Source: Promethearchaeota archaeon
Lineage (GTDB): Archaea > Asgardarchaeota > Lokiarchaeia > Sigynarchaeales > SOKP01
Assembly: GCA_013375495.1 (NCBI GenBank)
Contig: JABXKC010000004.1
Location: 175,454-239,453, forward strand
Length of the DNA stretch: 64,000 nt
Direction: 5' to 3'
Part shown: piece by piece, positions 1 through 64,000 of the stretch
Position numbering within the stretch: position 1 is the stretch's first letter
How the letters are laid out: each line of letters opens with the position of its first letter
The notes under the pieces: model-generated
Databases searched by the model: none
What the model saw: the letters and a program-made list of their open reading frames with translations, nothing else
What the model was told of the DNA's origin: nothing
Translations under genes and position numbers: made by a program

Positions 1-276
1 GTTTACAAGAACTACAATATACGCCGTTGGTTCTCTACCTTTTTCAGGTGTCCTTTCCTCCTTAGGAAGAGAAGATGCCCATCTTACGAGTGGAAACATT
101 TTCTCTCTCATCGCGGAGCTTTCTACAATAATATATTCAACGGCTTGAATATTACTACCTGCTGGCGCTATTCGAGCATAATCGATTAATTTCTTTAGGA
201 TTTCGCTTGGAATAGGATTTTGTTTAAATCTCCTAATAGTTCTTCTCTTATATATTGCCTCTTCAATATCCATCAT
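1..276 (-). CDS. Nitroreductase family protein (partial, 3' end outside window)
   Basis: The reading frame opens with two consecutive ATG codons at 276 and 273 and runs off the left edge after about 92 residues. Visible near the start is a stretch reading IYKRRTIRRF followed by PIPSEILKKLIDYARIAP and AGSNIQ, the FMN-phosphate-binding N-terminus typical of nitroreductases (RRSIRxF...APSxxNxQ). These are FMN-dependent NAD(P)H oxidoreductases of varied substrate. The gene starts 9 bases after the stop of the upstream longin-GTPase on the same strand, so the two are probably cotranscribed. There is no N-terminal ferredoxin domain, unlike the nitroreductase at 38059. Substrate cannot be told. Confidence 0.85.
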   Translation of the reverse strand, partial: MMDIEEAIYKRRTIRRFKQNPIPSEILKKLIDYARIAPAGSNIQAVEYIIVESSAMREKMFPLVRWASSLPKEERTPEKGREPTAYIVVLVN

Positions 277-285
277 TAAACCCTT

Positions 286-1335
286 TTAATTTTTTTCTAA
301 TCTTGTTTTTATTACAGACTCTGCTATGTCGTAGAACGCATATTCTACGTTTTTTCCAGTCATAGCTGAGGTTTCTATATATTTAAGATTTAATTCCTTT
401 GCTAATGTTAAAGCTTCAACTAATTTAACTTTTCGCACCTCTGTAAGATCGCTTTTATTGCCGAATATATATCCAATCATTCGATGATGATGTTTTTCCA
501 TATTTTTCAAGACATCTTCGTACCAATTTTTAATACTGTTAAAAGAGATTCTGTTCGTCAAATCAAAAATAAGTAGAATAGCCTCTGAGCCCTGATAAAA
601 ATGTCTCCTCATTGTCTGGAATTTATTTTGGCCAGCGATGTCCCATAATATTGTTTCTATTACCTTATCATTAGCTTGAATGATCTTCTCGGTTATACTG
701 ACTCCCAGCGTAGGAACATAAGTTCTTAGAAATGCATTATCGGTAAAACGTAAAATTGTTGAAGTCTTTCCGACGCCGGGATCACCTACTACTACGAGTT
801 TGAACCGATAGTCAACGATTTTTTCGTCCCTTATTATTATTTCGGGAAATTCTTTTGATAGAGGAAAAGATACTTCTTTAGCTCTAAAATCGTCTAATAA
901 TTGACCTACGCTAATTCTAAGTACATTGATTTCTCCAAAAATAATCTCTTTTTCAGCTTTCTGTTCTTCTAATTTAATGATTTTTTTTGTTGCTTCATCA
1001 AAAGGAGCCTTTAAATAGCTCATATATTTATAAAAGACAACATCATCGGCTTCTTTAAATAAAAATGTTATCGCTGAACGCGCGAACCCTCCTCTTTTGC
1101 TTTTATCTTCTCTTTCTATGTACCTAATTAATCCTTTTAGTTTTAACGAAGGGAAGGGAATTATTAATAAAGAATCCGGCACAGAACCTTGATCTCCTGT
1201 GAGAATAGTAACAGATTTAATAGCAACAAGCATCCTAATCGATTCTGGTAAATCTGAAGGGAACCAATGAATAGGATCTGGTCCTAACTCATCGTGAATA
1301 TCGGTGTAAATTACAGCGTCAATTAGTTTCTTCAT
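286..1335 (-). CDS. Longin-like domain fused to Rab-like small GTPase
   Basis: 349 residues in two parts. Residues 1-130 form a longin-like module (starts KLIDAVIYTDIHDELGPDPI, later strands around SLLIIPFPSLKLKGLI). Residues 178-345 are a complete Ras/Rab-type G domain: G1 GDPGVGKT 184-191, switch Thr in PTLG 208-211, G3 WDIAGQ 231-236, G4 NKSD 293-296, G5 ETSA 321-324. No C-terminal prenylation Cys is visible, so any membrane attachment would come through the N-terminal module or partners. It is collinear with the protein at 35235-36272 throughout, so the two are paralogues. Asgard archaea are known to have many small GTPases; the longin fusion suggests a regulated trafficking-like or signalling switch (inference). 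The 3' neighbour is the nitroreductase. Confidence 0.9.
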   Translation of the reverse strand: MKKLIDAVIYTDIHDELGPDPIHWFPSDLPESIRMLVAIKSVTILTGDQGSVPDSLLIIPFPSLKLKGLIRYIEREDKSKRGGFARSAITFLFKEADDVVFYKYMSYLKAPFDEATKKIIKLEEQKAEKEIIFGEINVLRISVGQLLDDFRAKEVSFPLSKEFPEIIIRDEKIVDYRFKLVVVGDPGVGKTSTILRFTDNAFLRTYVPTLGVSITEKIIQANDKVIETILWDIAGQNKFQTMRRHFYQGSEAILLIFDLTNRISFNSIKNWYEDVLKNMEKHHHRMIGYIFGNKSDLTEVRKVKLVEALTLAKELNLKYIETSAMTGKNVEYAFYDIAESVIKTRLEKN

Positions 1336-1624
1336 TATCTCAATTTTTAACGAGAAAATTTAAATAAATTCCCTTTAATCTCCTTTCAAATGGTAATATA
1401 TATCTAAAAAATTAAAATTATTTATATTTGAGTTTATGGAAATATAAGAGAGAAATTTTATCTTTTAGAATTTGCTGAAACTTATTCTTTTGGTGGTTTT
1501 ATCCTTTTGTAGTTTCCATTCATTTGTTCTTTAGTCACGAAATTTAATAAATATCTGGTAATTTTTAAATTTTCAATTATTTCTTAATTTAACAGGTTAA
1601 CTGTAAATGGTGTAATAATAAGCT

Positions 1625-1897
1625 GTGACAAATGTAGATGTTGTAAACGCGTCGACGAAAAAAGCTCTTAATAACTTTGAGAACATTAAAGAATGTATCC
1701 AAGGACTTTATGAAATTCTAAAAATAACTCTTAGTTCTGAAAACATGTATTTCAATATGGGCCAAGACAATATAGAAGCGTTGTACGAAAACTTGCTAGA
1801 ATTAATGATAAACGACTTAGGAACAATAGAATTCATGAAAAAGCTTAAAAGTGCTGAAGTTGATTTGGACTTACCTTTAGGTAATTTATTGAAGTAA
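1625..1897 (+). CDS. Small hypothetical protein, 90 aa
   Basis: Starts with GTG at 1625. The product is helical-looking and mildly acidic, with no Cys, no membrane segment and no motif I recognise. It lies alone between divergent or convergent neighbours: the longin-GTPase starts upstream on the other strand and the DNA glycosylase gene ends 10 bases after its stop. The frame is supported mainly by its length, coding-like composition and absence of a competing frame. Function unknown. Confidence 0.55.
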   Translation: MTNVDVVNASTKKALNNFENIKECIQGLYEILKITLSSENMYFNMGQDNIEALYENLLELMINDLGTIEFMKKLKSAEVDLDLPLGNLLK

Positions 1898-1906
1898 TTT
1901 TAGCTT

Positions 1907-2533
1907 TTATTTTAGTATTTCACTCGTTTCCATGTACCACAAATATAAATCTAGCTTTCCCATATCAAGATTTAACTTATCCCCTAATTCTTTAAGAATA
2001 GACTCAATTTCTAAATATTTCTTCTTAGTGAGGGTCTTAGGTTTTTCGATAATATTGTATTTCACCAAAAGATCAATAATATGAAAGTCTATAATTGCGA
2101 AATTTTTATATCCGATATTTCTTAAAAAATGACTCGCTTCTTTGTAACCTAAACCCTTAATTACTTTCACAATCCAATTTCGTAATTCGGTTTCATCGAC
2201 GCTTGAACTTAATTTGCTCTTTAACTCTGGTAAATAACTTCTAGCTTCAAGAATATAGTTAGCTCTAACATTAGGAAAGCGATAGCCAAATTCCTTAAAT
2301 TTTTCTTTTAATTCGTCTTCAGAATATGTTAAAAAACCATCGTTTATTTTTTGTTGTACTTCTATGCATTTTTTAGCTCCACAGTTAGCCGTCATAATAC
2401 AAAAACAAAGTTCTTTAAAGATTTCATCTATTCCTGATCCAGATACAGAGGAAAATTGGTCCATGCGTTTATCTACTGTATTTGAGATGTCACTATTCTT
2501 TAAGGTTTCAATTGAAATTATGAGTTCATTCAT
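1907..2533 (-). CDS. ogg2: N-glycosylase/DNA lyase, archaeal Ogg2 type
   Basis: 208 residues, the usual length of archaeal type 2 8-oxoguanine DNA glycosylases. The helix-hairpin-helix reads KGLGYKEASHFLRNIG at about 126-141, with Lys131 as the expected Schiff-base nucleophile, followed by AIIDFHIIDLL with Asp149 as the catalytic Asp. Members of this family excise 8-oxoguanine and cleave the DNA strand by beta-elimination in base excision repair. There is no Fe-S cluster loop at the C-terminus, which separates it from endonuclease III. It is monocistronic as far as can be seen and convergent with the 90-residue gene before it. Confidence 0.85.
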   Translation of the reverse strand: MNELIISIETLKNSDISNTVDKRMDQFSSVSGSGIDEIFKELCFCIMTANCGAKKCIEVQQKINDGFLTYSEDELKEKFKEFGYRFPNVRANYILEARSYLPELKSKLSSSVDETELRNWIVKVIKGLGYKEASHFLRNIGYKNFAIIDFHIIDLLVKYNIIEKPKTLTKKKYLEIESILKELGDKLNLDMGKLDLYLWYMETSEILK

Positions 2534-2670
2534 ATATTTTGAAGAAATATAGATATATTAAAAGGGAAACTCTTTGATTTAATAAGTTCGATTATTCATA
2601 AAATCTTTAACGAATGCTTGAAATTATATTAATATAGGTTAATTATATTTTAATTAAGGTTAATGTCGTT

Positions 2671-3669
2671 ATGAAGCGAGATAAGATTATTGTTTTGGGC
2701 TCACTTGCATTTGATTATATTATGAGCTTTGAAGAAAATTTTGTAAATGCTGTTTCTATTGATCACGAGAAAGAAGAATATCAAAGTACTGTTACTGCTA
2801 ATAGCCGAGTCCAACGGTTTGGCGGTACAGCTGGAAATATTGCCTATAATCTTGGATTGCTTAATACATCGACTGTCTCATTATTAGGATCTGTAGGAAA
2901 GGACTTTAATACTCTGGGTTATCGAGATCACATATCAAGATTCCCCAACATCGATTTGAATGTAGATATACAAGCTGATCTTTTTACGGCAGCGTGCTAC
3001 ATAGTAAACGATAAGAAATCAAATCAGATGATAATATTTCATGGAGGTGCTTTAGATGAAAATAAAAACATAGATTTACGACAAAAAATTAAGGACCCAG
3101 AACAATACGCCTACGCTATAAATTCAACCCAAAGTATTGAAGCGATGAAAAATTTTGCCGATCAATTAAACGAGTTAAAAATCCCTATGATATTTGATCC
3201 CGGTCAAATTACGCCTCTATTTTCCAAGGATAATTTAGTAGATATATTAAAAAAATCAGAAATATTAATTGGAAATTCATTCGAAATAAATCAAGTAATG
3301 AAAAAGACAGATTTAGACGAACAAAACATTCTTAAGTTAGTTAAAACCATAATAAAAACAAAAGGCTCAGAGGGCTCAGAATTAATCTATAAAACAGATT
3401 CTGAGGAGTTAAAACGAGATAAAGTTCCAATTGCAATACCCAATAGTACTGTTGACGCAACTGGTGCTGGAGACGGGTATCGCGCTGGAATTCTCACAGG
3501 ACTAATCTTAAACATGAAACTTTTAGACTCTTGTAGGTTAGGGTCTATATTAGGTTCTTTCGTTGTTGAGACTAGCGGTGCACAAACACAAATTTATGAC
3601 ATTGAGAATGTAAGGACGCGGTTTCAACAAACTTATGGATATATTCCTCTAGAATTAGAAATATTCTAA
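2671..3669 (+). CDS. PfkB-family carbohydrate/nucleoside kinase
   Basis: 332 residues with both PfkB signatures. The N-terminal substrate-binding part has GGTAGNIAYNLG, and the C-terminal anion-hole motif reads DATGAGDGYRAG from Asp262, with Asp268 as the catalytic base. The family phosphorylates ribose, adenosine, 2-keto-3-deoxygluconate and similar substrates. The rather long N-terminal half and adenosine-kinase-like layout make a nucleoside (adenosine) or ribokinase role plausible, but substrate cannot be assigned by eye. The ATG at 2671 follows a short AT-rich leader. A perfect inverted repeat lies 30 bases after the stop. Confidence 0.85.
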   Translation: MKRDKIIVLGSLAFDYIMSFEENFVNAVSIDHEKEEYQSTVTANSRVQRFGGTAGNIAYNLGLLNTSTVSLLGSVGKDFNTLGYRDHISRFPNIDLNVDIQADLFTAACYIVNDKKSNQMIIFHGGALDENKNIDLRQKIKDPEQYAYAINSTQSIEAMKNFADQLNELKIPMIFDPGQITPLFSKDNLVDILKKSEILIGNSFEINQVMKKTDLDEQNILKLVKTIIKTKGSEGSELIYKTDSEELKRDKVPIAIPNSTVDATGAGDGYRAGILTGLILNMKLLDSCRLGSILGSFVVETSGAQTQIYDIENVRTRFQQTYGYIPLELEIF

Positions 3670-3698
3670 AAATCCATACTTTATCACTAACTTTTACA

Positions 3699-3725
3699 AT
3701 GTGATATAATATACAAATATCACAT
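3699..3725. terminator. Perfect 9-bp inverted repeat after pfkB-like gene
   Basis: ATGTGATAT at 3699-3707 and ATATCACAT at 3717-3725 are perfect inverted repeats separated by a 9-base loop, starting 30 bases after the kinase stop codon. There is no strong T-run directly behind it, so it could equally be a protein-binding dyad for the downstream gene at 3911. The terminator label is a guess from position. Confidence 0.4.
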
Positions 3726-3910
3726 AAGAACATAAAATGCCATTACGAATTTTTAAACTGAACACAGTTAGATTCATTTTCCAAATAAGTGTTATTTAAT
3801 GATATCAAATAAAAAAATACGTGCGAAATATAATAACAACAAACCAATAATCTCCTCTAATTTAAAAACAAATTTTAAGGTTATATATGTAAGAATACGG
3901 TTTAAGAATA

Positions 3911-4234
3911 ATGATTATGTCAAATAACAACGATAACCATGAACTTGATTATTATCTAAGTATAATTGATTTCTTTCAAAACCAAAGCGCAAACGAAGAA
4001 ACAACAGAAATTTGGAAAAATAAATCGTTTATTCAATTAATGAAAGTTTTAAAAAGAACGAGAGACAAGGAGTTCGTAAAAAATGCTATTATCCTTATTC
4101 TCACTCTTTTTGATAAAATACCCCCAGATATTTATAATAACAGGGGAATTAAAGCGAACTCGTTAACAAATAGCGATAAACTCTCATATGTTAATCTGCT
4201 AAAATCAGAATTTATCAATGATATTCCTAATTAA
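3911..4234 (+). CDS. Hypothetical protein, 107 aa
   Basis: Starts with ATG at 3911, with a second in-frame ATG two codons later. The protein is Asn/Asp-rich at its N-terminus and then predicted helical (TEIWKNKSFIQLMKVLKRTRD), with no Cys and no membrane segment. I do not recognise a family. It lies about 170 bases upstream of the large surface-protein gene on the same strand, without overlap, so cotranscription is possible but not shown. Confidence 0.5.
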   Translation: MIMSNNNDNHELDYYLSIIDFFQNQSANEETTEIWKNKSFIQLMKVLKRTRDKEFVKNAIILILTLFDKIPPDIYNNRGIKANSLTNSDKLSYVNLLKSEFINDIPN

Positions 4235-4403
4235 GTATCGGATAGAATAATGGTTGAATTTAATAGTTCAACCAGAACTTTTAAGATTGGATCTAATTAA
4301 AAAATCATCAACTTACATCTCTTTCTGTTAACTTAAAACTTAAATTTATTAATTTTAGTTTTTATAAATTTTATAATTATTTTACTCAATAACAGGGGAT
4401 ATT

Positions 4404-7400
4404 ATGAAAATAAATTCTAAAACTTCATTTTTAAAAAAAACCTCAGTTCTAAGAATAGCGGCTCTTATTGTTATATCAGGAATATTTCTTTCGAGTAGTC
4501 TTCTCATTCCAAATTCCAATGATAATACAGAAATAAACAGAGATTTTAATGATACCCCTCAAATACCACTAACTGCAGCTGTTGATTCCGTATTATTTGG
4601 AGGTAGTGAAAATGCTTTAAATATAACTGATTATGGAAATTTATATGAAACTGAACAACAAGTTGATTTAACCAATCAAGAAGCTGTTAATCTTACTTAT
4701 TACTTAGATGATGTTCATAAATGGGAAGTCTCAGAAGTTGAAACGCAGATTAACAATATTCAAGATGAGAGAGACTGGATCGATAATGGGGTTATTGGAA
4801 GTGATACAGGACTTACGCCGACTTCTCAGGTTTCCCAGTCTGAAGACTCAGGTCCTAGTTATGTAAAGAATTTAAATCCAAATAATTATTTGGCTACATT
4901 TGACGGTAATGATTGTGATTATATGCGAATTCATTTCGTACTCCTTGAAGTTGAATATTATTATGATGAGTTATATATTTCTAACCAAGATAATACCGTT
5001 TTAGATAACTTTGCCGGATATTACACCGATTTCTACACTCCCTGGTATAGTGCAACAGAACTAAAAATTTCTATGTCTTCCGATGGTACAGTACAATATT
5101 ATGGCTATTCTGTAGACTTTTTTGAAACATATAATGGGAGTATGTTTACTCTTGATAGCACAAGTTGGAATTATTTCGAAGATACTATTGATGATCCATC
5201 TCGATTATATGGTGGAACTGCAGAAATTGGAAATCGATCAGCTCTTAGAACAGTGATTGAGGGGATTGATAATGCTCCTTCCTATTCATATGAAGACGGG
5301 GATATCGCCGGTTTCTATCAAAACTTTACAATTCCAAGGGGGAAACTTATTGATGCTTGGGTGTCAATGGACTATAATATTCTTAGAGGGATTAATACAA
5401 ATGATAATTATGCATATATTAAAGTAAATGGAGAAACTGTTTACACTCGAGGATTTAGAACTATTACAAACGCTGGATTAGGACAATGGCACAGTACAGG
5501 TTTAATAAATTTGGACTTATGGGAAAATAGTTCGAGTATTTTCGATGAAGTACTCATTGGACAGAGTTTCAATTTATCTGTTGGAATCGAGATTGGAAAT
5601 GGAGTTGAATATACAGGATTCGACCATTTAGATATTCAAGAGGCATATTTTGACAATATTCAATTAATCTTCAAAACAAGTGCAAATTCAACACAACCAG
5701 GAATAAATCTACAATTTAATAATAGCATTTTAAATGATGATAATACTTGGGGTGTTTCTTATTTAAATTTAACAGGTAATTGGAATATTAATCCATTAAA
5801 ATTAACTGTTACTACAGATTCACCTTCCGTATCATTTGATCTTGATATAACCCTTTATGGGTATCACAAAACCAAATCACGAGTAGGACAAACTACCCTA
5901 GAAGGAGTTTCATATGAGATATTAGAAAATGGAACAATAATCTGGGAGTTTTCTCATAATTTCTATATGCCGGCGCAATATTCGGATTTTGAATTTACAA
6001 TCAATAAACCTGAGAACTGGGACTTTCTTTCCGTATTAGATCCAACCTTACAATCACGCTCGTTTGAATTTGGAAATCATGGTGATCTGATTTTGCATAT
6101 AAATAAAGAAGATGCTTTATATCCTGGTTGGTGGACTTTTCAAGCATCTTCTCCTAATTATCTGGATATCTCAAATACAAAATTATTAAAACAAGGAGAA
6201 TGGGTTCAAACTTCCTTCATAACTGGTGAGTCAACAAGAATCAAAACTCAAGTCAACTATTCTGATGAAGTCCCCATAGGTGTTGATTCCACTTTAGTTA
6301 ATTTAACTATTTACGATCCAGAAGGAGTTCAATGGTTCACAGAAGCAAATTTTCCTCTTACAAATGGTACAGTTACTTTTTCTGAGATTACTTTTGACGC
6401 TTTAAATACAACGGGAGGTACCTATGGTTATACTCTATTTTGGAGTAATGGAACTTCACTAGGAGGTATCAAATCAAACTTTATTATAGAACATCAAAGT
6501 ACATTAACACTGTTAAAACCAGACGACGCAAAGAACGAGCATATCCCTCTCACCGAAGGATTTGTAGGAGATATTATTCCGGTAAGAGTTTTATTATCAG
6601 ATTCTGAAAATAATTTAACCATTTCAAATTCGGTTGTATCATACAATTGGACTCTTGGAAGAACATTCAATTTTACTGAAGCAGCTTTAGGTGTGTATGA
6701 AACGATATTGGATACCGCTGATTTAGCTTCTAAAGGACTTTATAGTATAGTTATTAGATCTTCAAAAATAGGATTTCTCGAAACTAATTTCACTCTCTGG
6801 ATTAACCTAGGAGAAGAAACTAAGTTACAGCGACTAGAATCTGATTATAATATAGAATTACACGCAAATAGCACCATTAAGTTTAAATTTACTGACTTTA
6901 GTGGGGATGGCATTGATGGAGCAACGGTTAATATTAGTATAAGTGATCCATCGCATTATTCGATTGAAAATATTGGTAATGGTGTGTATGATATTGAATT
7001 TAGTACGTTATATATCGATGATATTGGTATCTATCAGATTAATTTTAGTTTTTCGGCACCTGAATATGAACCTCAGTATTATGTTTACCAGTTTCAAATT
7101 ATAAAGCAATCAGTGAATCTTACAGTTCTTCTAAATTCAGAAAATATTCAAGAAAATTCTCTGCATCCAATCACCTTTTTTGATAAAATTAATATTTCTG
7201 CTCAAGCAATGTCAATCATAGATAAAAATAATATTTCAGGGGGTACTTTTTCTTGGACTAGTGAATATTATCAGAAAAATTTTACAGAAGTTCCAAATGA
7301 TTGGTATAACTCGTCTGTTGAATGCTTACCTGAAAATTTTTCTTCTGGAATCAATTTTATTTATTTGAAGTTTGAACATCCAAATTATAGAACGCAAACA

Positions 7401-8570
7401 TTCGGTTTCGAATTATTAATAGATCGAATAGAATTCGAAGTTGATATAGTTGGACATGAAGATTTAAATCCTACTATAAAAGCGGAAATAGGAGGATCAT
7501 TAGTACTACAAATAGAATTATTAGATATTGAAACTAGCCTGCCTATCGAAAATGCGACCGTTCTATACGAATGGAAATATGGTGTAGGGGAATTAGAAGA
7601 AGCAGCTCCAGGTACATATCAATTATCAGTAGGATTGCCCGAAAACTTACAAGGTAATTTTATATTTAATCTCATCATCTCTAAAGAGGGAACAGTGTAT
7701 AAAACAACTCAATCTTCATTTCTTTTAGTTATAGGTGAACCCCAATTTCCTACTTTTATAATTTTGATTATAATTTTAATTGCAGCGATAATTATTAGTG
7801 TTTTAGGCGTACTGAGCTTGAGATCGTACGTAATTTTACCAAGGAGAAGAAGAAGAGAGGCAAATTTACTATCTAGAACTCAAAGGTTTAAAGATGTAGA
7901 AAACGTTCAAGCAATCGTTGTAATTCATAGAGATAGTGGAATTCCGCTTTATAGTAAAAGCTATTCTATTTTAGAGAAACACAAAAAAGAAATTTTCTCA
8001 GGATTTATTCAAGCTATAATAACCGTAGGAGAAGAAATGGTTGGCAAGAGAGGAGAAGGTGGAGAAATAGTCGAACTTGACGAAGAAGATGGCACTCGAA
8101 CAATCTTAGAACTGGATTTCAAATACTTTTATTGTTTGATATGTGATCGACAAGATTTGCGCATTATTTTTCTTCTCACTAACAGAGCTTCTGATCGATT
8201 GAAAAAACAGATTTCTGACTTATCTTTAGGCGCTATGCTAGAGCTTTCAGACCAAATAGGGAATTGGGACGGAGCTATCCATGAATTTGAAGAACATTTT
8301 CCCCCTATTGTAAATAAATATATAGAATTGTCTTACAAAGAGGCTTTTACAATAAATAGCGCAGAATTCATAGCTAAAATCAGAAAGGAAGATGAATTAA
8401 ACTCCATGGAAACCCGTATTTTAAACGTTATCTATTCGATTGCTAAAAGTAAACAAGAGTTTCATCTAGAGACAATATTTGAACTTATTCACGAAAAAAA
8501 TCGAGATACTGTTATAGATGGCATTGAAACCTTGATAAAGAAGCAACTTATTATACCTTCAACAAAATAA
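4404..8570 (+). CDS. Giant surface protein with one C-terminal TM helix and cytosolic longin-like plus winged-helix tail
   Basis: 1388 residues. A hydrophobic N-terminal segment (about 13-36, after Lys/Arg) is a signal peptide or anchor. About 1080 residues of extracellular, beta-rich sequence follow, with many NxS/T sequons and Ig-like strand repeats in the second half. A strong membrane helix at about 1115-1140 is followed by a basic stop-transfer RRRRRE. The remaining 240 residues are cytosolic: a stretch beginning VQAIVVIHRDSGIPLYSKSY then FSGFIQAIITVGEEM resembles a longin/roadblock-type domain, and the last 70 residues look like a winged helix. This is the layout of a single-pass receptor. 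The longin match is by pattern, not by search. A SpoVT-like or other sensor fold cannot be excluded. Confidence 0.8.
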   Translation: MKINSKTSFLKKTSVLRIAALIVISGIFLSSSLLIPNSNDNTEINRDFNDTPQIPLTAAVDSVLFGGSENALNITDYGNLYETEQQVDLTNQEAVNLTYYLDDVHKWEVSEVETQINNIQDERDWIDNGVIGSDTGLTPTSQVSQSEDSGPSYVKNLNPNNYLATFDGNDCDYMRIHFVLLEVEYYYDELYISNQDNTVLDNFAGYYTDFYTPWYSATELKISMSSDGTVQYYGYSVDFFETYNGSMFTLDSTSWNYFEDTIDDPSRLYGGTAEIGNRSALRTVIEGIDNAPSYSYEDGDIAGFYQNFTIPRGKLIDAWVSMDYNILRGINTNDNYAYIKVNGETVYTRGFRTITNAGLGQWHSTGLINLDLWENSSSIFDEVLIGQSFNLSVGIEIGNGVEYTGFDHLDIQEAYFDNIQLIFKTSANSTQPGINLQFNNSILNDDNTWGVSYLNLTGNWNINPLKLTVTTDSPSVSFDLDITLYGYHKTKSRVGQTTLEGVSYEILENGTIIWEFSHNFYMPAQYSDFEFTINKPENWDFLSVLDPTLQSRSFEFGNHGDLILHINKEDALYPGWWTFQASSPNYLDISNTKLLKQGEWVQTSFITGESTRIKTQVNYSDEVPIGVDSTLVNLTIYDPEGVQWFTEANFPLTNGTVTFSEITFDALNTTGGTYGYTLFWSNGTSLGGIKSNFIIEHQSTLTLLKPDDAKNEHIPLTEGFVGDIIPVRVLLSDSENNLTISNSVVSYNWTLGRTFNFTEAALGVYETILDTADLASKGLYSIVIRSSKIGFLETNFTLWINLGEETKLQRLESDYNIELHANSTIKFKFTDFSGDGIDGATVNISISDPSHYSIENIGNGVYDIEFSTLYIDDIGIYQINFSFSAPEYEPQYYVYQFQIIKQSVNLTVLLNSENIQENSLHPITFFDKINISAQAMSIIDKNNISGGTFSWTSEYYQKNFTEVPNDWYNSSVECLPENFSSGINFIYLKFEHPNYRTQTFGFELLIDRIEFEVDIVGHEDLNPTIKAEIGGSLVLQIELLDIETSLPIENATVLYEWKYGVGELEEAAPGTYQLSVGLPENLQGNFIFNLIISKEGTVYKTTQSSFLLVIGEPQFPTFIILIIILIAAIIISVLGVLSLRSYVILPRRRRREANLLSRTQRFKDVENVQAIVVIHRDSGIPLYSKSYSILEKHKKEIFSGFIQAIITVGEEMVGKRGEGGEIVELDEEDGTRTILELDFKYFYCLICDRQDLRIIFLLTNRASDRLKKQISDLSLGAMLELSDQIGNWDGAIHEFEEHFPPIVNKYIELSYKEAFTINSAEFIAKIRKEDELNSMETRILNVIYSIAKSKQEFHLETIFELIHEKNRDTVIDGIETLIKKQLIIPSTK

Positions 8571-8610
8571 AATAATAGCCCTTTTTTATTTATTTCTTCT
8601 TAATTTAATT

Positions 8611-9228
8611 ATGAACAATACAAGTGATTTAAAGTTTGAATGCGTACATTGTGGTAAATGTTGTACTGATTTGAACACACTTGTTAATACTACTTATTTA
8701 GATATTCTTCGCATCAGAGCTGGCTTAAATCTAACCCAAGATGAAATTATCGAAATTTTAGGGTTCTACATATTCGATAAAAAACCAACGACTAAAGAAA
8801 TAGATAGGATGGTTGTTCCTCCTATTGAAACAGAAAGAGGTTTAGCATTTACTGGGCTTAAAAAACAATCAAGTGGTCAGTGTTATTTCTATAACAAAAA
8901 AAAAAAGAGATGTTCAATTTACAAATTTAGACCAAATTTTTGTAGGACTTTTCCTTTTACCTTTAAGCTCATCATTAATAAAGGAAATTCAAAAGAAAAT
9001 GCGATTAAAGTATTTTACACTGAAAAAGGACTTCAATATTGTCAAGGAATTGGAGAAGAAAAGCCAGTTATCGAGATGGATAATTGGATTCAATTAGGTC
9101 AAAGGGTTATCCAAGATTTAACTAAAAATACAGTTTTGATTAAAAAATGGAATGAGGGCGTCAGAAAGAAGGTAATAATACCTTCAGTAAGAAATTTCAT
9201 TATAACGATTATTAATTTAGAAGAATAA
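8611..9228 (+). CDS. YkgJ-family Cys-cluster (zinc/iron-chelating) protein
   Basis: 205 residues. The N-terminal CVHCGKCCTDL and later CSIYKFRPNFCRTFPF give the CxxCxxCC...C...RPxxCRxFPF pattern of the YkgJ/FliB-like family, whose members bind a metal or Fe-S cluster and are linked to protein (flagellin) lysine methylation in bacteria; the exact chemistry here is unknown. It starts 40 bases after the stop of the surface-protein gene and could be cotranscribed with it. A second, more acidic family member lies at 29407-30147. Confidence 0.75.
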   Translation: MNNTSDLKFECVHCGKCCTDLNTLVNTTYLDILRIRAGLNLTQDEIIEILGFYIFDKKPTTKEIDRMVVPPIETERGLAFTGLKKQSSGQCYFYNKKKKRCSIYKFRPNFCRTFPFTFKLIINKGNSKENAIKVFYTEKGLQYCQGIGEEKPVIEMDNWIQLGQRVIQDLTKNTVLIKKWNEGVRKKVIIPSVRNFIITIINLEE

Positions 9229-9243
9229 GTTTACTCTCCCGAT

Positions 9244-10827
9244 TTAAGAATATTGTGAGAGCGCTAATAACATCCAAAAAAGCATGCGCAACTCGATTTT
9301 GAACGCGATTTTGTTATGATCCCAAGTAAAATCACCGAGATCCTGGCTTTCTGTAAAAAATTTTAAATTTTGATTTAAAAATTTCAACAATTCGGATATT
9401 ATACTTATTTCTTTCCCAGTGGAATCCAGTAACACTAATGTTAATAATGTTCTAGCAGTGTCAGTAATATTACCATTAACAGATCCATTGGGGAGCATTT
9501 GCTTTTCTAATTCGATTAAATACGGAGCTCGTATAGCATTAAAATCAATTCTATCATCTAATAACTTCAATAAACCTAAGTAAAAAAACATATCTGAGGA
9601 TGGTTTAAATCCTTCTATCTTGAATAAATCAAGGTTTACCAGTGGTTCAATCAGATGGCTTTTATTTGTTATAATTCCACCACTTTTTTTTAGCATTTTT
9701 AAGCTTAAAATGGTATAAAAATTGAAAAATAATTTTTCAGGAATAAGGGGATTAAGTTCGTTTTCTAAAAACATTTCAATATCTAATAGGTCAACAAGTT
9801 CTGAATTACTCAATAAATCTAATTCAAAAAGAACGGAAAGACCGTGAGATATACTAATTGAATTTGGTTTATGGTACTTACCAGTACTAAACACTTTTCC
9901 ACTAATAAAATTATTTACTACATTTTTAACATATCCCGGTTCTAGTTGTACTTCTTCTCCTAACATTTTGAAAATATTAACCATATAAAACAAATTTTCT
10001 AAATCTAGAAATTCCGGTGAAGAACTAATAAATTTTCTTAACTGCTTTATATTAATTTTTATTTTATTTGTAATAGATTGATTTAGTTTAGGGAAGCTTA
10101 CGAAATAATTCAAAAAAGAAGGCGTCTTTCCTTTATTTCGTAAAATATCGTTGTTTAATTGATTTGAGGTTTGAGTAATAGCTTCTATGTTCTCTTGGCG
10201 AGCTTCTTGTAATTTTTTCAGTATATCTTCTTCAGATATCGTCTCCATAGGATCCTCGATTTGGAAATCTTCCGATTTAAATGTTAATTCGGAGGGATTA
10301 AAATAATTTAATAAATCCTTGTTAAAAATTTTAAGATGTTTCTTTATTTTCCCCGATACTTTGCTTTCCTTCCTCAATTTAGTCAATTTATTGCGAAATT
10401 CGTGAGGTAGTATATCAAAAAGATCTAAATTTTCGATTATCTTGCTATTGGAGTCAATTAAATACTCTAAAATTATGATGAATAGGTGTTTATTAATGTA
10501 ATCTTTTAACCCTAGTTGTAAAAAAGATAAATAAGTACTAAAACTACTTTTATTCTTTTCAAATAAATCTTGGTATAGCTCAGTATCTGCTGTTAACTTA
10601 TTTTTAGACACTCCTATTGTAATTAACGCCGAATTTATTACGGTTATAATTGAATGAATATTTTTTTTCGCATCCTTTGGTTCACCTGAATCAATAATTA
10701 ATGAAACATTAATATTTTTCGAGAGAATAAGGTCGGTCAAGTATGCCTCATAAATCTTATAGAATTCCCCTATATCGCCTTTCAATGATTTAACTAATTC
10801 TGTAATTATAGTTTTTAGATCTTCCAT
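9244..10827 (-). CDS. Hypothetical protein with alpha-toroid-like C-terminal half
   Basis: 527 residues, no signal peptide and no Cys-rich motif. The N-terminal half is helical and partly coiled-coil-like. The C-terminal half carries helical repeats; one reads LEKQMLPNGSVNGNITDTAR followed by a Leu-rich helix, which recalls the alpha/alpha-toroid repeats of prenyltransferase beta subunits and terpene cyclases (G...D/TxxT...L). No catalytic motif of either enzyme (zinc ligands, DxDD) is visible. It is therefore either a non-catalytic toroid scaffold or an unrelated helical protein. It converges with the Cys-cluster gene, leaving a gap of 15 bases. Confidence 0.6.
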   Translation of the reverse strand: MEDLKTIITELVKSLKGDIGEFYKIYEAYLTDLILSKNINVSLIIDSGEPKDAKKNIHSIITVINSALITIGVSKNKLTADTELYQDLFEKNKSSFSTYLSFLQLGLKDYINKHLFIIILEYLIDSNSKIIENLDLFDILPHEFRNKLTKLRKESKVSGKIKKHLKIFNKDLLNYFNPSELTFKSEDFQIEDPMETISEEDILKKLQEARQENIEAITQTSNQLNNDILRNKGKTPSFLNYFVSFPKLNQSITNKIKINIKQLRKFISSSPEFLDLENLFYMVNIFKMLGEEVQLEPGYVKNVVNNFISGKVFSTGKYHKPNSISISHGLSVLFELDLLSNSELVDLLDIEMFLENELNPLIPEKLFFNFYTILSLKMLKKSGGIITNKSHLIEPLVNLDLFKIEGFKPSSDMFFYLGLLKLLDDRIDFNAIRAPYLIELEKQMLPNGSVNGNITDTARTLLTLVLLDSTGKEISIISELLKFLNQNLKFFTESQDLGDFTWDHNKIAFKIELRMLFWMLLALSQYS

Positions 10828-10990
10828 TTTACTCTCGTGCGATTATAATAGCTCTGTAGATAAGTTTTAAATTTATTAATTTAGATAATCTTAATTTTTT
10901 TTGTTATTCTTTCCTAAATAGTGAAAAATTCGTTATGATATTAATATTAATAAAATTTTATAAATTAAAAAATCAGTCATAAATTAAACT

Positions 10991-11755
10991 ATGGAAAAGA
11001 ATTCCTACGAATCCTATGATTTTTTCGCAAAAGATTATCATAATAAGCGACGTTATCATTGGAAAGATTTAGAAATTTTTCTAAGGGAGCTTGACGATAA
11101 AGGAATTCACTTTGATGGTTATAATCTTGATTTAGGATGTGCAAATGGCAGAAATTTCGATTTATTTCTACAATCTAATAGTAAATTGGTTGGAGTAGAT
11201 AACTCTATAGAACTTTTGAGATTAGCGCGAAAAAGATTAGATGAACAAAACTTTAAGTCGAAATTTAGCCCTAAATCTGTCAGTATAATTCTTAGCGATG
11301 TAAGAGCTCTTCCTTTGAGACCTAACGCCATTAAAAATGTATTTTCGATTGCTACAATTCATCACATAAAAAGAAATATTCACCGAAATGAAGTTATATC
11401 TCAACTCTATAGTATTTTAAAAAATAATGGATTTTTCGTCCTTACAGTGTGGCGACGGTATCAGAAAAAATATCGATTCTATTTCATTAATGATAGAATT
11501 AGGAGATTTTTTGTACCAAAATATAACAAAACTCAAGAAAAACTAGGTTTAAAAGAATATGGAGATAAATACGTTCCTTGGACTATCTCGAATAAAAATC
11601 TTACTTATAATCGGTATTATCACTTTTTTTCTCTTAAAGAAATAAAGAAATTGTTGAAAATTTATTTAATCAAGTTAATTTTTAAGAGGGGTGGGCCTAA
11701 TAGGAAAGATAACTATTTTGTTCTAACACAAAAGGTTGTTAAAGAAAATGTATAG
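10991..11755 (+). CDS. Class I SAM methyltransferase, Trm9/ALKBH8-like
   Basis: 254 residues. Motif I is LDLGCANG at 46-53, motif II ends in VGVDNS, motif IV-like ALPLRPNAIKNVFSIATIHH follows. Towards the C-terminus is YVPWTISNKNLTYNRYYHFF then LKEIKKLL, which is the pattern seen in Trm9/TRMT9 tRNA methyltransferases (VPW...RYYHxFxxxEL). Those methylate the wobble 5-carboxymethyluridine in eukaryotic tRNAs. Assignment to the Trm9 group is by motif memory; generic methyltransferase activity is much surer than the substrate. No operon partner: the next gene is convergent, 10 bases away. Confidence 0.75.
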   Translation: MEKNSYESYDFFAKDYHNKRRYHWKDLEIFLRELDDKGIHFDGYNLDLGCANGRNFDLFLQSNSKLVGVDNSIELLRLARKRLDEQNFKSKFSPKSVSIILSDVRALPLRPNAIKNVFSIATIHHIKRNIHRNEVISQLYSILKNNGFFVLTVWRRYQKKYRFYFINDRIRRFFVPKYNKTQEKLGLKEYGDKYVPWTISNKNLTYNRYYHFFSLKEIKKLLKIYLIKLIFKRGGPNRKDNYFVLTQKVVKENV

Positions 11756-11765
11756 AACCCTAACT

Positions 11766-12266
11766 TTATTCATGACAGACAAATGTAGTAAGTGATTTTA
11801 CTATAAAGGGTTTAAAATTTTCGTAATGTTTGTCAATCACATTAATGTGAATATTAATCAATCGTTCAGTTATGTCGCAATAGAAAATTCCATGGATGCA
11901 TTTCTCTCGGTAATATCTTTTCCTCATCATTTTTGTTCTTTGTCCAAACCAAGTTACATACTCATGCGAAAGGAGCCAAGTATTATCTCTTTTAGTAATA
12001 ACAAAGTTAAGAGCATTGTATAATTCTATTGATTTTTGTACTTCCTTACCATAATATAATGTATTTCGATGTTTTTTTTCCCAAGAGATTTCCATTTTAG
12101 CGTTAGAGCCATAAATCTCGTCGTAATCGTTTTGAGAATGAAGAATTATATTGCCTTCTGTTTCATTGCCTTCAAATTTTACCTCTTTAAACCATATAGG
12201 TAATTTTTGGACCTCTATTTTAGCTTCAGGCTTTTGGTAACCGTAGTAGTTATATTCCATTGTCAA
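11766..12266 (-). CDS. Hypothetical protein, 166 aa
   Basis: Soluble protein rich in aromatic residues, beta-strand-like in the middle (AKMEISWEKKHRNTLYYG, LLSHEYVTWFGQR). Two starts are possible (residues 1 and 3, both Met). No family recognised. It lies 40 bases downstream of the eL13-HhH gene on the same strand and may be cotranscribed with it. Confidence 0.6.
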   Translation of the reverse strand: MTMEYNYYGYQKPEAKIEVQKLPIWFKEVKFEGNETEGNIILHSQNDYDEIYGSNAKMEISWEKKHRNTLYYGKEVQKSIELYNALNFVITKRDNTWLLSHEYVTWFGQRTKMMRKRYYREKCIHGIFYCDITERLINIHINVIDKHYENFKPFIVKSLTTFVCHE

Positions 12267-12305
12267 ATCGCTAATTGATGTAATTTGTAAAAAATGGTTA
12301 GGATT

Positions 12306-12917
12306 TCATCTATTCAACAATTCTTTGCATTCAATGATCCAATTGGTTATTCGTTCTTCAGATACTCCTTTAATTAAAGATGCTAATTCTGCGGGATCTT
12401 CATTGACAAGCTCTTCAACGCAGCTCACTCCAAGTTCTTCAAACTTTTTCGCGGTCATAGGACCTAAACCTGATAAAGAAGTTAATTTTGTTGTTTTGGT
12501 TGTTGGCAATTCTTTTTTTACGGGTTTCGGTTCTTTTTTAACCTTCTCTTTCTTTGAAGGTGGCGCTTTTTTAATAACTTTAGGTTCTTGCGTAACTTTC
12601 TTCGCTTTAACGGGTTTTTTCTTCACTTTTTCTACTTCTGGTTTGAAAGGCGTTCTTTTCTTTTCTTTGAACTCGTAAGGTTTCTTTTTTTTCGTCTTTT
12701 TGCTCTCTGGTTTTAATTTTTTTAGCACTTCAATGTTAACTTTATGTTTAGATCTCCTGAAGAAATCGATATCAACATTTAATTCTCTTAATAATTCCAC
12801 TGTTTTACCAGCTTCTTTTATTTCTATCAAAGAAAAACCTTTCCCATTGCGTAGATGAGCATCTTTTGCTGGGGATATTGCTATTGCTACGATATTTTTA
12901 TTATTTTCCATAATCAA
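12306..12917 (-). CDS. eL13-like (L13e) protein with Lys-rich linker and C-terminal helix-hairpin-helix
   Basis: 203 residues in three parts. Residues 5-68 contain LRNGKGFSLIEIKEAGKT and then LLRELNVDIDFFRRSKHK, which fits ribosomal protein eL13 (the GxGFTxxELKxAGI...IxVDxRRRxxS pattern). Residues 70-138 are a Lys/Pro-rich low-complexity linker. Residues 140-203 have LTSLSGLGPMTAKKFEELGV and a matching second hairpin, a Rad51/HhH_5-type DNA- or RNA-binding pair. eL13 is known from eukaryotes and some archaea. The HhH extension is not part of the usual protein, so this may be a ribosomal protein with an added rRNA-binding module or a derived nucleic-acid-binding factor. Confidence 0.7.
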   Translation of the reverse strand: MIMENNKNIVAIAISPAKDAHLRNGKGFSLIEIKEAGKTVELLRELNVDIDFFRRSKHKVNIEVLKKLKPESKKTKKKKPYEFKEKKRTPFKPEVEKVKKKPVKAKKVTQEPKVIKKAPPSKKEKVKKEPKPVKKELPTTKTTKLTSLSGLGPMTAKKFEELGVSCVEELVNEDPAELASLIKGVSEERITNWIIECKELLNR

Positions 12918-13073
12918 AGAGTCACCAAGTTCATTACAAGGTAAATGAGATAAATTTAGAAGACTTTTATTTTTTTCTATTTCAATATCCTTTGATATCT
13001 AGTTAAAAGATTGTTTTTAAAGTAAGTTTACTCTATAGCAAAAGAAGAAGTTTAAACGACAAAAATGTTATAA

Positions 13074-13715
13074 TTAAAAATTTACAATATCTAATTCTTC
13101 TAGTTTTTTTAACACATTGTTTACATCGTTGCGAGGTTTGGCGAGCATTCTTGCTATTCTTAACGGGGAAGCATCGCCAGTACATCTTAAAGCAACTTGG
13201 AAATCTTCCTCGTTAATCATTCCCATCGACTTTATTTTTTCTAATACTTTCTTAACTACTAATAATTTTGGAAAAACCTCTGCTATTTTTCCTCCTTGAC
13301 ATAGGTTTTCAATATCGGCGATGATCGATTGAAAACGAGATTTCTGTGATGTTGTCCGAAATATTTTTATGTCTGATTGATGTTTTTTCCAAAAACGACT
13401 GGAGATTTTATGAATTACTTCAACTGTTTTATCTACATCGTCATCAGGGTCCGAAATTGAGCAAAACAAAATTCTTGAAGGGGGATGGTAGATAATAATG
13501 ATGGTTGAATTTTCAGACTCTACAATTCTTGTCATATCTTCTTTATTACTACCTTTGACCATAGCATCTTGTATTTTATCGATTATCTCATTAATTTCCT
13601 TAAAGAAGCCAGGAATAACTTCTTCATTTTTATTATCCTCTTTTAAAGATTTAAAAGTAGCTTCTAAAAGAGATATTCCATTGTCGCTATCGATAAGAAA
13701 AATCTTGTAGATAAT
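13074..13715 (-). CDS. Longin-domain protein with C-terminal winged helix, apparent AUU start
   Basis: An ATG-only reading would start at 13562 and lose the first strand and helix of a longin domain. The open frame continues upstream without a stop to 13715, encoding IYKIFLIDSDNGISLLEATF and FKEINEIIDKIQDAM, which is the expected longin N-terminus; the in-frame TAA is at 13722-13724 and no AUG, GUG or UUG lies in between. ATT at 13713-13715 (minus strand) behind a GGTAAGGT purine run is the best start, giving 213 residues. The central strands (STIIIIYHPPSRILFCSISD) complete the longin fold, and the last 65 residues resemble a winged helix. Longin proteins are typical partners or regulators of GTPases. 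Confidence 0.75.
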   Translation of the reverse strand: MIYKIFLIDSDNGISLLEATFKSLKEDNKNEEVIPGFFKEINEIIDKIQDAMVKGSNKEDMTRIVESENSTIIIIYHPPSRILFCSISDPDDDVDKTVEVIHKISSRFWKKHQSDIKIFRTTSQKSRFQSIIADIENLCQGGKIAEVFPKLLVVKKVLEKIKSMGMINEEDFQVALRCTGDASPLRIARMLAKPRNDVNNVLKKLEELDIVNF

Positions 13716-13869
13716 AGTACCTTACCCTTAGTAGTATCACAAATTTTAATTACTAACATAATAAAAATTCTGTCTTAATAATGTTCTTCTTTATCAAAAA
13801 TACCAGAAGAAATAAAAATAGAGATTATTATACTCATTGTAATATAATTTTAAAAAGTAAAGAACTATA

Positions 13870-15084
13870 ATGAAAGCTTTTAAGGTCGCATTTTTCATAG
13901 TCATATTTCTCTTTCCAACAAGTGTTCGCAGCGAAATTAACCTTAGCGCCGCGGATGGTGTGTCTAATTACCAAGTTAATCAAAGCGTTACTTATCAAGT
14001 CGAAATAAACTACACGCTCACCCATACAAAGATGGCTTCTCAACCATATTATTTTAAGGTTGCTCGTTTAAACGATCGACAACCTAATTCGACTCTTACC
14101 CAATATTGCCCCCCGTATCAAGAAACTGAACTCTTGTACAATTCGATCACGGGATACGACTCTCTTATCCTAGGACAAAACGATAAATTTAACAACACTT
14201 ACGACTTGTTTAACGCTTCACTAGACACTTCGGATAAAATTACGTTAAACCAAAAATACAATGTAAAGCTTAACGAAGTCGAATTTGGAAATATTCAAGA
14301 TTCAGATATAGGTGTTTATGACACATCTGATGAAATATTTGATTTGTACTGTAATAATTCAGAAAACTTTTACGATATAAATGATCCCGATTTAATTGCT
14401 GCATCAAATCAAATCGTTAATCCTAGTGACAACCCTCTCGAAAAAGCGAGGAAAATTTGTGCAAATGTTTCAAAATACCTCGCTTATGACGCCACTCTAC
14501 CCCCTCAAGAAAAAGGGGCTTCATGGGCATTTGATAACGAAAGAGGGGATTGTAGCGAATATTCTACATTAATGATTACTTTATTACGCATTCAGGGGAT
14601 TCCGGCTAGGAAAGTAACTGGATTTTTGCTCACAAACCAGGAAAGTTATAATCCGACCGTGGGACAAGTTTTTAATTTCTATGCTTCCTCAAGTGGAAGT
14701 ACAAATCTCCTAGGTCATGCTTGGGTCGAATATTACATCCCTGACATCGGATGGATCGCTTGTGAACCCCAACATGAAACATCGTATAAAAGCATAGATT
14801 TTCTTAGGTTCAATTTAAATATAGGGGCGTGGTTTTCTTTCCCAGGGGTATCACCACTTTCAGAATTTCCTCACGTACCATCACCAGCAACATTCGATCT
14901 GGACGCGTACACTTTTGATTATGAGATTGAAATTACAGTATTAGGAGCAGATTTAATGTTCGGTGAATTACTCGTCATAATCGTTATTGCATCTATAATC
15001 GGTGCTGTGGTAATTGGAGTAGTACTGTTAATTAGATCGAATAAAAAAAAGAGAAAAGCGTTCGAAAATAACTTATATGATTAA
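13870..15084 (+). CDS. Membrane-anchored transglutaminase-like protease/transferase
   Basis: 404 residues. A signal peptide (1-21, FKVAFFIVIFLFPTSVRS) leads to a beta-rich N-terminal ectodomain with NxT sequons. The transglutaminase core follows: GDCSEYSTLM with Cys228, GHAWVEYYIP with His283, then GWIACEPQ where Glu299 stands where the family usually has Asp. A TM helix (about 362-385) and a short basic cytosolic tail (RSNKKKRKA) end the protein, so the catalytic domain faces outside. Archaeal members are usually thought to be cysteine peptidases rather than crosslinkers. The Asp-to-Glu change may be tolerated or may lower activity. Confidence 0.85.
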   Translation: MKAFKVAFFIVIFLFPTSVRSEINLSAADGVSNYQVNQSVTYQVEINYTLTHTKMASQPYYFKVARLNDRQPNSTLTQYCPPYQETELLYNSITGYDSLILGQNDKFNNTYDLFNASLDTSDKITLNQKYNVKLNEVEFGNIQDSDIGVYDTSDEIFDLYCNNSENFYDINDPDLIAASNQIVNPSDNPLEKARKICANVSKYLAYDATLPPQEKGASWAFDNERGDCSEYSTLMITLLRIQGIPARKVTGFLLTNQESYNPTVGQVFNFYASSSGSTNLLGHAWVEYYIPDIGWIACEPQHETSYKSIDFLRFNLNIGAWFSFPGVSPLSEFPHVPSPATFDLDAYTFDYEIEITVLGADLMFGELLVIIVIASIIGAVVIGVVLLIRSNKKKRKAFENNLYD

Positions 15085-15088
15085 TTAA

Positions 15089-15113
15089 TTTTTTTTCTAC
15101 TATTTTTTTTTTT
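15089..15113. terminator. T-rich intergenic terminator between convergent genes
   Basis: Two T runs (15089-15096 and 15103-15113) fill the 34-base gap between the convergent transglutaminase and GTPase genes. Oligo-T is the standard archaeal termination signal on the plus strand; there is no hairpin. Confidence 0.5.
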
Positions 15114-15118
15114 AACAA

Positions 15119-16531
15119 TTAGATATAGGTTTGAATTAATTCGTTAAGATTTTTAGAGAATTTAGGTAAATGTTTTTCAATTTTGTCTAGATTTAAATCT
15201 TTTTCCATAAACATCAATAAATATAAGCTGTATTTTTCAACTATAATCCTTTTAAATATTATTTTTTTTGATTCGTCAGTTATTCCTGAAGAAATTAAAA
15301 AATCTTGTTTAAGCAATTTAAATTCCTTAAATGTCTTGTATAAGGTTTGAAAGTGTGGCGCAGAAATTTCAAACACCTTTTCAGAAATACCCATTCTAGA
15401 GAAATTTGATAGAATTATCCCATTTTCATTGAGTAAAAGTATTGCTTCTGAGTCGATTTTCTTAGCAAAATGTTTCAATTGGTTCTCGAATAATTCTCTA
15501 TTAGGAGATAGTTGCGATAATCCGTAAGAATAAGCAGATACTAACGAGAATCCATCGAAGATAGATGTTTCAAAAATTTTTATGAAAAATTGCTTAGAGA
15601 TCTCACTGATCTTTTCAAGAATAACTTTAATATTTGCTCTAATATCCTCTGAGTTCTTTATGTCTGGATCGCATTTATTTAGACAAATGACAATTGGAGG
15701 GAATTCTTCTAGTTCTATAAGTGAATCTATTACTTTACTAAATAAATCGACAGATTCGTTAATTCGTGAAGAATCTTGAACATCTATAAAATAAAAGAGT
15801 AAATCTACGTTATATAAGTATACCTTCCGTTGTTCAAGAAATTTTTCTCGATATGCTTTTTGACCCCCCAAATCCCACAATGATATAGTTGAATTCTGTT
15901 CTTCAAAAATTTTTTCTTCACTTCTCGCGACTCCTTTCGTTGGAAGTGTTTTAATGATTTCAGAGTATCTCTTTTTAACTGCATGAAGAAAACTCGTTTT
16001 TCCTGCGCGATCTAAACCAGTCATAAGAATCTTAATTTGACGCTTTAACGAAAATGGATCTTTTATTTCTCTAGTAAAATCGAACAATTCTCCTTTTAAT
16101 TCATTCATTACTACTTGATTTTCCTCAAGAGTCTTAGCCGTTTGAACCTTTGAGGCTGCACTATCTATTATAATTCTTAGATATTTCATGTTTTCGTAGA
16201 AAAAAACGCGATCGGACTCATCAATTAAAACAGTTATAGTTGCTGCTTTCGCATTACCACGAGCTGTTGGATCCAATATTAAAAAAAAGTAAGTTAAACC
16301 GTTTAATTTTAAATCTGGAAAAGGTAAAATTCCGAAATAATTTACATCTTCAGTAGAAGTACCATTTTGATATACTGTATCGCCCATCAATAGAGAAATA
16401 GTTTTCATAGCAATCAATAGCCTCGAAGATTCATCCATATTTTCTGGCCAATATATTTTTGGCGTCGGCCCATCGTCATCAAACAAACTTAAAACGATTG
16501 ATTTGATTATATTGTTTTTTGGTTTTGACAT
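15119..16531 (-). CDS. Longin – Arf/Rag-like GTPase – C-terminal roadblock-like protein
   Basis: 470 residues, three modules. The N-terminal 130 residues are longin-like (SIVLSLFDDDGPTPKIYWPE; GILPFPDLKLNGLTYFFLIL). The G domain has G1 GLDRAGKTS 172-180, G3 WDLGGQ 219-224 and G4 NKCD 285-288, the Arf/Gtr-type signature. Residues 350-470 (SEAILLLNENGIILSNFSRM onwards) resemble the C-terminal roadblock/longin domain of Rag GTPases. Rag GTPases with such a domain control lysosomal TOR signalling in eukaryotes; the archaeal role is unknown. A close homologue is at 22137-23648, and a shorter one without the N-terminal module at 19359-20327. Confidence 0.88.
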   Translation of the reverse strand: MSKPKNNIIKSIVLSLFDDDGPTPKIYWPENMDESSRLLIAMKTISLLMGDTVYQNGTSTEDVNYFGILPFPDLKLNGLTYFFLILDPTARGNAKAATITVLIDESDRVFFYENMKYLRIIIDSAASKVQTAKTLEENQVVMNELKGELFDFTREIKDPFSLKRQIKILMTGLDRAGKTSFLHAVKKRYSEIIKTLPTKGVARSEEKIFEEQNSTISLWDLGGQKAYREKFLEQRKVYLYNVDLLFYFIDVQDSSRINESVDLFSKVIDSLIELEEFPPIVICLNKCDPDIKNSEDIRANIKVILEKISEISKQFFIKIFETSIFDGFSLVSAYSYGLSQLSPNRELFENQLKHFAKKIDSEAILLLNENGIILSNFSRMGISEKVFEISAPHFQTLYKTFKEFKLLKQDFLISSGITDESKKIIFKRIIVEKYSLYLLMFMEKDLNLDKIEKHLPKFSKNLNELIQTYI

Positions 16532-16894
16532 AATTCCGTGTAATTCATTGATTTTCGTGAAGATTTAAAAGAAAGTAAGTAAAGATTCACTGCATTTAAA
16601 TCAAAAGATAAAACTACATTTTTCCTAATTCTTCTAAACCGATTTAAAATATTATATTATTCTAGTATATTAAAAAAGAATTTTTAATTAAATCTTTATT
16701 TTTTTAAAAATAATAAACACCCCTAATAAAATTAGAAAAGCAATCTTAAACTAATAGTAATCCTTGAACTAAACTAGTAAATTCTTAGCGTACTCTTTTC
16801 TTAGTATTTAATTAGAATTAATAAAAAATTAATAATAGCTTTTATTGAGAATGATTACTTTCTTAATTAATACCGTCAAATAGACAATTTCGTC
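16532..16894. other. Intergenic region without recognised gene
   Basis: 363 bases between two divergently read genes (15119-16531 minus and 16895-17338 plus), very AT-rich. It should hold both promoters. I see no ORF, RNA gene or clear repeat. Confidence 0.5.
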
Positions 16895-17338
16895 TTGCAT
16901 GTTGAAGAAAAAATGTTTGAAGAAAAAATTTATGATTCGTTACCAGAAGTGCTCTATAAAGATAAAAAATCGGGGATCGTGAAAAAAGATAAATTTGATC
17001 CGAATAGAATTTACATCTCATTACTAAAGGAAACAGACCTTTCTGAGCAGGACGCGCAAAAGATAACACTTGATGTTTTTCGTTTTATTACCTCTTCCAA
17101 TCTTAAGATTTTAACAGCACCTCTCATCAGAGAGTTAGTTAGTTATACTCTATCAAAATTCGGATTAGAGATTGCGCGTTTAAAAAATACAAGAATAGGA
17201 TTTCCTTATAAAGATTTAGAGCAGAAAATCGCAGAGTGTCACGATGTAGACGAATTAAAAGAATTCATTTACACAGGAGTTATAGACGAATTTAACGAAG
17301 TTAAAAAATTAATTAAGAGTTCAAATAATTCTAATTAA
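16895..17338 (+). CDS. ATP-cone domain protein
   Basis: 147 residues from a TTG at 16895; an in-frame ATG at 16913 is an equally good start. The core (about 28-105) reads KKDKFDPNRIYISLLKETDL, then a helix ending DVFRFITS, then LTAPLIRELVSYTLSKFGLE: the order and hydrophobic spacing of the ATP-cone domain that senses ATP/dATP in ribonucleotide reductases and in NrdR. No reductase or zinc-finger is attached, so it is a free-standing nucleotide-sensing module. It is followed after 69 bases by the nuclease gene on the same strand. Confidence 0.7.
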   Translation: MHVEEKMFEEKIYDSLPEVLYKDKKSGIVKKDKFDPNRIYISLLKETDLSEQDAQKITLDVFRFITSSNLKILTAPLIRELVSYTLSKFGLEIARLKNTRIGFPYKDLEQKIAECHDVDELKEFIYTGVIDEFNEVKKLIKSSNNSN

Positions 17339-17407
17339 ATCCTGTTAATTAATCATTATATCAATACTCTCCTTCTTTTATTTTAGAACATTAGCATAAA
17401 TTGAATT

Positions 17408-18205
17408 ATGTCTGATTTATTTTCACAACCATCGCTAAAACAATTTTTTTTAGAAATATACAATCTTTTAAAGGAGAAAGAATCTGAGGTAATCGATTTA
17501 TGGTTTGAGATTTCAGATATTGATTTTTTATCAAATTTTAACAGTTTAGAACTCCGGGAATTCTTAGAGAGATTTGATTTTATTTCAATTCAGAAAGGGA
17601 ATTATATTAATTACATTGTAATAAATAAAATTATTTTTATTACTCGCTGCATGCAATTTTTAGAGTTGGATGTAAGGCAGTTGTCTAATCTATTAAATTA
17701 TGACGGATTTGAAGCTTTAATTCAAGAGATTTTATCTCAAAACAATTATAGGACAATTAAAAATTTTAGGTTTTCAGATAAATCGAATCTGAAATACGAA
17801 ACATCTCAAAAACGGTATGAAATTGATGTTATCGGGATTTATCGAAGTTATATCCTCATTATTGACGCTAAACAATGGAAAAGAAAAGATTCCTTTGGTG
17901 CTATGAATAAAGCCGCGAATCTACAATACCAAAGAGTCGTAGCCTTAAAGAAGAATCCTGAGACGATTTCGGATTTAATTCAGAGCCTATTAGGAATGAG
18001 TTGTAACGTTCAAAAAAGATTGCCGTTTACTCTAATTCCAATTATGGTAACATTTGAAACTAATTGGATTAAGATTAATGATAACTCTGTCCCTCTCGTA
18101 GGAATTTCTAATTTGAATTCTTTTTTACACGAATTAGAAATTAATTTACAATATTTTAGAACGGTTAAAGTCTCAAAAATAAGTTCTCAGAAACAATTAC
18201 CCTAA
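17408..18205 (+). CDS. PD-(D/E)XK (Mrr/restriction-endonuclease-like) nuclease
   Basis: 265 residues. The C-terminal half contains YDGFEALIQEIL, then KRYEIDVIGIYRSYILIIDA followed by KQWKR. Asp in EIDVIG and the DAKQWKR segment are the D...(D/E)xK metal-binding residues of this fold, and the GFE/Q-containing helix before it is typical of Mrr-like and archaeal Holliday-resolvase-like enzymes. The N-terminal 90 residues are helical and unassigned. No methyltransferase or other restriction partner is nearby, so this is more likely a repair or defence-unrelated nuclease. Its 3' end converges with the zinc-ribbon roadblock gene. Confidence 0.7.
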   Translation: MSDLFSQPSLKQFFLEIYNLLKEKESEVIDLWFEISDIDFLSNFNSLELREFLERFDFISIQKGNYINYIVINKIIFITRCMQFLELDVRQLSNLLNYDGFEALIQEILSQNNYRTIKNFRFSDKSNLKYETSQKRYEIDVIGIYRSYILIIDAKQWKRKDSFGAMNKAANLQYQRVVALKKNPETISDLIQSLLGMSCNVQKRLPFTLIPIMVTFETNWIKINDNSVPLVGISNLNSFLHELEINLQYFRTVKVSKISSQKQLP

Positions 18206-18221
18206 ATTTAACGAATATTTT

Positions 18222-19232
18222 CTATTTTGATAATCCTAGGTATTGACTTACTTGTTTCTTTACAATTGATACCGCGAAATGAATAATTCCACTCTTCACT
18301 CGAGGGTGTGAAAGGATTATTAGAATCATATCGTCTCCTAAAGTCTCTTTAGATCCTATTGGTGCTAAATCTAAAACACCGTTAGATCCTCTAATAGAAA
18401 TGTTCAACAAAGTTCCAGCACTCAAACCTTCAATAATATCATTGCCAATCATGGATAAATTCTGACCAATCGTGGCGAAGAGTGAATCAGAGATTCTCGA
18501 ACTAATTGCTGAAGCAAGAATGGTACCATCCTTCTTAATGATAGCAGAAGCTTCAATGTGTAAATCCAATTTTAAAAGGTCTTTTAATATTTCACTCATG
18601 CTTGAAGGTGGAATGACCTTTTCGGGCTTCTCTTTAAATTTCTCTTCTTTTTTAACTGTTTTTAGCGGTTTCACCGTAATCTTTTTTGAAAGAAAAGAAA
18701 GTACATTTGTCATATCTTCTTCCAATTGTTTCTGTTTTATCAGAGTAGATTCCATATTTGGGGAAGAAATGGGAGCTTTTTGAGATATTACTGATTTTAA
18801 ATCTGTAGTTGTTTTTGTTTGCTGAGGATGTCCATAAACGCCTTTATCTGCTATAATTGAACCCCTGAAGGGTTGCGGTTTGATTTCTTGTAAAATTTCA
18901 TCGTTATCATTTGATTCACTAAATTCGCTTTTTAGGTCAGCATCTGAAAAATCTTCCTCGATTTCTTTATTAGGTTTAGGAATTTCATGAAGATCTAAGA
19001 TTTCTGGTTTCGAAACTGTTTTCTTCTTAGCTGCTTTTTTTTGAGGGGAGGCAACTTGTTTTTCTTTTTTAGCTGGTGCTCTCTGTTCCTTAATATGCTG
19101 GTTTTCCCCTTTTTTAGAAGATATTTTTATCCTTGGAGGTTTATTGGAAATTGGAAGTAATGCGCCACATTTTCTACATACACGCCCACTTAATTCGTTA
19201 TTTGTAGTCCCACAGTTGGAACAAATAATCAT
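18222..19232 (-). CDS. Zinc-ribbon protein with C-terminal roadblock/LC7 domain
   Basis: 336 residues. The N-terminus is a four-Cys ribbon (Cys4, Cys7, Cys19, Cys22). A long Lys/Glu/Pro-rich disordered linker spans about 30-205. Residues 215-336 (DLHIEASAIIKKDGTILASA, then SDSLFATIGQNL, LGDDMILIILSHP) have the beta-alpha-beta layout of roadblock/LC7 domains, which bind and regulate small GTPases such as MglA and Rag. The next gene downstream-in-coordinates is an Arf/Rag-like GTPase on the same strand, 126 bases upstream in transcription, which makes it a natural partner (inference). Confidence 0.8.
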   Translation of the reverse strand: MIICSNCGTTNNELSGRVCRKCGALLPISNKPPRIKISSKKGENQHIKEQRAPAKKEKQVASPQKKAAKKKTVSKPEILDLHEIPKPNKEIEEDFSDADLKSEFSESNDNDEILQEIKPQPFRGSIIADKGVYGHPQQTKTTTDLKSVISQKAPISSPNMESTLIKQKQLEEDMTNVLSFLSKKITVKPLKTVKKEEKFKEKPEKVIPPSSMSEILKDLLKLDLHIEASAIIKKDGTILASAISSRISDSLFATIGQNLSMIGNDIIEGLSAGTLLNISIRGSNGVLDLAPIGSKETLGDDMILIILSHPRVKSGIIHFAVSIVKKQVSQYLGLSK

Positions 19233-19358
19233 TATACTTTTCTCTTCTACTAATTGTTAAAATCAGAAATAAATCTTCTATAAACTTTTACTTATAATAG
19301 TAGTAAAAAAATACAATTTTATTAATATTGACATAAACAAATATAAAAAATAAAAGAG

Positions 19359-20327
19359 TTAGCTGTAAAGTATCTCTTTTAATAAGTTAGAAAAACAATC
19401 GATATCTTCTTTATTAATGTGAGTGTCTTGTTTAAGCATTAAAATATAATATGGATTGATCCCTTCTTTTAAAGCCAGTTGTTTAAATAAGAAATTTCTG
19501 CCAAATCTTTGAACAACCATATGATTTTCCTCATCTTGACGGCTGGCTTGAACTTCGGTAAAAACAAAGCTATCATTAAGGGTTAAAAAATAGGGAGTGC
19601 TTGCAGATAGTAAATTCTTTGTTTCATCATCCTTATAATAGCTCCCTATGATTAAAGAATTATCATCAAGTAATACAATCCCATCTGAATATGTTTTTTT
19701 ACCAAATTCGATAATCGTTTTTTCAATTAATTCTGACTTTGAATATAAACTCAATAGTATTTCTGACATTGCTTTTATAATTGAAGGAAGATCGTAGATG
19801 CTAGTATTATAATAATAGATTTGTTTATAGTCCACACTTTGTTTTATTTTTTCTTTTATTTCTACTTCGAGATTTTTCATTTCGTTTAAAGCGTTTCGTT
19901 TTAATGCGGGATCGTATTTATGGAGAAATATATAGATGGGTGGTGCAATTTCGAGCTTCTTGAATTGTTCTACTACATCCTTAAGATAACTAATTGCTTC
20001 AGGTAACCTTACTTTATTCTGAATATCTATTACATAAACGGCTATTTCTGTTGAATCGAAATATTTACCGGGGTTTTTCAAGTAAGAGATTCGGTAAGAT
20101 ATCTGTCCTCCTAGATCCCATTCTGCGATTTCCCTTCCCATGAACTCAAAAATTCGCCTTTGAGCTCCGCGAGTTGGTTTAAGGAAAGCGATCTTGGAGA
20201 ATTCTCGTTGTATTCCGTAGATAATTGTCGTTTTGCCAGCGTTATCTAAGCCGGTAAAGAGCAATTTTGAAGCTGATACAACGTTCTTCTTATCCTTCTC
20301 ATCTTTAGTTAAATATTGAATTGACAA
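19359..20327 (-). CDS. Arf/Rag-like GTPase with C-terminal roadblock-like domain, no N-terminal longin
   Basis: 322 residues. G1 GLDNAGKTT 26-34, G3 WDLGGQ 70-75 and G4 HKYD 136-139, where His replaces the usual Asn. Residues 205-322 (DGIVLLDDNSLIIGSYYKDD onwards) match the C-terminal modules of the two larger homologues. It lacks their 160-residue longin-like N-terminus. The start is TTG at 20327 (ATT at 20333 is also possible, closer to the AAGGTGA ribosome-binding run). The start lies in a 27-base tandem duplication. Likely role: nucleotide-switch working with the roadblock protein next door (inference). Confidence 0.88.
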   Translation of the reverse strand: MSIQYLTKDEKDKKNVVSASKLLFTGLDNAGKTTIIYGIQREFSKIAFLKPTRGAQRRIFEFMGREIAEWDLGGQISYRISYLKNPGKYFDSTEIAVYVIDIQNKVRLPEAISYLKDVVEQFKKLEIAPPIYIFLHKYDPALKRNALNEMKNLEVEIKEKIKQSVDYKQIYYYNTSIYDLPSIIKAMSEILLSLYSKSELIEKTIIEFGKKTYSDGIVLLDDNSLIIGSYYKDDETKNLLSASTPYFLTLNDSFVFTEVQASRQDEENHMVVQRFGRNFLFKQLALKEGINPYYILMLKQDTHINKEDIDCFSNLLKEILYS

Positions 20328-20364
20328 AGTAATTTTTCACCTTGGAATAGACAAAGTAATTTTT
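20323..20364. repeat. Direct repeat across a GTPase start codon
   Basis: GACAAAGTAATTTTT occurs at 20323-20337 and again at 20350-20364, offset 27 bases. The inner copy contains the TTG start of the minus-strand GTPase, so the ribosome-binding region has been duplicated in tandem. Confidence 0.6.
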
Positions 20365-20516
20365 GTATATATTCTTATGTAAGATAATATTGCAATCATT
20401 CTTATAAAATTATCTTTAACTTAAATATTAAAAACTTTAGCTTATATTATAAATAAAAAGGAATATTTCCTCAAATGAAGTTCCAATTATTATATAATTA
20501 ATAAAATTTGCTGTAT

Positions 20517-21077
20517 TTAGAACTCTGTTGGCATATCGTACCTAATATTAGGACGAGATTTAAATATGTCATTAAGTTTATCAACTACGTCTTGAGCTGT
20601 TTTAGCACCATAAATTGTGTCACTCCTCCGATCATCAATTTTCTTTCCTGCTAGCTTCGATGACCAACCGTTAATTCCTCCAGTTAATGCAATAATTGGT
20701 TTTCCATATATCCAAGCAAAACACATCTCAGATAGAGTACCTGCTTTCCCTTCTATTGCAACACATGCATCACCACTTAACACGACAATAATATTTCGAG
20801 CTTGAGAAAAAGGAACTGGAATCACGACATCTACATACTTGTTTGCTCGACTTTTGTCTTCAAATGGGATAATTCCTATTGTAAAGCCTCCTTCTAGCTT
20901 TGCTCCTTTACAAACGGCCTTCATAACCCCAGATAGGCCTCCGCAGGCTATTGCGAAATGATTTTTGGCTAATAACTGTCCTAATTCAATTGCGACCTTT
21001 TCTGTTGCTGTATCGATTTCGCTAGTGCCAATAATTGAAATTATTCCCTTATAATTTATTTTAAAATCAAAATTCAT
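20517..21077 (-). CDS. LOG/SLOG-fold protein (TIGR00725-like)
   Basis: 186 residues, Rossmann-like. ISIIGTSEIDTATEKVAIEL opens the fold, IACGGLSGVMKAVCKGAKLE is the nucleotide-phosphate-binding turn, and GKAGTLSEMCFAWIYGKPII is the GGxGTxxE-equivalent (here with Gly-Lys-Ala-Gly). This is the family of LOG and molybdenum-cofactor-carrier-like proteins formerly called lysine decarboxylases. The catalytic PGGxGTxxE has lost its first Gly-Gly, so ligand binding may be favoured over hydrolysis. It is 21 bases downstream of the PurM-like gene and is surely cotranscribed with it. Confidence 0.75.
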   Translation of the reverse strand: MNFDFKINYKGIISIIGTSEIDTATEKVAIELGQLLAKNHFAIACGGLSGVMKAVCKGAKLEGGFTIGIIPFEDKSRANKYVDVVIPVPFSQARNIIVVLSGDACVAIEGKAGTLSEMCFAWIYGKPIIALTGGINGWSSKLAGKKIDDRRSDTIYGAKTAQDVVDKLNDIFKSRPNIRYDMPTEF

Positions 21078-21098
21078 AAGATATCAACTTCTTGATTA

Positions 21099-22055
21099 TT
21101 AAAATTCGATAACTTTGATTGAATCCTTACTATCATTAATATTAAATTCTAACTCTTTCTTTATCCTTCCAATTATAACAGCAGACATGTTATATTTGTT
21201 GAAAATCTTTAATACCTCTTGACTTGTCTCTTCTGGTGCGGTTAAAATATAAGAAGTAGTTAAATACATCTTAATATAAGACTCTATATTATAAGCCTTT
21301 TCTATTAGTGCGGGAGGAATGACGATTTTTTCTATATTTATAGTCGCTCCAACATTGGAATATTTTATCAATTGTAGAATCGTACCGAAAATTCCACCAT
21401 TTGACACATCTTTTGACGAGTTTGCAATATGGTTTCTCGCAATGACATTCATAGCTAACCTCTTGCTTAAAACTTCTTCAGAAGATTTATGTGTAACTGT
21501 ATCCCAATGTAGATTACTGGCTTTTCCAACTTGACCTTCAAGGTCTACAGCTAAAATTATATTATCGTTTTCTTGGGCGTTGGTTGCTGATATATAATCA
21601 CTACTCTTGATTTCACCTATCAAAGTGGAGCTCAATTCGTAATAATCTTTCATATTGGTATGACCTCTAATTATAGGAACCCTAAACTTGTTTGAACCAT
21701 TACAAACACCTTCAATCATTTTTTGACCAATATTCTGCTCTCTAAAGGAAACGATAATGGTTGCGGCTAAGGGTGTTCCGCCACAAGCGTAAATATCGTC
21801 GACTCCAACTAAAATAGAACTAAATCCCGCACCGAATGGAAATTTTTCAATGTAACTCGTTTTAATCCTATCAGTTGTTACCAAGGTGTACATTTCATTA
21901 TTGTTATCAATGGCAGCAGAATCCTGACCTACATCTGAAAAAATACGAGAACTCTTAAAAGAGTTCGTGCTAATGAAATCGACAATAGGATTAAGTTCTT
22001 CTTTTTCTATGATATTCTGGTTATTTCGTATACAGTCTGCAATTTTTTCTAGCAT
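21099..22055 (-). CDS. PurM-like (AIR synthase-related) ATP-binding protein
   Basis: 318 residues. VGQDSAAIDNNNEMYTLVTT is the N-terminal ATP-site strand, GFSSILVGVDDIYACGGTPL is the signature turn with conserved Asp-Asp, and SSKDVSNGGIFGTILQLIKY is the C-terminal half motif. The layout matches the AIR-synthase-related/methanogenesis-marker-2-like group rather than PurM, SelD, HypE or ThiL; the N-terminal Cys/Sec of SelD is absent. The reaction is unknown. It precedes the LOG-like gene by 21 bases on the same strand. Confidence 0.75.
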   Translation of the reverse strand: MLEKIADCIRNNQNIIEKEELNPIVDFISTNSFKSSRIFSDVGQDSAAIDNNNEMYTLVTTDRIKTSYIEKFPFGAGFSSILVGVDDIYACGGTPLAATIIVSFREQNIGQKMIEGVCNGSNKFRVPIIRGHTNMKDYYELSSTLIGEIKSSDYISATNAQENDNIILAVDLEGQVGKASNLHWDTVTHKSSEEVLSKRLAMNVIARNHIANSSKDVSNGGIFGTILQLIKYSNVGATINIEKIVIPPALIEKAYNIESYIKMYLTTSYILTAPEETSQEVLKIFNKYNMSAVIIGRIKKELEFNINDSKDSIKVIEF

Positions 22056-22136
22056 TAATGTTCTAGAATAAAGCTATATATAATTAAATTTCCTACCTTT
22101 TATTATTAGAAAATAATATGCAAAAAACTCCAGCTA

Positions 22137-23648
22137 ATGGACAAATTAATTGAATCATCAATCATCAAAGGATTGGTCTTTTGCGTTTTCGATAAGCTAG
22201 GTCCTCAACCAATTTATATGTTTCCTAAACCATTAGAGACGGAAGAGTTAGAAGCTAAAAAAAAAGAGGATAAGGCTAAAGATATACTTATGATCTCTTT
22301 GAGGGATTACATCCAGATAGCCATCAAAAATATTTCTCTATTAATAGGGGATGGAGCTGTATATAATAAAGAAATTGAAATATTGAAAAATTACCAATAC
22401 TTCGGCATTATTCCTTTTCCAGATCTTCAACTAACATCTCTTACCTTCTTTCATTTTGTAGATACAGAGTTTACTGAGATACCGACGGCGAGTGCTTTCT
22501 GTATTTTAATAGACGAGAAAAAGAGGAGTTTTCTTTACAACAATATAAATAGACTTAAAAACATCGTAAAAGATTTTTTTTCTGAATTTGATAAGAAAAT
22601 CACTACTAAATTTCTCCCTCAAGAAAAGGTAGAAACTGACTTTAAAAACCTACTAAAAAAAATTATTACTATTGAACACACTCCGTCCACCCCAATATCT
22701 TCCCAGAGAAAAATGAAAATCTTGTTCGCGGGTTTAGACAATAGTGGAAAGACGAGTTTTTTGCTTTCAGTTGATAGAAAATTCTCAAAATTAATCGGAC
22801 TAAGCCCAACAAGAGGTGCCGATGTGAGTTCAATAGAGGCATTGGGAGCAACCATTTTCTTGTGGGATTTAGGGGGTCAAAAGCAGTACCACGAGAGGTA
22901 CCTTAGTAAGGCTCAAATTTACTTGTTCGAAGCAGATTTATTATTCTATTTTATTGATATCAGAGATAAAGATCGCTTTGAAGAAAGTATTGAGTATCTC
23001 AAAAATATGAAAGATGCGTTGGCGGAATTAGAACAAAAAACACCAATTATCTATGTTTTATCTAAAGGAGACTCAGATATTATTGAGTCTAAAGAAATTA
23101 AAGGAAATATAAAAACTGTAACAAGTAAGTTAACTAAGTTATCTCCTGATGAGCCCCCTGAAATTTACATTACAAGTCTTTTTCAGATTTTCTCCATTTT
23201 ACGAGCTTTTTCTTCAGGTATAGCAAAACTCAGCCCAAATAGGAATTTAGTTGAACATAACCTTAAAGAATTCTCTTCAACAACGGGTGCTTCTTTAATT
23301 CTCCTCCTTAGTAGCGACGGGTTAGTATTAGCAGAATCTTTTACGCTTGAAGCGTTGCAAATCACTGATATGGAAAAGTCTGAGGATTTATTAAATGTTT
23401 TTGAAGTTGTAGCGCCTCAATTTACTATGATATTTAAGATTTTTTCAAATTTCAAAGCTTCAGAGAAAGATGAAGCAACATTTAAAGTTTCAGACTCAAT
23501 TATTTTGTTTAAGAAAATACGCGTATTAAATTACTCGATGTACGTTCTTTTCCTATTAGAAAATGAAAATGTAAAAGAAAGGATTAATCAAAATCTTAAA
23601 GAATTCCTAGAGCGTACCCAAGATCTCCTAATTAGATACATCTCTTAA
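22137..23648 (+). CDS. Longin – Arf/Rag-like GTPase – C-terminal roadblock-like protein (paralogue)
   Basis: 503 residues. The longin-like N-terminus is interrupted by a charged insertion (ELEAKKKEDKAKD, about 37-49) absent from the homologue at 15119-16531. G1 GLDNSGKTS 199-207, G3 WDLGGQ 243-248; the G4 position reads SKGD (309-312), so the guanine-specifying Asn is replaced by Ser. Residues 370-503 form the C-terminal roadblock-like domain. The G4 change may weaken guanine selectivity or binding, as in some atypical Rag-like GTPases. It overlaps the end of the convergent MtrH-like gene by four bases. Confidence 0.88.
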   Translation: MDKLIESSIIKGLVFCVFDKLGPQPIYMFPKPLETEELEAKKKEDKAKDILMISLRDYIQIAIKNISLLIGDGAVYNKEIEILKNYQYFGIIPFPDLQLTSLTFFHFVDTEFTEIPTASAFCILIDEKKRSFLYNNINRLKNIVKDFFSEFDKKITTKFLPQEKVETDFKNLLKKIITIEHTPSTPISSQRKMKILFAGLDNSGKTSFLLSVDRKFSKLIGLSPTRGADVSSIEALGATIFLWDLGGQKQYHERYLSKAQIYLFEADLLFYFIDIRDKDRFEESIEYLKNMKDALAELEQKTPIIYVLSKGDSDIIESKEIKGNIKTVTSKLTKLSPDEPPEIYITSLFQIFSILRAFSSGIAKLSPNRNLVEHNLKEFSSTTGASLILLLSSDGLVLAESFTLEALQITDMEKSEDLLNVFEVVAPQFTMIFKIFSNFKASEKDEATFKVSDSIILFKKIRVLNYSMYVLFLLENENVKERINQNLKEFLERTQDLLIRYIS

Positions 23649-24556
23649 AAAATATGCTTCAAAGGGGTTCGATCCGAAATTCTTTTTCTTAAGATTCGTT
23701 TTCGATAATATGAATTTATTCCTGAGATGAGAGCCATAGCAGGTATAACACATTTAGCAAATTTAATAGGTCCAAATAGTACAAAATCGCTTCCAGCATT
23801 AACGCAATACGCCATCAATGAAGCAATTCCACCACATCTAGATTTACCACCGTATTTTTTAACAAAATCCCATCCATAAATCGCGTTGGCGGGCGCGAAT
23901 CCAGTAGGTAATCCAAATTCAGATTTTACCAATCTGGTTGTTTCAACATTAATCCCAATAGAGGGTAAATCTAACACTGCAGTGTCTACAATTATATTTT
24001 CAATATTAGCATTTTGTGCTTTAGGGATTAGTTCTTTACGTAGAAATTCAATTTTATGGTGAGGAAATATATACTTATTTCCGAAAGTTAATAAAACAGC
24101 TGATTTTACGCCGATTTCTTTCAATTTAGCTAAACTTTCTTGGGTCGTGGCTTCGTCTATACTGTTTAAGATGGCTCTATCCAAAAGTCCTACTTCTTTT
24201 AAACCTTCCATTGCTGGAATTCGCGAACTATCGTTTAAACCGTCAACTAAGAAGGGATAATCGACGATATCTGCTACAAATTCGCATTCTTTCAATAAAG
24301 CTTCTGGATACCCTCCAACTACATCTATTATCCCCTGCATCCCAGTTTCTTCTATAATTTCTGAATATTCGTTTATTTCCTGCTCAACGAGTTTTTTATC
24401 GATTTTACCTGTTTTTTCATCTAATAAAGCAGCGTGATTAGTATAGAAAACAGTGGCAATCATGACAACGGGATTTTCGCCGGGTTGACCGCCCATACGA
24501 GTAGGCCCAATTTCTATTACTTTTTGCTCTTTTTCAAATTCCAACATAATAATCAT
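23645..24556 (-). CDS. MtrH-like methyltransferase (tetrahydromethanopterin/tetrahydrofolate:corrinoid type)
   Basis: 303 residues. FEKEQKVIEIGPTRMGGQPG followed by NPVVMIATVFY is the characteristic start of MtrH, the cytosolic subunit of the methyl-H4MPT:coenzyme M methyltransferase, and the TIM-barrel body is complete. No other Mtr subunit is present. In non-methanogens such stand-alone MtrH proteins move methyl groups between a pterin and a corrinoid protein in Wood-Ljungdahl or methylated-compound metabolism. No corrinoid protein or substrate-specific methyltransferase is adjacent, so the methyl donor is unknown. ATG at 24556 or 24547. Confidence 0.85.
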   Translation of the reverse strand: MIIMLEFEKEQKVIEIGPTRMGGQPGENPVVMIATVFYTNHAALLDEKTGKIDKKLVEQEINEYSEIIEETGMQGIIDVVGGYPEALLKECEFVADIVDYPFLVDGLNDSSRIPAMEGLKEVGLLDRAILNSIDEATTQESLAKLKEIGVKSAVLLTFGNKYIFPHHKIEFLRKELIPKAQNANIENIIVDTAVLDLPSIGINVETTRLVKSEFGLPTGFAPANAIYGWDFVKKYGGKSRCGGIASLMAYCVNAGSDFVLFGPIKFAKCVIPAMALISGINSYYRKRILRKRISDRTPLKHIF

Positions 24557-24601
24557 TAGAAAAATTTGATTTAGTGAACAATTAGTATCATTAAAATGTT
24601 A

Positions 24602-25678
24602 CTAATCTTCTTTTGGATTTCTAAACTGTTTAAATTTTTTGCTAATTAAAGTGCCAGTATAAATAATACTGATAATAAATTCGGGGATCCACTTATGAAG
24701 CAAAAGAATAATTATTGCTGCTATAAATGAACTAGCAGCACTGATAGATACATGAATACTCTCCCAAGGATAACCAAGATAATACAATTCAATTTGAATT
24801 AGCATCCGTATAACATTTACCACGTAAAATATGACAGATGAAACGACCAATGCTTTAGTTTTTCTCCAAATAATATCTTTATTTGTGTTTTTATCTCGAG
24901 AATGGGGAACGCATATAATAATACCCGCAAATACGCATATTGCTTGAATTCCTGTACAAAATGTCTCAAAGAAAATGCTTCCTAATGGATCACCATTAAT
25001 ATTACCAACAAAATCAAAACTCCAATGATATTTACCCACAGGAGAATAGCTTGCTGATACATCCATATTAAAAAATAGATTCAGAAAATATACAGTTTGT
25101 TTTACTACAATTTCGTGCAACCAAAATTGAGCTTCAGTATCGAAAAATAAGTATATTCCAAAGGCTAATAGAATCGTGCCAACTGCCAATATCAATAACG
25201 AGTTTACGGAGAATACATACTTTTTATCTTCAAATTCAATCACTGGACTACCATGTAATTTACCTTCTTCTAATTCCTGATCATATTGTATATTTTTAAT
25301 ATCCTTATCGTATTTATCTGTTATAATTATGCCTAAAATCAAAAGCAGTGGTATCATTACTATTCCAGTATTATTCTTAAAATCTGATTCCATTAAAGGA
25401 ATGGAAAATCCTATTATAACAGTGAATAGTAAATTTAGTGAATGAAATAAATAGATTCCAAATTTTTTTCGGTTGTCTAATCTCTCCCCGATAAACTTCC
25501 ATATTAAAAAGATTTGTACGAAAAACAATAAGATGGTTTGAACAATCAAAATAATGCTTCTCGCTTCTGGAGATAAAAGAACTATAAAAACGCTAAATGT
25601 AAAGCCTAAGATCAAAATTATTGATAATTCGACCCAAACCAAGTATTTATTGGTGAAATTTAAGTTCATAATAACCAA
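24602..25678 (-). CDS. Archaeosortase/exosortase-family transpeptidase
   Basis: 358 residues with about eight membrane helices. The three catalytic signatures are present: Cys241 in ETFCTGIQAI, Arg291 in VNVIRM and His309 in ESIHVSIS. Archaeosortases cut C-terminal tripartite sorting signals (for example PGF-CTERM) and join the protein to a membrane lipid. Compared with typical enzymes it has a long N-terminal region with four helices and a cytosolic loop before the catalytic core. The transglutaminase and giant surface protein in this window have ordinary TM anchors, so its substrates lie elsewhere. It is 45 bases upstream of the MtrH-like gene in transcription order. Confidence 0.85.
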   Translation of the reverse strand: MVIMNLNFTNKYLVWVELSIILILGFTFSVFIVLLSPEARSIILIVQTILLFFVQIFLIWKFIGERLDNRKKFGIYLFHSLNLLFTVIIGFSIPLMESDFKNNTGIVMIPLLLILGIIITDKYDKDIKNIQYDQELEEGKLHGSPVIEFEDKKYVFSVNSLLILAVGTILLAFGIYLFFDTEAQFWLHEIVVKQTVYFLNLFFNMDVSASYSPVGKYHWSFDFVGNINGDPLGSIFFETFCTGIQAICVFAGIIICVPHSRDKNTNKDIIWRKTKALVVSSVIFYVVNVIRMLIQIELYYLGYPWESIHVSISAASSFIAAIIILLLHKWIPEFIISIIYTGTLISKKFKQFRNPKED

Positions 25679-25837
25679 ATTTTAAAACAATCCATACAGA
25701 TTATTGAGTAATTTCTAAGAGAATAGATGCAAATGTTAAATTTTAATAATATTTAAGATTATTTGTTAAATTCTGTTTGTTCTCCCTTTTAATATGGTTA
25801 CTCTTTAAGTAAATGATACTACAAAATGACCAATAAA

Positions 25838-27085
25838 CTACAGACTTTCTCTAATCAATTCTACGATTTTTTGACCTTTAGTTTTAATTTCTTCTTCAGA
25901 ACTATTTATTCTAATACCATAATTGGAGCCGAGACCCGCATCAGAAACACCTACACCAATATTGATCGCTCTCTTAAGCAATTCATCAGTGTGAGGTAAC
26001 ATGTCCTTACTATAATTAACAGATTCCCCTTCATAGTAAGTGCATTTAAAAGGGCAACCTTCATCCGTTACAGTATTCTGGTTTAAAAAATGTTCCATAT
26101 TATTATAGACGTGCCAACCCGATTTAGCAATAGTAGTGCAATTTAATTTATTTGCTAAATTTTCCGCGCTCTCTACAGTCGGCATGAAGAAAGTTAAAAG
26201 AGTTCCTAGATCGCCTTCTTCGTCTAGTATATTACGAAATCTAATCTCTTTGACTTTTGAAAGAATAGATTTTAGATATCTCTTATTGCTCCTAAGTTTT
26301 TCTTTAATATAATTGATCTTGTTTAATTGCGCTCCAGCTACAGCAGCAGTGAGCTCGTTCATTCTAAAATTTAATCCTAGAATAGTTCTATTACCTTGTT
26401 CTACTCCTTGTCGTAACGGTAGATGTCCTTGATCGTGAATCGCAAACGCTCTTTTATATAAATTTTCATCGTTAGTAATTACCATTCCACCATCACCCGC
26501 TGTAATTGTTTTATAGACATTTAAACTAAAAGCACCCATTTTACCATATGTTCCCACGGATTTTCCACGAAAAGATGCACCAAAAGCTTGAGCACAATCT
26601 TCGATTAATATAAGATTATGTTCTTCTGCTATTTTAACAAATTCTTCTAAGTGACCAGGATTCCCTAACATGTGTACGAGCATTATAGCTTTAGTGCGCG
26701 GAGTAATTTTATTTCTCACATCCTTTGGATCAAGGGTTAATGTATCATCTACTTCAGCTAAAATAGGTATAGCTCTAGCAAATATAATTGAGGTAATGCT
26801 TGCAATAAAGGTGTATTCTGGCACTATCACTTCGTCTCCCGGTCCTATTTTCAAAGCCCATAAAGCCGTTATTAAGGCAGATGTACCTGAATTCACTGCT
26901 AAAGCATAAGTCGCTTTAGTATATTTCGCAAAATCTCGTTCCAAGTTCCAAACCTTTGCCTTGAAATTAGGATTTTGTAAATCTCCATACCTATATAAAT
27001 ATCCAGATTCAATTACTTCTAAAAGAGCTTCTTTTTCTTCTTCACCAATAATATCCATACCCGGTCCTGGCATTTTAATAACCAA
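25838..27085 (-). CDS. DegT/DnrJ/EryC1/StrS-family sugar aminotransferase
   Basis: 415 residues. NSGTSALITALWALKIGPGD, EDCAQAFGASF with Asp163 contacting PLP, and FSLNVYKTITAGDGG with Lys192 as the Schiff-base Lys identify a PLP-dependent aldolase/aminotransferase of nucleotide-sugar metabolism. The family makes amino sugars for glycans or antibiotics. A C-terminal segment with Cys (DEGCPFKCTYYEGE) is unusual and may bind metal or be structural. No other sugar-nucleotide gene is adjacent; the GT-C glycosyltransferase at 38880 may use related glycans (inference). Confidence 0.88.
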   Translation of the reverse strand: MVIKMPGPGMDIIGEEEKEALLEVIESGYLYRYGDLQNPNFKAKVWNLERDFAKYTKATYALAVNSGTSALITALWALKIGPGDEVIVPEYTFIASITSIIFARAIPILAEVDDTLTLDPKDVRNKITPRTKAIMLVHMLGNPGHLEEFVKIAEEHNLILIEDCAQAFGASFRGKSVGTYGKMGAFSLNVYKTITAGDGGMVITNDENLYKRAFAIHDQGHLPLRQGVEQGNRTILGLNFRMNELTAAVAGAQLNKINYIKEKLRSNKRYLKSILSKVKEIRFRNILDEEGDLGTLLTFFMPTVESAENLANKLNCTTIAKSGWHVYNNMEHFLNQNTVTDEGCPFKCTYYEGESVNYSKDMLPHTDELLKRAINIGVGVSDAGLGSNYGIRINSSEEEIKTKGQKIVELIRESL

Positions 27086-27666
27086 TTCAATAAATTCTGG
27101 TAAATAATAGAAATTTATTTTAAGTTAAGTAGGATAACGATTCTTTAATATATTATTATTGAACTATTAAATGTAAGTGAGAATGTCCTAAATTGAAAAT
27201 TGATTGGCCTTCTTGATGGAAAAATAACATGTGAATTATCAATATGTAATAAAGGGGTCTACTTAGGAAAAAAACGGTGGAAAGAAAGAATAAGATGGAA
27301 AATTCCTTTTTTATCGACATTAGATTCCGCAGTTTTTTCTCTAACAATCGCGAACTTAAATAATATTTATGATTATTACTGCGACATATTTAAAAGTATT
27401 AGGACCAAATTTAAACAAATCAATTTTGTATTATATAAAAAAGAAATTATTTAATATTAAAATTTCTACGCTTCTTTATTATTATGAAGGTGGAAATAAT
27501 GCTTAATAATCCTGTTACATAAAATAAATTGTATTCATTACTGTAATAATTAATTCTGCTATTTCTAGCCCCAAATTTCCAAACCGAAAATTAAATGAGT
27601 TTATTTTTTAATTAGAAAATTATTTATATATATATGCAATTAACCGAATTTTCTCGCGAATAAACC
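27086..27666. other. 581-base intergenic region, no convincing gene
   Basis: AT-rich. A plus-strand open frame from a TTG at 27200 to 27454 (84 codons) and an overlapping minus-strand frame are present, but neither has a ribosome-binding site, motif or homologous look, so I do not call either. A TATA-like TTATATATATAT at about 27620-27632 probably serves the MFS gene at 27667. Confidence 0.45.
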
Positions 27667-28929
27667 TTGGAAATTAAAACCGATAATCAAATATTTAGGA
27701 ATTATCTAATCTTTTGGATAGGTCAACTTTTCTCTATCCTGGGTTCAAGTGTAGTCTTTTTTGCATTACAGTGGTGGATAACAGATATTACAGAAGACCC
27801 AATGGCTATTTCCATTACGTTTTTTACCTACGTTGTCTGTATGGCTATTACAGCACCAATCGCAGGTATCATTTCAGATCATTATGACAGAAAAAAAATA
27901 ATATTAATAGCAGATTCACTTCAAGCATTTTCAACTTTGATAATGATTTTAGCCTTCTTATTTAATTTAATGCAATTTTGGAATCTACAAATATTTGTTG
28001 TCATACGAAGTGTTAGTCAAACATTTCACTTCACAACGGAAAATGCAATAATCCCAAGTATGGTGCCAAGAGATAAATTAAGCAGAATAAATGGAATTAA
28101 CTTCTTAGCTACAAGCTTCATAAATGTCATCGGACCTATAATTGGGGGCTTTTTATTATTATTTCTTACTATTCAAGAGGCTTTATGGATAGATATAATA
28201 ACATTCTTAATAGCTGTAATCCCTCTATTGCTAATTGATATACCCAATGTTAAAAAACTTGAGGATAGAGAAAAAAAAATATCTTATAGCCATGCGTTTA
28301 AAGAAGGTTTGAATATTATCCGTGCTATACCTGGACTTCTTAGTATGATGATTGTATTTATGATTATTAACTTTTTGAATCAGCCACGAGGAACATTAAC
28401 CGCTTATTATGTTAAAGTTATACATGGAGGAACTGTATTAGATTTCTCACTAGTTTCCATAGCTTTTAATATTGGTATGCTAATAGGTGGTATTATCACA
28501 GCTTTAAAGAAACATTGGAGTAACAAAATACGTATGATCTTAATAGCATATATAATTGCATCTACAGGATACGCATTATTATCAATGGTACCTATAGGCA
28601 TGTTTCAGTTAATATGGGTTTGCGTAGCTATGGTTGGATTTTCTATGCCTACCATAAATTCACTCTATTATACAATTATCCATTTAAGTATACCTAAAGA
28701 TAAAGTAGGGAGAGCGGTATCAATTGATACAACTTTATCTTTTATTGCAATGCCTTTGGGTACGATAGCATCAGGACCATTAGCTTTAATGATAGGGACT
28801 AACTATCTTTTTCTCATTAGTGCTATTTTATCTATAATAGTTTTAATGTTATTCTATATTTTTTCTAATATTCGAAAGCTTAATGAAGTAAAAGAAACTG
28901 AAGTTAATGAGAAAGATATAATTGACTAA
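27667..28929 (+). CDS. MFS-type multidrug efflux transporter
   Basis: 420 residues from a TTG start, with 12 predicted membrane helices. The loop 2-3 motif reads GIISDHYDRKKIILIADSLQ, the conserved MFS motif A (GxxxDRxxRR/K). The overall pattern resembles MFS_3-type exporters such as EntS and macrolide exporter relatives. Substrate unknown. TATA-like box about 35-45 bases upstream; a short or leaderless mRNA is likely. Confidence 0.88.
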   Translation: MEIKTDNQIFRNYLIFWIGQLFSILGSSVVFFALQWWITDITEDPMAISITFFTYVVCMAITAPIAGIISDHYDRKKIILIADSLQAFSTLIMILAFLFNLMQFWNLQIFVVIRSVSQTFHFTTENAIIPSMVPRDKLSRINGINFLATSFINVIGPIIGGFLLLFLTIQEALWIDIITFLIAVIPLLLIDIPNVKKLEDREKKISYSHAFKEGLNIIRAIPGLLSMMIVFMIINFLNQPRGTLTAYYVKVIHGGTVLDFSLVSIAFNIGMLIGGIITALKKHWSNKIRMILIAYIIASTGYALLSMVPIGMFQLIWVCVAMVGFSMPTINSLYYTIIHLSIPKDKVGRAVSIDTTLSFIAMPLGTIASGPLALMIGTNYLFLISAILSIIVLMLFYIFSNIRKLNEVKETEVNEKDIID

Positions 28930-29406
28930 TACAATATTCAATATTTTTATATTTAACAATTCTGTTAATTAATAATGATTGAATAATTCTAATATTTTTT
29001 AGTTCTATGGATAATAATTCTTTATATTTAGGTACATGAATACTATACTCTAAAAATTGATGTTAATATCATAAGCAGGATAAATAACTTCTTTTCAAAT
29101 GTTAAGAAAGCATTAAAAAATTTATATATGAAAGAGCAAAAATATATTCAAATGAGACTTCTTGTGGAAGAAATTGAAAAAGCATTTGAAGATAAGTTAA
29201 GAGAAAAAATTGAACATAGTATTATCCTCGCAGAAATTCGAGAAGCAAATAAAGATAATATTGACAGTATCATAAATTTGCATGATAAATCATGACATTC
29301 AACTCAATTGATCATATAAAAAACAAAATTTTTTTTTAAGGTATTATTATTCAAGTTGAATAGCAATAAATAATGTATTTAAAAAAATCATTGATAGTGT
29401 TTAGAA
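28930..29406. other. Intergenic region with one possible small ORF
   Basis: 477 bases between the MFS and Cys-cluster genes, both on the plus strand. Apart from the possible 55-codon ORF at 29128-29295 I see only AT-rich sequence. Confidence 0.45.
29128..29295 (+). CDS. Possible small helical protein, 55 aa
   Basis: ATG at 29128, stop TGA at 29293-29295. The product is charged and heptad-like (LVEEIEKAFEDKLREKIEHS), as in a short coiled coil. No ribosome-binding site of note and no family. In this AT-rich background a chance ORF of this length is possible, but the strongly amphipathic composition favours coding. Confidence 0.35.
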   Translation: MKEQKYIQMRLLVEEIEKAFEDKLREKIEHSIILAEIREANKDNIDSIINLHDKS

Positions 29407-30147
29407 ATGACTGAAAATAATAAAAATGAAGAAGATTCAGAAGTTAAAGACGATAATGAAGAAAAAGAGCAATTAGAAGAAGAAACTGAAACAAAACCTG
29501 ATGCCGAAGAACCAAAAGCAAAATTTACTTTTAAATGTACCCGATGTGACAAATGTTGCAAAAATCGAGGGCCTATACCAATTACCTTTTGGGACTTAGA
29601 ATTATGGGCAAGAAATGGTGTTGTAGCTAATTTTTTACCGTATATGGACATATACAGTAAACCGGACGGGGGAATTGATCTAGTTCTTAAACCCCTACCA
29701 CCTCCTCCTAAAGAAGGAGAAGAAGAGAAACCAAAGGATCCATTTGGAACTGTTCCCATCGAGGACTTATTAGAAGTAAAATGTCCCCTCTACAATAAGG
29801 AGAAAAATGAGTGCTTAGTTTACGATAATCGTCCTTTAAGTTGTAGAACTTACCCATTGGAATATGATGGTAAAAATTTTACGGTAGTTGATGTTGAATG
29901 CCCTGGTATTGGCGAAGAGGGCATGACTAAGGACGATTTAAAGGAAATGAGAGATACTGCTAAACAAATGTTTTACGAACTGACTCGTATGAGAATTGCT
30001 TTACCGGTTTTAAGTCAGTTAATTTCACAGAAAGTTATGATGGACCTAATGAGACAAAATATGGAAGCAATGAGTAAAATGAGCGACGAGGATCGGTCAA
30101 AACTTGACGAAATCTTAAAGAAAGATCAGGAACCTCAACCAGAATAA
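29407..30147 (+). CDS. YkgJ-family Cys-cluster protein with acidic N-terminal tail
   Basis: 246 residues. The first 36 are almost entirely Glu/Asp/Lys and disordered. Then CTRCDKCCKNRGP and, further on, CPLYNKEKNECLVYDNRPLS followed by CRTYPL give the family's Cys cluster (CxxCxxCC...C...C...RPxxCRxYP). An internal Pro-rich loop (PLPPPPKEGEEEKPKDP) separates them. The family is predicted to bind zinc or an Fe-S cluster; function in archaea unknown. Compare the shorter homologue at 8611-9228. The macro-domain gene follows after 51 bases on the same strand. Confidence 0.75.
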   Translation: MTENNKNEEDSEVKDDNEEKEQLEEETETKPDAEEPKAKFTFKCTRCDKCCKNRGPIPITFWDLELWARNGVVANFLPYMDIYSKPDGGIDLVLKPLPPPPKEGEEEKPKDPFGTVPIEDLLEVKCPLYNKEKNECLVYDNRPLSCRTYPLEYDGKNFTVVDVECPGIGEEGMTKDDLKEMRDTAKQMFYELTRMRIALPVLSQLISQKVMMDLMRQNMEAMSKMSDEDRSKLDEILKKDQEPQPE

Positions 30148-30198
30148 ATTTTTTTCTTTACTTTTTTAAAAATACTAATATAAGAGAATATCTTTAGG

Positions 30199-30717
30199 AT
30201 GAAAGAGATAATAATAAAAAATTCGATAATAAAGCTAGTTCAAGGAGATATCACAGAAGTAAACACAGATGTTATCGTTAACGCAGCGAATGCTCAGTTA
30301 ATTTTAGGGCGTGGAGTAGCTGGCGCAATTAGAAGTAAAGGTGGATCAATAATCCAAGAAGAATGTGACAAAATAGGAGGTACATTCGTAGGAGGGGCAG
30401 TCATTACTTCGGGAGGAAATTTAAAAGCAAGGCATGTAATTCACGCCGTTGGGCCTCGTATGGGTGAAGGCAATGAAGATACAAAATTAAGGAACGCAGT
30501 CATAAATAGCTTGAGATTAATGGACGAACATAGATTAAAATCTATAGCGTTTCCAGCCATATCTACTGGAATTTTTGGATATCCAATCGATAGATGCGCG
30601 AAAATTATGATCATGACCGCCAAAGAATACCTCACTGGAGAAACTCAAATAAGAGAATTAGTTTTTTGTTTATACTCAAATCCTGATTATGAAGTGTTCA
30701 ATAAGGAATTAAATTGA
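30199..30717 (+). CDS. Macro-domain protein (ADP-ribose or O-acetyl-ADP-ribose hydrolase)
   Basis: 172 residues, a complete single macro domain. LVQGDITEVNTDVIVNAANA is the N-terminal adenine-binding motif, GRGVAGAIRSKGG the phosphate loop, and FPAISTGIFGYPIDRCAKIM the distal-ribose loop. The catalytic-type Asn in VNAAN is present. Such proteins bind or hydrolyse ADP-ribose on proteins, O-acetyl-ADP-ribose or terminal ribose phosphates. No ADP-ribosyltransferase is visible nearby. It may be cotranscribed with the Cys-cluster gene before it. Confidence 0.9.
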   Translation: MKEIIIKNSIIKLVQGDITEVNTDVIVNAANAQLILGRGVAGAIRSKGGSIIQEECDKIGGTFVGGAVITSGGNLKARHVIHAVGPRMGEGNEDTKLRNAVINSLRLMDEHRLKSIAFPAISTGIFGYPIDRCAKIMIMTAKEYLTGETQIRELVFCLYSNPDYEVFNKELN

Positions 30718-31011
30718 ACATAAAACACATAATTTGTATTAAATTGTTTGTACTTGTTTTTAGTACAAATTAGTAAAAAAAAAAAGATTTAAAAATTTGA
30801 AATAGATTATTTTTGTACTCCATTTTTAATCACTTTTTTTCTTTTTTTATTCGTTCTAATATGGAATTAAGGTTTTAGAAACTATTTTCTATATTTTTTC
30901 CTTTTTACAAAAATGTGAAATATTAAATGGCTAACTATAAATTTGTTCTTTGTACCAAAATCTATTCTTAAAAAAATAATAAAAAACAAATGATATAGGT
31001 AGTATATAAAT

Positions 31012-31326
31012 ATGATATTTATTACATATTTCGAAATAAATCCTGATTTTGATCCAGGAGAATTGGCTGAAATTGCTCAAGAGCTTATTAGTAAAAAAGT
31101 GTACCCCGCTGAAGGAGTGAAACAACTTGCATTTTATATTAGTACCTCGGATCTTTGGGGTATTGGTATAGATGAAGCCGACAGCGAAGAAGCTCTCGTG
31201 AGGAATGTTAATATGTGGAGAATTGCTAAACCCGGTTATATTAGATTCATAAAAACCACTCCTGCCTTGGAAGTAATTAAATTGCTCCCAATTATGGTGA
31301 AATTGAAAAAAGAAATAAAAGGGTAA
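31012..31326 (+). CDS. Small conserved alpha/beta protein, 104 aa
   Basis: MIFITYFEINPDFDPGELAE opens a ferredoxin-like alpha/beta fold; later LWGIGIDEADSEEALVRNVN and MWRIAKPGY recall dimeric alpha-beta-barrel (DUF3303-like) proteins. The opposite strand also has an open frame here, but this strand has the better start context and composition. Exact function unknown. Confidence 0.6.
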   Translation: MIFITYFEINPDFDPGELAEIAQELISKKVYPAEGVKQLAFYISTSDLWGIGIDEADSEEALVRNVNMWRIAKPGYIRFIKTTPALEVIKLLPIMVKLKKEIKG

Positions 31327-31584
31327 TAACAAAGAGACTTTCTTTCGTTATCAAGAAGTATTAGTAAACGATTCATAAAAATCAAAAATTTTAATTATCT
31401 TTTTTTTTTGAAGAAAGACGAGATATTTATATCATTTATAATTTTAATCTTAATACTTGATTGTTATAGGACCATTTTAGGAATGGGAAGAGAGAATTTA
31501 TGCATCATATAAATTAACAATTTTATTAAGTGTCAAAAACTTAAAAAAAAAGTAGTAGATAAATATTATTTTAGTGATTTTGAG

Positions 31585-34500
31585 ATGGAGGAAGAAAAAC
31601 CAAGCTTTCGCTACATTAAATTCTTCGACGATGTTCGATCTAATGATGTGGCTATCGTTGGAGGTAAAAACGCTTCTTTGGGAGAGCTTCTTTCGTTTGG
31701 TGTCCCAGTACCATTAGGATTTGCAGTTACAGCTGACGCTTATGATTATATTTTAGAGACTAATTATTTTAGGATTAAAAACGAAGAAATAACATTAAAA
31801 GATTATATTAAACGAGATATTGACAAAATTGCAGAAGAACTTAAAAAAGAGGATATAAAATCGATTCAAAAAGTAGATAAATTCTGCGCTGATATCCGGT
31901 ACGTGATTGAACAAGCAAAAATTCCTGATAGTTTAGCTGATGAAATATTAGAAGCGTATCATATTTTGGTGGATCGAATCGGAAGTGAAAGCACTTTTGC
32001 TATTAGAAGCTCTGCTACTGCAGAAGATTTACCCGACGCCTCCTTTGCTGGTCAACAAGATACACACTTAAATATTTCAGGAGAAAATCAAATTTTAGAA
32101 TACATTCTTAAAGACATGGCCTCAATTTTCACAACTAGAGCAACAATGTATCGAGAAAGAGCTGGTTTCGATCACTTTACTGTTAAACTAAGCGTGGGTG
32201 TCCAAGAAATTGCTGGAGGACTGATTGGAGTTAAATCATCTGGTGTTATGTTTACCGAGGATCCAGATTCGGGAAATCCAAACGTAGTTGTAATTCGAGG
32301 AACTTTTGGTCTTGGGGAACTTATCGTTCAAGGAGCTGAGAAAGGAGACGAGTTTATTGTTTTCAAGCACGGTCCTAAGCTACAAATAATTAGTCGCGAG
32401 TTGGTTAAAAAAGAACAAATGATGATATTTGACTCGGAAAAGGGAGGTACTATTACTCTACCGGTGGAATTAGGAAGACAAAAACAATTTTGTTTAGCTG
32501 AGGACGATGTTAAAATTTTAGCGGAGTACGCCATTAAAATACGAAAACATTACGATCGACCTATGGATATCGAATGGGCATTAGGTAACGACGGGAAAGT
32601 ATATATAGTACAAGCTCGACCTGAAACAGTTCACTCCCAAAAAGGAGATACAGAAGAAATCTATTATTTATTAGAAGATCCTTTAAAACTCACAGACGGT
32701 GGTTTTTTAGTAGAAAATAATGGAACTGCGATAGGTCGTAGAATTGGTTATGGTAAAATCAAGGTAATAGAATCTATTAACGACGCACACCTATTAGAAG
32801 AGGGAGACATTTTAATTACAGAAGAAACCAACCCCGATTGGACGTCTTATATGCAAAACTTGGGAGGGGTTATTACAGAGAAAGGCGGTCCGACGTGTCA
32901 CGCAGCAATCGTTTCCCGAGAGTTGAATATTGCCTCAATAGTCGGAGCAGACAATATAATAGAAAAAATTAAAGAAAAACAACGAGACGGTCTTGAAAGC
33001 GTTACGATTGATTGTAGTGAGGGTAAACCAAGAATATGGCTGAAGGATGTAGAGTACGATTATGACTCCATCGAATTTGCACAACTCCCACACACAAACA
33101 CTCAAGTTTTAGTTAATTTAGGAATTCCAAAAGGCGCTCTTTCGTCCGGTAAGTATCCTGATGGTACGGGTTTAGCCCGATTAGAATTTATAATAAACGA
33201 CGAGATTCGAATTCACCCTAATGCTTTAATTGAATTTGATTCTTTAGTTATGAGGTATGGAGTTTTATTAGATCATAGAAAAAAAATTGAAAATATAAAG
33301 AAAAGCGACTTATATCATAAGGATCCATTTAATAGAGAAATCGTGAAATTAAAGGATACTATTGATACGATCAGAGAAATTACACAAGGATACGAGGATA
33401 AAGAAGAATATTACATAGAAAAATTGGCGGAAGGAATTGCTACAATTGCAGCGGGCGTTTGGAAGGTATTATCTAATGGAGAAATTGGTGAATGTGTAGT
33501 TCGTCTTTCAGATTTTAAAACTAACGAATATGCAAATCTAATTGGAGGATGGATATACGAAAGAGAGGAGAATAATCCAATGCTTGGCTTTAGGGGGTGT
33601 TCACGTTATGTTCATGAAGAATTCCAAGAAGCGTTCATTTTAGAACTGAAAGCAATTAAAAGAGCCCGAGAATGGGGACTAATTAACATAATTCCTATGC
33701 TTCCGTTTTGTAGAAGTCCAGCAGAAGCTAAAAAAATAATAGAAATTATGGAAAGAGAAGGTTTAGTTAGGGGCCAGGATGGTCTTAAAGTCTATGTTAT
33801 GGCTGAGATTCCTTCAAACGTTATTTGTGCAGACATATTCTGCGAATATTTCGATGGATTCAGTATAGGGAGCAACGATCTTACCCAACTAACATATGGC
33901 GTAGGTCGAGACAACGAAAAAATGATTCCATTGATGAATAGTTATGAGTATAATACTAATAGCGAATCTATTAGAAGATCAGTGAGTCATTTAATTGAAA
34001 CCGCCCACGTGCGAAAAAGAAAGGTTGGAATTTGCGGACAAGCCCCTAGTGACGACCCAGAATTCTTAAGATTTTTAGTCAGAAAGGGAATTGATTCTAT
34101 ATCGCTTAATTTTGATACATTCGCTCGTGGACGGATCAATACATGGCGCACTGAAATTATTGAGTCAAAATTAACGGAAGAAAACAAGATAAATACTTAT
34201 AAATTTCTAGATCGGTGCGATAACTTAATAGAAACTATTAGAATACCTCGTGGAAAATTACGAAATATGGTAAGAAAGCAAAGAAAAGAAATAGATAAGA
34301 ACTTGTTAGAAATAACAGAAAAGTTTGATGACATTTTCAAGGAAATTTCTGAAATATCTTACAATTTTATGAAAGATTTAAATCAAGGAGATATTAAGGC
34401 GTTTACTAAGTTATACAACAAATATAACGAAATAATTACTCATTACGACGAAGAAATTCCTAAATTAACGAGAAAAATTCGTGAATTTGGTATATTCTAA
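31585..34500 (+). CDS. ppsA: Phosphoenolpyruvate synthase (pyruvate, water dikinase) with C-terminal helical extension
   Basis: 971 residues, against about 750-820 for typical archaeal enzymes. The N-terminal nucleotide-binding domain has VGGKNASLGELL and SSATAEDLPDASFAGQQDT. The swivelling domain carries the phospho-His: GGPTCHAAIVSREL, His439. The C-terminal PEP/pyruvate barrel has GSNDLTQLTYGVGRD and the Cys motif VGICGQAPSDDPEF with Cys817. About 100 extra residues after the barrel (from about 870) are charged and helical, a feature not seen in standard PpsA. The enzyme makes PEP from pyruvate and ATP for gluconeogenesis. Monocistronic. Confidence 0.93.
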   Translation: MEEEKPSFRYIKFFDDVRSNDVAIVGGKNASLGELLSFGVPVPLGFAVTADAYDYILETNYFRIKNEEITLKDYIKRDIDKIAEELKKEDIKSIQKVDKFCADIRYVIEQAKIPDSLADEILEAYHILVDRIGSESTFAIRSSATAEDLPDASFAGQQDTHLNISGENQILEYILKDMASIFTTRATMYRERAGFDHFTVKLSVGVQEIAGGLIGVKSSGVMFTEDPDSGNPNVVVIRGTFGLGELIVQGAEKGDEFIVFKHGPKLQIISRELVKKEQMMIFDSEKGGTITLPVELGRQKQFCLAEDDVKILAEYAIKIRKHYDRPMDIEWALGNDGKVYIVQARPETVHSQKGDTEEIYYLLEDPLKLTDGGFLVENNGTAIGRRIGYGKIKVIESINDAHLLEEGDILITEETNPDWTSYMQNLGGVITEKGGPTCHAAIVSRELNIASIVGADNIIEKIKEKQRDGLESVTIDCSEGKPRIWLKDVEYDYDSIEFAQLPHTNTQVLVNLGIPKGALSSGKYPDGTGLARLEFIINDEIRIHPNALIEFDSLVMRYGVLLDHRKKIENIKKSDLYHKDPFNREIVKLKDTIDTIREITQGYEDKEEYYIEKLAEGIATIAAGVWKVLSNGEIGECVVRLSDFKTNEYANLIGGWIYEREENNPMLGFRGCSRYVHEEFQEAFILELKAIKRAREWGLINIIPMLPFCRSPAEAKKIIEIMEREGLVRGQDGLKVYVMAEIPSNVICADIFCEYFDGFSIGSNDLTQLTYGVGRDNEKMIPLMNSYEYNTNSESIRRSVSHLIETAHVRKRKVGICGQAPSDDPEFLRFLVRKGIDSISLNFDTFARGRINTWRTEIIESKLTEENKINTYKFLDRCDNLIETIRIPRGKLRNMVRKQRKEIDKNLLEITEKFDDIFKEISEISYNFMKDLNQGDIKAFTKLYNKYNEIITHYDEEIPKLTRKIREFGIF

Positions 34501-34638
34501 TCTTTAGCTGTAAATTTGTTTCTATTAATATGTGTTAATTTTTAAAAATCAAAAAAATTAAATTTCAATGAACATTCCAAAAAATCAATATACCAAGATT
34601 ATTAATTAATTTTTATTTAAACAAAATACTCTGGTGGG

Positions 34639-34926
34639 ATGAGATTGCCAAGGGGTAATGAATTTACGGAAGAAATACTTGATACTTTTGAAAAGGTCGA
34701 CTATTTGTTAAATGGTATGATCAAAGACCGAGGAGTTCCGAGAAACATTAAGCGCGTAGCTCAAAAGGGGATAGATGAATTACAACGTGAAGACGATTCA
34801 CCTGCAGTCCTAGCAAGTAATGTTATGTATATGATTACAGATTTATCCCAAGATGCAAATATTCCGTTCCATTCGCGCACTACAATATATCGGATAATTT
34901 CTTTATTAGAAAATATAAAAGACTAA
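34639..34926 (+). CDS. UPF0147 family protein
   Basis: 95 residues. DRGVPRNIKRVAQKGIDELQ and DLSQDANIPFHSRTTIYRII match the archaeal UPF0147 pattern (DxxVPRNIRRAA...L...DPNMPxHARTxIW). The family is small, helical, archaea-wide and of unknown function. The ATG at 34639 follows TGGTGGG, a fair ribosome-binding run. The tRNA-Pro gene begins 73 bases after its stop on the same strand. Confidence 0.85.
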   Translation: MRLPRGNEFTEEILDTFEKVDYLLNGMIKDRGVPRNIKRVAQKGIDELQREDDSPAVLASNVMYMITDLSQDANIPFHSRTTIYRIISLLENIKD

Positions 34927-34998
34927 TATATCTTCTTTTTGATTTCCCCTATTTATTAGTAGTAAATAGTTTTCCTATTCAACTATCGATTTTGTATC

Positions 34999-35099
34999 GG
35001 GAAGGTAGTCTAGCCTGGAATGATACTGAGCTTTTTAGGTCTCAGCGTTAATCTCGGTTCGGAACTGAGAGGTCGGGGGTTCAAGTCCCCCCTTTCCCA
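34999..35099 (+). tRNA. tRNA-Pro (anticodon CGG), interrupted by an apparent 27-base intron
   Basis: The acceptor stem GGGAAGG (34999-35005) pairs with CTTTCCC (35092-35098), with A as discriminator. D arm 35008-35024. The T arm is GGGGG-TTCAAGT-CCCCC (35075-35091). The only 5-bp anticodon arm with a 7-base loop just before a 5-base variable region is CTCGG-TTCGGAA-CTGAG (35053-35069), giving anticodon CGG at 35060-35062. This leaves 27 extra bases between A26 (35025) and C27 (35053). CCA is not encoded. Amino-acid identity and fold are well supported; exact splice points are not. Confidence 0.85.
35026..35052 (+). other. Putative tRNA intron at the D-arm/anticodon-arm junction (position 26/27)
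   Basis: These 27 bases contain their own hairpin, CTGAG-CTTTTTAGGT-CTCAG (35026-35045), followed by CGTTAAT. The usual archaeal tRNA intron site is 37/38, one base 3' of the anticodon; here the anticodon loop itself is uninterrupted. Because CT begins both the intron and the following exon, the boundary can slide by two bases. Removal would need a relaxed bulge-helix-bulge recognised by the splicing endonuclease. Confidence 0.65.
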
Positions 35100-35234
35100 T
35101 TCTTCTAAGGTAATCTTGAAAGGAAGTCGATAATTTGAACATATTCAATCTAAAAAGCGTTAATATTTATATTTTTATCCCATAATTATATTAAGAAATT
35201 TTCAATATTATGTTTAAATTAACATCGCCTTACT

Positions 35235-36272
35235 ATGGAAGCAAAAATAATAAAAGGTATATTATATACTGAATTGGACGAGGAAGTTGGACCAAATCCA
35301 TTTGTATGGCTAGGAGAAATACCACAATCGAGCAGGCTTCACATTAGTGTTAAAACAATTACAGTTTTATCAGGAGAAAGTGGACTTATCCCAGAATCAT
35401 TAGTAATTCTTCCATTTCCTTCTTTAACTCTAAAGGGTTTAATAAAATATGTTAAATGGAACGATGAAGCGAGGAGAGGCGGAATTGGGCAAGGAGCAAT
35501 TACTCTACTATTTAAGGAATCTGATGATGTTATCTTTTATAAATATTTGAATTATTTTAATACTCCATTTGAAGATGTAGCTGAAAAAATTGCCTACTTA
35601 CAAAAATCAAAAGCCCCAAGAGAAAATTATATAGATACTTTGAACGATCTTTCTCTCACGATTGATCAATTTTTAAATGAATTTAAAAATAATGAGATTG
35701 CCGAGGAAAGTACTAAAGCTTTTCCTGATCAAAAAATCAAAGAAGCTAATTTAATTAACTACAAGTTTAAAATAGTTATCTGTGGTGATCCTTCTGTTGG
35801 AAAATCCTCCTTGATACTTAGATTTACCAATAACGCGTTTCGAAGGCATTATATTCCAACTCTAGGGGTACACGTTTCGGATAAGATATTTCAGATCAAA
35901 GATTCTTATATTCAGCTCGTACTCTGGGATATTGCAGGACAACAGAAATTTCAAACTATGAGGCAACAATTTTATTTAGGATCTGACGGTTTATTCCTTA
36001 TTTTTGATTTGTCAAAACCAAACTCGCTAGAAAGCGTTTCAAATTGGTATTTCGATATTCAAAATCAATTAAAAGATAGACCGGCTTTAACGGGTTATGT
36101 TATTGGAAATAAAAAAGATTTAACTCATGATAATGATAGTATTTCAGAAAAAGGTTCTGATCTTGCGAGGTATCTTAACCTCGAATACATTGAAACTTCC
36201 GCTTTAACTGGTGAAAATGTTGAGAGAGCGTTCTATACTATAGCAGAAACGCTTTATAATGCATTAAAGTAG
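35235..36272 (+). CDS. Longin-like domain fused to Rab-like small GTPase (paralogue)
   Basis: 345 residues, aligning end to end with the protein at 286-1335. Longin-like residues 1-130 (IIKGILYTELDEEVGPNPFV); G1 GDPSVGKS 184-191, switch PTLG 208-211, G3 WDIAGQ 231-236, G4 NKKD 292-295. All catalytic residues are present. No prenylation Cys at the C-terminus. It lies alone downstream of the tRNA gene, with a small hairpin 19 bases after the stop. Confidence 0.9.
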   Translation: MEAKIIKGILYTELDEEVGPNPFVWLGEIPQSSRLHISVKTITVLSGESGLIPESLVILPFPSLTLKGLIKYVKWNDEARRGGIGQGAITLLFKESDDVIFYKYLNYFNTPFEDVAEKIAYLQKSKAPRENYIDTLNDLSLTIDQFLNEFKNNEIAEESTKAFPDQKIKEANLINYKFKIVICGDPSVGKSSLILRFTNNAFRRHYIPTLGVHVSDKIFQIKDSYIQLVLWDIAGQQKFQTMRQQFYLGSDGLFLIFDLSKPNSLESVSNWYFDIQNQLKDRPALTGYVIGNKKDLTHDNDSISEKGSDLARYLNLEYIETSALTGENVERAFYTIAETLYNALK

Positions 36273-36290
36273 GATGCATGCTATTATGAT

Positions 36291-36310
36291 CGTGAAAGAT
36301 TAATTTCACG
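36291..36310. terminator. 7-bp inverted repeat after GTPase gene
   Basis: CGTGAAA (36291-36297), six-base loop, TTTCACG (36304-36310), starting 19 bases after the stop at 36272. No T-run follows at once. It may end transcription or bind a regulator. Confidence 0.35.
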
Positions 36311-36407
36311 CTAATTTATATATACGGTTGTAGTACTGGGATGATATCTATATAATACTGCATTCGCCCTTACAAAATTTTTCGAATATTTTAGAGAAGT
36401 AAAATAG

Positions 36408-36731
36408 TTATAAACCTATAATCTCTTTTAATTCAGTTGGTTCATTTCCTTCGTCAACTGTCACAATTCTAAAATCAACACCATATCTATCTCTAATGTT
36501 AGGCGCGTTCTGAGTAGCAATAAATTTCTTTCTAATACTCGCATTCTCGCCCATCCATATCCAGATATCTTTATCTATAGGGTCTACAATTATGAAAATT
36601 GAGAATGAATCAAATATTGTGTGAATATCACCATCAATATCTTCAATTTCTCTAAAATCTTCGTTTTCCTCATCTATTTCAAATAATAGAAATTGTTCTT
36701 CTAAAACATTCATATGATTTCCCGTGATCAA
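36408..36731 (-). CDS. Gelsolin-like single-domain mini-protein
   Basis: 107 residues, likely starting at Met7 if the ATG nearest the ribosome-binding region is used. The core reads FSIFIIVDPIDKDIWIWMGE, NASIRKKFIATQNAPNIRDR, VDFRIVTVDEGNEPTELKEI. This is the gelsolin-domain sequence order (strand, then IYVWxGKxAS, a helix with repeated Ala, then VxxVxEGxExxxF). Asgard archaea are known to encode gelsolin-like proteins that act on actin. One domain alone could bind actin monomers or filaments, or be a membrane-trafficking accessory as the Sec23/24 gelsolin module is. The homology is by pattern only. Confidence 0.6.
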   Translation of the reverse strand: MITGNHMNVLEEQFLLFEIDEENEDFREIEDIDGDIHTIFDSFSIFIIVDPIDKDIWIWMGENASIRKKFIATQNAPNIRDRYGVDFRIVTVDEGNEPTELKEIIGL

Positions 36732-36819
36732 ACTTTACAAAAAAGTACAAATAACATTTATGCAATTCTGTTTTATAAGCTTTATCATGTGATTACATAA
36801 TTTGAGAAGAAATTCAATC

Positions 36820-37809
36820 TTATATGACGATAAACATTTCAAGTTTGTTCATGTAATACGCTAAAAACCAGATGAACGCAGTATGAACGATGGCTAATGG
36901 AAAGAGAATTATACTAGGAGTATCGAAGGGAAATATCGAATAAATTGTGAAGGCAATCATCATATGAACAAGATAAAAAATAAACGCATTTTTCCCTATG
37001 GCGCTAAAAATTTTCTCTTTTTTTACAAAATTATAATTTTTCCCCCATTCTTCGTAAATATAATATAGCAGACAATATATTAGTGATGCCACTCCTACGC
37101 TAATTAAAATGTAAGGCAATGAAACATAAGGTCTGCTAATTCCCCATAAAAAAGCAGAAATAATCCCAAGTATTAGACAAGCTAAACCTCCAAATAAGAA
37201 ATAATGTTTTATATATTCTTTACCTTTGCTTATACTTTCAGCTAAAAAGGAGGATAAGATCATCATCGAACCCCAAGAAAATATTCCAAAAATACCTCCT
37301 TCTACCGAATCGTAAATTACAACGCTTAGGGGAGTAGAAAGAATTATTTGATGTAAAATCATAAAAACAATAGCAAACACCAACTTTACGTACGGTTTTA
37401 ATTCGAGTAGTGGTAATAACATTAAACCTGAAAACCCTAAAACTTGAAGGGTACCCCACCGAAAAAAAAATACATCTGGTCCTACATATATAGTAACAAG
37501 TAGACCTATACCAATGAGGATTAAAGATTTACGTATGTATCTTAATAAAGCTCTGGTCTTCCCAACTCTTTCGACGCGACGTTTATAAGCAATATTCATG
37601 TTAAGCGCAAACATAAATACGAAAAAAGGCGCTACTAAATCAACATATGTTAGACCAAATTCTCCAGCGTGTTTAGTCCACGCTGGTACGTCGTCATAGG
37701 GGTGAAAACTGTTAAGAAAAACCATAAGGAGGACAGTAAATCCTTTGAAAACGTCTATGCTTAAAATCCTTCTTGGTTGTGTAGTAGGACTTTCTTCTTC
37801 TTGGGTCAA
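36820..37809 (-). CDS. HGSNAT-like membrane acyltransferase (DUF1624/DUF5009 type)
   Basis: 329 residues with about ten membrane helices. RILSIDVFKGFTVLLMVFLN at the N-terminus is the RxxSIDxxRG signature of heparan-alpha-glucosaminide N-acetyltransferase-like proteins. DLVAPFFVFMFALNMNIAYK and the final helices fit. The family moves acyl groups across membranes onto sugars or peptidoglycan precursors. Here a surface glycan is the likely acceptor (inference). Divergent from the ferredoxin-nitroreductase gene. Confidence 0.78.
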   Translation of the reverse strand: MTQEEESPTTQPRRILSIDVFKGFTVLLMVFLNSFHPYDDVPAWTKHAGEFGLTYVDLVAPFFVFMFALNMNIAYKRRVERVGKTRALLRYIRKSLILIGIGLLVTIYVGPDVFFFRWGTLQVLGFSGLMLLPLLELKPYVKLVFAIVFMILHQIILSTPLSVVIYDSVEGGIFGIFSWGSMMILSSFLAESISKGKEYIKHYFLFGGLACLILGIISAFLWGISRPYVSLPYILISVGVASLIYCLLYYIYEEWGKNYNFVKKEKIFSAIGKNAFIFYLVHMMIAFTIYSIFPFDTPSIILFPLAIVHTAFIWFLAYYMNKLEMFIVI

Positions 37810-37909
37810 TTTACTAAGATAAACTTGTTTTATTTAAAGTTTTAAAGAGAAAATTAGTTAAAAGTTTTATTAACTACAAGAATTTGAAAGGAAAAAAGAA
37901 AAGAGGATT

Positions 37910-37974
37910 GTTTAGAATTTCTACTAGCCTTCTGGTAGAAAACTAGAAGTGTTTTATTTTTGAGAATTCTAAAC
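37910..37974. promoter_or_regulatory. 65-base nested inverted-repeat element in a divergent intergenic region
   Basis: GTTTAGAATT (37910-37919) and AATTCTAAAC (37965-37974) are perfect 10-bp inverted repeats. Inside, TTTCTAC (37918-37924) and GTAGAAA (37935-37941) form a second 7-bp hairpin that shares two bases with the outer arm, so the two stems compete in part. It lies between the acyltransferase gene and the nitroreductase at 38059, 85 bases upstream of the latter. Could be an operator, attenuator or small structured RNA. Confidence 0.45.
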
Positions 37975-38058
37975 ATCAAATTATAAATGCTGTTATTTCC
38001 TATAATTCTTAAATATTATAATCGTATATAAGCAATTCTAAATTTAAAAGGAATAATA

Positions 38059-38874
38059 ATGCCAATTGTAGGAATTGATTACGAAAAATGTAATAGCTGT
38101 CGAATGTGTATAAAAGAATGTCCCAGACGTTTTTTCATGGAAGAATCAACCAATAAAGTTTTTTTTGAAGATATTGACGATTCATGTAATTTGTGCGGAC
38201 ATTGTATTGCTATTTGTCCAGAAGATGCCATATTATATGAAGGCTTCGGGGATTATACTTTTACTTTTGAGGGTATTGAAAAATTAGAAACTGTCGTACC
38301 CTATGAAAGTTTGTACAAGTTCATAAGATCTCATCGTTCAATTAGACATTTCAAAAAAAAGGAAGTTCCGGAAGAAATCTTAAAGAAAGTTTTAGATATA
38401 ATGCAATACGCTCCTACTGCGAGTAATCTAAGGGTTGAGAAATACATAATTATATCGGATCGCGAAAAATTGAAAAACATATCCGATGCAATAATTGAAA
38501 CACTATTACAAAATCCCGGAATGAAAGATAAATACGAAGAAGGTTTTAGCCTTTTAAAGAAGAATTTTGAAATTCCCGTGTTTTATGATGCTCCTCACGT
38601 AATATTTGTATCTTCTTTATTGGATATACCTCCTACTGATCATAATATAGGCATAATAATAACATATGGGAGATTAGCAGCCCAATCACTAGGTTTAGGT
38701 ACCTGTTGGATCGGATGGGCTCAAATCGCAGCACTAGAAAATAAAAAAGTAATGAAATTGGTAGGTATAAGAGGGAAACATATGGGCGCTTTTACAATTG
38801 GCTATCCTAATATATTTTATAAAAGGTGCCCTCCTCGCTCACGAAAACCGGTTAAAGGACTAAAATTAGATTAG
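38059..38874 (+). CDS. Nitroreductase with N-terminal 2x[4Fe-4S] ferredoxin domain
   Basis: 271 residues. Two clusters: CNSCRMCIKECP (Cys11, 14, 17, 21) and CNLCGHCIAICP. The nitroreductase part begins RSHRSIRHFKKKEVPEEILK and continues MQYAPTASNLR, the FMN-binding motifs. Such fusions take electrons from ferredoxin-type donors to reduce an unknown substrate on FMN. Good ribosome-binding run AAAAGGA before the ATG; TATATA at 38025-38030 fits a promoter about 30 bases upstream of the start. It converges with the GT-C gene, 5 bases apart. Confidence 0.88.
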   Translation: MPIVGIDYEKCNSCRMCIKECPRRFFMEESTNKVFFEDIDDSCNLCGHCIAICPEDAILYEGFGDYTFTFEGIEKLETVVPYESLYKFIRSHRSIRHFKKKEVPEEILKKVLDIMQYAPTASNLRVEKYIIISDREKLKNISDAIIETLLQNPGMKDKYEEGFSLLKKNFEIPVFYDAPHVIFVSSLLDIPPTDHNIGIIITYGRLAAQSLGLGTCWIGWAQIAALENKKVMKLVGIRGKHMGAFTIGYPNIFYKRCPPRSRKPVKGLKLD

Positions 38875-38879
38875 ACTAC

Positions 38880-40487
38880 TTAAATGTAAAATCTTTCAGA
38901 AGAGTCAAGCAATGCATTAATTGCTGATTCGGAGACATTAAAATCGTTGAATAAATATATTTGGTAGATATAATCCTGCCCATAGAAACCATCGGCGTAA
39001 TAAAACTGGGCGTAAAAGATTAGGCTGTAATTATTAATAAAACGAATATCCGTTTTAATGTAGCTAAAATACTCGTCGTTCAATATAAGAAAAGTTATGT
39101 TCTGGTCTAAAATATAATTTGCATCTTCTGGATTGTTATATAGATGCAAATCCTGTAAGCTATCTGGATATATATCTATTGTGCGTATATCAGAATAGAA
39201 GGGGATCGTTCCTGCATCCCACACTGCTAGAGAAGCGTTGCTTGGAGTGTTCTCGCTAATCCATTTTCCCAATGTAATATTGCACTCTCTTATTCCTGTG
39301 CCGTATATTTGAACAAACGGGTAGAAGGTTACTAAAAGTGAAGCATTTGACGCACATATAGCTAAAATTGTTAAAATCTTTACATTTTTCCGTATTTTTG
39401 TGTTCTTTTTTTTGTTTTTGTTTAGAATCATAAGAAAGTTTAGAGATTTTGGGAGCAAAAGATAAGCTAAAGGTAGGATTGGAACAGTAAATCTAAATCC
39501 GGGCATCCAACTTGTTAAAATGAGCAATAGAATACACAAAGTTAGAATAACTAAGAGAAGATATAGTTTCTTTTCGTTTCTAAATTGAAATCTTGAATGT
39601 ATAACATAGTAAGAAACATTTATGAATAAGATTGGAAAAAGAAAGATTAACAAGGGAACATAAAAAAGAATTCGTTCTGCCAAAGAAAGGAGACTGAATC
39701 CACCTTGTTTAGCAATAAAAGTATGTGGCAATAAATTGTTATAGTAAAGGACTCTCCATAGTAAATACGGAAAATAGACTATTGAGAAAATCCCCACAAA
39801 GTAAAGGAAATGGAATAATTTAGTAACTACCAACGCAGTTTTGTTCTGGAAAAGTAAAAATAGGAAAAATATACAGGTTATCCCGAATACAATTACACCT
39901 TCGTGACGAGTAAGGCTTAGGAGTACGAAGAAAAGCGGAGACATCTTAACAACTTTATTTCTCCTAATAGTTATATCGAGAATAAAAGAATATACGGAGA
40001 TCAATAGTAGAAAAGAAAAGAGCGAAGTTTCTAATCCTCCTATTGACCACAATGCTACATTGGGAGTCAGGACATAAAATATAATAACAACATTACTAAA
40101 ATTCTTAGAATTATTTATTTTAAACGCTAATTTGTAAAGAACAATTACGCTCAGATGGCTAAAAATCATGCCAGATATTTTAGAAAATAGAATTATTTCA
40201 ATATTTAATGGAAAACTTATTGTCATCCATAATACCCATAGAAAATTAGAAAATCCTTCTACGGGAGTCTCGTTTACGTTAAAAACGAGTTGCTGGTTGA
40301 AAAAAAGGTTTTTGGCGTATCTAAAGGATATAAATGCGTCGTCAATAATGAAATTCCAGAACATCAACTGAAACGATAATAGAATAAGATGCGCGGTGAT
40401 CTGAAAATAAGTAGCTTTACTTAATTTCATATTAATCTCCTTTAATAACAGCTCAATAATTAAACTTTTTGTGTAGAATATGTTCAT
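38880..40487 (-). CDS. GT-C-type membrane glycosyltransferase
   Basis: 535 residues, starting at residue 1 or, more typically for the family, Met20. About eleven membrane helices. The first outside loop reads NFIIDDAFISFRYAKNLF with the Asp49-Asp50 pair, and VEGFSNFLWVLW follows: the pattern of lipid-phosphosugar-dependent GT-C enzymes (arabinofuranosyltransferase/PMT-like). The C-terminal 150 residues form a soluble outside domain. It likely adds a sugar from a dolichyl-phosphate donor to a surface glycan or protein. Confidence 0.8.
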   Translation of the reverse strand: MNIFYTKSLIIELLLKEINMKLSKATYFQITAHLILLSFQLMFWNFIIDDAFISFRYAKNLFFNQQLVFNVNETPVEGFSNFLWVLWMTISFPLNIEIILFSKISGMIFSHLSVIVLYKLAFKINNSKNFSNVVIIFYVLTPNVALWSIGGLETSLFSFLLLISVYSFILDITIRRNKVVKMSPLFFVLLSLTRHEGVIVFGITCIFFLFLLFQNKTALVVTKLFHFLYFVGIFSIVYFPYLLWRVLYYNNLLPHTFIAKQGGFSLLSLAERILFYVPLLIFLFPILFINVSYYVIHSRFQFRNEKKLYLLLVILTLCILLLILTSWMPGFRFTVPILPLAYLLLPKSLNFLMILNKNKKKNTKIRKNVKILTILAICASNASLLVTFYPFVQIYGTGIRECNITLGKWISENTPSNASLAVWDAGTIPFYSDIRTIDIYPDSLQDLHLYNNPEDANYILDQNITFLILNDEYFSYIKTDIRFINNYSLIFYAQFYYADGFYGQDYIYQIYLFNDFNVSESAINALLDSSERFYI

Positions 40488-40827
40488 CTCGAATTAAACA
40501 AGAATCTAAAAAAAATTATTGCAATTGAAGTGTAAGTGAGTAAAATTATCAACGAAATTACGAAGAACATAAAAAAAGAAAGGAAAGTTGTTCGATTTCG
40601 ATTGAAAATTTGTTTAAGCATATTTAATATTGGTTTTTTTGCACTTAAATAAAATAATTCACAATCAGAAATTATATTTAAAGAAATAAATAAATCCTAC
40701 TATTGAAAGTATTATGATAATGGGTTATTACTGAGAAACAAACACCTTTAAATAATAGGATACCCATGTTAATTACAACAAATTTACAAAATTAGTATTA
40801 AAAAAACTAAATTGAGGAAAAAAAAAA
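40488..40827. other. 340-base intergenic region with promoter only
   Basis: Between divergent genes. A TATA-like CCTTTAAATAATAGG lies at about 40744-40758, and a poly-purine ribosome-binding run (TTGAGGAAAAA) directly precedes the ATG at 40828. Nothing else recognised. Confidence 0.45.
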
Positions 40828-41043
40828 ATGACTCTTCCATTTGATCCTTTTGCAGGGTTGGCGTTTATTTATCTGATAATGATTATTCTGGTTGTAGTTT
40901 ATTATATCATCGGATTATTAATCGCTATTTGGGTATATAGAGACGCCAAGAAAAGAGACATGAATGCTGCAGTCTGGTTATTAATTGTTTTGCTTACGGG
41001 ATGTATAGGCTGTATCATATACTTAGTAGTTAGAAAAGACTAA
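40828..41043 (+). CDS. Small membrane protein, PLDc_N-like
   Basis: 71 residues, two membrane helices around IAIWVYRDAKKRDMNAAVWL and a final CIIYLVVRKD. This matches the phospholipase D/cardiolipin-synthase N-terminal small membrane module (PLDc_N), here free-standing. Function unknown. Confidence 0.65.
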   Translation: MTLPFDPFAGLAFIYLIMIILVVVYYIIGLLIAIWVYRDAKKRDMNAAVWLLIVLLTGCIGCIIYLVVRKD

Positions 41044-41142
41044 ATTAGAATATTATTTATACTAATCTACTTTTTTTTTTAATTTGTTTAGAATCAAGTA
41101 ACACTATTTTCGTCAATAATATTAGAGGTAATATTACTAACC

Positions 41143-41718
41143 ATGGGAAATTTTTTTGAAAAGATAAAATTAAGATTTTCTCGTTTCCGTTTACTTTTAT
41201 CAGATTTTAAACCGATCATGTTATCACATCATCCAAATTGCGAAAAGTTCTCAGACCATGTGTATCACCTAGGAAAACGTCACCTTTGTATTGGGTGCTT
41301 TACTTTCTACCCCGTGGTAATAATCACTATAATTCTTACTTTATTATTTGTAGAACGAAATATTTTTAATTTGGTAATTATGTATCTCATTTCTTTTATC
41401 TTCTTTTTACCTATAATTCTCAATGTTGTAGGTTTAACTAAGTACCGATTCCTAAAAATATTCTCAAAAGCCTCTAACGGAATAGGTGTGGGTTTACATC
41501 TCGTTTCTGTATTTCTTTTACCGTTCCCATTAATTATAAAAATACTTACATTGTTAGAAATTAATTTTTTAGTGGGAGCAATAGCTTACATAAGATCAAA
41601 CCGTATTGAAAAGGATTGCATTAGTTGTGAATATAAAAGAAATTGGGATGATTGTCCTGGAATGAAAATTATTAGAGATAAATTATATGAACATGGTTTT
41701 CGGACTAAGAAAACATAA
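41143..41718 (+). CDS. DUF2085-like membrane protein with Cys motifs
   Basis: 191 residues, about four membrane helices. Before the first helix are HHPNCEKF and KRHLCIGCFTFYP, and near the C-terminus CISCEYKRNWDDCPG. The RxxCxGC pattern recalls DUF2085 proteins. The Cys residues near the membrane face may bind metal. Function unknown. Same strand as its neighbours, with about 100-base gaps. Confidence 0.6.
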   Translation: MGNFFEKIKLRFSRFRLLLSDFKPIMLSHHPNCEKFSDHVYHLGKRHLCIGCFTFYPVVIITIILTLLFVERNIFNLVIMYLISFIFFLPIILNVVGLTKYRFLKIFSKASNGIGVGLHLVSVFLLPFPLIIKILTLLEINFLVGAIAYIRSNRIEKDCISCEYKRNWDDCPGMKIIRDKLYEHGFRTKKT

Positions 41719-41875
41719 ATTTAGCTCAAATTGGTTCCTAAAAGAAGAACTACCAACATTTAAATTTCAAATTATTAGCTCTTAACAAGGAAATATGGAG
41801 TGAAAAATAAAGAATTATATTCTTAAATAAATGTTATATCAGTAGGAATCATATAAATTCGTCAAAAAATTTAAA

Positions 41876-42565
41876 GTGAAATGTAAAATGTCAGAAAATA
41901 CAATCATTTTGAGAGGTAAAGTTAGAGAGTTTACTAAGTCTTATTCCGGGAATTTATCTTTTACGGTAGAGGACTCTTCAAATATTCTCCATTATTGTTT
42001 CTCGACAAAAAAAGGTTCGCTAGTAAGCTCTTCAGATGAAGTTATCATATTTGGAGCTCACACGACAGGAAATAAAGTTAGAATAAATTATATAATAAAC
42101 AAAACAAGGAATACTGAACAAAATCTTGTAGAAACATCTCAAGATTGGACTTATTATCTATCGCTAATAGCTTCTATTGGGACGACCATTGGTTTTATTG
42201 TTGCAATACTGTTTTCTGTTGGGCTCTTCCCAGTAGATTATGGGTATATGGGCATGTTCGGTTCATTTTTAAGCATGATTTACTCCATTGTTTCAATAAT
42301 ATTACTTCTACCAGCGATGATAATATTATGGGTTCTTACGAATTCTTTTGCAAAAAAACGTAGAAGAGGATCAGAAATCGAAGCTGAGATTTCTAAGTTT
42401 AGACAAGGTATTCCAAGTCCGATTACACTGGACTCATCTTCTAAACCATTGGAGAGTCAGATGGAAACAGAAGACTATAGTAAAAAACCACAGTTTTGTG
42501 CTCATTGTGGTACAAAAGTCCCGGTTGATGCTAAATTTTGCCCAAGTTGTGGATCAGTCCAGTAA
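41876..42565 (+). CDS. Membrane protein with N-terminal OB-like and C-terminal zinc-ribbon domains
   Basis: 229 residues from a GTG; an in-frame ATG at 41888 is the likelier start. The N-terminal 75 residues are beta-rich (IILRGKVREFTKSYSGNLSF). Two membrane helices follow (about 95-145). The C-terminus is a double CxxC zinc ribbon (FCAHCGTKVPVDAKFCPSCG). Similar layouts occur in archaeal membrane proteins of unknown role. Confidence 0.65.
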   Translation: MKCKMSENTIILRGKVREFTKSYSGNLSFTVEDSSNILHYCFSTKKGSLVSSSDEVIIFGAHTTGNKVRINYIINKTRNTEQNLVETSQDWTYYLSLIASIGTTIGFIVAILFSVGLFPVDYGYMGMFGSFLSMIYSIVSIILLLPAMIILWVLTNSFAKKRRRGSEIEAEISKFRQGIPSPITLDSSSKPLESQMETEDYSKKPQFCAHCGTKVPVDAKFCPSCGSVQ

Positions 42566-42683
42566 ATTTATAGATTTAGGTTAAGTTATATCATTATTGT
42601 CCAATTTTTTACTAACTTTTTTATAGATCTTCTCCTCTTATTATCTTATAAATTAAAAAAATATAATAATAAAAGAGTAATTA

Positions 42684-42968
42684 GTGAATAAAATGGGAAA
42701 AATCTTCGGTATTCTTGCTTTAGTTTGTGGTATATTAGGTTTCATTGCGTGGATTTTATTAGGTTCTCTTCCATTTGGTGAATTCTATCTACCAGGAGCA
42801 GCTATTGTTTTTGGAATTATCGGTTTGATTGCGGATGATCCTAAGGGCATGGCAATAGCAGGATTGATTTTAGGTGTTATAGGGATAGTATTTATTATTT
42901 TTATACTACCTATATTAATAGTTTTCTTAGGTCTGGCATTCCTTAGCGCGCTCTTTGGCTCATTATAG
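42684..42968 (+). CDS. Small hydrophobic membrane protein (DUF4190-like)
   Basis: 94 residues from GTG, or 91 from the ATG at 42693. Three hydrophobic stretches rich in Gly/Ile (GILALVCGILGFIAWILLGS, LIADDPKGMAIAGLILGVIG) as in DUF4190-type proteins. No functional motif. Confidence 0.6.
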   Translation: MNKMGKIFGILALVCGILGFIAWILLGSLPFGEFYLPGAAIVFGIIGLIADDPKGMAIAGLILGVIGIVFIIFILPILIVFLGLAFLSALFGSL

Positions 42969-43003
42969 TAAATGAGTCCTAATCTTAAATTTGACTCTTT
43001 TTC

Positions 43004-43020
43004 TTTTTTTTTTTTATTTT
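43004..43020. terminator. Oligo-T between convergent genes
   Basis: A run of 12 T at 43004-43015, then ATTTT, overlaps the end of the minus-strand gene at 43014 and follows the 42684 gene by 36 bases. This is a standard archaeal termination signal on the plus strand. Confidence 0.55.
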
Positions 43021-44087
43021 AACAAGAATTCCCAGTCAATTTGGGTTTCCATTAAATCCAAGACCGCTTGAATTTCGTCTTCTTGTATCCCTGGTTTTAA
43101 TCGCTCTAAGTTTCTCATAGTAGTATATGTGTCCGATGGGCTTAAAATAATAGGAATCTTCTTTTCGTTTGCTACATTTAAAACTTTTACATTAGGTTGA
43201 ATAAATCCCGTTAAAATAAGCACCGATACATCCTCGTTCAGAGCTGCTAGGGCGAGATCTGCCCGATCTCCTCCTGTAATTACAGCTGCTTTTTTAACTT
43301 GTCTCAAATATTTCAATGCGGCTTGAGCATTCATCGCACCAATGATGATCGTCTCAACAGTATTACTCAAACCTGATTTAGCTGCTTCGTTAACTAATTC
43401 TCCTCCTATAGCTTCTAACACTTCCATTACACGGGGTGAAAATAATTCGATGCTTCTTTCAATTATTCCTAATACGGGAATGTTATATTTATCAATATGT
43501 TCTTTTTGAAGCTCTTTAATTCTTGGTATGTATTCGAAATCAATTTTATTAAAAATTATCGCCGACAGATTAACTTCGCGGAATTCAAAATAGTTTTTAG
43601 TAAAGAAAATATTATCTATGCATTTGTCAGAAGATTCAGGGCTTACATATATCATATCTTTAATTCCTAACAACTTAGCAACGCTCACATCGTCAATACC
43701 AACTCTCACGAATTTTCTTACTGAAGGTGCTCCTTCAAGTATTATGTAATCAACTTTTTTATAAATTTCTTCGTAAGTTGACTTAATCTTATCTAAATAC
43801 TCTACTTTCTTATTGGCATCGATTAAGTCTATATAATACGCATCAGGGATGGAGATAGGACAAACGGTATCGTAGGGATCCTTATCTTTATATACAGTTC
43901 GTAAAATAAAATCTATGTCTTTATCAGATTTTAGGCTAAACGCGCCTTTCGGACAGCCAATTGGTTTAAAGTAGGCAAATTTCTTGCCTTCTTTTTGTAA
44001 TTTTTGAATAAACCCAATCGATAGAAAACTTTTTCCAGCTCGTTCTTTCAACGAACACAAATAAAATGTTTTTACCATTTTGTTCAC
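43014..44087 (-). CDS. BioD-like P-loop protein with DRTGG domain
   Basis: 357 residues. The N-terminal half is a dethiobiotin-synthetase/CobQ-like fold (KTFYLCSLKERAGKSFLSIG with a variant P-loop, KFAYFKPIG, DYIILEGAPSV). The C-terminal half (about 215-335) is a DRTGG domain (TIIIGAMNAQAALKYLRQVK, then AAVITGGDRADLALAALNED). The same pair of domains forms the regulatory N-terminus of long bacterial phosphotransacetylases. It follows the ADP-forming acetyl-CoA synthetase gene by 57 bases on the same strand, so a role in sensing or controlling acetyl-CoA/acetate flux is likely (inference). Confidence 0.85.
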   Translation of the reverse strand: MNKMVKTFYLCSLKERAGKSFLSIGFIQKLQKEGKKFAYFKPIGCPKGAFSLKSDKDIDFILRTVYKDKDPYDTVCPISIPDAYYIDLIDANKKVEYLDKIKSTYEEIYKKVDYIILEGAPSVRKFVRVGIDDVSVAKLLGIKDMIYVSPESSDKCIDNIFFTKNYFEFREVNLSAIIFNKIDFEYIPRIKELQKEHIDKYNIPVLGIIERSIELFSPRVMEVLEAIGGELVNEAAKSGLSNTVETIIIGAMNAQAALKYLRQVKKAAVITGGDRADLALAALNEDVSVLILTGFIQPNVKVLNVANEKKIPIILSPSDTYTTMRNLERLKPGIQEDEIQAVLDLMETQIDWEFLLK

Positions 44088-44144
44088 TTCTTCGTATTCT
44101 TATTTTAATTATTATTATCTCAATTTCTACTTAAATTATTAACA

Positions 44145-46313
44145 CTATCGTGATATTGTTATCTTAATGTCTACTGCACTATATCCTTTTACAAACGATA
44201 GAAGGGGATTAATATCTAATTCTACAATCTCTGGAAAATCATTGACTAATTGAGAAAGTCTTAATAGAACATCTATAATAGCGTCAATATCTGACGAAGG
44301 CTCGCCTCTAACGCCTTGTAAAAGACTAAATATTTTAGTATTTTCGATTAATTTCTTCGCATTATCTTTAGAAAATTTATATGACAACGCAAACGATACA
44401 TCTTTCATGAAATTTGCGTAAATACCTCCCGTTCCGAACATTATCAAAGGACCAAACTGAGGATCTTTACTCATACCAATAATGATTTCATTTACTTTTG
44501 TTTGTTTTTTAAAATCAATCATTTCTTGAACTTCTACGCCGTAAATACGGGCATTTTGAGGGCCAAATCTTTTAACATTATCAAGGATTTGAACATATGC
44601 TTCAAATGCGTCTTGTTCTGATTCTATGTTTAAAAAAATTCCTCCTACATCTGTTTTATGAATTATTTGAGGACTTACAATCTTTAAAACTGATTTACCC
44701 ATTTCGTTTTGTAATTTACTTGCTTCGGTCGGTGTTCTTGCTAATCGAGATTTAGGAGAAAATATACCATATTTTTCGAAAATTTCGCTCGTTTCATGGC
44801 TAAGCAATACTGTTCTCCCTTCCATTCTTGCTCTTTCGAATATTTCTCGAACTCTCTCCTTTTTAACTTTAAATTTTGGAACTAAAATCTTTTCATGTAG
44901 CTCTCGATTTAGAAAATCATTATATTTAACCATAGCTTTAAGAACTTCTGCAGCTCTTTCGGGAAATCGATAACAAGGGATGTGATTCTGTTTTAAATAA
45001 TTCGTAGCTTCAATCATTGACACTCCACCTACGAGTGCTGTAACGATTGGTTTATCTGATAACGACTTAGATGATATTTTATGAATTAGTTTGGCAACAT
45101 TAGTTGGTAGCGTTTGAGCCTGTGGGCTCATAATAATAAGGGCTCCGTAAGTTGTGATATCGTCTTCATCTGTATCATCATGAATTCCTTCATTATTTAA
45201 ACCAAATATCGTCTTTATAGTGAATTCATATCTATCAGGAGAAGCATCACCTATGATATCAATTGGATTAAAAATTGCTGCTTCTGCAGGTAAGTTTTCG
45301 CGCAGCCTATGCAATATTGGCTCAGAAAATTGAGCGAATTTTAATCCTTCTCGTTCAAAAGCATCTGTAGCAATGATACCAGGACCACCTGCGTTTGTAA
45401 CTATTGCAAAAGAATTCTTCGTAGGAATCGGTTGGTATAAAAAGATTTCTCCATAGTCAAAGAGGTCTGCGATCGTATTTGCTCTTAAAACGCCACATTT
45501 ATCGAAGGCTAACTCATATGCTATATCTAAACCAGCTAAAGCCCCTGTATGACTAGAAGCTGCTCTAGCCCCGGCGGCACTCACACCTGATTTTAATACT
45601 ATTATTGGTTTCTTTCGCGCAACTCTTGAGACTATTTCCAAAAACTTCTTTCCATCCTCAATGCTTTCTAGATAGCATAAAATAACCTTAGTATTTGGAT
45701 CATCAGCAAGATACTCAATAAAATCAACTTCATCTATATCGGCCTTATTACCTAAGCTTATATTGCACGAAAACCCAAACGGTTGGTCCATAGAATAATC
45801 CATCATTCCGGTTAACATAGCACCAGATTGAGATATCATCGCAATTTCTCCTTTCTTAGGCGTATTAGCTGCAAAAGAACCGTTATAATTAATCCCAATA
45901 AATCCTAAGCAATTTGGCCCAATAATCCTCATTCCATATTTTTTAGCTAGCTTGACTAATTCTAGTTCTCGCTTAATGCCTTCCCCACCGATCTCTTTAA
46001 AACCGGCTGTAATAACGACCAATCCTTTTATACCTTTTTTTCCACAATCCTCAGCAATTTGATTAACAATTTTCCCGGGAATGACAAATATCGCTACTTC
46101 AATATCTTCTGGAACATCTAGAACACTCTTAAAGGCTTTTTTTCCTAATATTTCATTAGCTTTGGGATTAATAGGGTATAATTTTCCAGAATAGTTTGAT
46201 TCAATAACGTTTTTTAACACATTAAATCCCACTTTACCTGGGGTACCACTCGCTCCAACAACTGCAATGCTTTTCGGGTTAAAAAAGAATGATATATCGT
46301 TATTTTTGACCAT
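44145..46313 (-). CDS. Acetate-CoA ligase (ADP-forming), fused alpha-beta subunits
   Basis: 722 residues. The CoA-binding Rossmann part starts FNPKSIAVVGASGTPGKVGF. The succinyl-CoA-synthetase-like part has the phospho-His motif SSHTGALAGLDIAYE at about 256. The ATP-grasp beta part begins near 480 (KYGIFSPKSRLARTPTEASK) and ends with DIDAIIDVLLRLSQLV and ELDINPLL. The enzyme converts acyl-CoA, ADP and Pi to acid, CoA and ATP, conserving energy during acetate formation from sugars or amino acids. In many archaea the halves are separate genes; here they are one. Confidence 0.93.
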   Translation of the reverse strand: MVKNNDISFFFNPKSIAVVGASGTPGKVGFNVLKNVIESNYSGKLYPINPKANEILGKKAFKSVLDVPEDIEVAIFVIPGKIVNQIAEDCGKKGIKGLVVITAGFKEIGGEGIKRELELVKLAKKYGMRIIGPNCLGFIGINYNGSFAANTPKKGEIAMISQSGAMLTGMMDYSMDQPFGFSCNISLGNKADIDEVDFIEYLADDPNTKVILCYLESIEDGKKFLEIVSRVARKKPIIVLKSGVSAAGARAASSHTGALAGLDIAYELAFDKCGVLRANTIADLFDYGEIFLYQPIPTKNSFAIVTNAGGPGIIATDAFEREGLKFAQFSEPILHRLRENLPAEAAIFNPIDIIGDASPDRYEFTIKTIFGLNNEGIHDDTDEDDITTYGALIIMSPQAQTLPTNVAKLIHKISSKSLSDKPIVTALVGGVSMIEATNYLKQNHIPCYRFPERAAEVLKAMVKYNDFLNRELHEKILVPKFKVKKERVREIFERARMEGRTVLLSHETSEIFEKYGIFSPKSRLARTPTEASKLQNEMGKSVLKIVSPQIIHKTDVGGIFLNIESEQDAFEAYVQILDNVKRFGPQNARIYGVEVQEMIDFKKQTKVNEIIIGMSKDPQFGPLIMFGTGGIYANFMKDVSFALSYKFSKDNAKKLIENTKIFSLLQGVRGEPSSDIDAIIDVLLRLSQLVNDFPEIVELDINPLLSFVKGYSAVDIKITISR

Positions 46314-46477
46314 TTTTGAACTAACGCTAGTTGATTTTAAGATTAATTCTTACAGACTTTTATTAGTATTAATTTAAAAGTTTTTATATTTTTTGAAAAG
46401 GAGTTTAGTTTTAACCTACACATGTCTTAGTTTACTAGTACAATTGTTTTTTAATTATACCTCACTATACAAATATT

Positions 46478-46954
46478 ATGACAAAAGTAAAAATGATAAC
46501 GACTAAAGGGAACATTAACCTTAATTTATTTGACAACGAAGCGCCATTAACAGTTTCGAGCTTTTTGTTTTTAGCACAAAAAGGTTTTTACGACGGGATT
46601 GTTTTCCATCGAATTATAGCAGACTTTATGATACAAGGTGGAGACCCTCTTGGTAATGGTACGGGAAGCCCTAAAGCTGTGGGTGTAAACTCATTTCCGT
46701 TTCAAGGACGAGAGGTATCGTATCCTTATGCAGACGAGTTTCAATCAGGAAAAGTATTCAATAAACCAGGCATTTTAGCTATGGCAAACGCTGGGCCAGG
46801 CACGAACGGTTCACAGTTTTTCATAACTCATGTACCCACTCCACACTTGAATAATAAACATACCATCTTTGGAGAAGTGCTAGGTCCTGCGGATCAAGTT
46901 GTAGTAGATGCTATAAGAAAAGGAGATAAAATAAAAAAAATTGAAATTATTTAA
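46478..46954 (+). CDS. Cyclophilin-type peptidyl-prolyl isomerase
   Basis: 158 residues, a complete cyclophilin domain: VFHRIIADFMIQGGDPLGNG with the catalytic Arg, NGSQFFITHVPTPHLNNKHT, IFGEVLGPADQVV. No signal peptide, so cytosolic. It assists prolyl isomerisation in folding. Divergent from the acetyl-CoA synthetase gene. Confidence 0.93.
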   Translation: MTKVKMITTKGNINLNLFDNEAPLTVSSFLFLAQKGFYDGIVFHRIIADFMIQGGDPLGNGTGSPKAVGVNSFPFQGREVSYPYADEFQSGKVFNKPGILAMANAGPGTNGSQFFITHVPTPHLNNKHTIFGEVLGPADQVVVDAIRKGDKIKKIEII

Positions 46955-47036
46955 TCTCTCTAACCAACTTCTTTTTTATCGATTTTAAATAATTTTATTT
47001 TACTTTTTTTTAAGCTAGAAAAGTTATAGACGCGAG

Positions 47037-47156
47037 TTAAAAGGTTTCTTCGTCCCATTCGCCATTGTTGTAGTCGTCATAATCCTCGTCATCGTCATAT
47101 TCATATTCTAAATCTTCTCTATCTTTAAATTTATTAAATAAATTTTTATCCTCCAT
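47037..47156 (-). CDS. Tiny acidic protein, 39 aa (copy A)
   Basis: ATG at 47154-47156 (minus), stop TAA at 47037-47039; an AGGGG ribosome-binding run lies 9 bases upstream of the ATG. The first 12 residues are mixed (MEDKNLFNKFKD); the rest is Asp/Glu/Tyr-rich, ending DYDDYNNGEWDEETF. It shares the DYDDYNxGEWDE tail and its upstream sequence with the neighbouring copy B, which supports both being genes. No known family; predicted net charge strongly negative. Confidence 0.7.
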   Translation of the reverse strand: MEDKNLFNKFKDREDLEYEYDDDEDYDDYNNGEWDEETF

Positions 47157-47281
47157 AATAACCAACCCCTGATTTGATTATCTATGTAATTTTATTTAAT
47201 TGTTTTTTTTTATCTATTATGTTTTGAAATACAAAATACTAATGTTTTTTCAAGATTTCGATCAAAAGGTACTGATGTAAA

Positions 47282-47428
47282 TTAATCATCTATTTCGTCC
47301 CATTCGCCGTCGTTGTAGTCGTCATAATCTTCTTCATCGTCATAATCTTCGTCATCATCTTCCCACTCATCATCATCGTCATATTCTTCTCTACATTCAT
47401 ATTCATTACATAAATTTCCGTAATTCAT
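47282..47428 (-). CDS. Tiny acidic protein, 48 aa (copy B)
   Basis: ATG at 47426-47428 (minus), stop at 47282-47284. N-terminus MNYGNLCNEYECREEYDDDD with two Cys absent from copy A, then Asp/Glu repeats ending DYDDYNDGEWDEIDD. Upstream, about 36 of 42 bases match the region upstream of copy A. The frame and its conserved C-terminus indicate a recently duplicated, expressed small protein. Function unknown; possible chaperone of basic proteins, nucleic-acid mimic or metal (Ca/Mg) binder. Confidence 0.7.
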   Translation of the reverse strand: MNYGNLCNEYECREEYDDDDEWEDDDEDYDDEEDYDDYNDGEWDEIDD

Positions 47429-47599
47429 GATAACCGATTACTCCTTTGATGATCTATTTAATTTAATTTAAAGTCATTAAATCTATAATATATTAATTGA
47501 AATACAAATATCGAATGTTTTTTAAAGATTACGATCAAAACATTTATTAGCCAATGGCTTTATTAATAATTCATATTAAGACCTTAGGTTGCTTTTAAA

Positions 47600-49051
47600 A
47601 TGGGTAAAGAATTAAAAGATTTAATAGATTCAGTTGACTCTGCGAACCAAGAACACTCCGATTTAGAAACTATGATTAAGCATTTGATGGAGGAAGTACA
47701 GCGTCTAAATTTTACTGTTAGCGAACAAAAAAAAATTATTCAAAACCAAAAATTAAAAAATACTGACAATAAAATCCCCGAAGACATTGCAGTATTAAAA
47801 GAATTAGTATCGGAACAACGCCAAGAAATAATTAAAAAGGATAAAGATGTTGAGATTCTCCAACAAACCATCGCCGATATATCTACAGAATTGGAAAATG
47901 TACAAAAGTTCGAGGGTGAAAACGAAGAACTAATTTATGCTAACAAAGAAATTGTGCAATTGACGGAAGAAAACGAAGCGCTTAAAAAACAAGTTGAAGA
48001 TTTAATGAATGCAATAAAAGAATTGGAGAATAGAAAAGACGAAACAACGATTAATGTTGGAGAAGAAAATCCTGAACTTGTTGAGGCAAAAAAAATAATT
48101 ATTAAATTAACGGAAGAAAACAGCATCAATCGCGTTCAAATCGAATCTTCCCGTCATGAAATCGAAGAACTAAAAAGAAGAGAACAAGAGAGTGAAGCTC
48201 TAAAAAACCAATATTTTCACGAGTTAAACGAAGTCAATAAAATTCTAGATCAGTTGACCTACGATAACGATCAGTACCATGAAAAAGTCAAATACCTCCA
48301 ACAAAAATTAGAAGAAACAGTACAACTTCAAGAAGAACAATTTAAAGAAGTTGAAATAAGCACTAACTATGAGGAAATCAATCAAAAATTATTCGATTTA
48401 GAAGTAGAGAACAACGATTTGAAAAATATTATAAATGCCAATATAAACATTATCGAAGATTTAAAACAACGGAATCAAGATATTAAAATGGAAATAGAAG
48501 AAAAAGCTAAAATTGAAGATCAAAAATTATACGATCTTCGACAGAAAGCTTTAGAAAAAGACGAAGAGTTAAATAACTTGAATCTTAAGCTGCAAAAGAT
48601 CGAAACTGCTAATAAACAACTAAGCGATTTAATTGTTGAATTAAAAGTTCTTGAAGACACTATAGAGGATCGCGTTGAACTTGTAACTATTCCTAAGCAT
48701 ACTGTTTTTGAGAACTATCCCCCCACATTATTTTTTAAGATGTATAAAATGCTCTCTAATGATTATAAAACATTAATCGTGGATCAACTTATAGAAGATT
48801 TAAAGAGCACTCATAGAGATTCCAGAACTTACGCCATAAAGATATTAAGTGCAATTAATGGCCCAAAAATTTTCGACGAATTGAAAGGACTCGTTAAAGA
48901 TGACGATTGGATCGTAAAACTTTACTTAATAAAAGCTCTACCTAATTTTGACTATAGCGAAACAACTGAAATTTTGAAGGTTCTTCAAAATGATCGAGAT
49001 CCTGATGTTCGAGAAGCTGCTATAGAAATGCTCTCGAGATTAAATATCTAA
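47600..49051 (+). CDS. Long coiled-coil protein with C-terminal HEAT-like repeats
   Basis: 483 residues. Residues 1-350 are almost uninterrupted heptad coiled coil (Glu/Lys/Leu/Asn-rich). Residues 370-483 contain two to three HEAT-like repeats (SNDYKTLIVDQLIEDLKSTH; DDDWIVKLYLIKALPNFD; DPDVREAAIEMLSRL). No membrane segment. It may be a structural or tethering protein; HEAT repeats bind partner proteins. It may share a promoter region with the divergent acidic protein B. Confidence 0.75.
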   Translation: MGKELKDLIDSVDSANQEHSDLETMIKHLMEEVQRLNFTVSEQKKIIQNQKLKNTDNKIPEDIAVLKELVSEQRQEIIKKDKDVEILQQTIADISTELENVQKFEGENEELIYANKEIVQLTEENEALKKQVEDLMNAIKELENRKDETTINVGEENPELVEAKKIIIKLTEENSINRVQIESSRHEIEELKRREQESEALKNQYFHELNEVNKILDQLTYDNDQYHEKVKYLQQKLEETVQLQEEQFKEVEISTNYEEINQKLFDLEVENNDLKNIINANINIIEDLKQRNQDIKMEIEEKAKIEDQKLYDLRQKALEKDEELNNLNLKLQKIETANKQLSDLIVELKVLEDTIEDRVELVTIPKHTVFENYPPTLFFKMYKMLSNDYKTLIVDQLIEDLKSTHRDSRTYAIKILSAINGPKIFDELKGLVKDDDWIVKLYLIKALPNFDYSETTEILKVLQNDRDPDVREAAIEMLSRLNI

Positions 49052-49186
49052 TAATTTTTTTTATTATTCGGTTAATAGCTTTTTTCAAAAAAAATTATAA
49101 ATCCATTCGAATAAAACATTAAATAGGAAGTAGGTATAAGCTATTATATACATGTTTTCTATCTAATCTAAATTATTTTTCACCGA

Positions 49187-49456
49187 TTGAATAACATGGT
49201 AAGGGAATTAACTCCTAACAGATGGAATTGGTCTCAGAAAGATAATAAATGGGTTTATATCGAGAGCAAAGACAATGGAGAGTTAGTGTATCTTTATCAA
49301 ATAAATCCTCCTAAAGAGTTTACCGAATCGATCGCAAAAATCAAAGTCTTAAACGACAAATTGATCGCTTGTAAGGATCCAGAAGAAAACGCTAAAATTT
49401 TTAGGGAAATGATGAAAATATCCAGAAGAATGCAGTTTATGAGTAAAACTTACTAA
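49187..49456 (+). CDS. Small conserved hypothetical protein, about 86-89 aa
   Basis: TTG at 49187 or, likelier, ATG at 49196. Reads MVRELTPNRWNWSQKDNKWV, then a short helical C-terminus. No recognised domain. The N-terminal aromatic segment may be a small beta-sheet. It precedes the CooC gene by about 170 bases on the same strand. Confidence 0.55.
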   Translation: MNNMVRELTPNRWNWSQKDNKWVYIESKDNGELVYLYQINPPKEFTESIAKIKVLNDKLIACKDPEENAKIFREMMKISRRMQFMSKTY

Positions 49457-49629
49457 CTATATTGTAATTGCTAAAACTCCGTCTATAGTAATATATTATT
49501 AATAATTAGGTAAATTTCTTATTAATGATAACCAATTATATGTAGACATTTACAGAAATAAATCTTAAGATTTTATATCGATAATAGAATAATTTAATTA
49601 AACTAAACACTAGTTAAAGGGGAAGAATA

Positions 49630-50433
49630 ATTAAGATAGCAATCTCTGGTAAGGGTGGGGTTGGAAAGACCTTAGTTGCCGGGACTTTAGCCCGGTTATT
49701 TGCTAAGGATGGATTTAAAGTGTTAGCAATCGATAACGATTCGGCAATGAATTTAAGTTATACGCTGGGGATTGAAGACGAAATAAAATCAAAAATCGTT
49801 CCGATTTCGGAAATGAAAAAAATGATTGAGGACCGCACAGTAGTTAAAGGAGCAGGTCCTGGAGTTTATAACATAAACCCAGAAGTATCTGATATTCCCG
49901 ATAGGTTTAAAGTCACAGGTCCAGACAACCTGAAACTTTTAGTTTTAGGTGGTATTGAAGAACCTGCTACTGGCTGTTTATGTCCAGAAAATGCCTTAAT
50001 AAGAACATTACTGTATAATTTATTAGTAAAAAGAGACGAGGTAGTGGTAGTAGATTTCGAAGCGGGATTAGAACATTTAGGGCGTGGTACTGCTAAAGGA
50101 ATCGACGTTATGCTGGTAGTAACTGAACCTTCCCAAAAATCCTTAGATCTCTGTTTAAAAATAATAGAATTATCTAAGAAATTAGGTGTAATTAACATCT
50201 ACCTCATCGCTAATAAAATAATAGATGATTCACAAGTAGATATCATCAATGATCGAATTAAAGCGTGGAATGTTCCATTGTATCATTCTATTCCCTTTGA
50301 TCTTGAAATCGGGAAAGCTGATTTAGACGGTATTTCTCCTTTAGATTTTAATTCTAATTCAAAAGCGATTAACTCAATAAAAGGACTTTTTAGTAAGTTG
50401 AAACAACTTAAATTAGAGTTGTTTGATCTATAA
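49630..50433 (+). CDS. cooC: CooC-type nickel-insertion ATPase, apparent AUU start
   Basis: 267 residues. The P-loop begins at residue 7 (KIAISGKGGVGKTLVAG), upstream of the first GTG at 49720, so the gene must start earlier. In frame are ATA, ATT, AAG; ATT at 49630 gives the canonical MKIAISGKGGVGKT and lies 7 bases after AAAGGGG. The metal-binding Cys-X-Cys is at 116 and 118 (GCLCPENA). CooC dimers use ATP to insert nickel into CO dehydrogenase; relatives may serve other nickel enzymes. No CODH is in the window, but HypC is about 380 bases away. Confidence 0.88.
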   Translation: MKIAISGKGGVGKTLVAGTLARLFAKDGFKVLAIDNDSAMNLSYTLGIEDEIKSKIVPISEMKKMIEDRTVVKGAGPGVYNINPEVSDIPDRFKVTGPDNLKLLVLGGIEEPATGCLCPENALIRTLLYNLLVKRDEVVVVDFEAGLEHLGRGTAKGIDVMLVVTEPSQKSLDLCLKIIELSKKLGVINIYLIANKIIDDSQVDIINDRIKAWNVPLYHSIPFDLEIGKADLDGISPLDFNSNSKAINSIKGLFSKLKQLKLELFDL

Positions 50434-50593
50434 AGCGATATTTGGGTTCTATTCCTTTCGGTTTTTCTTGTCTTATAGGAAAAAGACGATATATATAGAC
50501 TATATATATAATCAATAAATAAGCTAATTTTATCTTGTGGATTGGAGCAATCCAAAAATTATTAAAATTACTAAAAGGAGGGATGAGATCAAG

Positions 50594-50779
50594 ATGGTGA
50601 AAAAAAAAGAAAATTTACTGGTATTAGGAATGTTAAGCTTGATTTCGGCGTTTGTCTTTGAGATGTTCGGTAATGCGAACTTAATTCTTGATGTCGTTAT
50701 ATTGGCTTTTATCGGCATTGCTATACTCTCAAATGCGCGGTATTTAGTAGTAGCATCTACAGAAAAACGGAAGAAATAG
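50594..50779 (+). CDS. Small membrane protein, 61 aa
   Basis: Start chosen at ATG 50594 behind the strong AAGGAGG at 50575-50581; the frame is also open upstream to GTG 50537. Two hydrophobic helices (NLLVLGMLSLISAFVFEMFG, LILDVVILAFIGIAIL) and basic ends. No family recognised. Confidence 0.55.
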   Translation: MVKKKENLLVLGMLSLISAFVFEMFGNANLILDVVILAFIGIAILSNARYLVVASTEKRKK

Positions 50780-50810
50780 TCTAATTTTTTTTTTATAGAA
50801 ATAATATTAT

Positions 50811-51053
50811 TCATAACATGTCAGATAAGTCGAGACTTTGATCATCTGCGATTTCCTTCCACTGTTCAATCGCTTCTAATGCGTCCTTTTCTTCCATTTG
50901 CTCAATAGCATAACCAGCGTGAACAATAACATATTTTCCAACTTCAGGATTTAACACTAAAGCGATGATAACTTCTTGTTGTATTCCATCAAAATCAACT
51001 AGTGCGGAATTTCCATCGATTTTGACTATTTTACCAGGGATCGCGAGACACAT
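50811..51053 (-). CDS. hypC: Hydrogenase maturation factor HypC
   Basis: 80 residues. MCLAIPGKIVKIDGNSALVD has the essential Cys2, and YVIVHAGYAIEQMEEKDALE matches HypC's second motif. HypC carries the Fe(CN)2CO precursor with HypD and delivers it to the [NiFe] large subunit. It fits the hydrogenase operon 4 kb away. It lies alone, divergent from the gene at 51225. Confidence 0.93.
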   Translation of the reverse strand: MCLAIPGKIVKIDGNSALVDFDGIQQEVIIALVLNPEVGKYVIVHAGYAIEQMEEKDALEAIEQWKEIADDQSLDLSDML

Positions 51054-51084
51054 TATTTCTTAAGCAAAGCGAGTTTAACTATAC

Positions 51085-51097
51085 TTTTAAATATTTG
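51085..51097 (-). promoter_or_regulatory. TATA-like box of hypC
   Basis: On the minus strand AAATATTTAAAAG, 32-44 bases upstream of the hypC ATG, giving a very short leader. Confidence 0.45.
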
Positions 51098-51167
51098 AGC
51101 CTAAAAAAAATTAATGATTATAGTTCGTTATGATCGATCTTTAATCTCTATTTATTTTACGCGAATC

Positions 51168-51180
51168 CTTTATATAACTT
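51168..51180 (+). promoter_or_regulatory. TATA box of the 51225 membrane-protein gene
   Basis: CTTTATATAACTT, a near-consensus archaeal TATA box, 45 bases before the ATG. Confidence 0.5.
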
Positions 51181-51224
51181 AACGTAATAATTTATCTTAA
51201 TATCACAATTTTAAGTGTGAAAGT

Positions 51225-51776
51225 ATGATTTTAGAAAAACTGAAAAAATATCCCAGCGATTTAATACTATTAATAGCAGCGGCAATTGGAATCATAATTC
51301 TTCTGACCATCAATATCGTGATTTTTGAACCATTGGCAACATCTGTTTATAAATATGGTATCTTAGATTTCGAATTTGCGTTGACTAAAGAACGAATCAT
51401 AACGATATTTTCCACATGGGGCCCCGATGGAATGACGTTGCAAGCAGCGGGAGTATACTGGGATTTTCTTTACATCTTTGGTTACGTTATACCTCTTTTT
51501 GCTTTGATATTATACTTATCGAGAAGACTAGAAGACAGAATGGCAACAGTCGGATTTTATATGAGCCTAACACCAATCCTAGCAGGAGTTTTTGATTTAA
51601 TTGAAAATATGAATTTGCTAATCATGCTCAACGAGACACCAAATTTTGCGGCGTTCGTACCGTTAATTGCTTCGGTATCAGCAACAATTAAATTCGGATT
51701 CTTGTTAGTCGGGGCAGTCTTCTTCTTAATAGCGTTGGTATTACTTATCATTAAGAAGATCAAAAAACAAGATTAA
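51225..51776 (+). CDS. Four-helix membrane protein, unknown function
   Basis: 183 residues. Membrane helices at about 12-35, 80-103, 111-135 and 150-178; a short outside loop after helix 1. No conserved motif recognised. Its own TATA box; convergent with 51842-52624. Confidence 0.6.
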   Translation: MILEKLKKYPSDLILLIAAAIGIIILLTINIVIFEPLATSVYKYGILDFEFALTKERIITIFSTWGPDGMTLQAAGVYWDFLYIFGYVIPLFALILYLSRRLEDRMATVGFYMSLTPILAGVFDLIENMNLLIMLNETPNFAAFVPLIASVSATIKFGFLLVGAVFFLIALVLLIIKKIKKQD

Positions 51777-51841
51777 GAAAATTTTTCTTTTATTCTTTAA
51801 TGAACGGCGGGTTAGAAGGGTTTTAGTAAAAATAACACCGT

Positions 51842-52624
51842 CTAAATATTATTACTGTATAAGTTCAATAAATCGTCTAACCAGTTAAATATCTCTTCCT
51901 TCGATAAATTATCAACATTAAATTTCAATCGCTCGATTTCTTTAAGAAGGGTTATCATTTCTAAAGGAATTGATCTTTGACACAGCTCGAATAGCATTTC
52001 GTTCGTTTTCGAGATTAAGAGCTTTACCTTGGATACTAAAGGTTCAATATTGGGCATGTCTTCGAGCCGAACGAGAATGTTAATAAGACTAAACAGAAAT
52101 TCTGTCTTATTTCCTTTAAATGAACTATCAAATTGGTAATAATATCGATCAAAATATTCCCTTGGGATTATTTCATCGTACTTATTTGCGATTTTAATTA
52201 CTGATTTAATGTTTTTGAAGAGTAGCGAAGGAGTCCATGTAAACGCTTGGTAGTTTGATTCTATCTTTCCACTATGGACCACCGGGATAAACTTATGGTC
52301 CTCTTTAAAATGACCAAAAGGTATAATAATAAAGTCTAACGAGTCTGTAGACGAATAGTCGTTCACATTGATATATAGATTCTTTATAGTATGGATAAGC
52401 TCGGTTCGATGATCGAGAACCTCGAATTCAATCCTATTTAGTGACGGTTTGTAAATATAAAATATCAACCCTTCAAATCCTTGAATCTCTAAATCCAACG
52501 AGAAGTTAAACATCTGGACTGTCGCGTCCTCAGTCTTAAATCTCATATCTAACATAATGTGAGAATAATTCTCAATATATGGAAAAAACCACGGGGGATT
52601 TCTCTCCGCTTCAAACGATATCAT
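51842..52624 (-). CDS. Hypothetical soluble protein, 260 aa
   Basis: The N-terminal 150 residues are beta-rich (PWFFPYIENYSHIMLDMRFK, FSLDLEIQGFEGLIFYIYKP), the C-terminus helical (LLKEIERLKFNVDNLSKEEI). No Cys cluster, no membrane segment, no family recognised. Confidence 0.6.
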   Translation of the reverse strand: MISFEAERNPPWFFPYIENYSHIMLDMRFKTEDATVQMFNFSLDLEIQGFEGLIFYIYKPSLNRIEFEVLDHRTELIHTIKNLYINVNDYSSTDSLDFIIIPFGHFKEDHKFIPVVHSGKIESNYQAFTWTPSLLFKNIKSVIKIANKYDEIIPREYFDRYYYQFDSSFKGNKTEFLFSLINILVRLEDMPNIEPLVSKVKLLISKTNEMLFELCQRSIPLEMITLLKEIERLKFNVDNLSKEEIFNWLDDLLNLYSNNI

Positions 52625-52901
52625 GTAATTTTTACTCCTAATATATCTCTTTAAGATGATTTATATATATTTTATACCTATTTATACTTCTTCACTCGAA
52701 GAAATAAATTGCACATAATTAAACTCTATCAATATTTTTAATTTTTGCGATTTGAACCTTTGATTAACACTAAAAACTTTAGGCAAAAATAAGAAAAAGC
52801 AATTATGAATAATTACTTGATAATCGAAAAGGTAGTTATAAATATTTTATATACGCCTAATAACTATACAAAAAATAATTTAATTGTAAGGTCGACATAA
52901 A

Positions 52902-53582
52902 TTGGATCCCTTAAATATACTAAAAATAATCGCGACAATAATCACAGCCGTTATCGCACTAATAATAGGATTACGGGTCCTTTCTTTAAACAAAAGTGAC
53001 TTGTTAAACAGATGGTTTGCCTTATACTTTATTTCCTCATCCTTAGGATTTACAATCTATGCTATTTACCATTTAATTTTAAATAATAAGGATATTATTA
53101 TTCCGCTCATGATAACAGCACATATCTTTTTTAATTTTAACTCAATTTCCCTCATGATGACCTTGTTCGTGTTAGAAAAATATACCAAAGTTGCCATGAG
53201 CATGAAGTATCTTGGAACCATGCTAATTTTATTCTTTGTCATGAGTATTGGATATTTTATATTTCCCCCCTATTTAGATCTGGATGATTATGCCCTCGGT
53301 ATGGTCAATACTCATACTCCTACCAGTTTGCAAATTTTTGTGAATATCATTCGGATATTGTTAGCCATGTATGCTGCTTTCAGATATATCGTAATTAACA
53401 AAAAAATTGAGGGCGAAACTAAAAATAGAATAAAATGGTTTTCGTTAGGAGTAATTACAATTATTTTAGGGCTATTTATCAATTTAGCCGGGGGATTGCT
53501 CTCATCAATTATAATAGAGATCTTAGCGTTGATTATTATCGATATTGGGGCTATTCTAGTCCTAAAAGGATTTTTAATCTAA
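52902..53582 (+). CDS. Seven-helix membrane protein, 7TM-sensor-like
   Basis: 226 residues from TTG, about 50 bases after the TATA-like TTTTATATACG at 52845-52855. Seven evenly spaced hydrophobic helices, very short loops, no enzymatic domain. The layout resembles the 7TM N-terminal sensory part of archaeal histidine kinases, here free-standing. A partner protein would be needed for signalling (inference). Confidence 0.55.
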   Translation: MDPLNILKIIATIITAVIALIIGLRVLSLNKSDLLNRWFALYFISSSLGFTIYAIYHLILNNKDIIIPLMITAHIFFNFNSISLMMTLFVLEKYTKVAMSMKYLGTMLILFFVMSIGYFIFPPYLDLDDYALGMVNTHTPTSLQIFVNIIRILLAMYAAFRYIVINKKIEGETKNRIKWFSLGVITIILGLFINLAGGLLSSIIIEILALIIIDIGAILVLKGFLI

Positions 53583-53659
53583 TTTTAATAATTTCTTCTT
53601 TTTTATAAATTATCGGGTCTAATTAAAGGAGATTCTTACCCCGAAAGATCATTCCGCTA

Positions 53660-54166
53660 CTATGATTTATTTTTTGACAAGAACCCTAATATTTCTCTCC
53701 CATGAATTGTATTATACTGATTACACGGTTGATGACCACAGGATCGGCATCTCGGATCGTACGTAGAATTAATTGTTTCGCATTCAGGACAAGAATAATG
53801 CTCTTCCATCTCTTCTAACCACTTTTCATATCCCACTTCTCTAATCCGTTCTTGAGCTTCCCATAATTCTAATCGGTGAGGCATTTTAGCTTGAAATTCC
53901 TTTATATCATCACAAGGGTATTCCTCACAATCCCCACAAAAATCAATTCCCTTTTCTTGAGCGCATGGAAACATTATACAATCTTGCTCGCAAAAGATAT
54001 ATCTTTTCTCGGCACGACATCCATAGCATTTGATTTCTTCCGGAGTACTGTTAGATCGTTTGGCAATAAACTCAAGCCGCTGAGGATCTTCTTGGGTTCC
54101 GATAAATATCGAGCAAGCTGGGCAATAAAGACCACAGACAGCGGCATGTTGTTTTGTATATTTCAT
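53660..54166 (-). CDS. DUF3795-type Cys-rich protein
   Basis: 168 residues. CGLYCPACSIF near the N-terminus, ECKGYGCR-type segment IKCYGCRAEKRYIFC and FCGDCEEYPCDDIKEFQAKM match DUF3795. A C-terminal zinc ribbon (CPECETINSTYDPRCRSCG) is added. Many Cys suggest zinc binding. Function unknown. It follows the hydrogenase-Hdr operon on the same strand, 143 bases after hdrB, probably separate. Confidence 0.75.
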   Translation of the reverse strand: MKYTKQHAAVCGLYCPACSIFIGTQEDPQRLEFIAKRSNSTPEEIKCYGCRAEKRYIFCEQDCIMFPCAQEKGIDFCGDCEEYPCDDIKEFQAKMPHRLELWEAQERIREVGYEKWLEEMEEHYSCPECETINSTYDPRCRSCGHQPCNQYNTIHGREILGFLSKNKS

Positions 54167-54308
54167 GTTGAGATAAAATGGTGCCTCAATTTTTAATATT
54201 TAGCTTATAACCTAGCGTGAGGAACTATAATTATCCTTGGTATAAAGTTTAGTTTAAGAGAAAAAGATATTAAAAAAAATAAAAAAATAAAGTTATTAAT
54301 TTGGTTAG

Positions 54309-55181
54309 TTATAAACCAAGTTTTTCTAACGTGGATTTTAATCGAGTTCTGTGAAATTTCAAACCGATATCGTCTGGAGTGAAGCCCATCGCCAAAGCGT
54401 AAAGCTCTGTGATATACATCACGGGAGTATCGTATTCAGTCTCGTATGTCTTACCTAAATTTCGCTGTCTCGTATCGAATTGCTGATAACACGCTGGACA
54501 ATTTACAGCGATTACATCTGCGCCAGATTTTTTGATTGCGTCCATTTTAATCTTTAAGTTAGCAAATCCATGTTCTTCGTACGCGTTAGTTACCGCGCTC
54601 CCGCAACATAAAATTTCCTCACCGTAATCTACTACAGATGCTCCACTTGCTTCTACGAGTTTCTTTAGCGTGGTTGGTCTCATAGGATCGTCAGATTCCA
54701 TCCATTCAGCAGGTCTCATATAATGACACCCTGGATGCACAGCGACTTTTAGACCAGCTAGGGGTTTTGTAATTGCTCCCTTGACTTTGTCTAGATTATC
54801 GCTTAGCACATCAACAAAATGCTTTATATCAATGGAGCCTTTGTATTCTTTACCGATCTTTGCGAGTTCTTTATTGACCTTATCCATTTTCCATGAATCG
54901 TGCTTTAATTGGTGTTGAACGCCTCTAAGCGTGTTGGTGCAACCGTTGCACAAAGAAATTATGTCTTTTCCTTCAGCTTCAGCTAAACATAAATTCCTTG
55001 CGCCAATTGCTAACCACGCGTCGTTATCAAACGATTTCATGCCCGTAGGGTCAGGACAACAAGAAAAATTCGTTTGTGAGGTCTCAATTCCAACTTTTTC
55101 AAAAACCTTTCTAGCAGACGCCTCTAGGAATGGAATACGGTTTCCGATAGTGCAACCTTCAAACATCTTATATTCTGTCAT
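54309..55181 (-). CDS. hdrB: Heterodisulfide reductase subunit B-like protein (hydrogenase operon copy)
   Basis: 290 residues. Two CCG domains: GCTIG...FSCCPDPTG...CNGCTNT and HPGCHYM...ILCCGSAV...NCPACYQQF, which hold the non-cubane [4Fe-4S] clusters in HdrB. It starts 15 bases after hdrC with an AGGAGG run. In methanogens HdrB reduces CoM-S-S-CoB; in Asgards the disulfide or acceptor is unknown. Homologous to the copy at 61888. Confidence 0.92.
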   Translation of the reverse strand: MTEYKMFEGCTIGNRIPFLEASARKVFEKVGIETSQTNFSCCPDPTGMKSFDNDAWLAIGARNLCLAEAEGKDIISLCNGCTNTLRGVQHQLKHDSWKMDKVNKELAKIGKEYKGSIDIKHFVDVLSDNLDKVKGAITKPLAGLKVAVHPGCHYMRPAEWMESDDPMRPTTLKKLVEASGASVVDYGEEILCCGSAVTNAYEEHGFANLKIKMDAIKKSGADVIAVNCPACYQQFDTRQRNLGKTYETEYDTPVMYITELYALAMGFTPDDIGLKFHRTRLKSTLEKLGL

Positions 55182-55196
55182 TTTTTTTCATTCCTC

Positions 55197-55724
55197 CTAT
55201 TTTAACTTTTTGTCTACTCCAAGATTTTTTAATAAGGTTTGGAATTCAACAACATCTGGTTTTGCGACGGGAGGTAAGCCTAATATCTTCCGTCTGCGCG
55301 CTATAGGATCTTTCCCTGTTTTAGGTCCAGTAATCGCCTTTGCACTTTCAAAAATTGTTCTTGCTTGCGAATAGATAAAATCTGGTCCATTTCCGTCTGC
55401 AATACTTTTGTTTTTTAAAAATGTAAAGATCTCAGTGAGTTCAATGTTCTGTGGACACACTTCGTCACAGGTATCGCACACTGTACAACCCCAAATTGCT
55501 AAGGGGTCTGCGCTAAATATCGCATCTTTGTATCCTAGCAAGGCATTGAGTATATTACTCCTTGGATTGTATCCTGTAGTCGTATAAAAATCTGTCGTTA
55601 CATTAGTAATTGGACAATTATCTGAACAGCGACTACATTGATAGCAATATTTGATTAAATCAGACCCGATATGATAATCCATAACTTGTTTTCGAAATTC
55701 AAAATCTACTGCCATTCTTTTCAC
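55197..55724 (-). CDS. hdrC: Heterodisulfide reductase subunit C-like protein (hydrogenase operon copy)
   Basis: 175 residues. Two [4Fe-4S] motifs: CYQCSRCSDNCP and CTVCDTCDEVCP. It passes electrons from HdrA to HdrB. Start is GTG at 55724 or ATG at 55715. It follows the selenopeptide gene by about 100 bases and precedes hdrB by 15. No hdrA is in the operon. Confidence 0.92.
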   Translation of the reverse strand: MKRMAVDFEFRKQVMDYHIGSDLIKYCYQCSRCSDNCPITNVTTDFYTTTGYNPRSNILNALLGYKDAIFSADPLAIWGCTVCDTCDEVCPQNIELTEIFTFLKNKSIADGNGPDFIYSQARTIFESAKAITGPKTGKDPIARRRKILGLPPVAKPDVVEFQTLLKNLGVDKKLK

Positions 55725-55764
55725 ATCTTTTCCAATTTTTTATTTCCATTTATTTTATATATTT

Positions 55765-55835
55765 ATTGGCTTTTACCCCGGGCAGGGGGCAGTTATATCC
55801 AATCTATTGTTTTTATTGGACATTCATCCTAAGCC
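55765..55835 (-). promoter_or_regulatory. Candidate SECIS element downstream of the VhuU UGA
   Basis: On the minus strand, directly after the selenopeptide stop: a 9-bp stem AUGUCCAAU / AUUGGAUAU (55823-55815 and about 55803-55795) with an A-rich loop of 11, then a GC-rich hairpin CCCC/GGGG (about 55788-55776). AUGA precedes the first stem, as in eukaryotic SECIS, but the partner GA on the 3' side is not evident. Archaeal SECIS elements lie in 3' untranslated regions. Which hairpin, if either, acts as SECIS is open. Confidence 0.4.
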
Positions 55836-55976
55836 AACATTCAATTTGCGAGAGTAAACCTCTTCACCGTTTTCTTTGACTACGGTTATGTGAGCTGCGC
55901 ACGATAGTCAACAATCGAAACAACGCACAATCATTTCTAAAAGGTTTACTACACCTTCCGGTACTTCTTCGCTCAT
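55824..55976 (-). CDS. vhuU: VhuU-type hydrogenase selenopeptide (UGA = Sec at residue 23)
   Basis: ATG at 55974-55976, 28 bases after the large-subunit stop. A conventional reading stops after 22 codons at TGA 55908-55910, but translation through it gives CFDCULSCAAHITVV, the C-terminal L2 motif (D-x-C/U-x-x-C-x-x-H) that the large-subunit gene lacks, and continues to residue 50 before TGA at 55824-55826. In Methanococcus VhuU is likewise a separate selenopeptide completing the nickel site. Here the residue before Sec is Cys instead of Pro. About 20 residues follow the His. Confidence 0.85.
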
Positions 55977-56003
55977 TTTTTTATCACGGTTTCCTCTTTT
56001 TTT

Positions 56004-57308
56004 TTAATCAATCCAAGGGTCTGGTAATTTTAATCCTTCTAATGCCTTATCTTCAAACACTTGTTTGGCTACGTGCATTAGTGTTTTTTCAATTCCAGCA
56101 ATGTTGTGATTCGTCGCTACTAAAAGATTCGCTTTCTTACATATTCCTTCAGCGTCGGACCATATGTGATATAACAAGGTTCCTCGTGGGGCCTCAGTCA
56201 TACCTACACCATTTCCTTCTCTTGGTTGCACATCTAAAGTTTTGCAATCTGGATTCACGATATCAGGATCTTGAAGTAAGGTTGCAATCATTTCAACAGA
56301 CTCAACCAATTCTATTAATCGAGCCCAGTGATATGCGAATGTGTGATGGGAGATTGGTCCAACTTTAGCTCTCATGGCTTGTAATGCTTCATCAGCCAAT
56401 GGAGTTGCCATCTTATCAGCACAATTAATCATCGCTAATGTATTAGCCCGATAGATACCCTCAGGGTATCCCGCAGGTTTGTAATACATATGTGTTGCGT
56501 ATGAGTGCTCTGGAATATGTTCACCAAGTGCGTCCAAGTAATTGTGAACGTCGTAATCAATTTTTTTACCCTCAGGTGTAACTATCCTAAGATCACCTTC
56601 GTAAATATCGTGTACTCCTTTATTTGTCATACCCAAATAATAAGTAGGAACGACACCTACGTTAGCTACGACATCCCAATAATCTTCAACAACCTTTAAT
56701 CCGATTTCAACTGTTTTCTTTGTAAATTCGACTTGTTCGTTGATTTGTGCTAAGAATTTATCCCGAGAGGCTTCTGTCATAGGCTTTTTCATGCCTCCAA
56801 CAATCGCAGAGATAGGATGGACTGATTTTCCTCCAATATCTGCGCAAAGTTTCTGACCGAAATCCATCATCTTTAGTGCCATTGCTCCAACATCAGGCAT
56901 TTTACTTATCACGTGAACGACATTCCTTAACGCAGGATCCGCAAAAGGGCCCAGTAAGAAATCTGGTGCTGCTAAAGCGTAAAAGTGTAGTGCGTGACTG
57001 GAATATTGTTTTGCATTTTGAAGTAAAATTCGTAATTTTCGAGCTGGTTCTGGGATGGATACACCCCAAGCATCCTCAACAGCTTTAGTCGGAGTTAAAT
57101 GATGTGGGATCGGACAAATTCCGCAAATTCTAGGTGTGATTCTAGGTATGTGTTCGCAATATCGTCCTTCGAGAAATTTTTCGAAAAACCGCGTAGATGC
57201 TATATTAAACTGAGCGTCTTTTACCTTGCCATCGTCTCCGATGACGATTCTTAATCCACCATGTCCCTCTAATCGAGTGACTGGTTCTACAGTTATTTCC
57301 TTTGTCAT
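56004..57308 (-). CDS. vhuA: F420-non-reducing [NiFe] hydrogenase large subunit without its C-terminal motif
   Basis: 434 residues. EPVTRLEGHG and the L1 motif RICGICPIPHH with Cys62 and Cys65 are present. The protein ends at LKLPDPWID, without the L2 motif DPCxxCxxH that supplies the other two nickel ligands; these are encoded by the next gene. It is therefore a VhuA-type split subunit. With the small subunit it oxidises or makes H2 in the cytosol, linked to heterodisulfide reductase. Ten bases separate it from the small-subunit gene. Confidence 0.92.
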   Translation of the reverse strand: MTKEITVEPVTRLEGHGGLRIVIGDDGKVKDAQFNIASTRFFEKFLEGRYCEHIPRITPRICGICPIPHHLTPTKAVEDAWGVSIPEPARKLRILLQNAKQYSSHALHFYALAAPDFLLGPFADPALRNVVHVISKMPDVGAMALKMMDFGQKLCADIGGKSVHPISAIVGGMKKPMTEASRDKFLAQINEQVEFTKKTVEIGLKVVEDYWDVVANVGVVPTYYLGMTNKGVHDIYEGDLRIVTPEGKKIDYDVHNYLDALGEHIPEHSYATHMYYKPAGYPEGIYRANTLAMINCADKMATPLADEALQAMRAKVGPISHHTFAYHWARLIELVESVEMIATLLQDPDIVNPDCKTLDVQPREGNGVGMTEAPRGTLLYHIWSDAEGICKKANLLVATNHNIAGIEKTLMHVAKQVFEDKALEGLKLPDPWID

Positions 57309-57318
57309 TTTTTTCCAC

Positions 57319-58632
57319 CTACCTATAATTTTTGTTTGCGGCTAACGTAAACTTTTCACTAAAGCCGAGCTTGTCCTTTATCTGGGCAAGTAATTCGTCT
57401 TTTGATAAAGCTACGTTAAAGCCTTTCGTTACTACATCAGCAAAGCGTTCAGCTTGGTTAACTCCCCAAGCTGTTTGACCAAAGCAGCCAGAACATGGTG
57501 CATTAACTCTCATACACATACCACCACACCCTGCTCTTGTTATCGGACCTGCACATAGGTATCCTTGTTCAATTAAACAATCGTTAGAGTTTGGGAGTCC
57601 TTCGTAATCCCGTTTCACTTTTGTCATTTGAGATTTGCTTCCGATTTCAAGGTCGCATTGATCACATACGGTTGAAATCTTAATGAACTCTCTATTGTTC
57701 TTCAGAAATCTCATAATGTTAGCATAGATATCTCCTGTGTCAGCGGGTACGTTATCTAAAGCTGTTTTAGGTTCTCCCATTCGACGGACTTGTTTTAAAA
57801 TATCTCCTGCGAGATCAAATCCAGACATTAAGGGGACATTTAAAAACAGTGTTAAGAACTCGTGTAAGTTCTTTTTATCTCCGGTACTTAGTTGGTCAAT
57901 ATTCTGTGTCAGATTTTTGAGTTTTTCTGCTCTTACAGAAACTGTTTTTGCTGGACCGAGACATCCAACGCATGGGTCTCCTTTATCAGTACACTTTAGA
58001 GTACAGCCCATGCTAGTAATCGGACCAAAACATAATTCATATTTATCTAGTAAACAGTTTTCATTGTTTAAAGAGCAATTGTTACAGAAAGATAAATCTG
58101 CCATCGGTTGTGGCTTTTGACCAAGTAAGAATTGAACTGAACTTATAATGGCTTCTGGTTTCGGAGGGCATCCTGCCATATATACGTCAACATTAATAAC
58201 TTCGTCCAATGGAACGATTTTACTAGTGAATCCGGGCATATGTTCTTTAGGTTCGTGTGGTGCTTCGTTAGTAATCGACTCTGCTTGTTCGAACTTACGT
58301 TTTATGTTTTCTTGTATATCCCATTCATTAGCTAATCCGTGAACGTTACCGTAGCAAGAACAACTGCCAAAAGCAATTATGAGTTGGCATTTAGCCCTCA
58401 TAAGCTTAGCGTTTTCAACATCCGCGTTTGTTCTTAAACTACCTTCCACGAAGCCTACAAGAATATCGCCGTCAGGTCGTGCAACTAGTGAATCGTGCTT
58501 GAAATCTACAACTGCTGGCCAATATACAAAATCAAGTGCTGGGAGAATCGGCAACAATCCTAAGTGCGCGTTCAACAAGGATTGATGGCACCCCCAACAA
58601 TCGCTATTCTGCATAAAAGCTACTTTTACCAT
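57319..58632 (-). CDS. vhuG: F420-non-reducing hydrogenase small subunit with duplicated C-terminal Fe-S domain
   Basis: 437 residues, against about 300 for MvhG/VhuG. The proximal-cluster part has CWGCHQS (Cys12, 15), GSCSCYG and AGCPPKPE. The medial/distal cluster region then occurs twice: Cys183, 186, 193, 201, 210, 214, 221, 224 and Cys323, 326, 352, 360, 369, 373, 380, 383, each with GPIT...GC...C...PCxGC. A helical linker of about 90 residues joins them. The extra copy adds two predicted [4Fe-4S] clusters to the electron wire. First gene of the operon. Confidence 0.92.
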   Translation of the reverse strand: MVKVAFMQNSDCWGCHQSLLNAHLGLLPILPALDFVYWPAVVDFKHDSLVARPDGDILVGFVEGSLRTNADVENAKLMRAKCQLIIAFGSCSCYGNVHGLANEWDIQENIKRKFEQAESITNEAPHEPKEHMPGFTSKIVPLDEVINVDVYMAGCPPKPEAIISSVQFLLGQKPQPMADLSFCNNCSLNNENCLLDKYELCFGPITSMGCTLKCTDKGDPCVGCLGPAKTVSVRAEKLKNLTQNIDQLSTGDKKNLHEFLTLFLNVPLMSGFDLAGDILKQVRRMGEPKTALDNVPADTGDIYANIMRFLKNNREFIKISTVCDQCDLEIGSKSQMTKVKRDYEGLPNSNDCLIEQGYLCAGPITRAGCGGMCMRVNAPCSGCFGQTAWGVNQAERFADVVTKGFNVALSKDELLAQIKDKLGFSEKFTLAANKNYR

Positions 58633-59194
58633 TTTTCATCAAATTTTAGTTTTTTTTTATTTTTATTTATTTTTTAAAATTAGCTAATTTGATTTTAAAA
58701 AAATTAGTTGTGTTTATTTAGTCATAATTTTATAAAAAAACTTCTCCTTTTGTAGAATTTTTTTACAATTTATTAAAGGAAGGCTCAAATTATTCACCAT
58801 TTTTTAAAATTTGGTATTATTTTGTTGATTATCATTTTCTCGAAAATTAAAAGTGTATATTTAGATTAAAATTTATTAGAATTAGATAGATTTTAAAAAA
58901 TCATAAAGTCAAATATTATAGTATCTCCTAAAAAAAGTCTCAAAATAAATATTATTCTGTTTAAATTATGAGTAATTTATACTTTAATAACGGAATTTTT
59001 ATCGATTAAAGACATTTGGTCAAAATTTACTCTTAGTTCTAAAAAAAAAGCAAAAAATATGCTCGATTTGCTAATAAAGTTAAAGTATTAAAATAAAATA
59101 GTTTAAAATTGATCTAATTATTATTTACTTAGCCAAAATTAATATCTTATCAAAATAAGCCATTAATCTTTTATGGTTAATTAGGGGTATTTAT
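58633..59194. other. 562-base intergenic region between the hydrogenase and regulator genes
   Basis: Divergent: vhuG starts on the left, the Lrp-like gene on the right. Very AT-rich with many A and T runs. It must contain both promoters. I see no ORF longer than about 20 codons and no clear inverted repeat. Confidence 0.5.
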
Positions 59195-59752
59195 ATGAAA
59201 TTTAAATTTGATCTAATTGATAGAAAAATTCTGGAAATGTTAATAGATGACGGCCGTCAAAGCCTAACTCAAATTTCAAAAGAAATAGCAATGAGCAATT
59301 CAGGAATTAAAAAAAGAGTCTCGAAATTAAATAAATCTGGAGTATTAAAGATTCAAGGAAATTTTAACCTTGAAGCGATGGAATTTAAAGCTTGTGTCAT
59401 ACTTCTTGAGATCAAAAATTTTGAATTCATCTCGAAAATAATTAAAGCTTATAAATCTTGTCCATATGTTTTTTTAGTTGCAGAAATATTAAGTAGTTTT
59501 AATTTAATGATAGGTTTCTTTGGAAATAGCGACCAAGACTTAAATAATAAGTTAAAATTATGTGGACCATCTAATAAAGAAGGAGTATTACATTCAAAAA
59601 CTATTTTAATATCAGATTTTAAATTTCCTCAATTTTTACCTCTTCATCTTTCTTTCAGAGAGAATGAAGATATTATTAATAATAATTCTTGCGGATATAA
59701 ATGTATTGATTGCGTAGCTTTTATTAAAAATGAATGTAAAGGTTGTTGTTAA
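59195..59752 (+). CDS. Lrp/AsnC-family-like regulator with C-terminal Cys cluster
   Basis: 185 residues. FDLIDRKILEMLIDDGRQSL then ISKEIAMSNSGIKKRVSKLN is the Lrp-type helix-turn-helix; residues 60-155 are an alpha/beta effector-type domain. The last 20 residues hold six Cys (166, 170, 173, 181, 184, 185; CGYKC..C...CKGCC), an arrangement suited to a metal or Fe-S cluster, as in TRASH-type archaeal metal sensors. Set between the hydrogenase and formate-dehydrogenase operons, it is a candidate redox or metal-responsive regulator of both (inference). Confidence 0.8.
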   Translation: MKFKFDLIDRKILEMLIDDGRQSLTQISKEIAMSNSGIKKRVSKLNKSGVLKIQGNFNLEAMEFKACVILLEIKNFEFISKIIKAYKSCPYVFLVAEILSSFNLMIGFFGNSDQDLNNKLKLCGPSNKEGVLHSKTILISDFKFPQFLPLHLSFRENEDIINNNSCGYKCIDCVAFIKNECKGCC

Positions 59753-59807
59753 TATAAGGATCAAAATATTTAGTTACAGAAAAATTTTCTAAAAAAAAAA
59801 AAAGAAA

Positions 59808-61886
59808 TTATAGTTTTTCAACTTTAGCTGAACAAACCTTAAACTCCGGAATTTTAGCAGTAGGATCTAATACAGGATTTGTAAGAACATTAGCTGCTGC
59901 TTCTTTAAAATGGAAGGGCATAAAGATCAAACCTTTTCTTACTCTATGAGTAACCTTAGCTTTTGTAATTACTTCTCCACGTCGAGAGCTTACTTTAACC
60001 TTCTCCCCATCAACGATTCCCATTTCATTAGCATCTTCGATAGAAATTTCAATATAGCCTTCTGGTACTCTAGCATGGAGGGTTGGAGATCGTCTACTCA
60101 TTGTACCAGTATGGAAGTGCCATAAAACTCTACCCGTCGATAACACTAATGGATATTCAGGATCGTCTACTTTGGGATCACCTTCTTTTGGTGGTATATA
60201 TGAACATACATTTAAATGTCCTTTACCTCGAACGAAAGCTCCATCCTTATGTAAAAATATAGTACCTGGAGAAGAAATATCTCTACAAGGCCATTGAAGA
60301 CCATCTCGTTTGCTATTAAGTCGTTCCCAAGTAATTCCTGCGTAAATAGGAGTTGTTTTATTAATCTCATCGTCTATTTCTTTTGGATGAGAATAATTTA
60401 AACCATCATAACCCATTGCTTGTGCCATAAGACTGATAATTTCCCAATCGGAGATACTGTTGCCAACAGGATCAACTGCTTTTCTTATTAATTGTATTCT
60501 TCTTTCAGTACTCGTAAATGTACCATCAGTTTCAGCAAAAGAAGCTGCTGGTAATACTACATCAGCTAATTCTGCAGTTGGTGTCATAAAAATATCTGAA
60601 ACTACGAGAAAGACTTTCTTTAAACCCTCTCGCACATGATTAATATCAGGATCGCTGACCATCGGATTTTCACCCATAACCCATAATCCCTTCAGTTTTC
60701 CATCATATGCATCATTCATAATCTCAACCACGGTACGTCCAACTTCTGTATCCATATCGTCTACATTAATATTCCAAATATCAGCCATTTTCTTCCTGGC
60801 TTCGGGATCTATAACCTTTTGGTATCCAGAAAAGACATTTGAAAGAGCCCCTAAGTCACATGCCCCTTGAACATTTTGCTGACCTCTTAAAGGATTTACT
60901 CCAGTCCCCCATTTTCCCATATTTCCACAGAGCATTTGGAGATTAGCAGTACTTTTAACATTATCAGTTCCTGTAGTATGTTGAGTTATACCCATTGAAT
61001 AGATTAGGGAACAAGCTTTAGCATTCGCAATCGTTTTAGCTGCCTTGATTATATCATCTTCTTTTACTCCACATATATCTGCAGCCATTGCAGGAGACAT
61101 CTTCATAACTTCTTCTTTAAATGCTTCAAAGTTCTCACAATATTTTTCGATAAAATCTTTATCGTGAAGATCATTGCTGATTATATAATTCATCATCCCG
61201 TTAAGTAGTGCAACATCTGTACCAGGCCATTGATTCATCACAATTCCTTCATGATCATTTGCGATTTCTGAAAGAGGAATTGTCCTTGGATCTGCTACAA
61301 TTAATGTACCTCCTTTATGAACAGATTCTAAGATTCTTTTTCCAATTAAGGGATGTTGTTCGTTAGTATTTGATCCAGTAACATATATTACATCCGCATC
61401 AGAGATCTCATCAAGTGAGTTAGTCATTGCACCAGAACCAAATGAGGCTGCTAATCCCGCAACGGTGGAAGCATGACACAATCTAGCACAGTGATCAACG
61501 CTGTTTGTTTTAAAAACTGCTCTTGCAAATTTTTGCATAGCATAATTCTCTTCGTTCGTACATTTAGCAGAGCTTAAACACGCGAGTACTCTCTTATCAT
61601 CAGGATTTTCTTTCATGATTTTTTTAAAGTTATCCGCACAATATTGTATTGCTTCATCCCAACTTACTTTTTCAAATTTACCATTCTTCTTAATTAATGG
61701 ATCAGTAAGTCTTTCAGGAGAATGAATAAATTCATGTAGGGACCACCCTTTAATGCATAGTTTTCCTTTACCCGGATTAAATCCATCTCTAACTGGTTTA
61801 GTATCAACTACTTTTCCATTTTGTACTTTAAGATAGACTTGACATCCTGTACCACAATAAACACATGTTGTTAATACCTTTTCCAT
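59808..61886 (-). CDS. fdhA: Formate dehydrogenase catalytic subunit, Cys form
   Basis: 692 residues from ATG 61886 behind GGGAGG; an upstream GTG at 61895 would overlap hdrB. Counting from that GTG: N-terminal [4Fe-4S] Cys11, 14, 18, 47; the catalytic position is Cys140 in VDHCARLCHAS, where many archaeal FdhA have Sec. The molybdopterin-binding domains are complete (TGSNTNEQHPLIGKR, RGQQNVQGACD, GENPMVSDP). It oxidises formate or reduces CO2 at Mo/W-bis-pterin. No FdhB follows, so electrons presumably pass to HdrA/HdrBC. Confidence 0.92.
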   Translation of the reverse strand: MEKVLTTCVYCGTGCQVYLKVQNGKVVDTKPVRDGFNPGKGKLCIKGWSLHEFIHSPERLTDPLIKKNGKFEKVSWDEAIQYCADNFKKIMKENPDDKRVLACLSSAKCTNEENYAMQKFARAVFKTNSVDHCARLCHASTVAGLAASFGSGAMTNSLDEISDADVIYVTGSNTNEQHPLIGKRILESVHKGGTLIVADPRTIPLSEIANDHEGIVMNQWPGTDVALLNGMMNYIISNDLHDKDFIEKYCENFEAFKEEVMKMSPAMAADICGVKEDDIIKAAKTIANAKACSLIYSMGITQHTTGTDNVKSTANLQMLCGNMGKWGTGVNPLRGQQNVQGACDLGALSNVFSGYQKVIDPEARKKMADIWNINVDDMDTEVGRTVVEIMNDAYDGKLKGLWVMGENPMVSDPDINHVREGLKKVFLVVSDIFMTPTAELADVVLPAASFAETDGTFTSTERRIQLIRKAVDPVGNSISDWEIISLMAQAMGYDGLNYSHPKEIDDEINKTTPIYAGITWERLNSKRDGLQWPCRDISSPGTIFLHKDGAFVRGKGHLNVCSYIPPKEGDPKVDDPEYPLVLSTGRVLWHFHTGTMSRRSPTLHARVPEGYIEISIEDANEMGIVDGEKVKVSSRRGEVITKAKVTHRVRKGLIFMPFHFKEAAANVLTNPVLDPTAKIPEFKVCSAKVEKL

Positions 61887-61887
61887 T

Positions 61888-62778
61888 TTAAGCACCCTCC
61901 CATACTGTTATTTCGGGTTTTACCCTATGCGTTTTATATCCTACTTCATCGAGTGATTTGCCCATTGCTAATCCTAATAATTCGATAGCATATAAAACAG
62001 GAATCTTAGCATCTTTAAGTTCTACATATTCTCTTGATGCTTGGATCTGTCCCATATCAAATTGATTAAAGCAGAATGGACATCCAGTACTGATTATTTG
62101 AGCTCCTGTATTTTTTTTAATATCAAGTAATTTAGTCGCAATACATTTATTATTACCTTCTTTATCTCCAACTAAGTTTATTGATACTCCACAACAATCA
62201 ATCTTCGTGACATAATCTACAGGAATCGCTCCTAGAGCCGCAACGAATTTATCATATTCTTCTGGATCTGTAGGATCGTCATATTTTATTATCTCATCCG
62301 GCATCAATAAGTGACATCCAGGATGAGAAGCAACTCTTAATCCATTCAATGGTTTTTTTATCTTTGTTTTAAGATTGCCGTATCCAATATCATCTTTAAA
62401 AACTTGCATTAGATGTTTCACTTCGACAGTACCATTATACTTCTTTCCAATAGCACTTAAAACATTATTAATAGCGGCTTTGATTTCAACATTTTTCTTG
62501 ATTTTATCATTTGCTATTGATAATGTGTTTAAACAACCATTACACAATGTTAAAATATTCATCCCTTTTTCTTCCGCAAGAGCTAAATTCCTTGCTGCAC
62601 ATGTCAGCCAAAAAAATTGATTAGCTCCTTGCAATTGAACTGGATCTGGACAACAAGAAAAATCTTCTTCTTCTTGAATTTCAATCCCAATCTCTGGAAG
62701 AATTTCCAACGCAAGCTTTTCAATATTAGGCAATCTTGCAGGAATTGTGCATCCTTTAAAAAATAAATATTTTCCCAT
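61888..62778 (-). CDS. hdrB: Heterodisulfide reductase subunit B-like protein (formate operon copy)
   Basis: 296 residues with both CCG domains: GCTIP...FSCCPDPVQ...CNGCLNT and HPGCHLL...KIDCCGVS...GCPFCFNQF. Starts 2 bases after hdrC and ends just before the fdhA ATG. Clearly homologous to the copy at 54309 but diverged. The Cys-Cys pair in the second domain is kept (DCCGVS). Confidence 0.92.
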   Translation of the reverse strand: MGKYLFFKGCTIPARLPNIEKLALEILPEIGIEIQEEEDFSCCPDPVQLQGANQFFWLTCAARNLALAEEKGMNILTLCNGCLNTLSIANDKIKKNVEIKAAINNVLSAIGKKYNGTVEVKHLMQVFKDDIGYGNLKTKIKKPLNGLRVASHPGCHLLMPDEIIKYDDPTDPEEYDKFVAALGAIPVDYVTKIDCCGVSINLVGDKEGNNKCIATKLLDIKKNTGAQIISTGCPFCFNQFDMGQIQASREYVELKDAKIPVLYAIELLGLAMGKSLDEVGYKTHRVKPEITVWEGA

Positions 62779-62780
62779 CT

Positions 62781-63263
62781 TTAGTTCTCCTCCATTTTTA
62801 ATCCTGTTTTTTCTGCTATTATTTTTAACTCCTTACTTACATTTTCATTGGATGATAATTCCTTTAATCCAATTTTTTTCCTATCTGCATTTATTTTCGC
62901 ACTGATATCATAAGCAAGACCGGTATTTAATACTTGTTTGGTTATTGCATACACTCCAGCAGGAGCTAGGCCTTTTTGGTATGATAACCTTTTCAAATTA
63001 TTAAAAACTTCAGCGGGTTCAGCGTCTTGAGGACATACTAAGATGCATTTTTCACAAGCAGAACACATCCAGACATTTTTCAGAGCTGTAGGTTCATCGC
63101 TACCAAAGAGTTGAGAAATGAAAGCATTTTCTATATCATATTTTGATACATTCAAAGTAACGGGACAAAAAATTGAACAAGCAGAACATTTAAAACATCT
63201 TTCGACTTCTTCGCTTTGTTTTATTATGTTATCTTTATTGTACTTAATTTTTATTATTTCCAT
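62781..63263 (-). CDS. hdrC: Heterodisulfide reductase subunit C-like protein (formate operon copy)
   Basis: 160 residues. CFKCSACSIFCP and CSACEKCILVCP bind two [4Fe-4S] clusters. First gene of the hdrC-hdrB-fdhA operon. Slightly shorter than the 175-residue copy at 55197. Divergent from the transporter gene. Confidence 0.92.
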   Translation of the reverse strand: MEIIKIKYNKDNIIKQSEEVERCFKCSACSIFCPVTLNVSKYDIENAFISQLFGSDEPTALKNVWMCSACEKCILVCPQDAEPAEVFNNLKRLSYQKGLAPAGVYAITKQVLNTGLAYDISAKINADRKKIGLKELSSNENVSKELKIIAEKTGLKMEEN

Positions 63264-63604
63264 AATTATCTTACCAATTTTTTTTTTTTGATTTTTTATT
63301 TAACTAATTATAATAAATATTATTAAATTTAAGAATTACACTATTAAAAATCGTCAAATCTGTAAAAGATTTATACTCACTTGTTCAGATTTCGATGAGA
63401 AAATTATAAAAATATGATATTTTTATCGATTTTCATAGCATATGATTTAAAAATTAAACCGATTTTAAAGAAAAGGTGTGAAAAATGAACAAGAACATTA
63501 ATAGAATTTCGTTTTTAGTAAAAAAAGTTTAAAAATAAGACACATTTCTTATTTCTATATCTTAATTTTAAGAAAATTTAAAAAAAAAAAGGTTAAGAAA
63601 AAAA
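63264..63604. other. Divergent promoter region of the formate operon and transporter gene
   Basis: 341 bases, AT-rich. GTTTAAAAATAAG at 63527-63539 is TATA-like for the plus-strand transporter. A 15-codon frame starting at 63485 is noted but not called. No clear operator. Confidence 0.4.
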
Positions 63605-64000
63605 ATGTCATGTATTGATCCGACTATTGATGCAATTTCATCCGCTGGTCAAAGTAAAACTAAACAATCTTTTTTAGTTAATTTACTAACAGGATGGAAT
63701 GCAGGAGTTTTTATTGCAATTGGTGCAACTCTGGCAACTATTGTATCGCAGAAAGTATCTTCTGAGTGGGGGGGTTTTATGTTCGCAGCAGTCTTTCCCA
63801 TAGGTCTTATTGGAATTATAATTATGGGGGGTGCTGATTTATTTACGGGAGATTGTATGATCACCCCTATGGCGACATGTACTCGGAAATCAAAAATTGG
63901 TGAATTGTATCGCAACTGGTTCTTAGCTCTAGGGGGTAATTTGATAGGTTCTATATGTTGGGCATGGATCATAGCCCTTTCATTAATATATGGAACATCT
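63605..64000 (+). CDS. fdhC: Formate/nitrite-family (FNT) transporter, partial (3' end outside window)
   Basis: 132 codons to the window edge. LTGWNAGVFIAIGATLATIV, VFPIGLIGIIIMGGADLFTG and DCMITPMA, then NWFLALGGNLIGS match FNT channels, whose GxDLFTG loop and following helices form the pore. Placed divergently beside the formate dehydrogenase operon, it most likely carries formate. Confidence 0.92.
   Translation, partial: MSCIDPTIDAISSAGQSKTKQSFLVNLLTGWNAGVFIAIGATLATIVSQKVSSEWGGFMFAAVFPIGLIGIIIMGGADLFTGDCMITPMATCTRKSKIGELYRNWFLALGGNLIGSICWAWIIALSLIYGTS

Follow-up and report, generated by a model that had tools for sequence, protein, structure and literature searches.

How does a hydrogenase whose large subunit stops short of its second nickel-ligand segment acquire a complete active site, and what is to be made of the two sulfur- and selenium-bearing residues that would stand next to each other where this segment appears to be encoded? 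Both questions are raised by a gene cluster in a 64,000-nucleotide stretch of DNA (hereafter the window, meaning the whole stretch that was analyzed) from a Promethearchaeota archaeon. The nickel-ligand segments go by the motif names L1 and L2. On the minus strand the genes run in the order vhuG, vhuA, vhuU, followed by hdrC- and hdrB-type genes, and the features needed first are these:

57319-58632, minus strand: vhuG, hydrogenase small subunit (437 aa)
56004-57308, minus strand: vhuA, hydrogenase large subunit without L2, with the L1 motif RICGIC present (C62/C65)
55824-55976, minus strand: vhuU-type selenopeptide gene, 50 codons, with TGA as selenocysteine (Sec) at codon 23 and a terminal TGA
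55908-55910, minus strand: the in-frame UGA (Sec), codon 23, first residue of the L2 motif U-L-S-C-A-A-H
55197-55724, minus strand: hdrC-type iron-sulfur protein
54309-55181, minus strand: hdrB-type CCG-domain protein
50811-51053, minus strand: hypC-type hydrogenase maturation chaperone

VhuA ends in PDPWID before a TAA stop and carries no L2 motif. Its residues 4-416 align to residues 3-416 of MvhA, and a profile built from the short peptides covers MvhA 424-450; because the alignments continue along the MvhA numbering, VhuA and the short peptide together correspond to one large subunit. The peptide reads MSEEVPEGVVNLLEMIVRCFDC-U-LSCAAHITVVKENGEEVYSRKLNVGLG-stop (50 residues, 55976 to 55824 on the minus strand), of which the part up to the motif His is MSEEVPEGVVNLLEMIVRCFDC-U-LSCAAH, with a 21-residue tail behind it. 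The original prediction, that a separately encoded Sec peptide completes a [NiFe] site, with the UGA at the first L2 position and the frame continuing into LSCAAH, is thus borne out at 55910-55908. In the assembled enzyme VhuU would dock into VhuA, whereupon Sec23 and Cys26 would bind nickel.

The peptide's best family is NCBIfam VhuU (NF041786), where its 50.4 bits fall short of the curated cut-off of 70; that of VhuA is NF041785, with 464 bits against a cut-off of 800. Like the Methanococcus VhuU described by NF041786, the window gene encodes a separate short Sec peptide that completes VhuA with the motif U-x-S-C-A-A-H. It stands alone beside a vhuA without L2 and, judged by its codon and by selection, would carry Sec at the first L2 position, but the residue before the ligand, Pro in the solved 27-residue VhuU-type chain (9sfi_M), is here Cys22. 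The fused large subunits MvhA, FrhA and HydA and the [NiFeSe] enzyme HysA share L1, L2 and the nickel site with Vhu, but hold L2 within one chain. An MvhA/VhuA-related large subunit, the small subunit VhuG and Hdr neighbors place the cluster in group 3c (Vhu/Mvh); neither MvhD nor HdrA was found among the nine window proteins scanned. Comparison of sequences thus makes it highly probable that the window gene encodes the Sec-containing VhuU subunit, in its Asgard form, of a group 3c Vhu/Mvh-type [NiFeSe] hydrogenase with HdrBC proteins.

In the seven closest loci, whose records are labeled Lokiarchaeota or Lokiarchaeia, VhuA shows 93-98% identity (over part of its length in two of these loci), and the DNA of the small-subunit gene is 92-93% identical to two of the genomes involved. 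Several observations concern the surroundings of the gene. VhuG (window 57319-58632) apparently contains two Cys-rich segments of similar pattern, and in four Thorarchaeal loci a single place aligns to both. Adjoining the hydrogenase cluster, at 59808-63263, lie a Cys-type formate-dehydrogenase alpha gene and a second hdrB/hdrC-like pair; this FdhA had no match in the 15 loci searched, which have flanks of only a few kilobases. Farther away, at 34999-35099, Rfam identifies a 101-nt tRNA, possibly intron-bearing, that ARAGORN misses, finding no tRNA in the 64-kb window.

The arrangement extends well beyond these close relatives. The pattern D.U.SC.AH was found downstream of vhuA in the window and in 68 of 80 loci (69 rows in all), while 12 of the 80 loci lack such a Sec peptide, three of them ending inside vhuA or at most 0.2 kb past it. 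Across the phylum, a profile search gave matches in 200 of 227 genomes and, among the matches listed, the strongest were short frames with one in-frame TGA and the weaker ones fused subunits. Some loci depart from the common layout: in six Lokiarchaeal loci (L010, L012, L028, L039, L042, L043) the Sec peptide lies ~1.5 kb downstream of vhuA and not directly behind it; in six Thorarchaeal vhuA loci (L061, L065, L066, L068, L071, L072) a Sec or Cys peptide of the pattern type is absent from the stretch examined and may be supplied from elsewhere; and in a Sigynarchaeal locus (L048, ~6360-6520) the vhuU frame is apparently broken just before the Sec codon by an insertion of ~30 nt, either real or an assembly error. 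For comparisons of the peptide gene itself, loci L001-L080 and L103-L212 and the window were collapsed to 116 distinct sequences.

Stand-alone VhuU selenoproteins in Asgard archaea have been published (Mariotti 2016, as cited by others; Huang 2024, PMC11227280; PMC11291895). In the passages covered, the latter two papers describe Asgard VhuU/FrhA selenoproteins of the same kind as the window gene, with a split form of ~50 aa, an AUGA_AA core, a UGG_CCA lower stem and a stop UGA lying over the AUGA. To the extent that these sources were covered, the split selenopeptide and the overlap of stop and SECIS are already in print; cleavage of the tail is likewise published, for Methanococcus voltae.

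A rival reading denies that the peptide is a selenoprotein, taking the UGA for an ordinary stop and the frame behind it for a relic. Frame shape has little to say on the matter: the window contains 22 frames consisting of ATG, 15-30 codons, TGA and at least 20 further codons, and since all 22 share this shape, it is the motif D.U..C..H, present in just one of them, that excludes a chance frame. Conservation of the frame past the UGA in relatives had been named beforehand as a test, and conserved it is. Among 54 close homologs, codon changes after the UGA comprise 540 synonymous and 215 nonsynonymous ones, where random single changes would give an expected synonymous share of 24%, and the changes at codon positions 1, 2 and 3 number 203, 24 and 655. 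The post-UGA codons are, on this codon-level comparison, under purifying selection at the protein level. TGA stands at the Sec codon in all 114 segments compared, which had been preselected for TGA.

Absence of any Sec machinery had been named beforehand as a second refuting outcome, and we searched for that machinery in ten relatives and 14 control genomes. SepSecS was found in 9 of the 10 relatives versus 4 of the 14 controls, and SelD over its cut-off in 10/10 versus 2/14, the best SelD match in each relative itself carrying an in-frame TGA. The remaining components score less completely, which is the point in favor of a plain stop. SelB-like matches exceed 220 bits in seven relatives and the model cut-off in two, with sub-threshold matches in all 14 controls; PSTK gives a weak match in all ten relatives, none over the cut-off of what is a eukaryotic model; and tRNA-Sec passes the Rfam cut-off in 2/10, with sub-threshold matches in 14/14 controls as well. 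Some Lokiarchaeia have tRNA-Sec with unusual insertions and deletions, according to the part of the report covered (Sun 2021, PMC9723677), and such forms may explain the tRNA-Sec misses. The relatives thus appear to possess much of the Sec machinery, clearly for SepSecS and SelD and in part for tRNA-Sec, SelB and PSTK. Two genomes provide observations on gene arrangement: in a closed Lokiarchaeal genome (G008) a sub-threshold 35-bit tRNA match lies ~0.2 kb from SepSecS, with a higher one (43 bits) elsewhere, and on a Thorarchaeal chromosome (G010:C1, 258168-262431, from the genome with L080) matches to tRNA-Sec, PSTK, SepSecS and SelB fall within ~4.3 kb, that to PSTK being of the PSTK-like kind.

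The region around the end of the gene folds into a candidate signal for Sec insertion:

55765-55838, minus strand: eukaryote-like (type I) SECIS as folded, with core AUGA_AA, 9-bp upper stem AUGUCCAAU/AUUGGAUAU, apical AAAAA and a lower stem
55824-55826, minus strand: second TGA, the terminal stop of vhuU, inside the AUGA of the SECIS core

The predicted folding energy is -25 kcal/mol, where shuffled sequences average -16 (z -3.3). For type I Asgard SECIS elements, the covered part of Huang 2024 (PMC11227280) gives a GA_[G/A]A core, an upper stem of 7-15 bp and an apical loop of 8-20 nt; the vhuU hairpin has AUGA_AA, 9 bp without mismatch and an 11-nt loop beginning with AAAAA, and its UGG...CCA lower stem fits the Asgard frhA signature published in the same paper. 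An Rfam SECIS search of the window gave no match. Euryarchaeal SECIS elements, as described in the passages covered, are of a type that differs from the window's eukaryote-like one.

Among the 116 distinct vhuU rows, AUGA falls on the stop in 93, with the best hairpin exactly there in 74 of these, although both this survey and the stem analysis choose hairpins in a way that favors pairing by construction. Ten rows end in a TGA outside AUGA, and 28 of the 116 have no hairpin under a strict rule, many of them (judged by eye) owing to one extra base. TGA serves as the stop in 103 of the 116 genes; the window's long mechanical frames use it in 2 of 48 cases. The other 13 genes stop at TAA or TAG; nine of them have a hairpin, and in seven of these nine the AUGA lies 21-34 nt further down. 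Stem bases vary while pairing is mostly kept, the weakest positions being 1 and 5 (paired in 40 and 61 of the 74 rows); where the arms are 9 bp long (40 rows), 95% of the pairs form, versus 83% when arms are dealt at random, the arms having been chosen for pairing. A hairpin score of at least 8 was reached at 43 of 93 sites with ATGA at the stop, versus 126 of 9262 ATGA sites, the latter including the vhuU sites themselves. The ribosome would decode the first UGA as Sec and terminate at the second because it is part of the SECIS. Overlap of the stop UGA with AUGA was considered as a new feature and rejected as such, since the covered part of PMC11227280, citing Mariotti 2016, already reports it for Lokiarchaeia. 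Set against the purifying selection behind the UGA, the SECIS-like hairpin, the TGA-bearing SelD in 10/10 relatives and a published Asgard Sec trait, a plain stop followed by a relic is extremely improbable.

The stretch behind the motif His had likewise been thought peculiar, as some 20 residues that would have to be kept or cleaved.

55827-55889, minus strand: 21-residue tail after the motif His, removal on maturation expected

The tail is present, at 21 residues, but it has precedents. According to its title, Sorgenfrei 1993 found the Methanococcus voltae VhuU C terminus to be cleaved at a defined position, the solved chain 9sfi_M stops one residue past the motif His, and a HycI-family protease occurs in 9 of the 10 relatives; for these reasons we regard the tail as ordinary. 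A HycI-family protease would cut off the 21 residues.

Just upstream of the UGA the gene encodes two extra cysteines:

55911-55913, minus strand: codon TGT for Cys22, the residue adjoining Sec on its N-terminal side, where Pro is usual; Cys in 112/116
55920-55922, minus strand: Cys19 codon, a second extra Cys (C-F-D-C-U); Cys in 102/116

Under the NF041786 model, Pro in place of Cys22 would score 4.1 bits more and Ala in place of Cys19 3.4 bits more. The solved chain 9sfi_M reads D-P-X with Ala at -4, whereas the window has Cys at both positions, and fused MvhA/FrhA/HydA large subunits read D-P-C where the window reads D-C-U. HysA has D-P-U.

The original prediction had singled out D-C-U as unusual and called for an alignment of Asgard VhuU at the Pro/Cys position. 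That alignment, made from 116 distinct Asgard genes preselected by a pattern that requires Sec, the second Cys and His and leaves the -1 and -4 residues free, has Cys before Sec in 112, Pro in 2, Phe in 1 and Asn in 1; the residue four before Sec is Cys in 102, Ala in 6, Ser in 4, Asn in 3 and Ile in 1. Counted as distinct peptides, 102 of 106 have Cys before Sec, one of them in an H-C-U motif. The taxon names on the records behind these rows include Lokiarchaeota, Thorarchaeota, Prometheoarchaeum and Harpocratesius. D-C-U is therefore unusual against the D-P-U and D-P-C enzymes but the norm within the Asgard set, and with stand-alone Asgard VhuU published as well, the idea of features peculiar to this gene finds no support. 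A local oddity or sequencing error was rejected on the same count.

Is the cysteine more than a habit of one lineage? One answer is that Cys has replaced Pro at position 22 in a near-neutral or purely structural way, fixed in the lineage and without a redox role. Pro, Phe or Asn in 4 of 116 rows would fit this, but the Cys22 codon alternates (74 TGC and 36 TGT in 114 segments), and Cys22 is therefore held at the protein level. Nor is it restricted to one branch: in a VhuA tree rooted at its midpoint with one long outgroup row, the main split parts Loki from Thor and Cys22 is retained in both groups, the Pro pair and the Phe row falling within one of them. Because Cys occurs in both main groups and the exceptions are confined to one, Cys at position 22 is, as far as this tree goes, probably ancestral.

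A protein database search bears on the same issue. It gave 1974 matches, of which the best 120 have P-C (64), C-W (31), C-C with His (18), C-C with Phe (4), R-W (1) or an incomplete motif (2) at the two positions. The W of the C-W matches is evidently TGA read as Trp by the source. The 64 D-P-C matches look like C-terminal parts of fused subunits, and stand-alone D-P-C peptides may be among them. The 22 D-C-C peptides among these best 120, in which Cys replaces Sec, include some named Thorarchaeota, Sigynarchaeota, Jordarchaeaceae or Freyrarchaeum. Eight fused Asgard paralogs have D-P-C in seven cases and D-L-C in one (L050). Because D-C-C peptides exist, and because seven of the eight fused paralogs and the solved chain have D-P, the Cys goes with the Asgard stand-alone peptide and not with Sec itself; its retention where Cys stands in for Sec again speaks against neutrality. 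Among the Cys versions, some (L213, at ~3870 on the plus strand, L154 and L161; P0167 and P0172-P0174) read D-C-C-L-S-C-S-A-F, with Phe where the motif His, at which cleavage is expected, would stand. VhuA beside the variant in L213 keeps its L1 motif, no vhuA was found within 8 kb around L154 (L214), and these peptides may be uncleaved or non-hydrogenase variants.

If Cys22 had a fixed partner, a cysteine of VhuA might be expected to track it. None was found, in a small test in which only three of the rows compared lack Cys22; C155, C355 and C390 of VhuA have the look of lineage features. This outcome again fits a neutral replacement, to which we give a real chance, somewhat short of even. 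A partner within the peptide is also conceivable, Cys19 and Cys22 forming a CxxC pair that binds metal or makes a disulfide, for example in nickel loading or at the VhuA interface. The high frequencies of Cys at -4 (102/116) and -1 (112/116) agree with such a pair, but 12 of the 116 rows have Cys22 and no Cys19, both Pro22 rows retain Cys19, and some D-P-C database matches also have Cys at -4. With no VhuA Cys tracking Cys22 in that small test, and with Cys19 only loosely tied to Cys22, a fixed disulfide or bound metal becomes less likely, and we regard the CxxC pair as distinctly unlikely.

Animal thioredoxin reductase has a vicinal Cys-Sec bond. By analogy, and more tentatively than the steps set out above, Cys22 could be a second thiol that pairs with Sec23 in the free peptide or the oxidized enzyme, and the bond might protect or tune the nickel ligand. 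That a vicinal Cys-Sec pair on the nickel ligand acts in both the free selenopeptide and the oxidized enzyme, either as an internal redox switch or as a protective bond, is in our judgment unlikely, if worth stating. In the literature searched (titles, abstract openings and passages, with Mariotti 2016 represented by citations of it), we found no remark on a Cys-Sec pair in VhuU and no description of a Cys-Sec hydrogenase active-site design. D-C-U goes uncommented in the covered passages of the two Asgard VhuU/FrhA papers (PMC11227280, PMC11291895), and the widespread Asgard pair seems, within these bounds, to have passed unremarked.

All told, the window gene is best read as coding for an ordinary Vhu selenopeptide, one that belongs to a variant type found throughout the Asgard archaea examined. 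Should the extra cysteine matter, it would represent a natural and widespread change next to a hydrogenase's catalytic selenium. The Pro, Phe and Asn exceptions and the swaps of Sec to Cys that occur in nature would then allow direct tests of what the residue preceding the ligand does, with a bearing on how Asgard archaea handle hydrogen.
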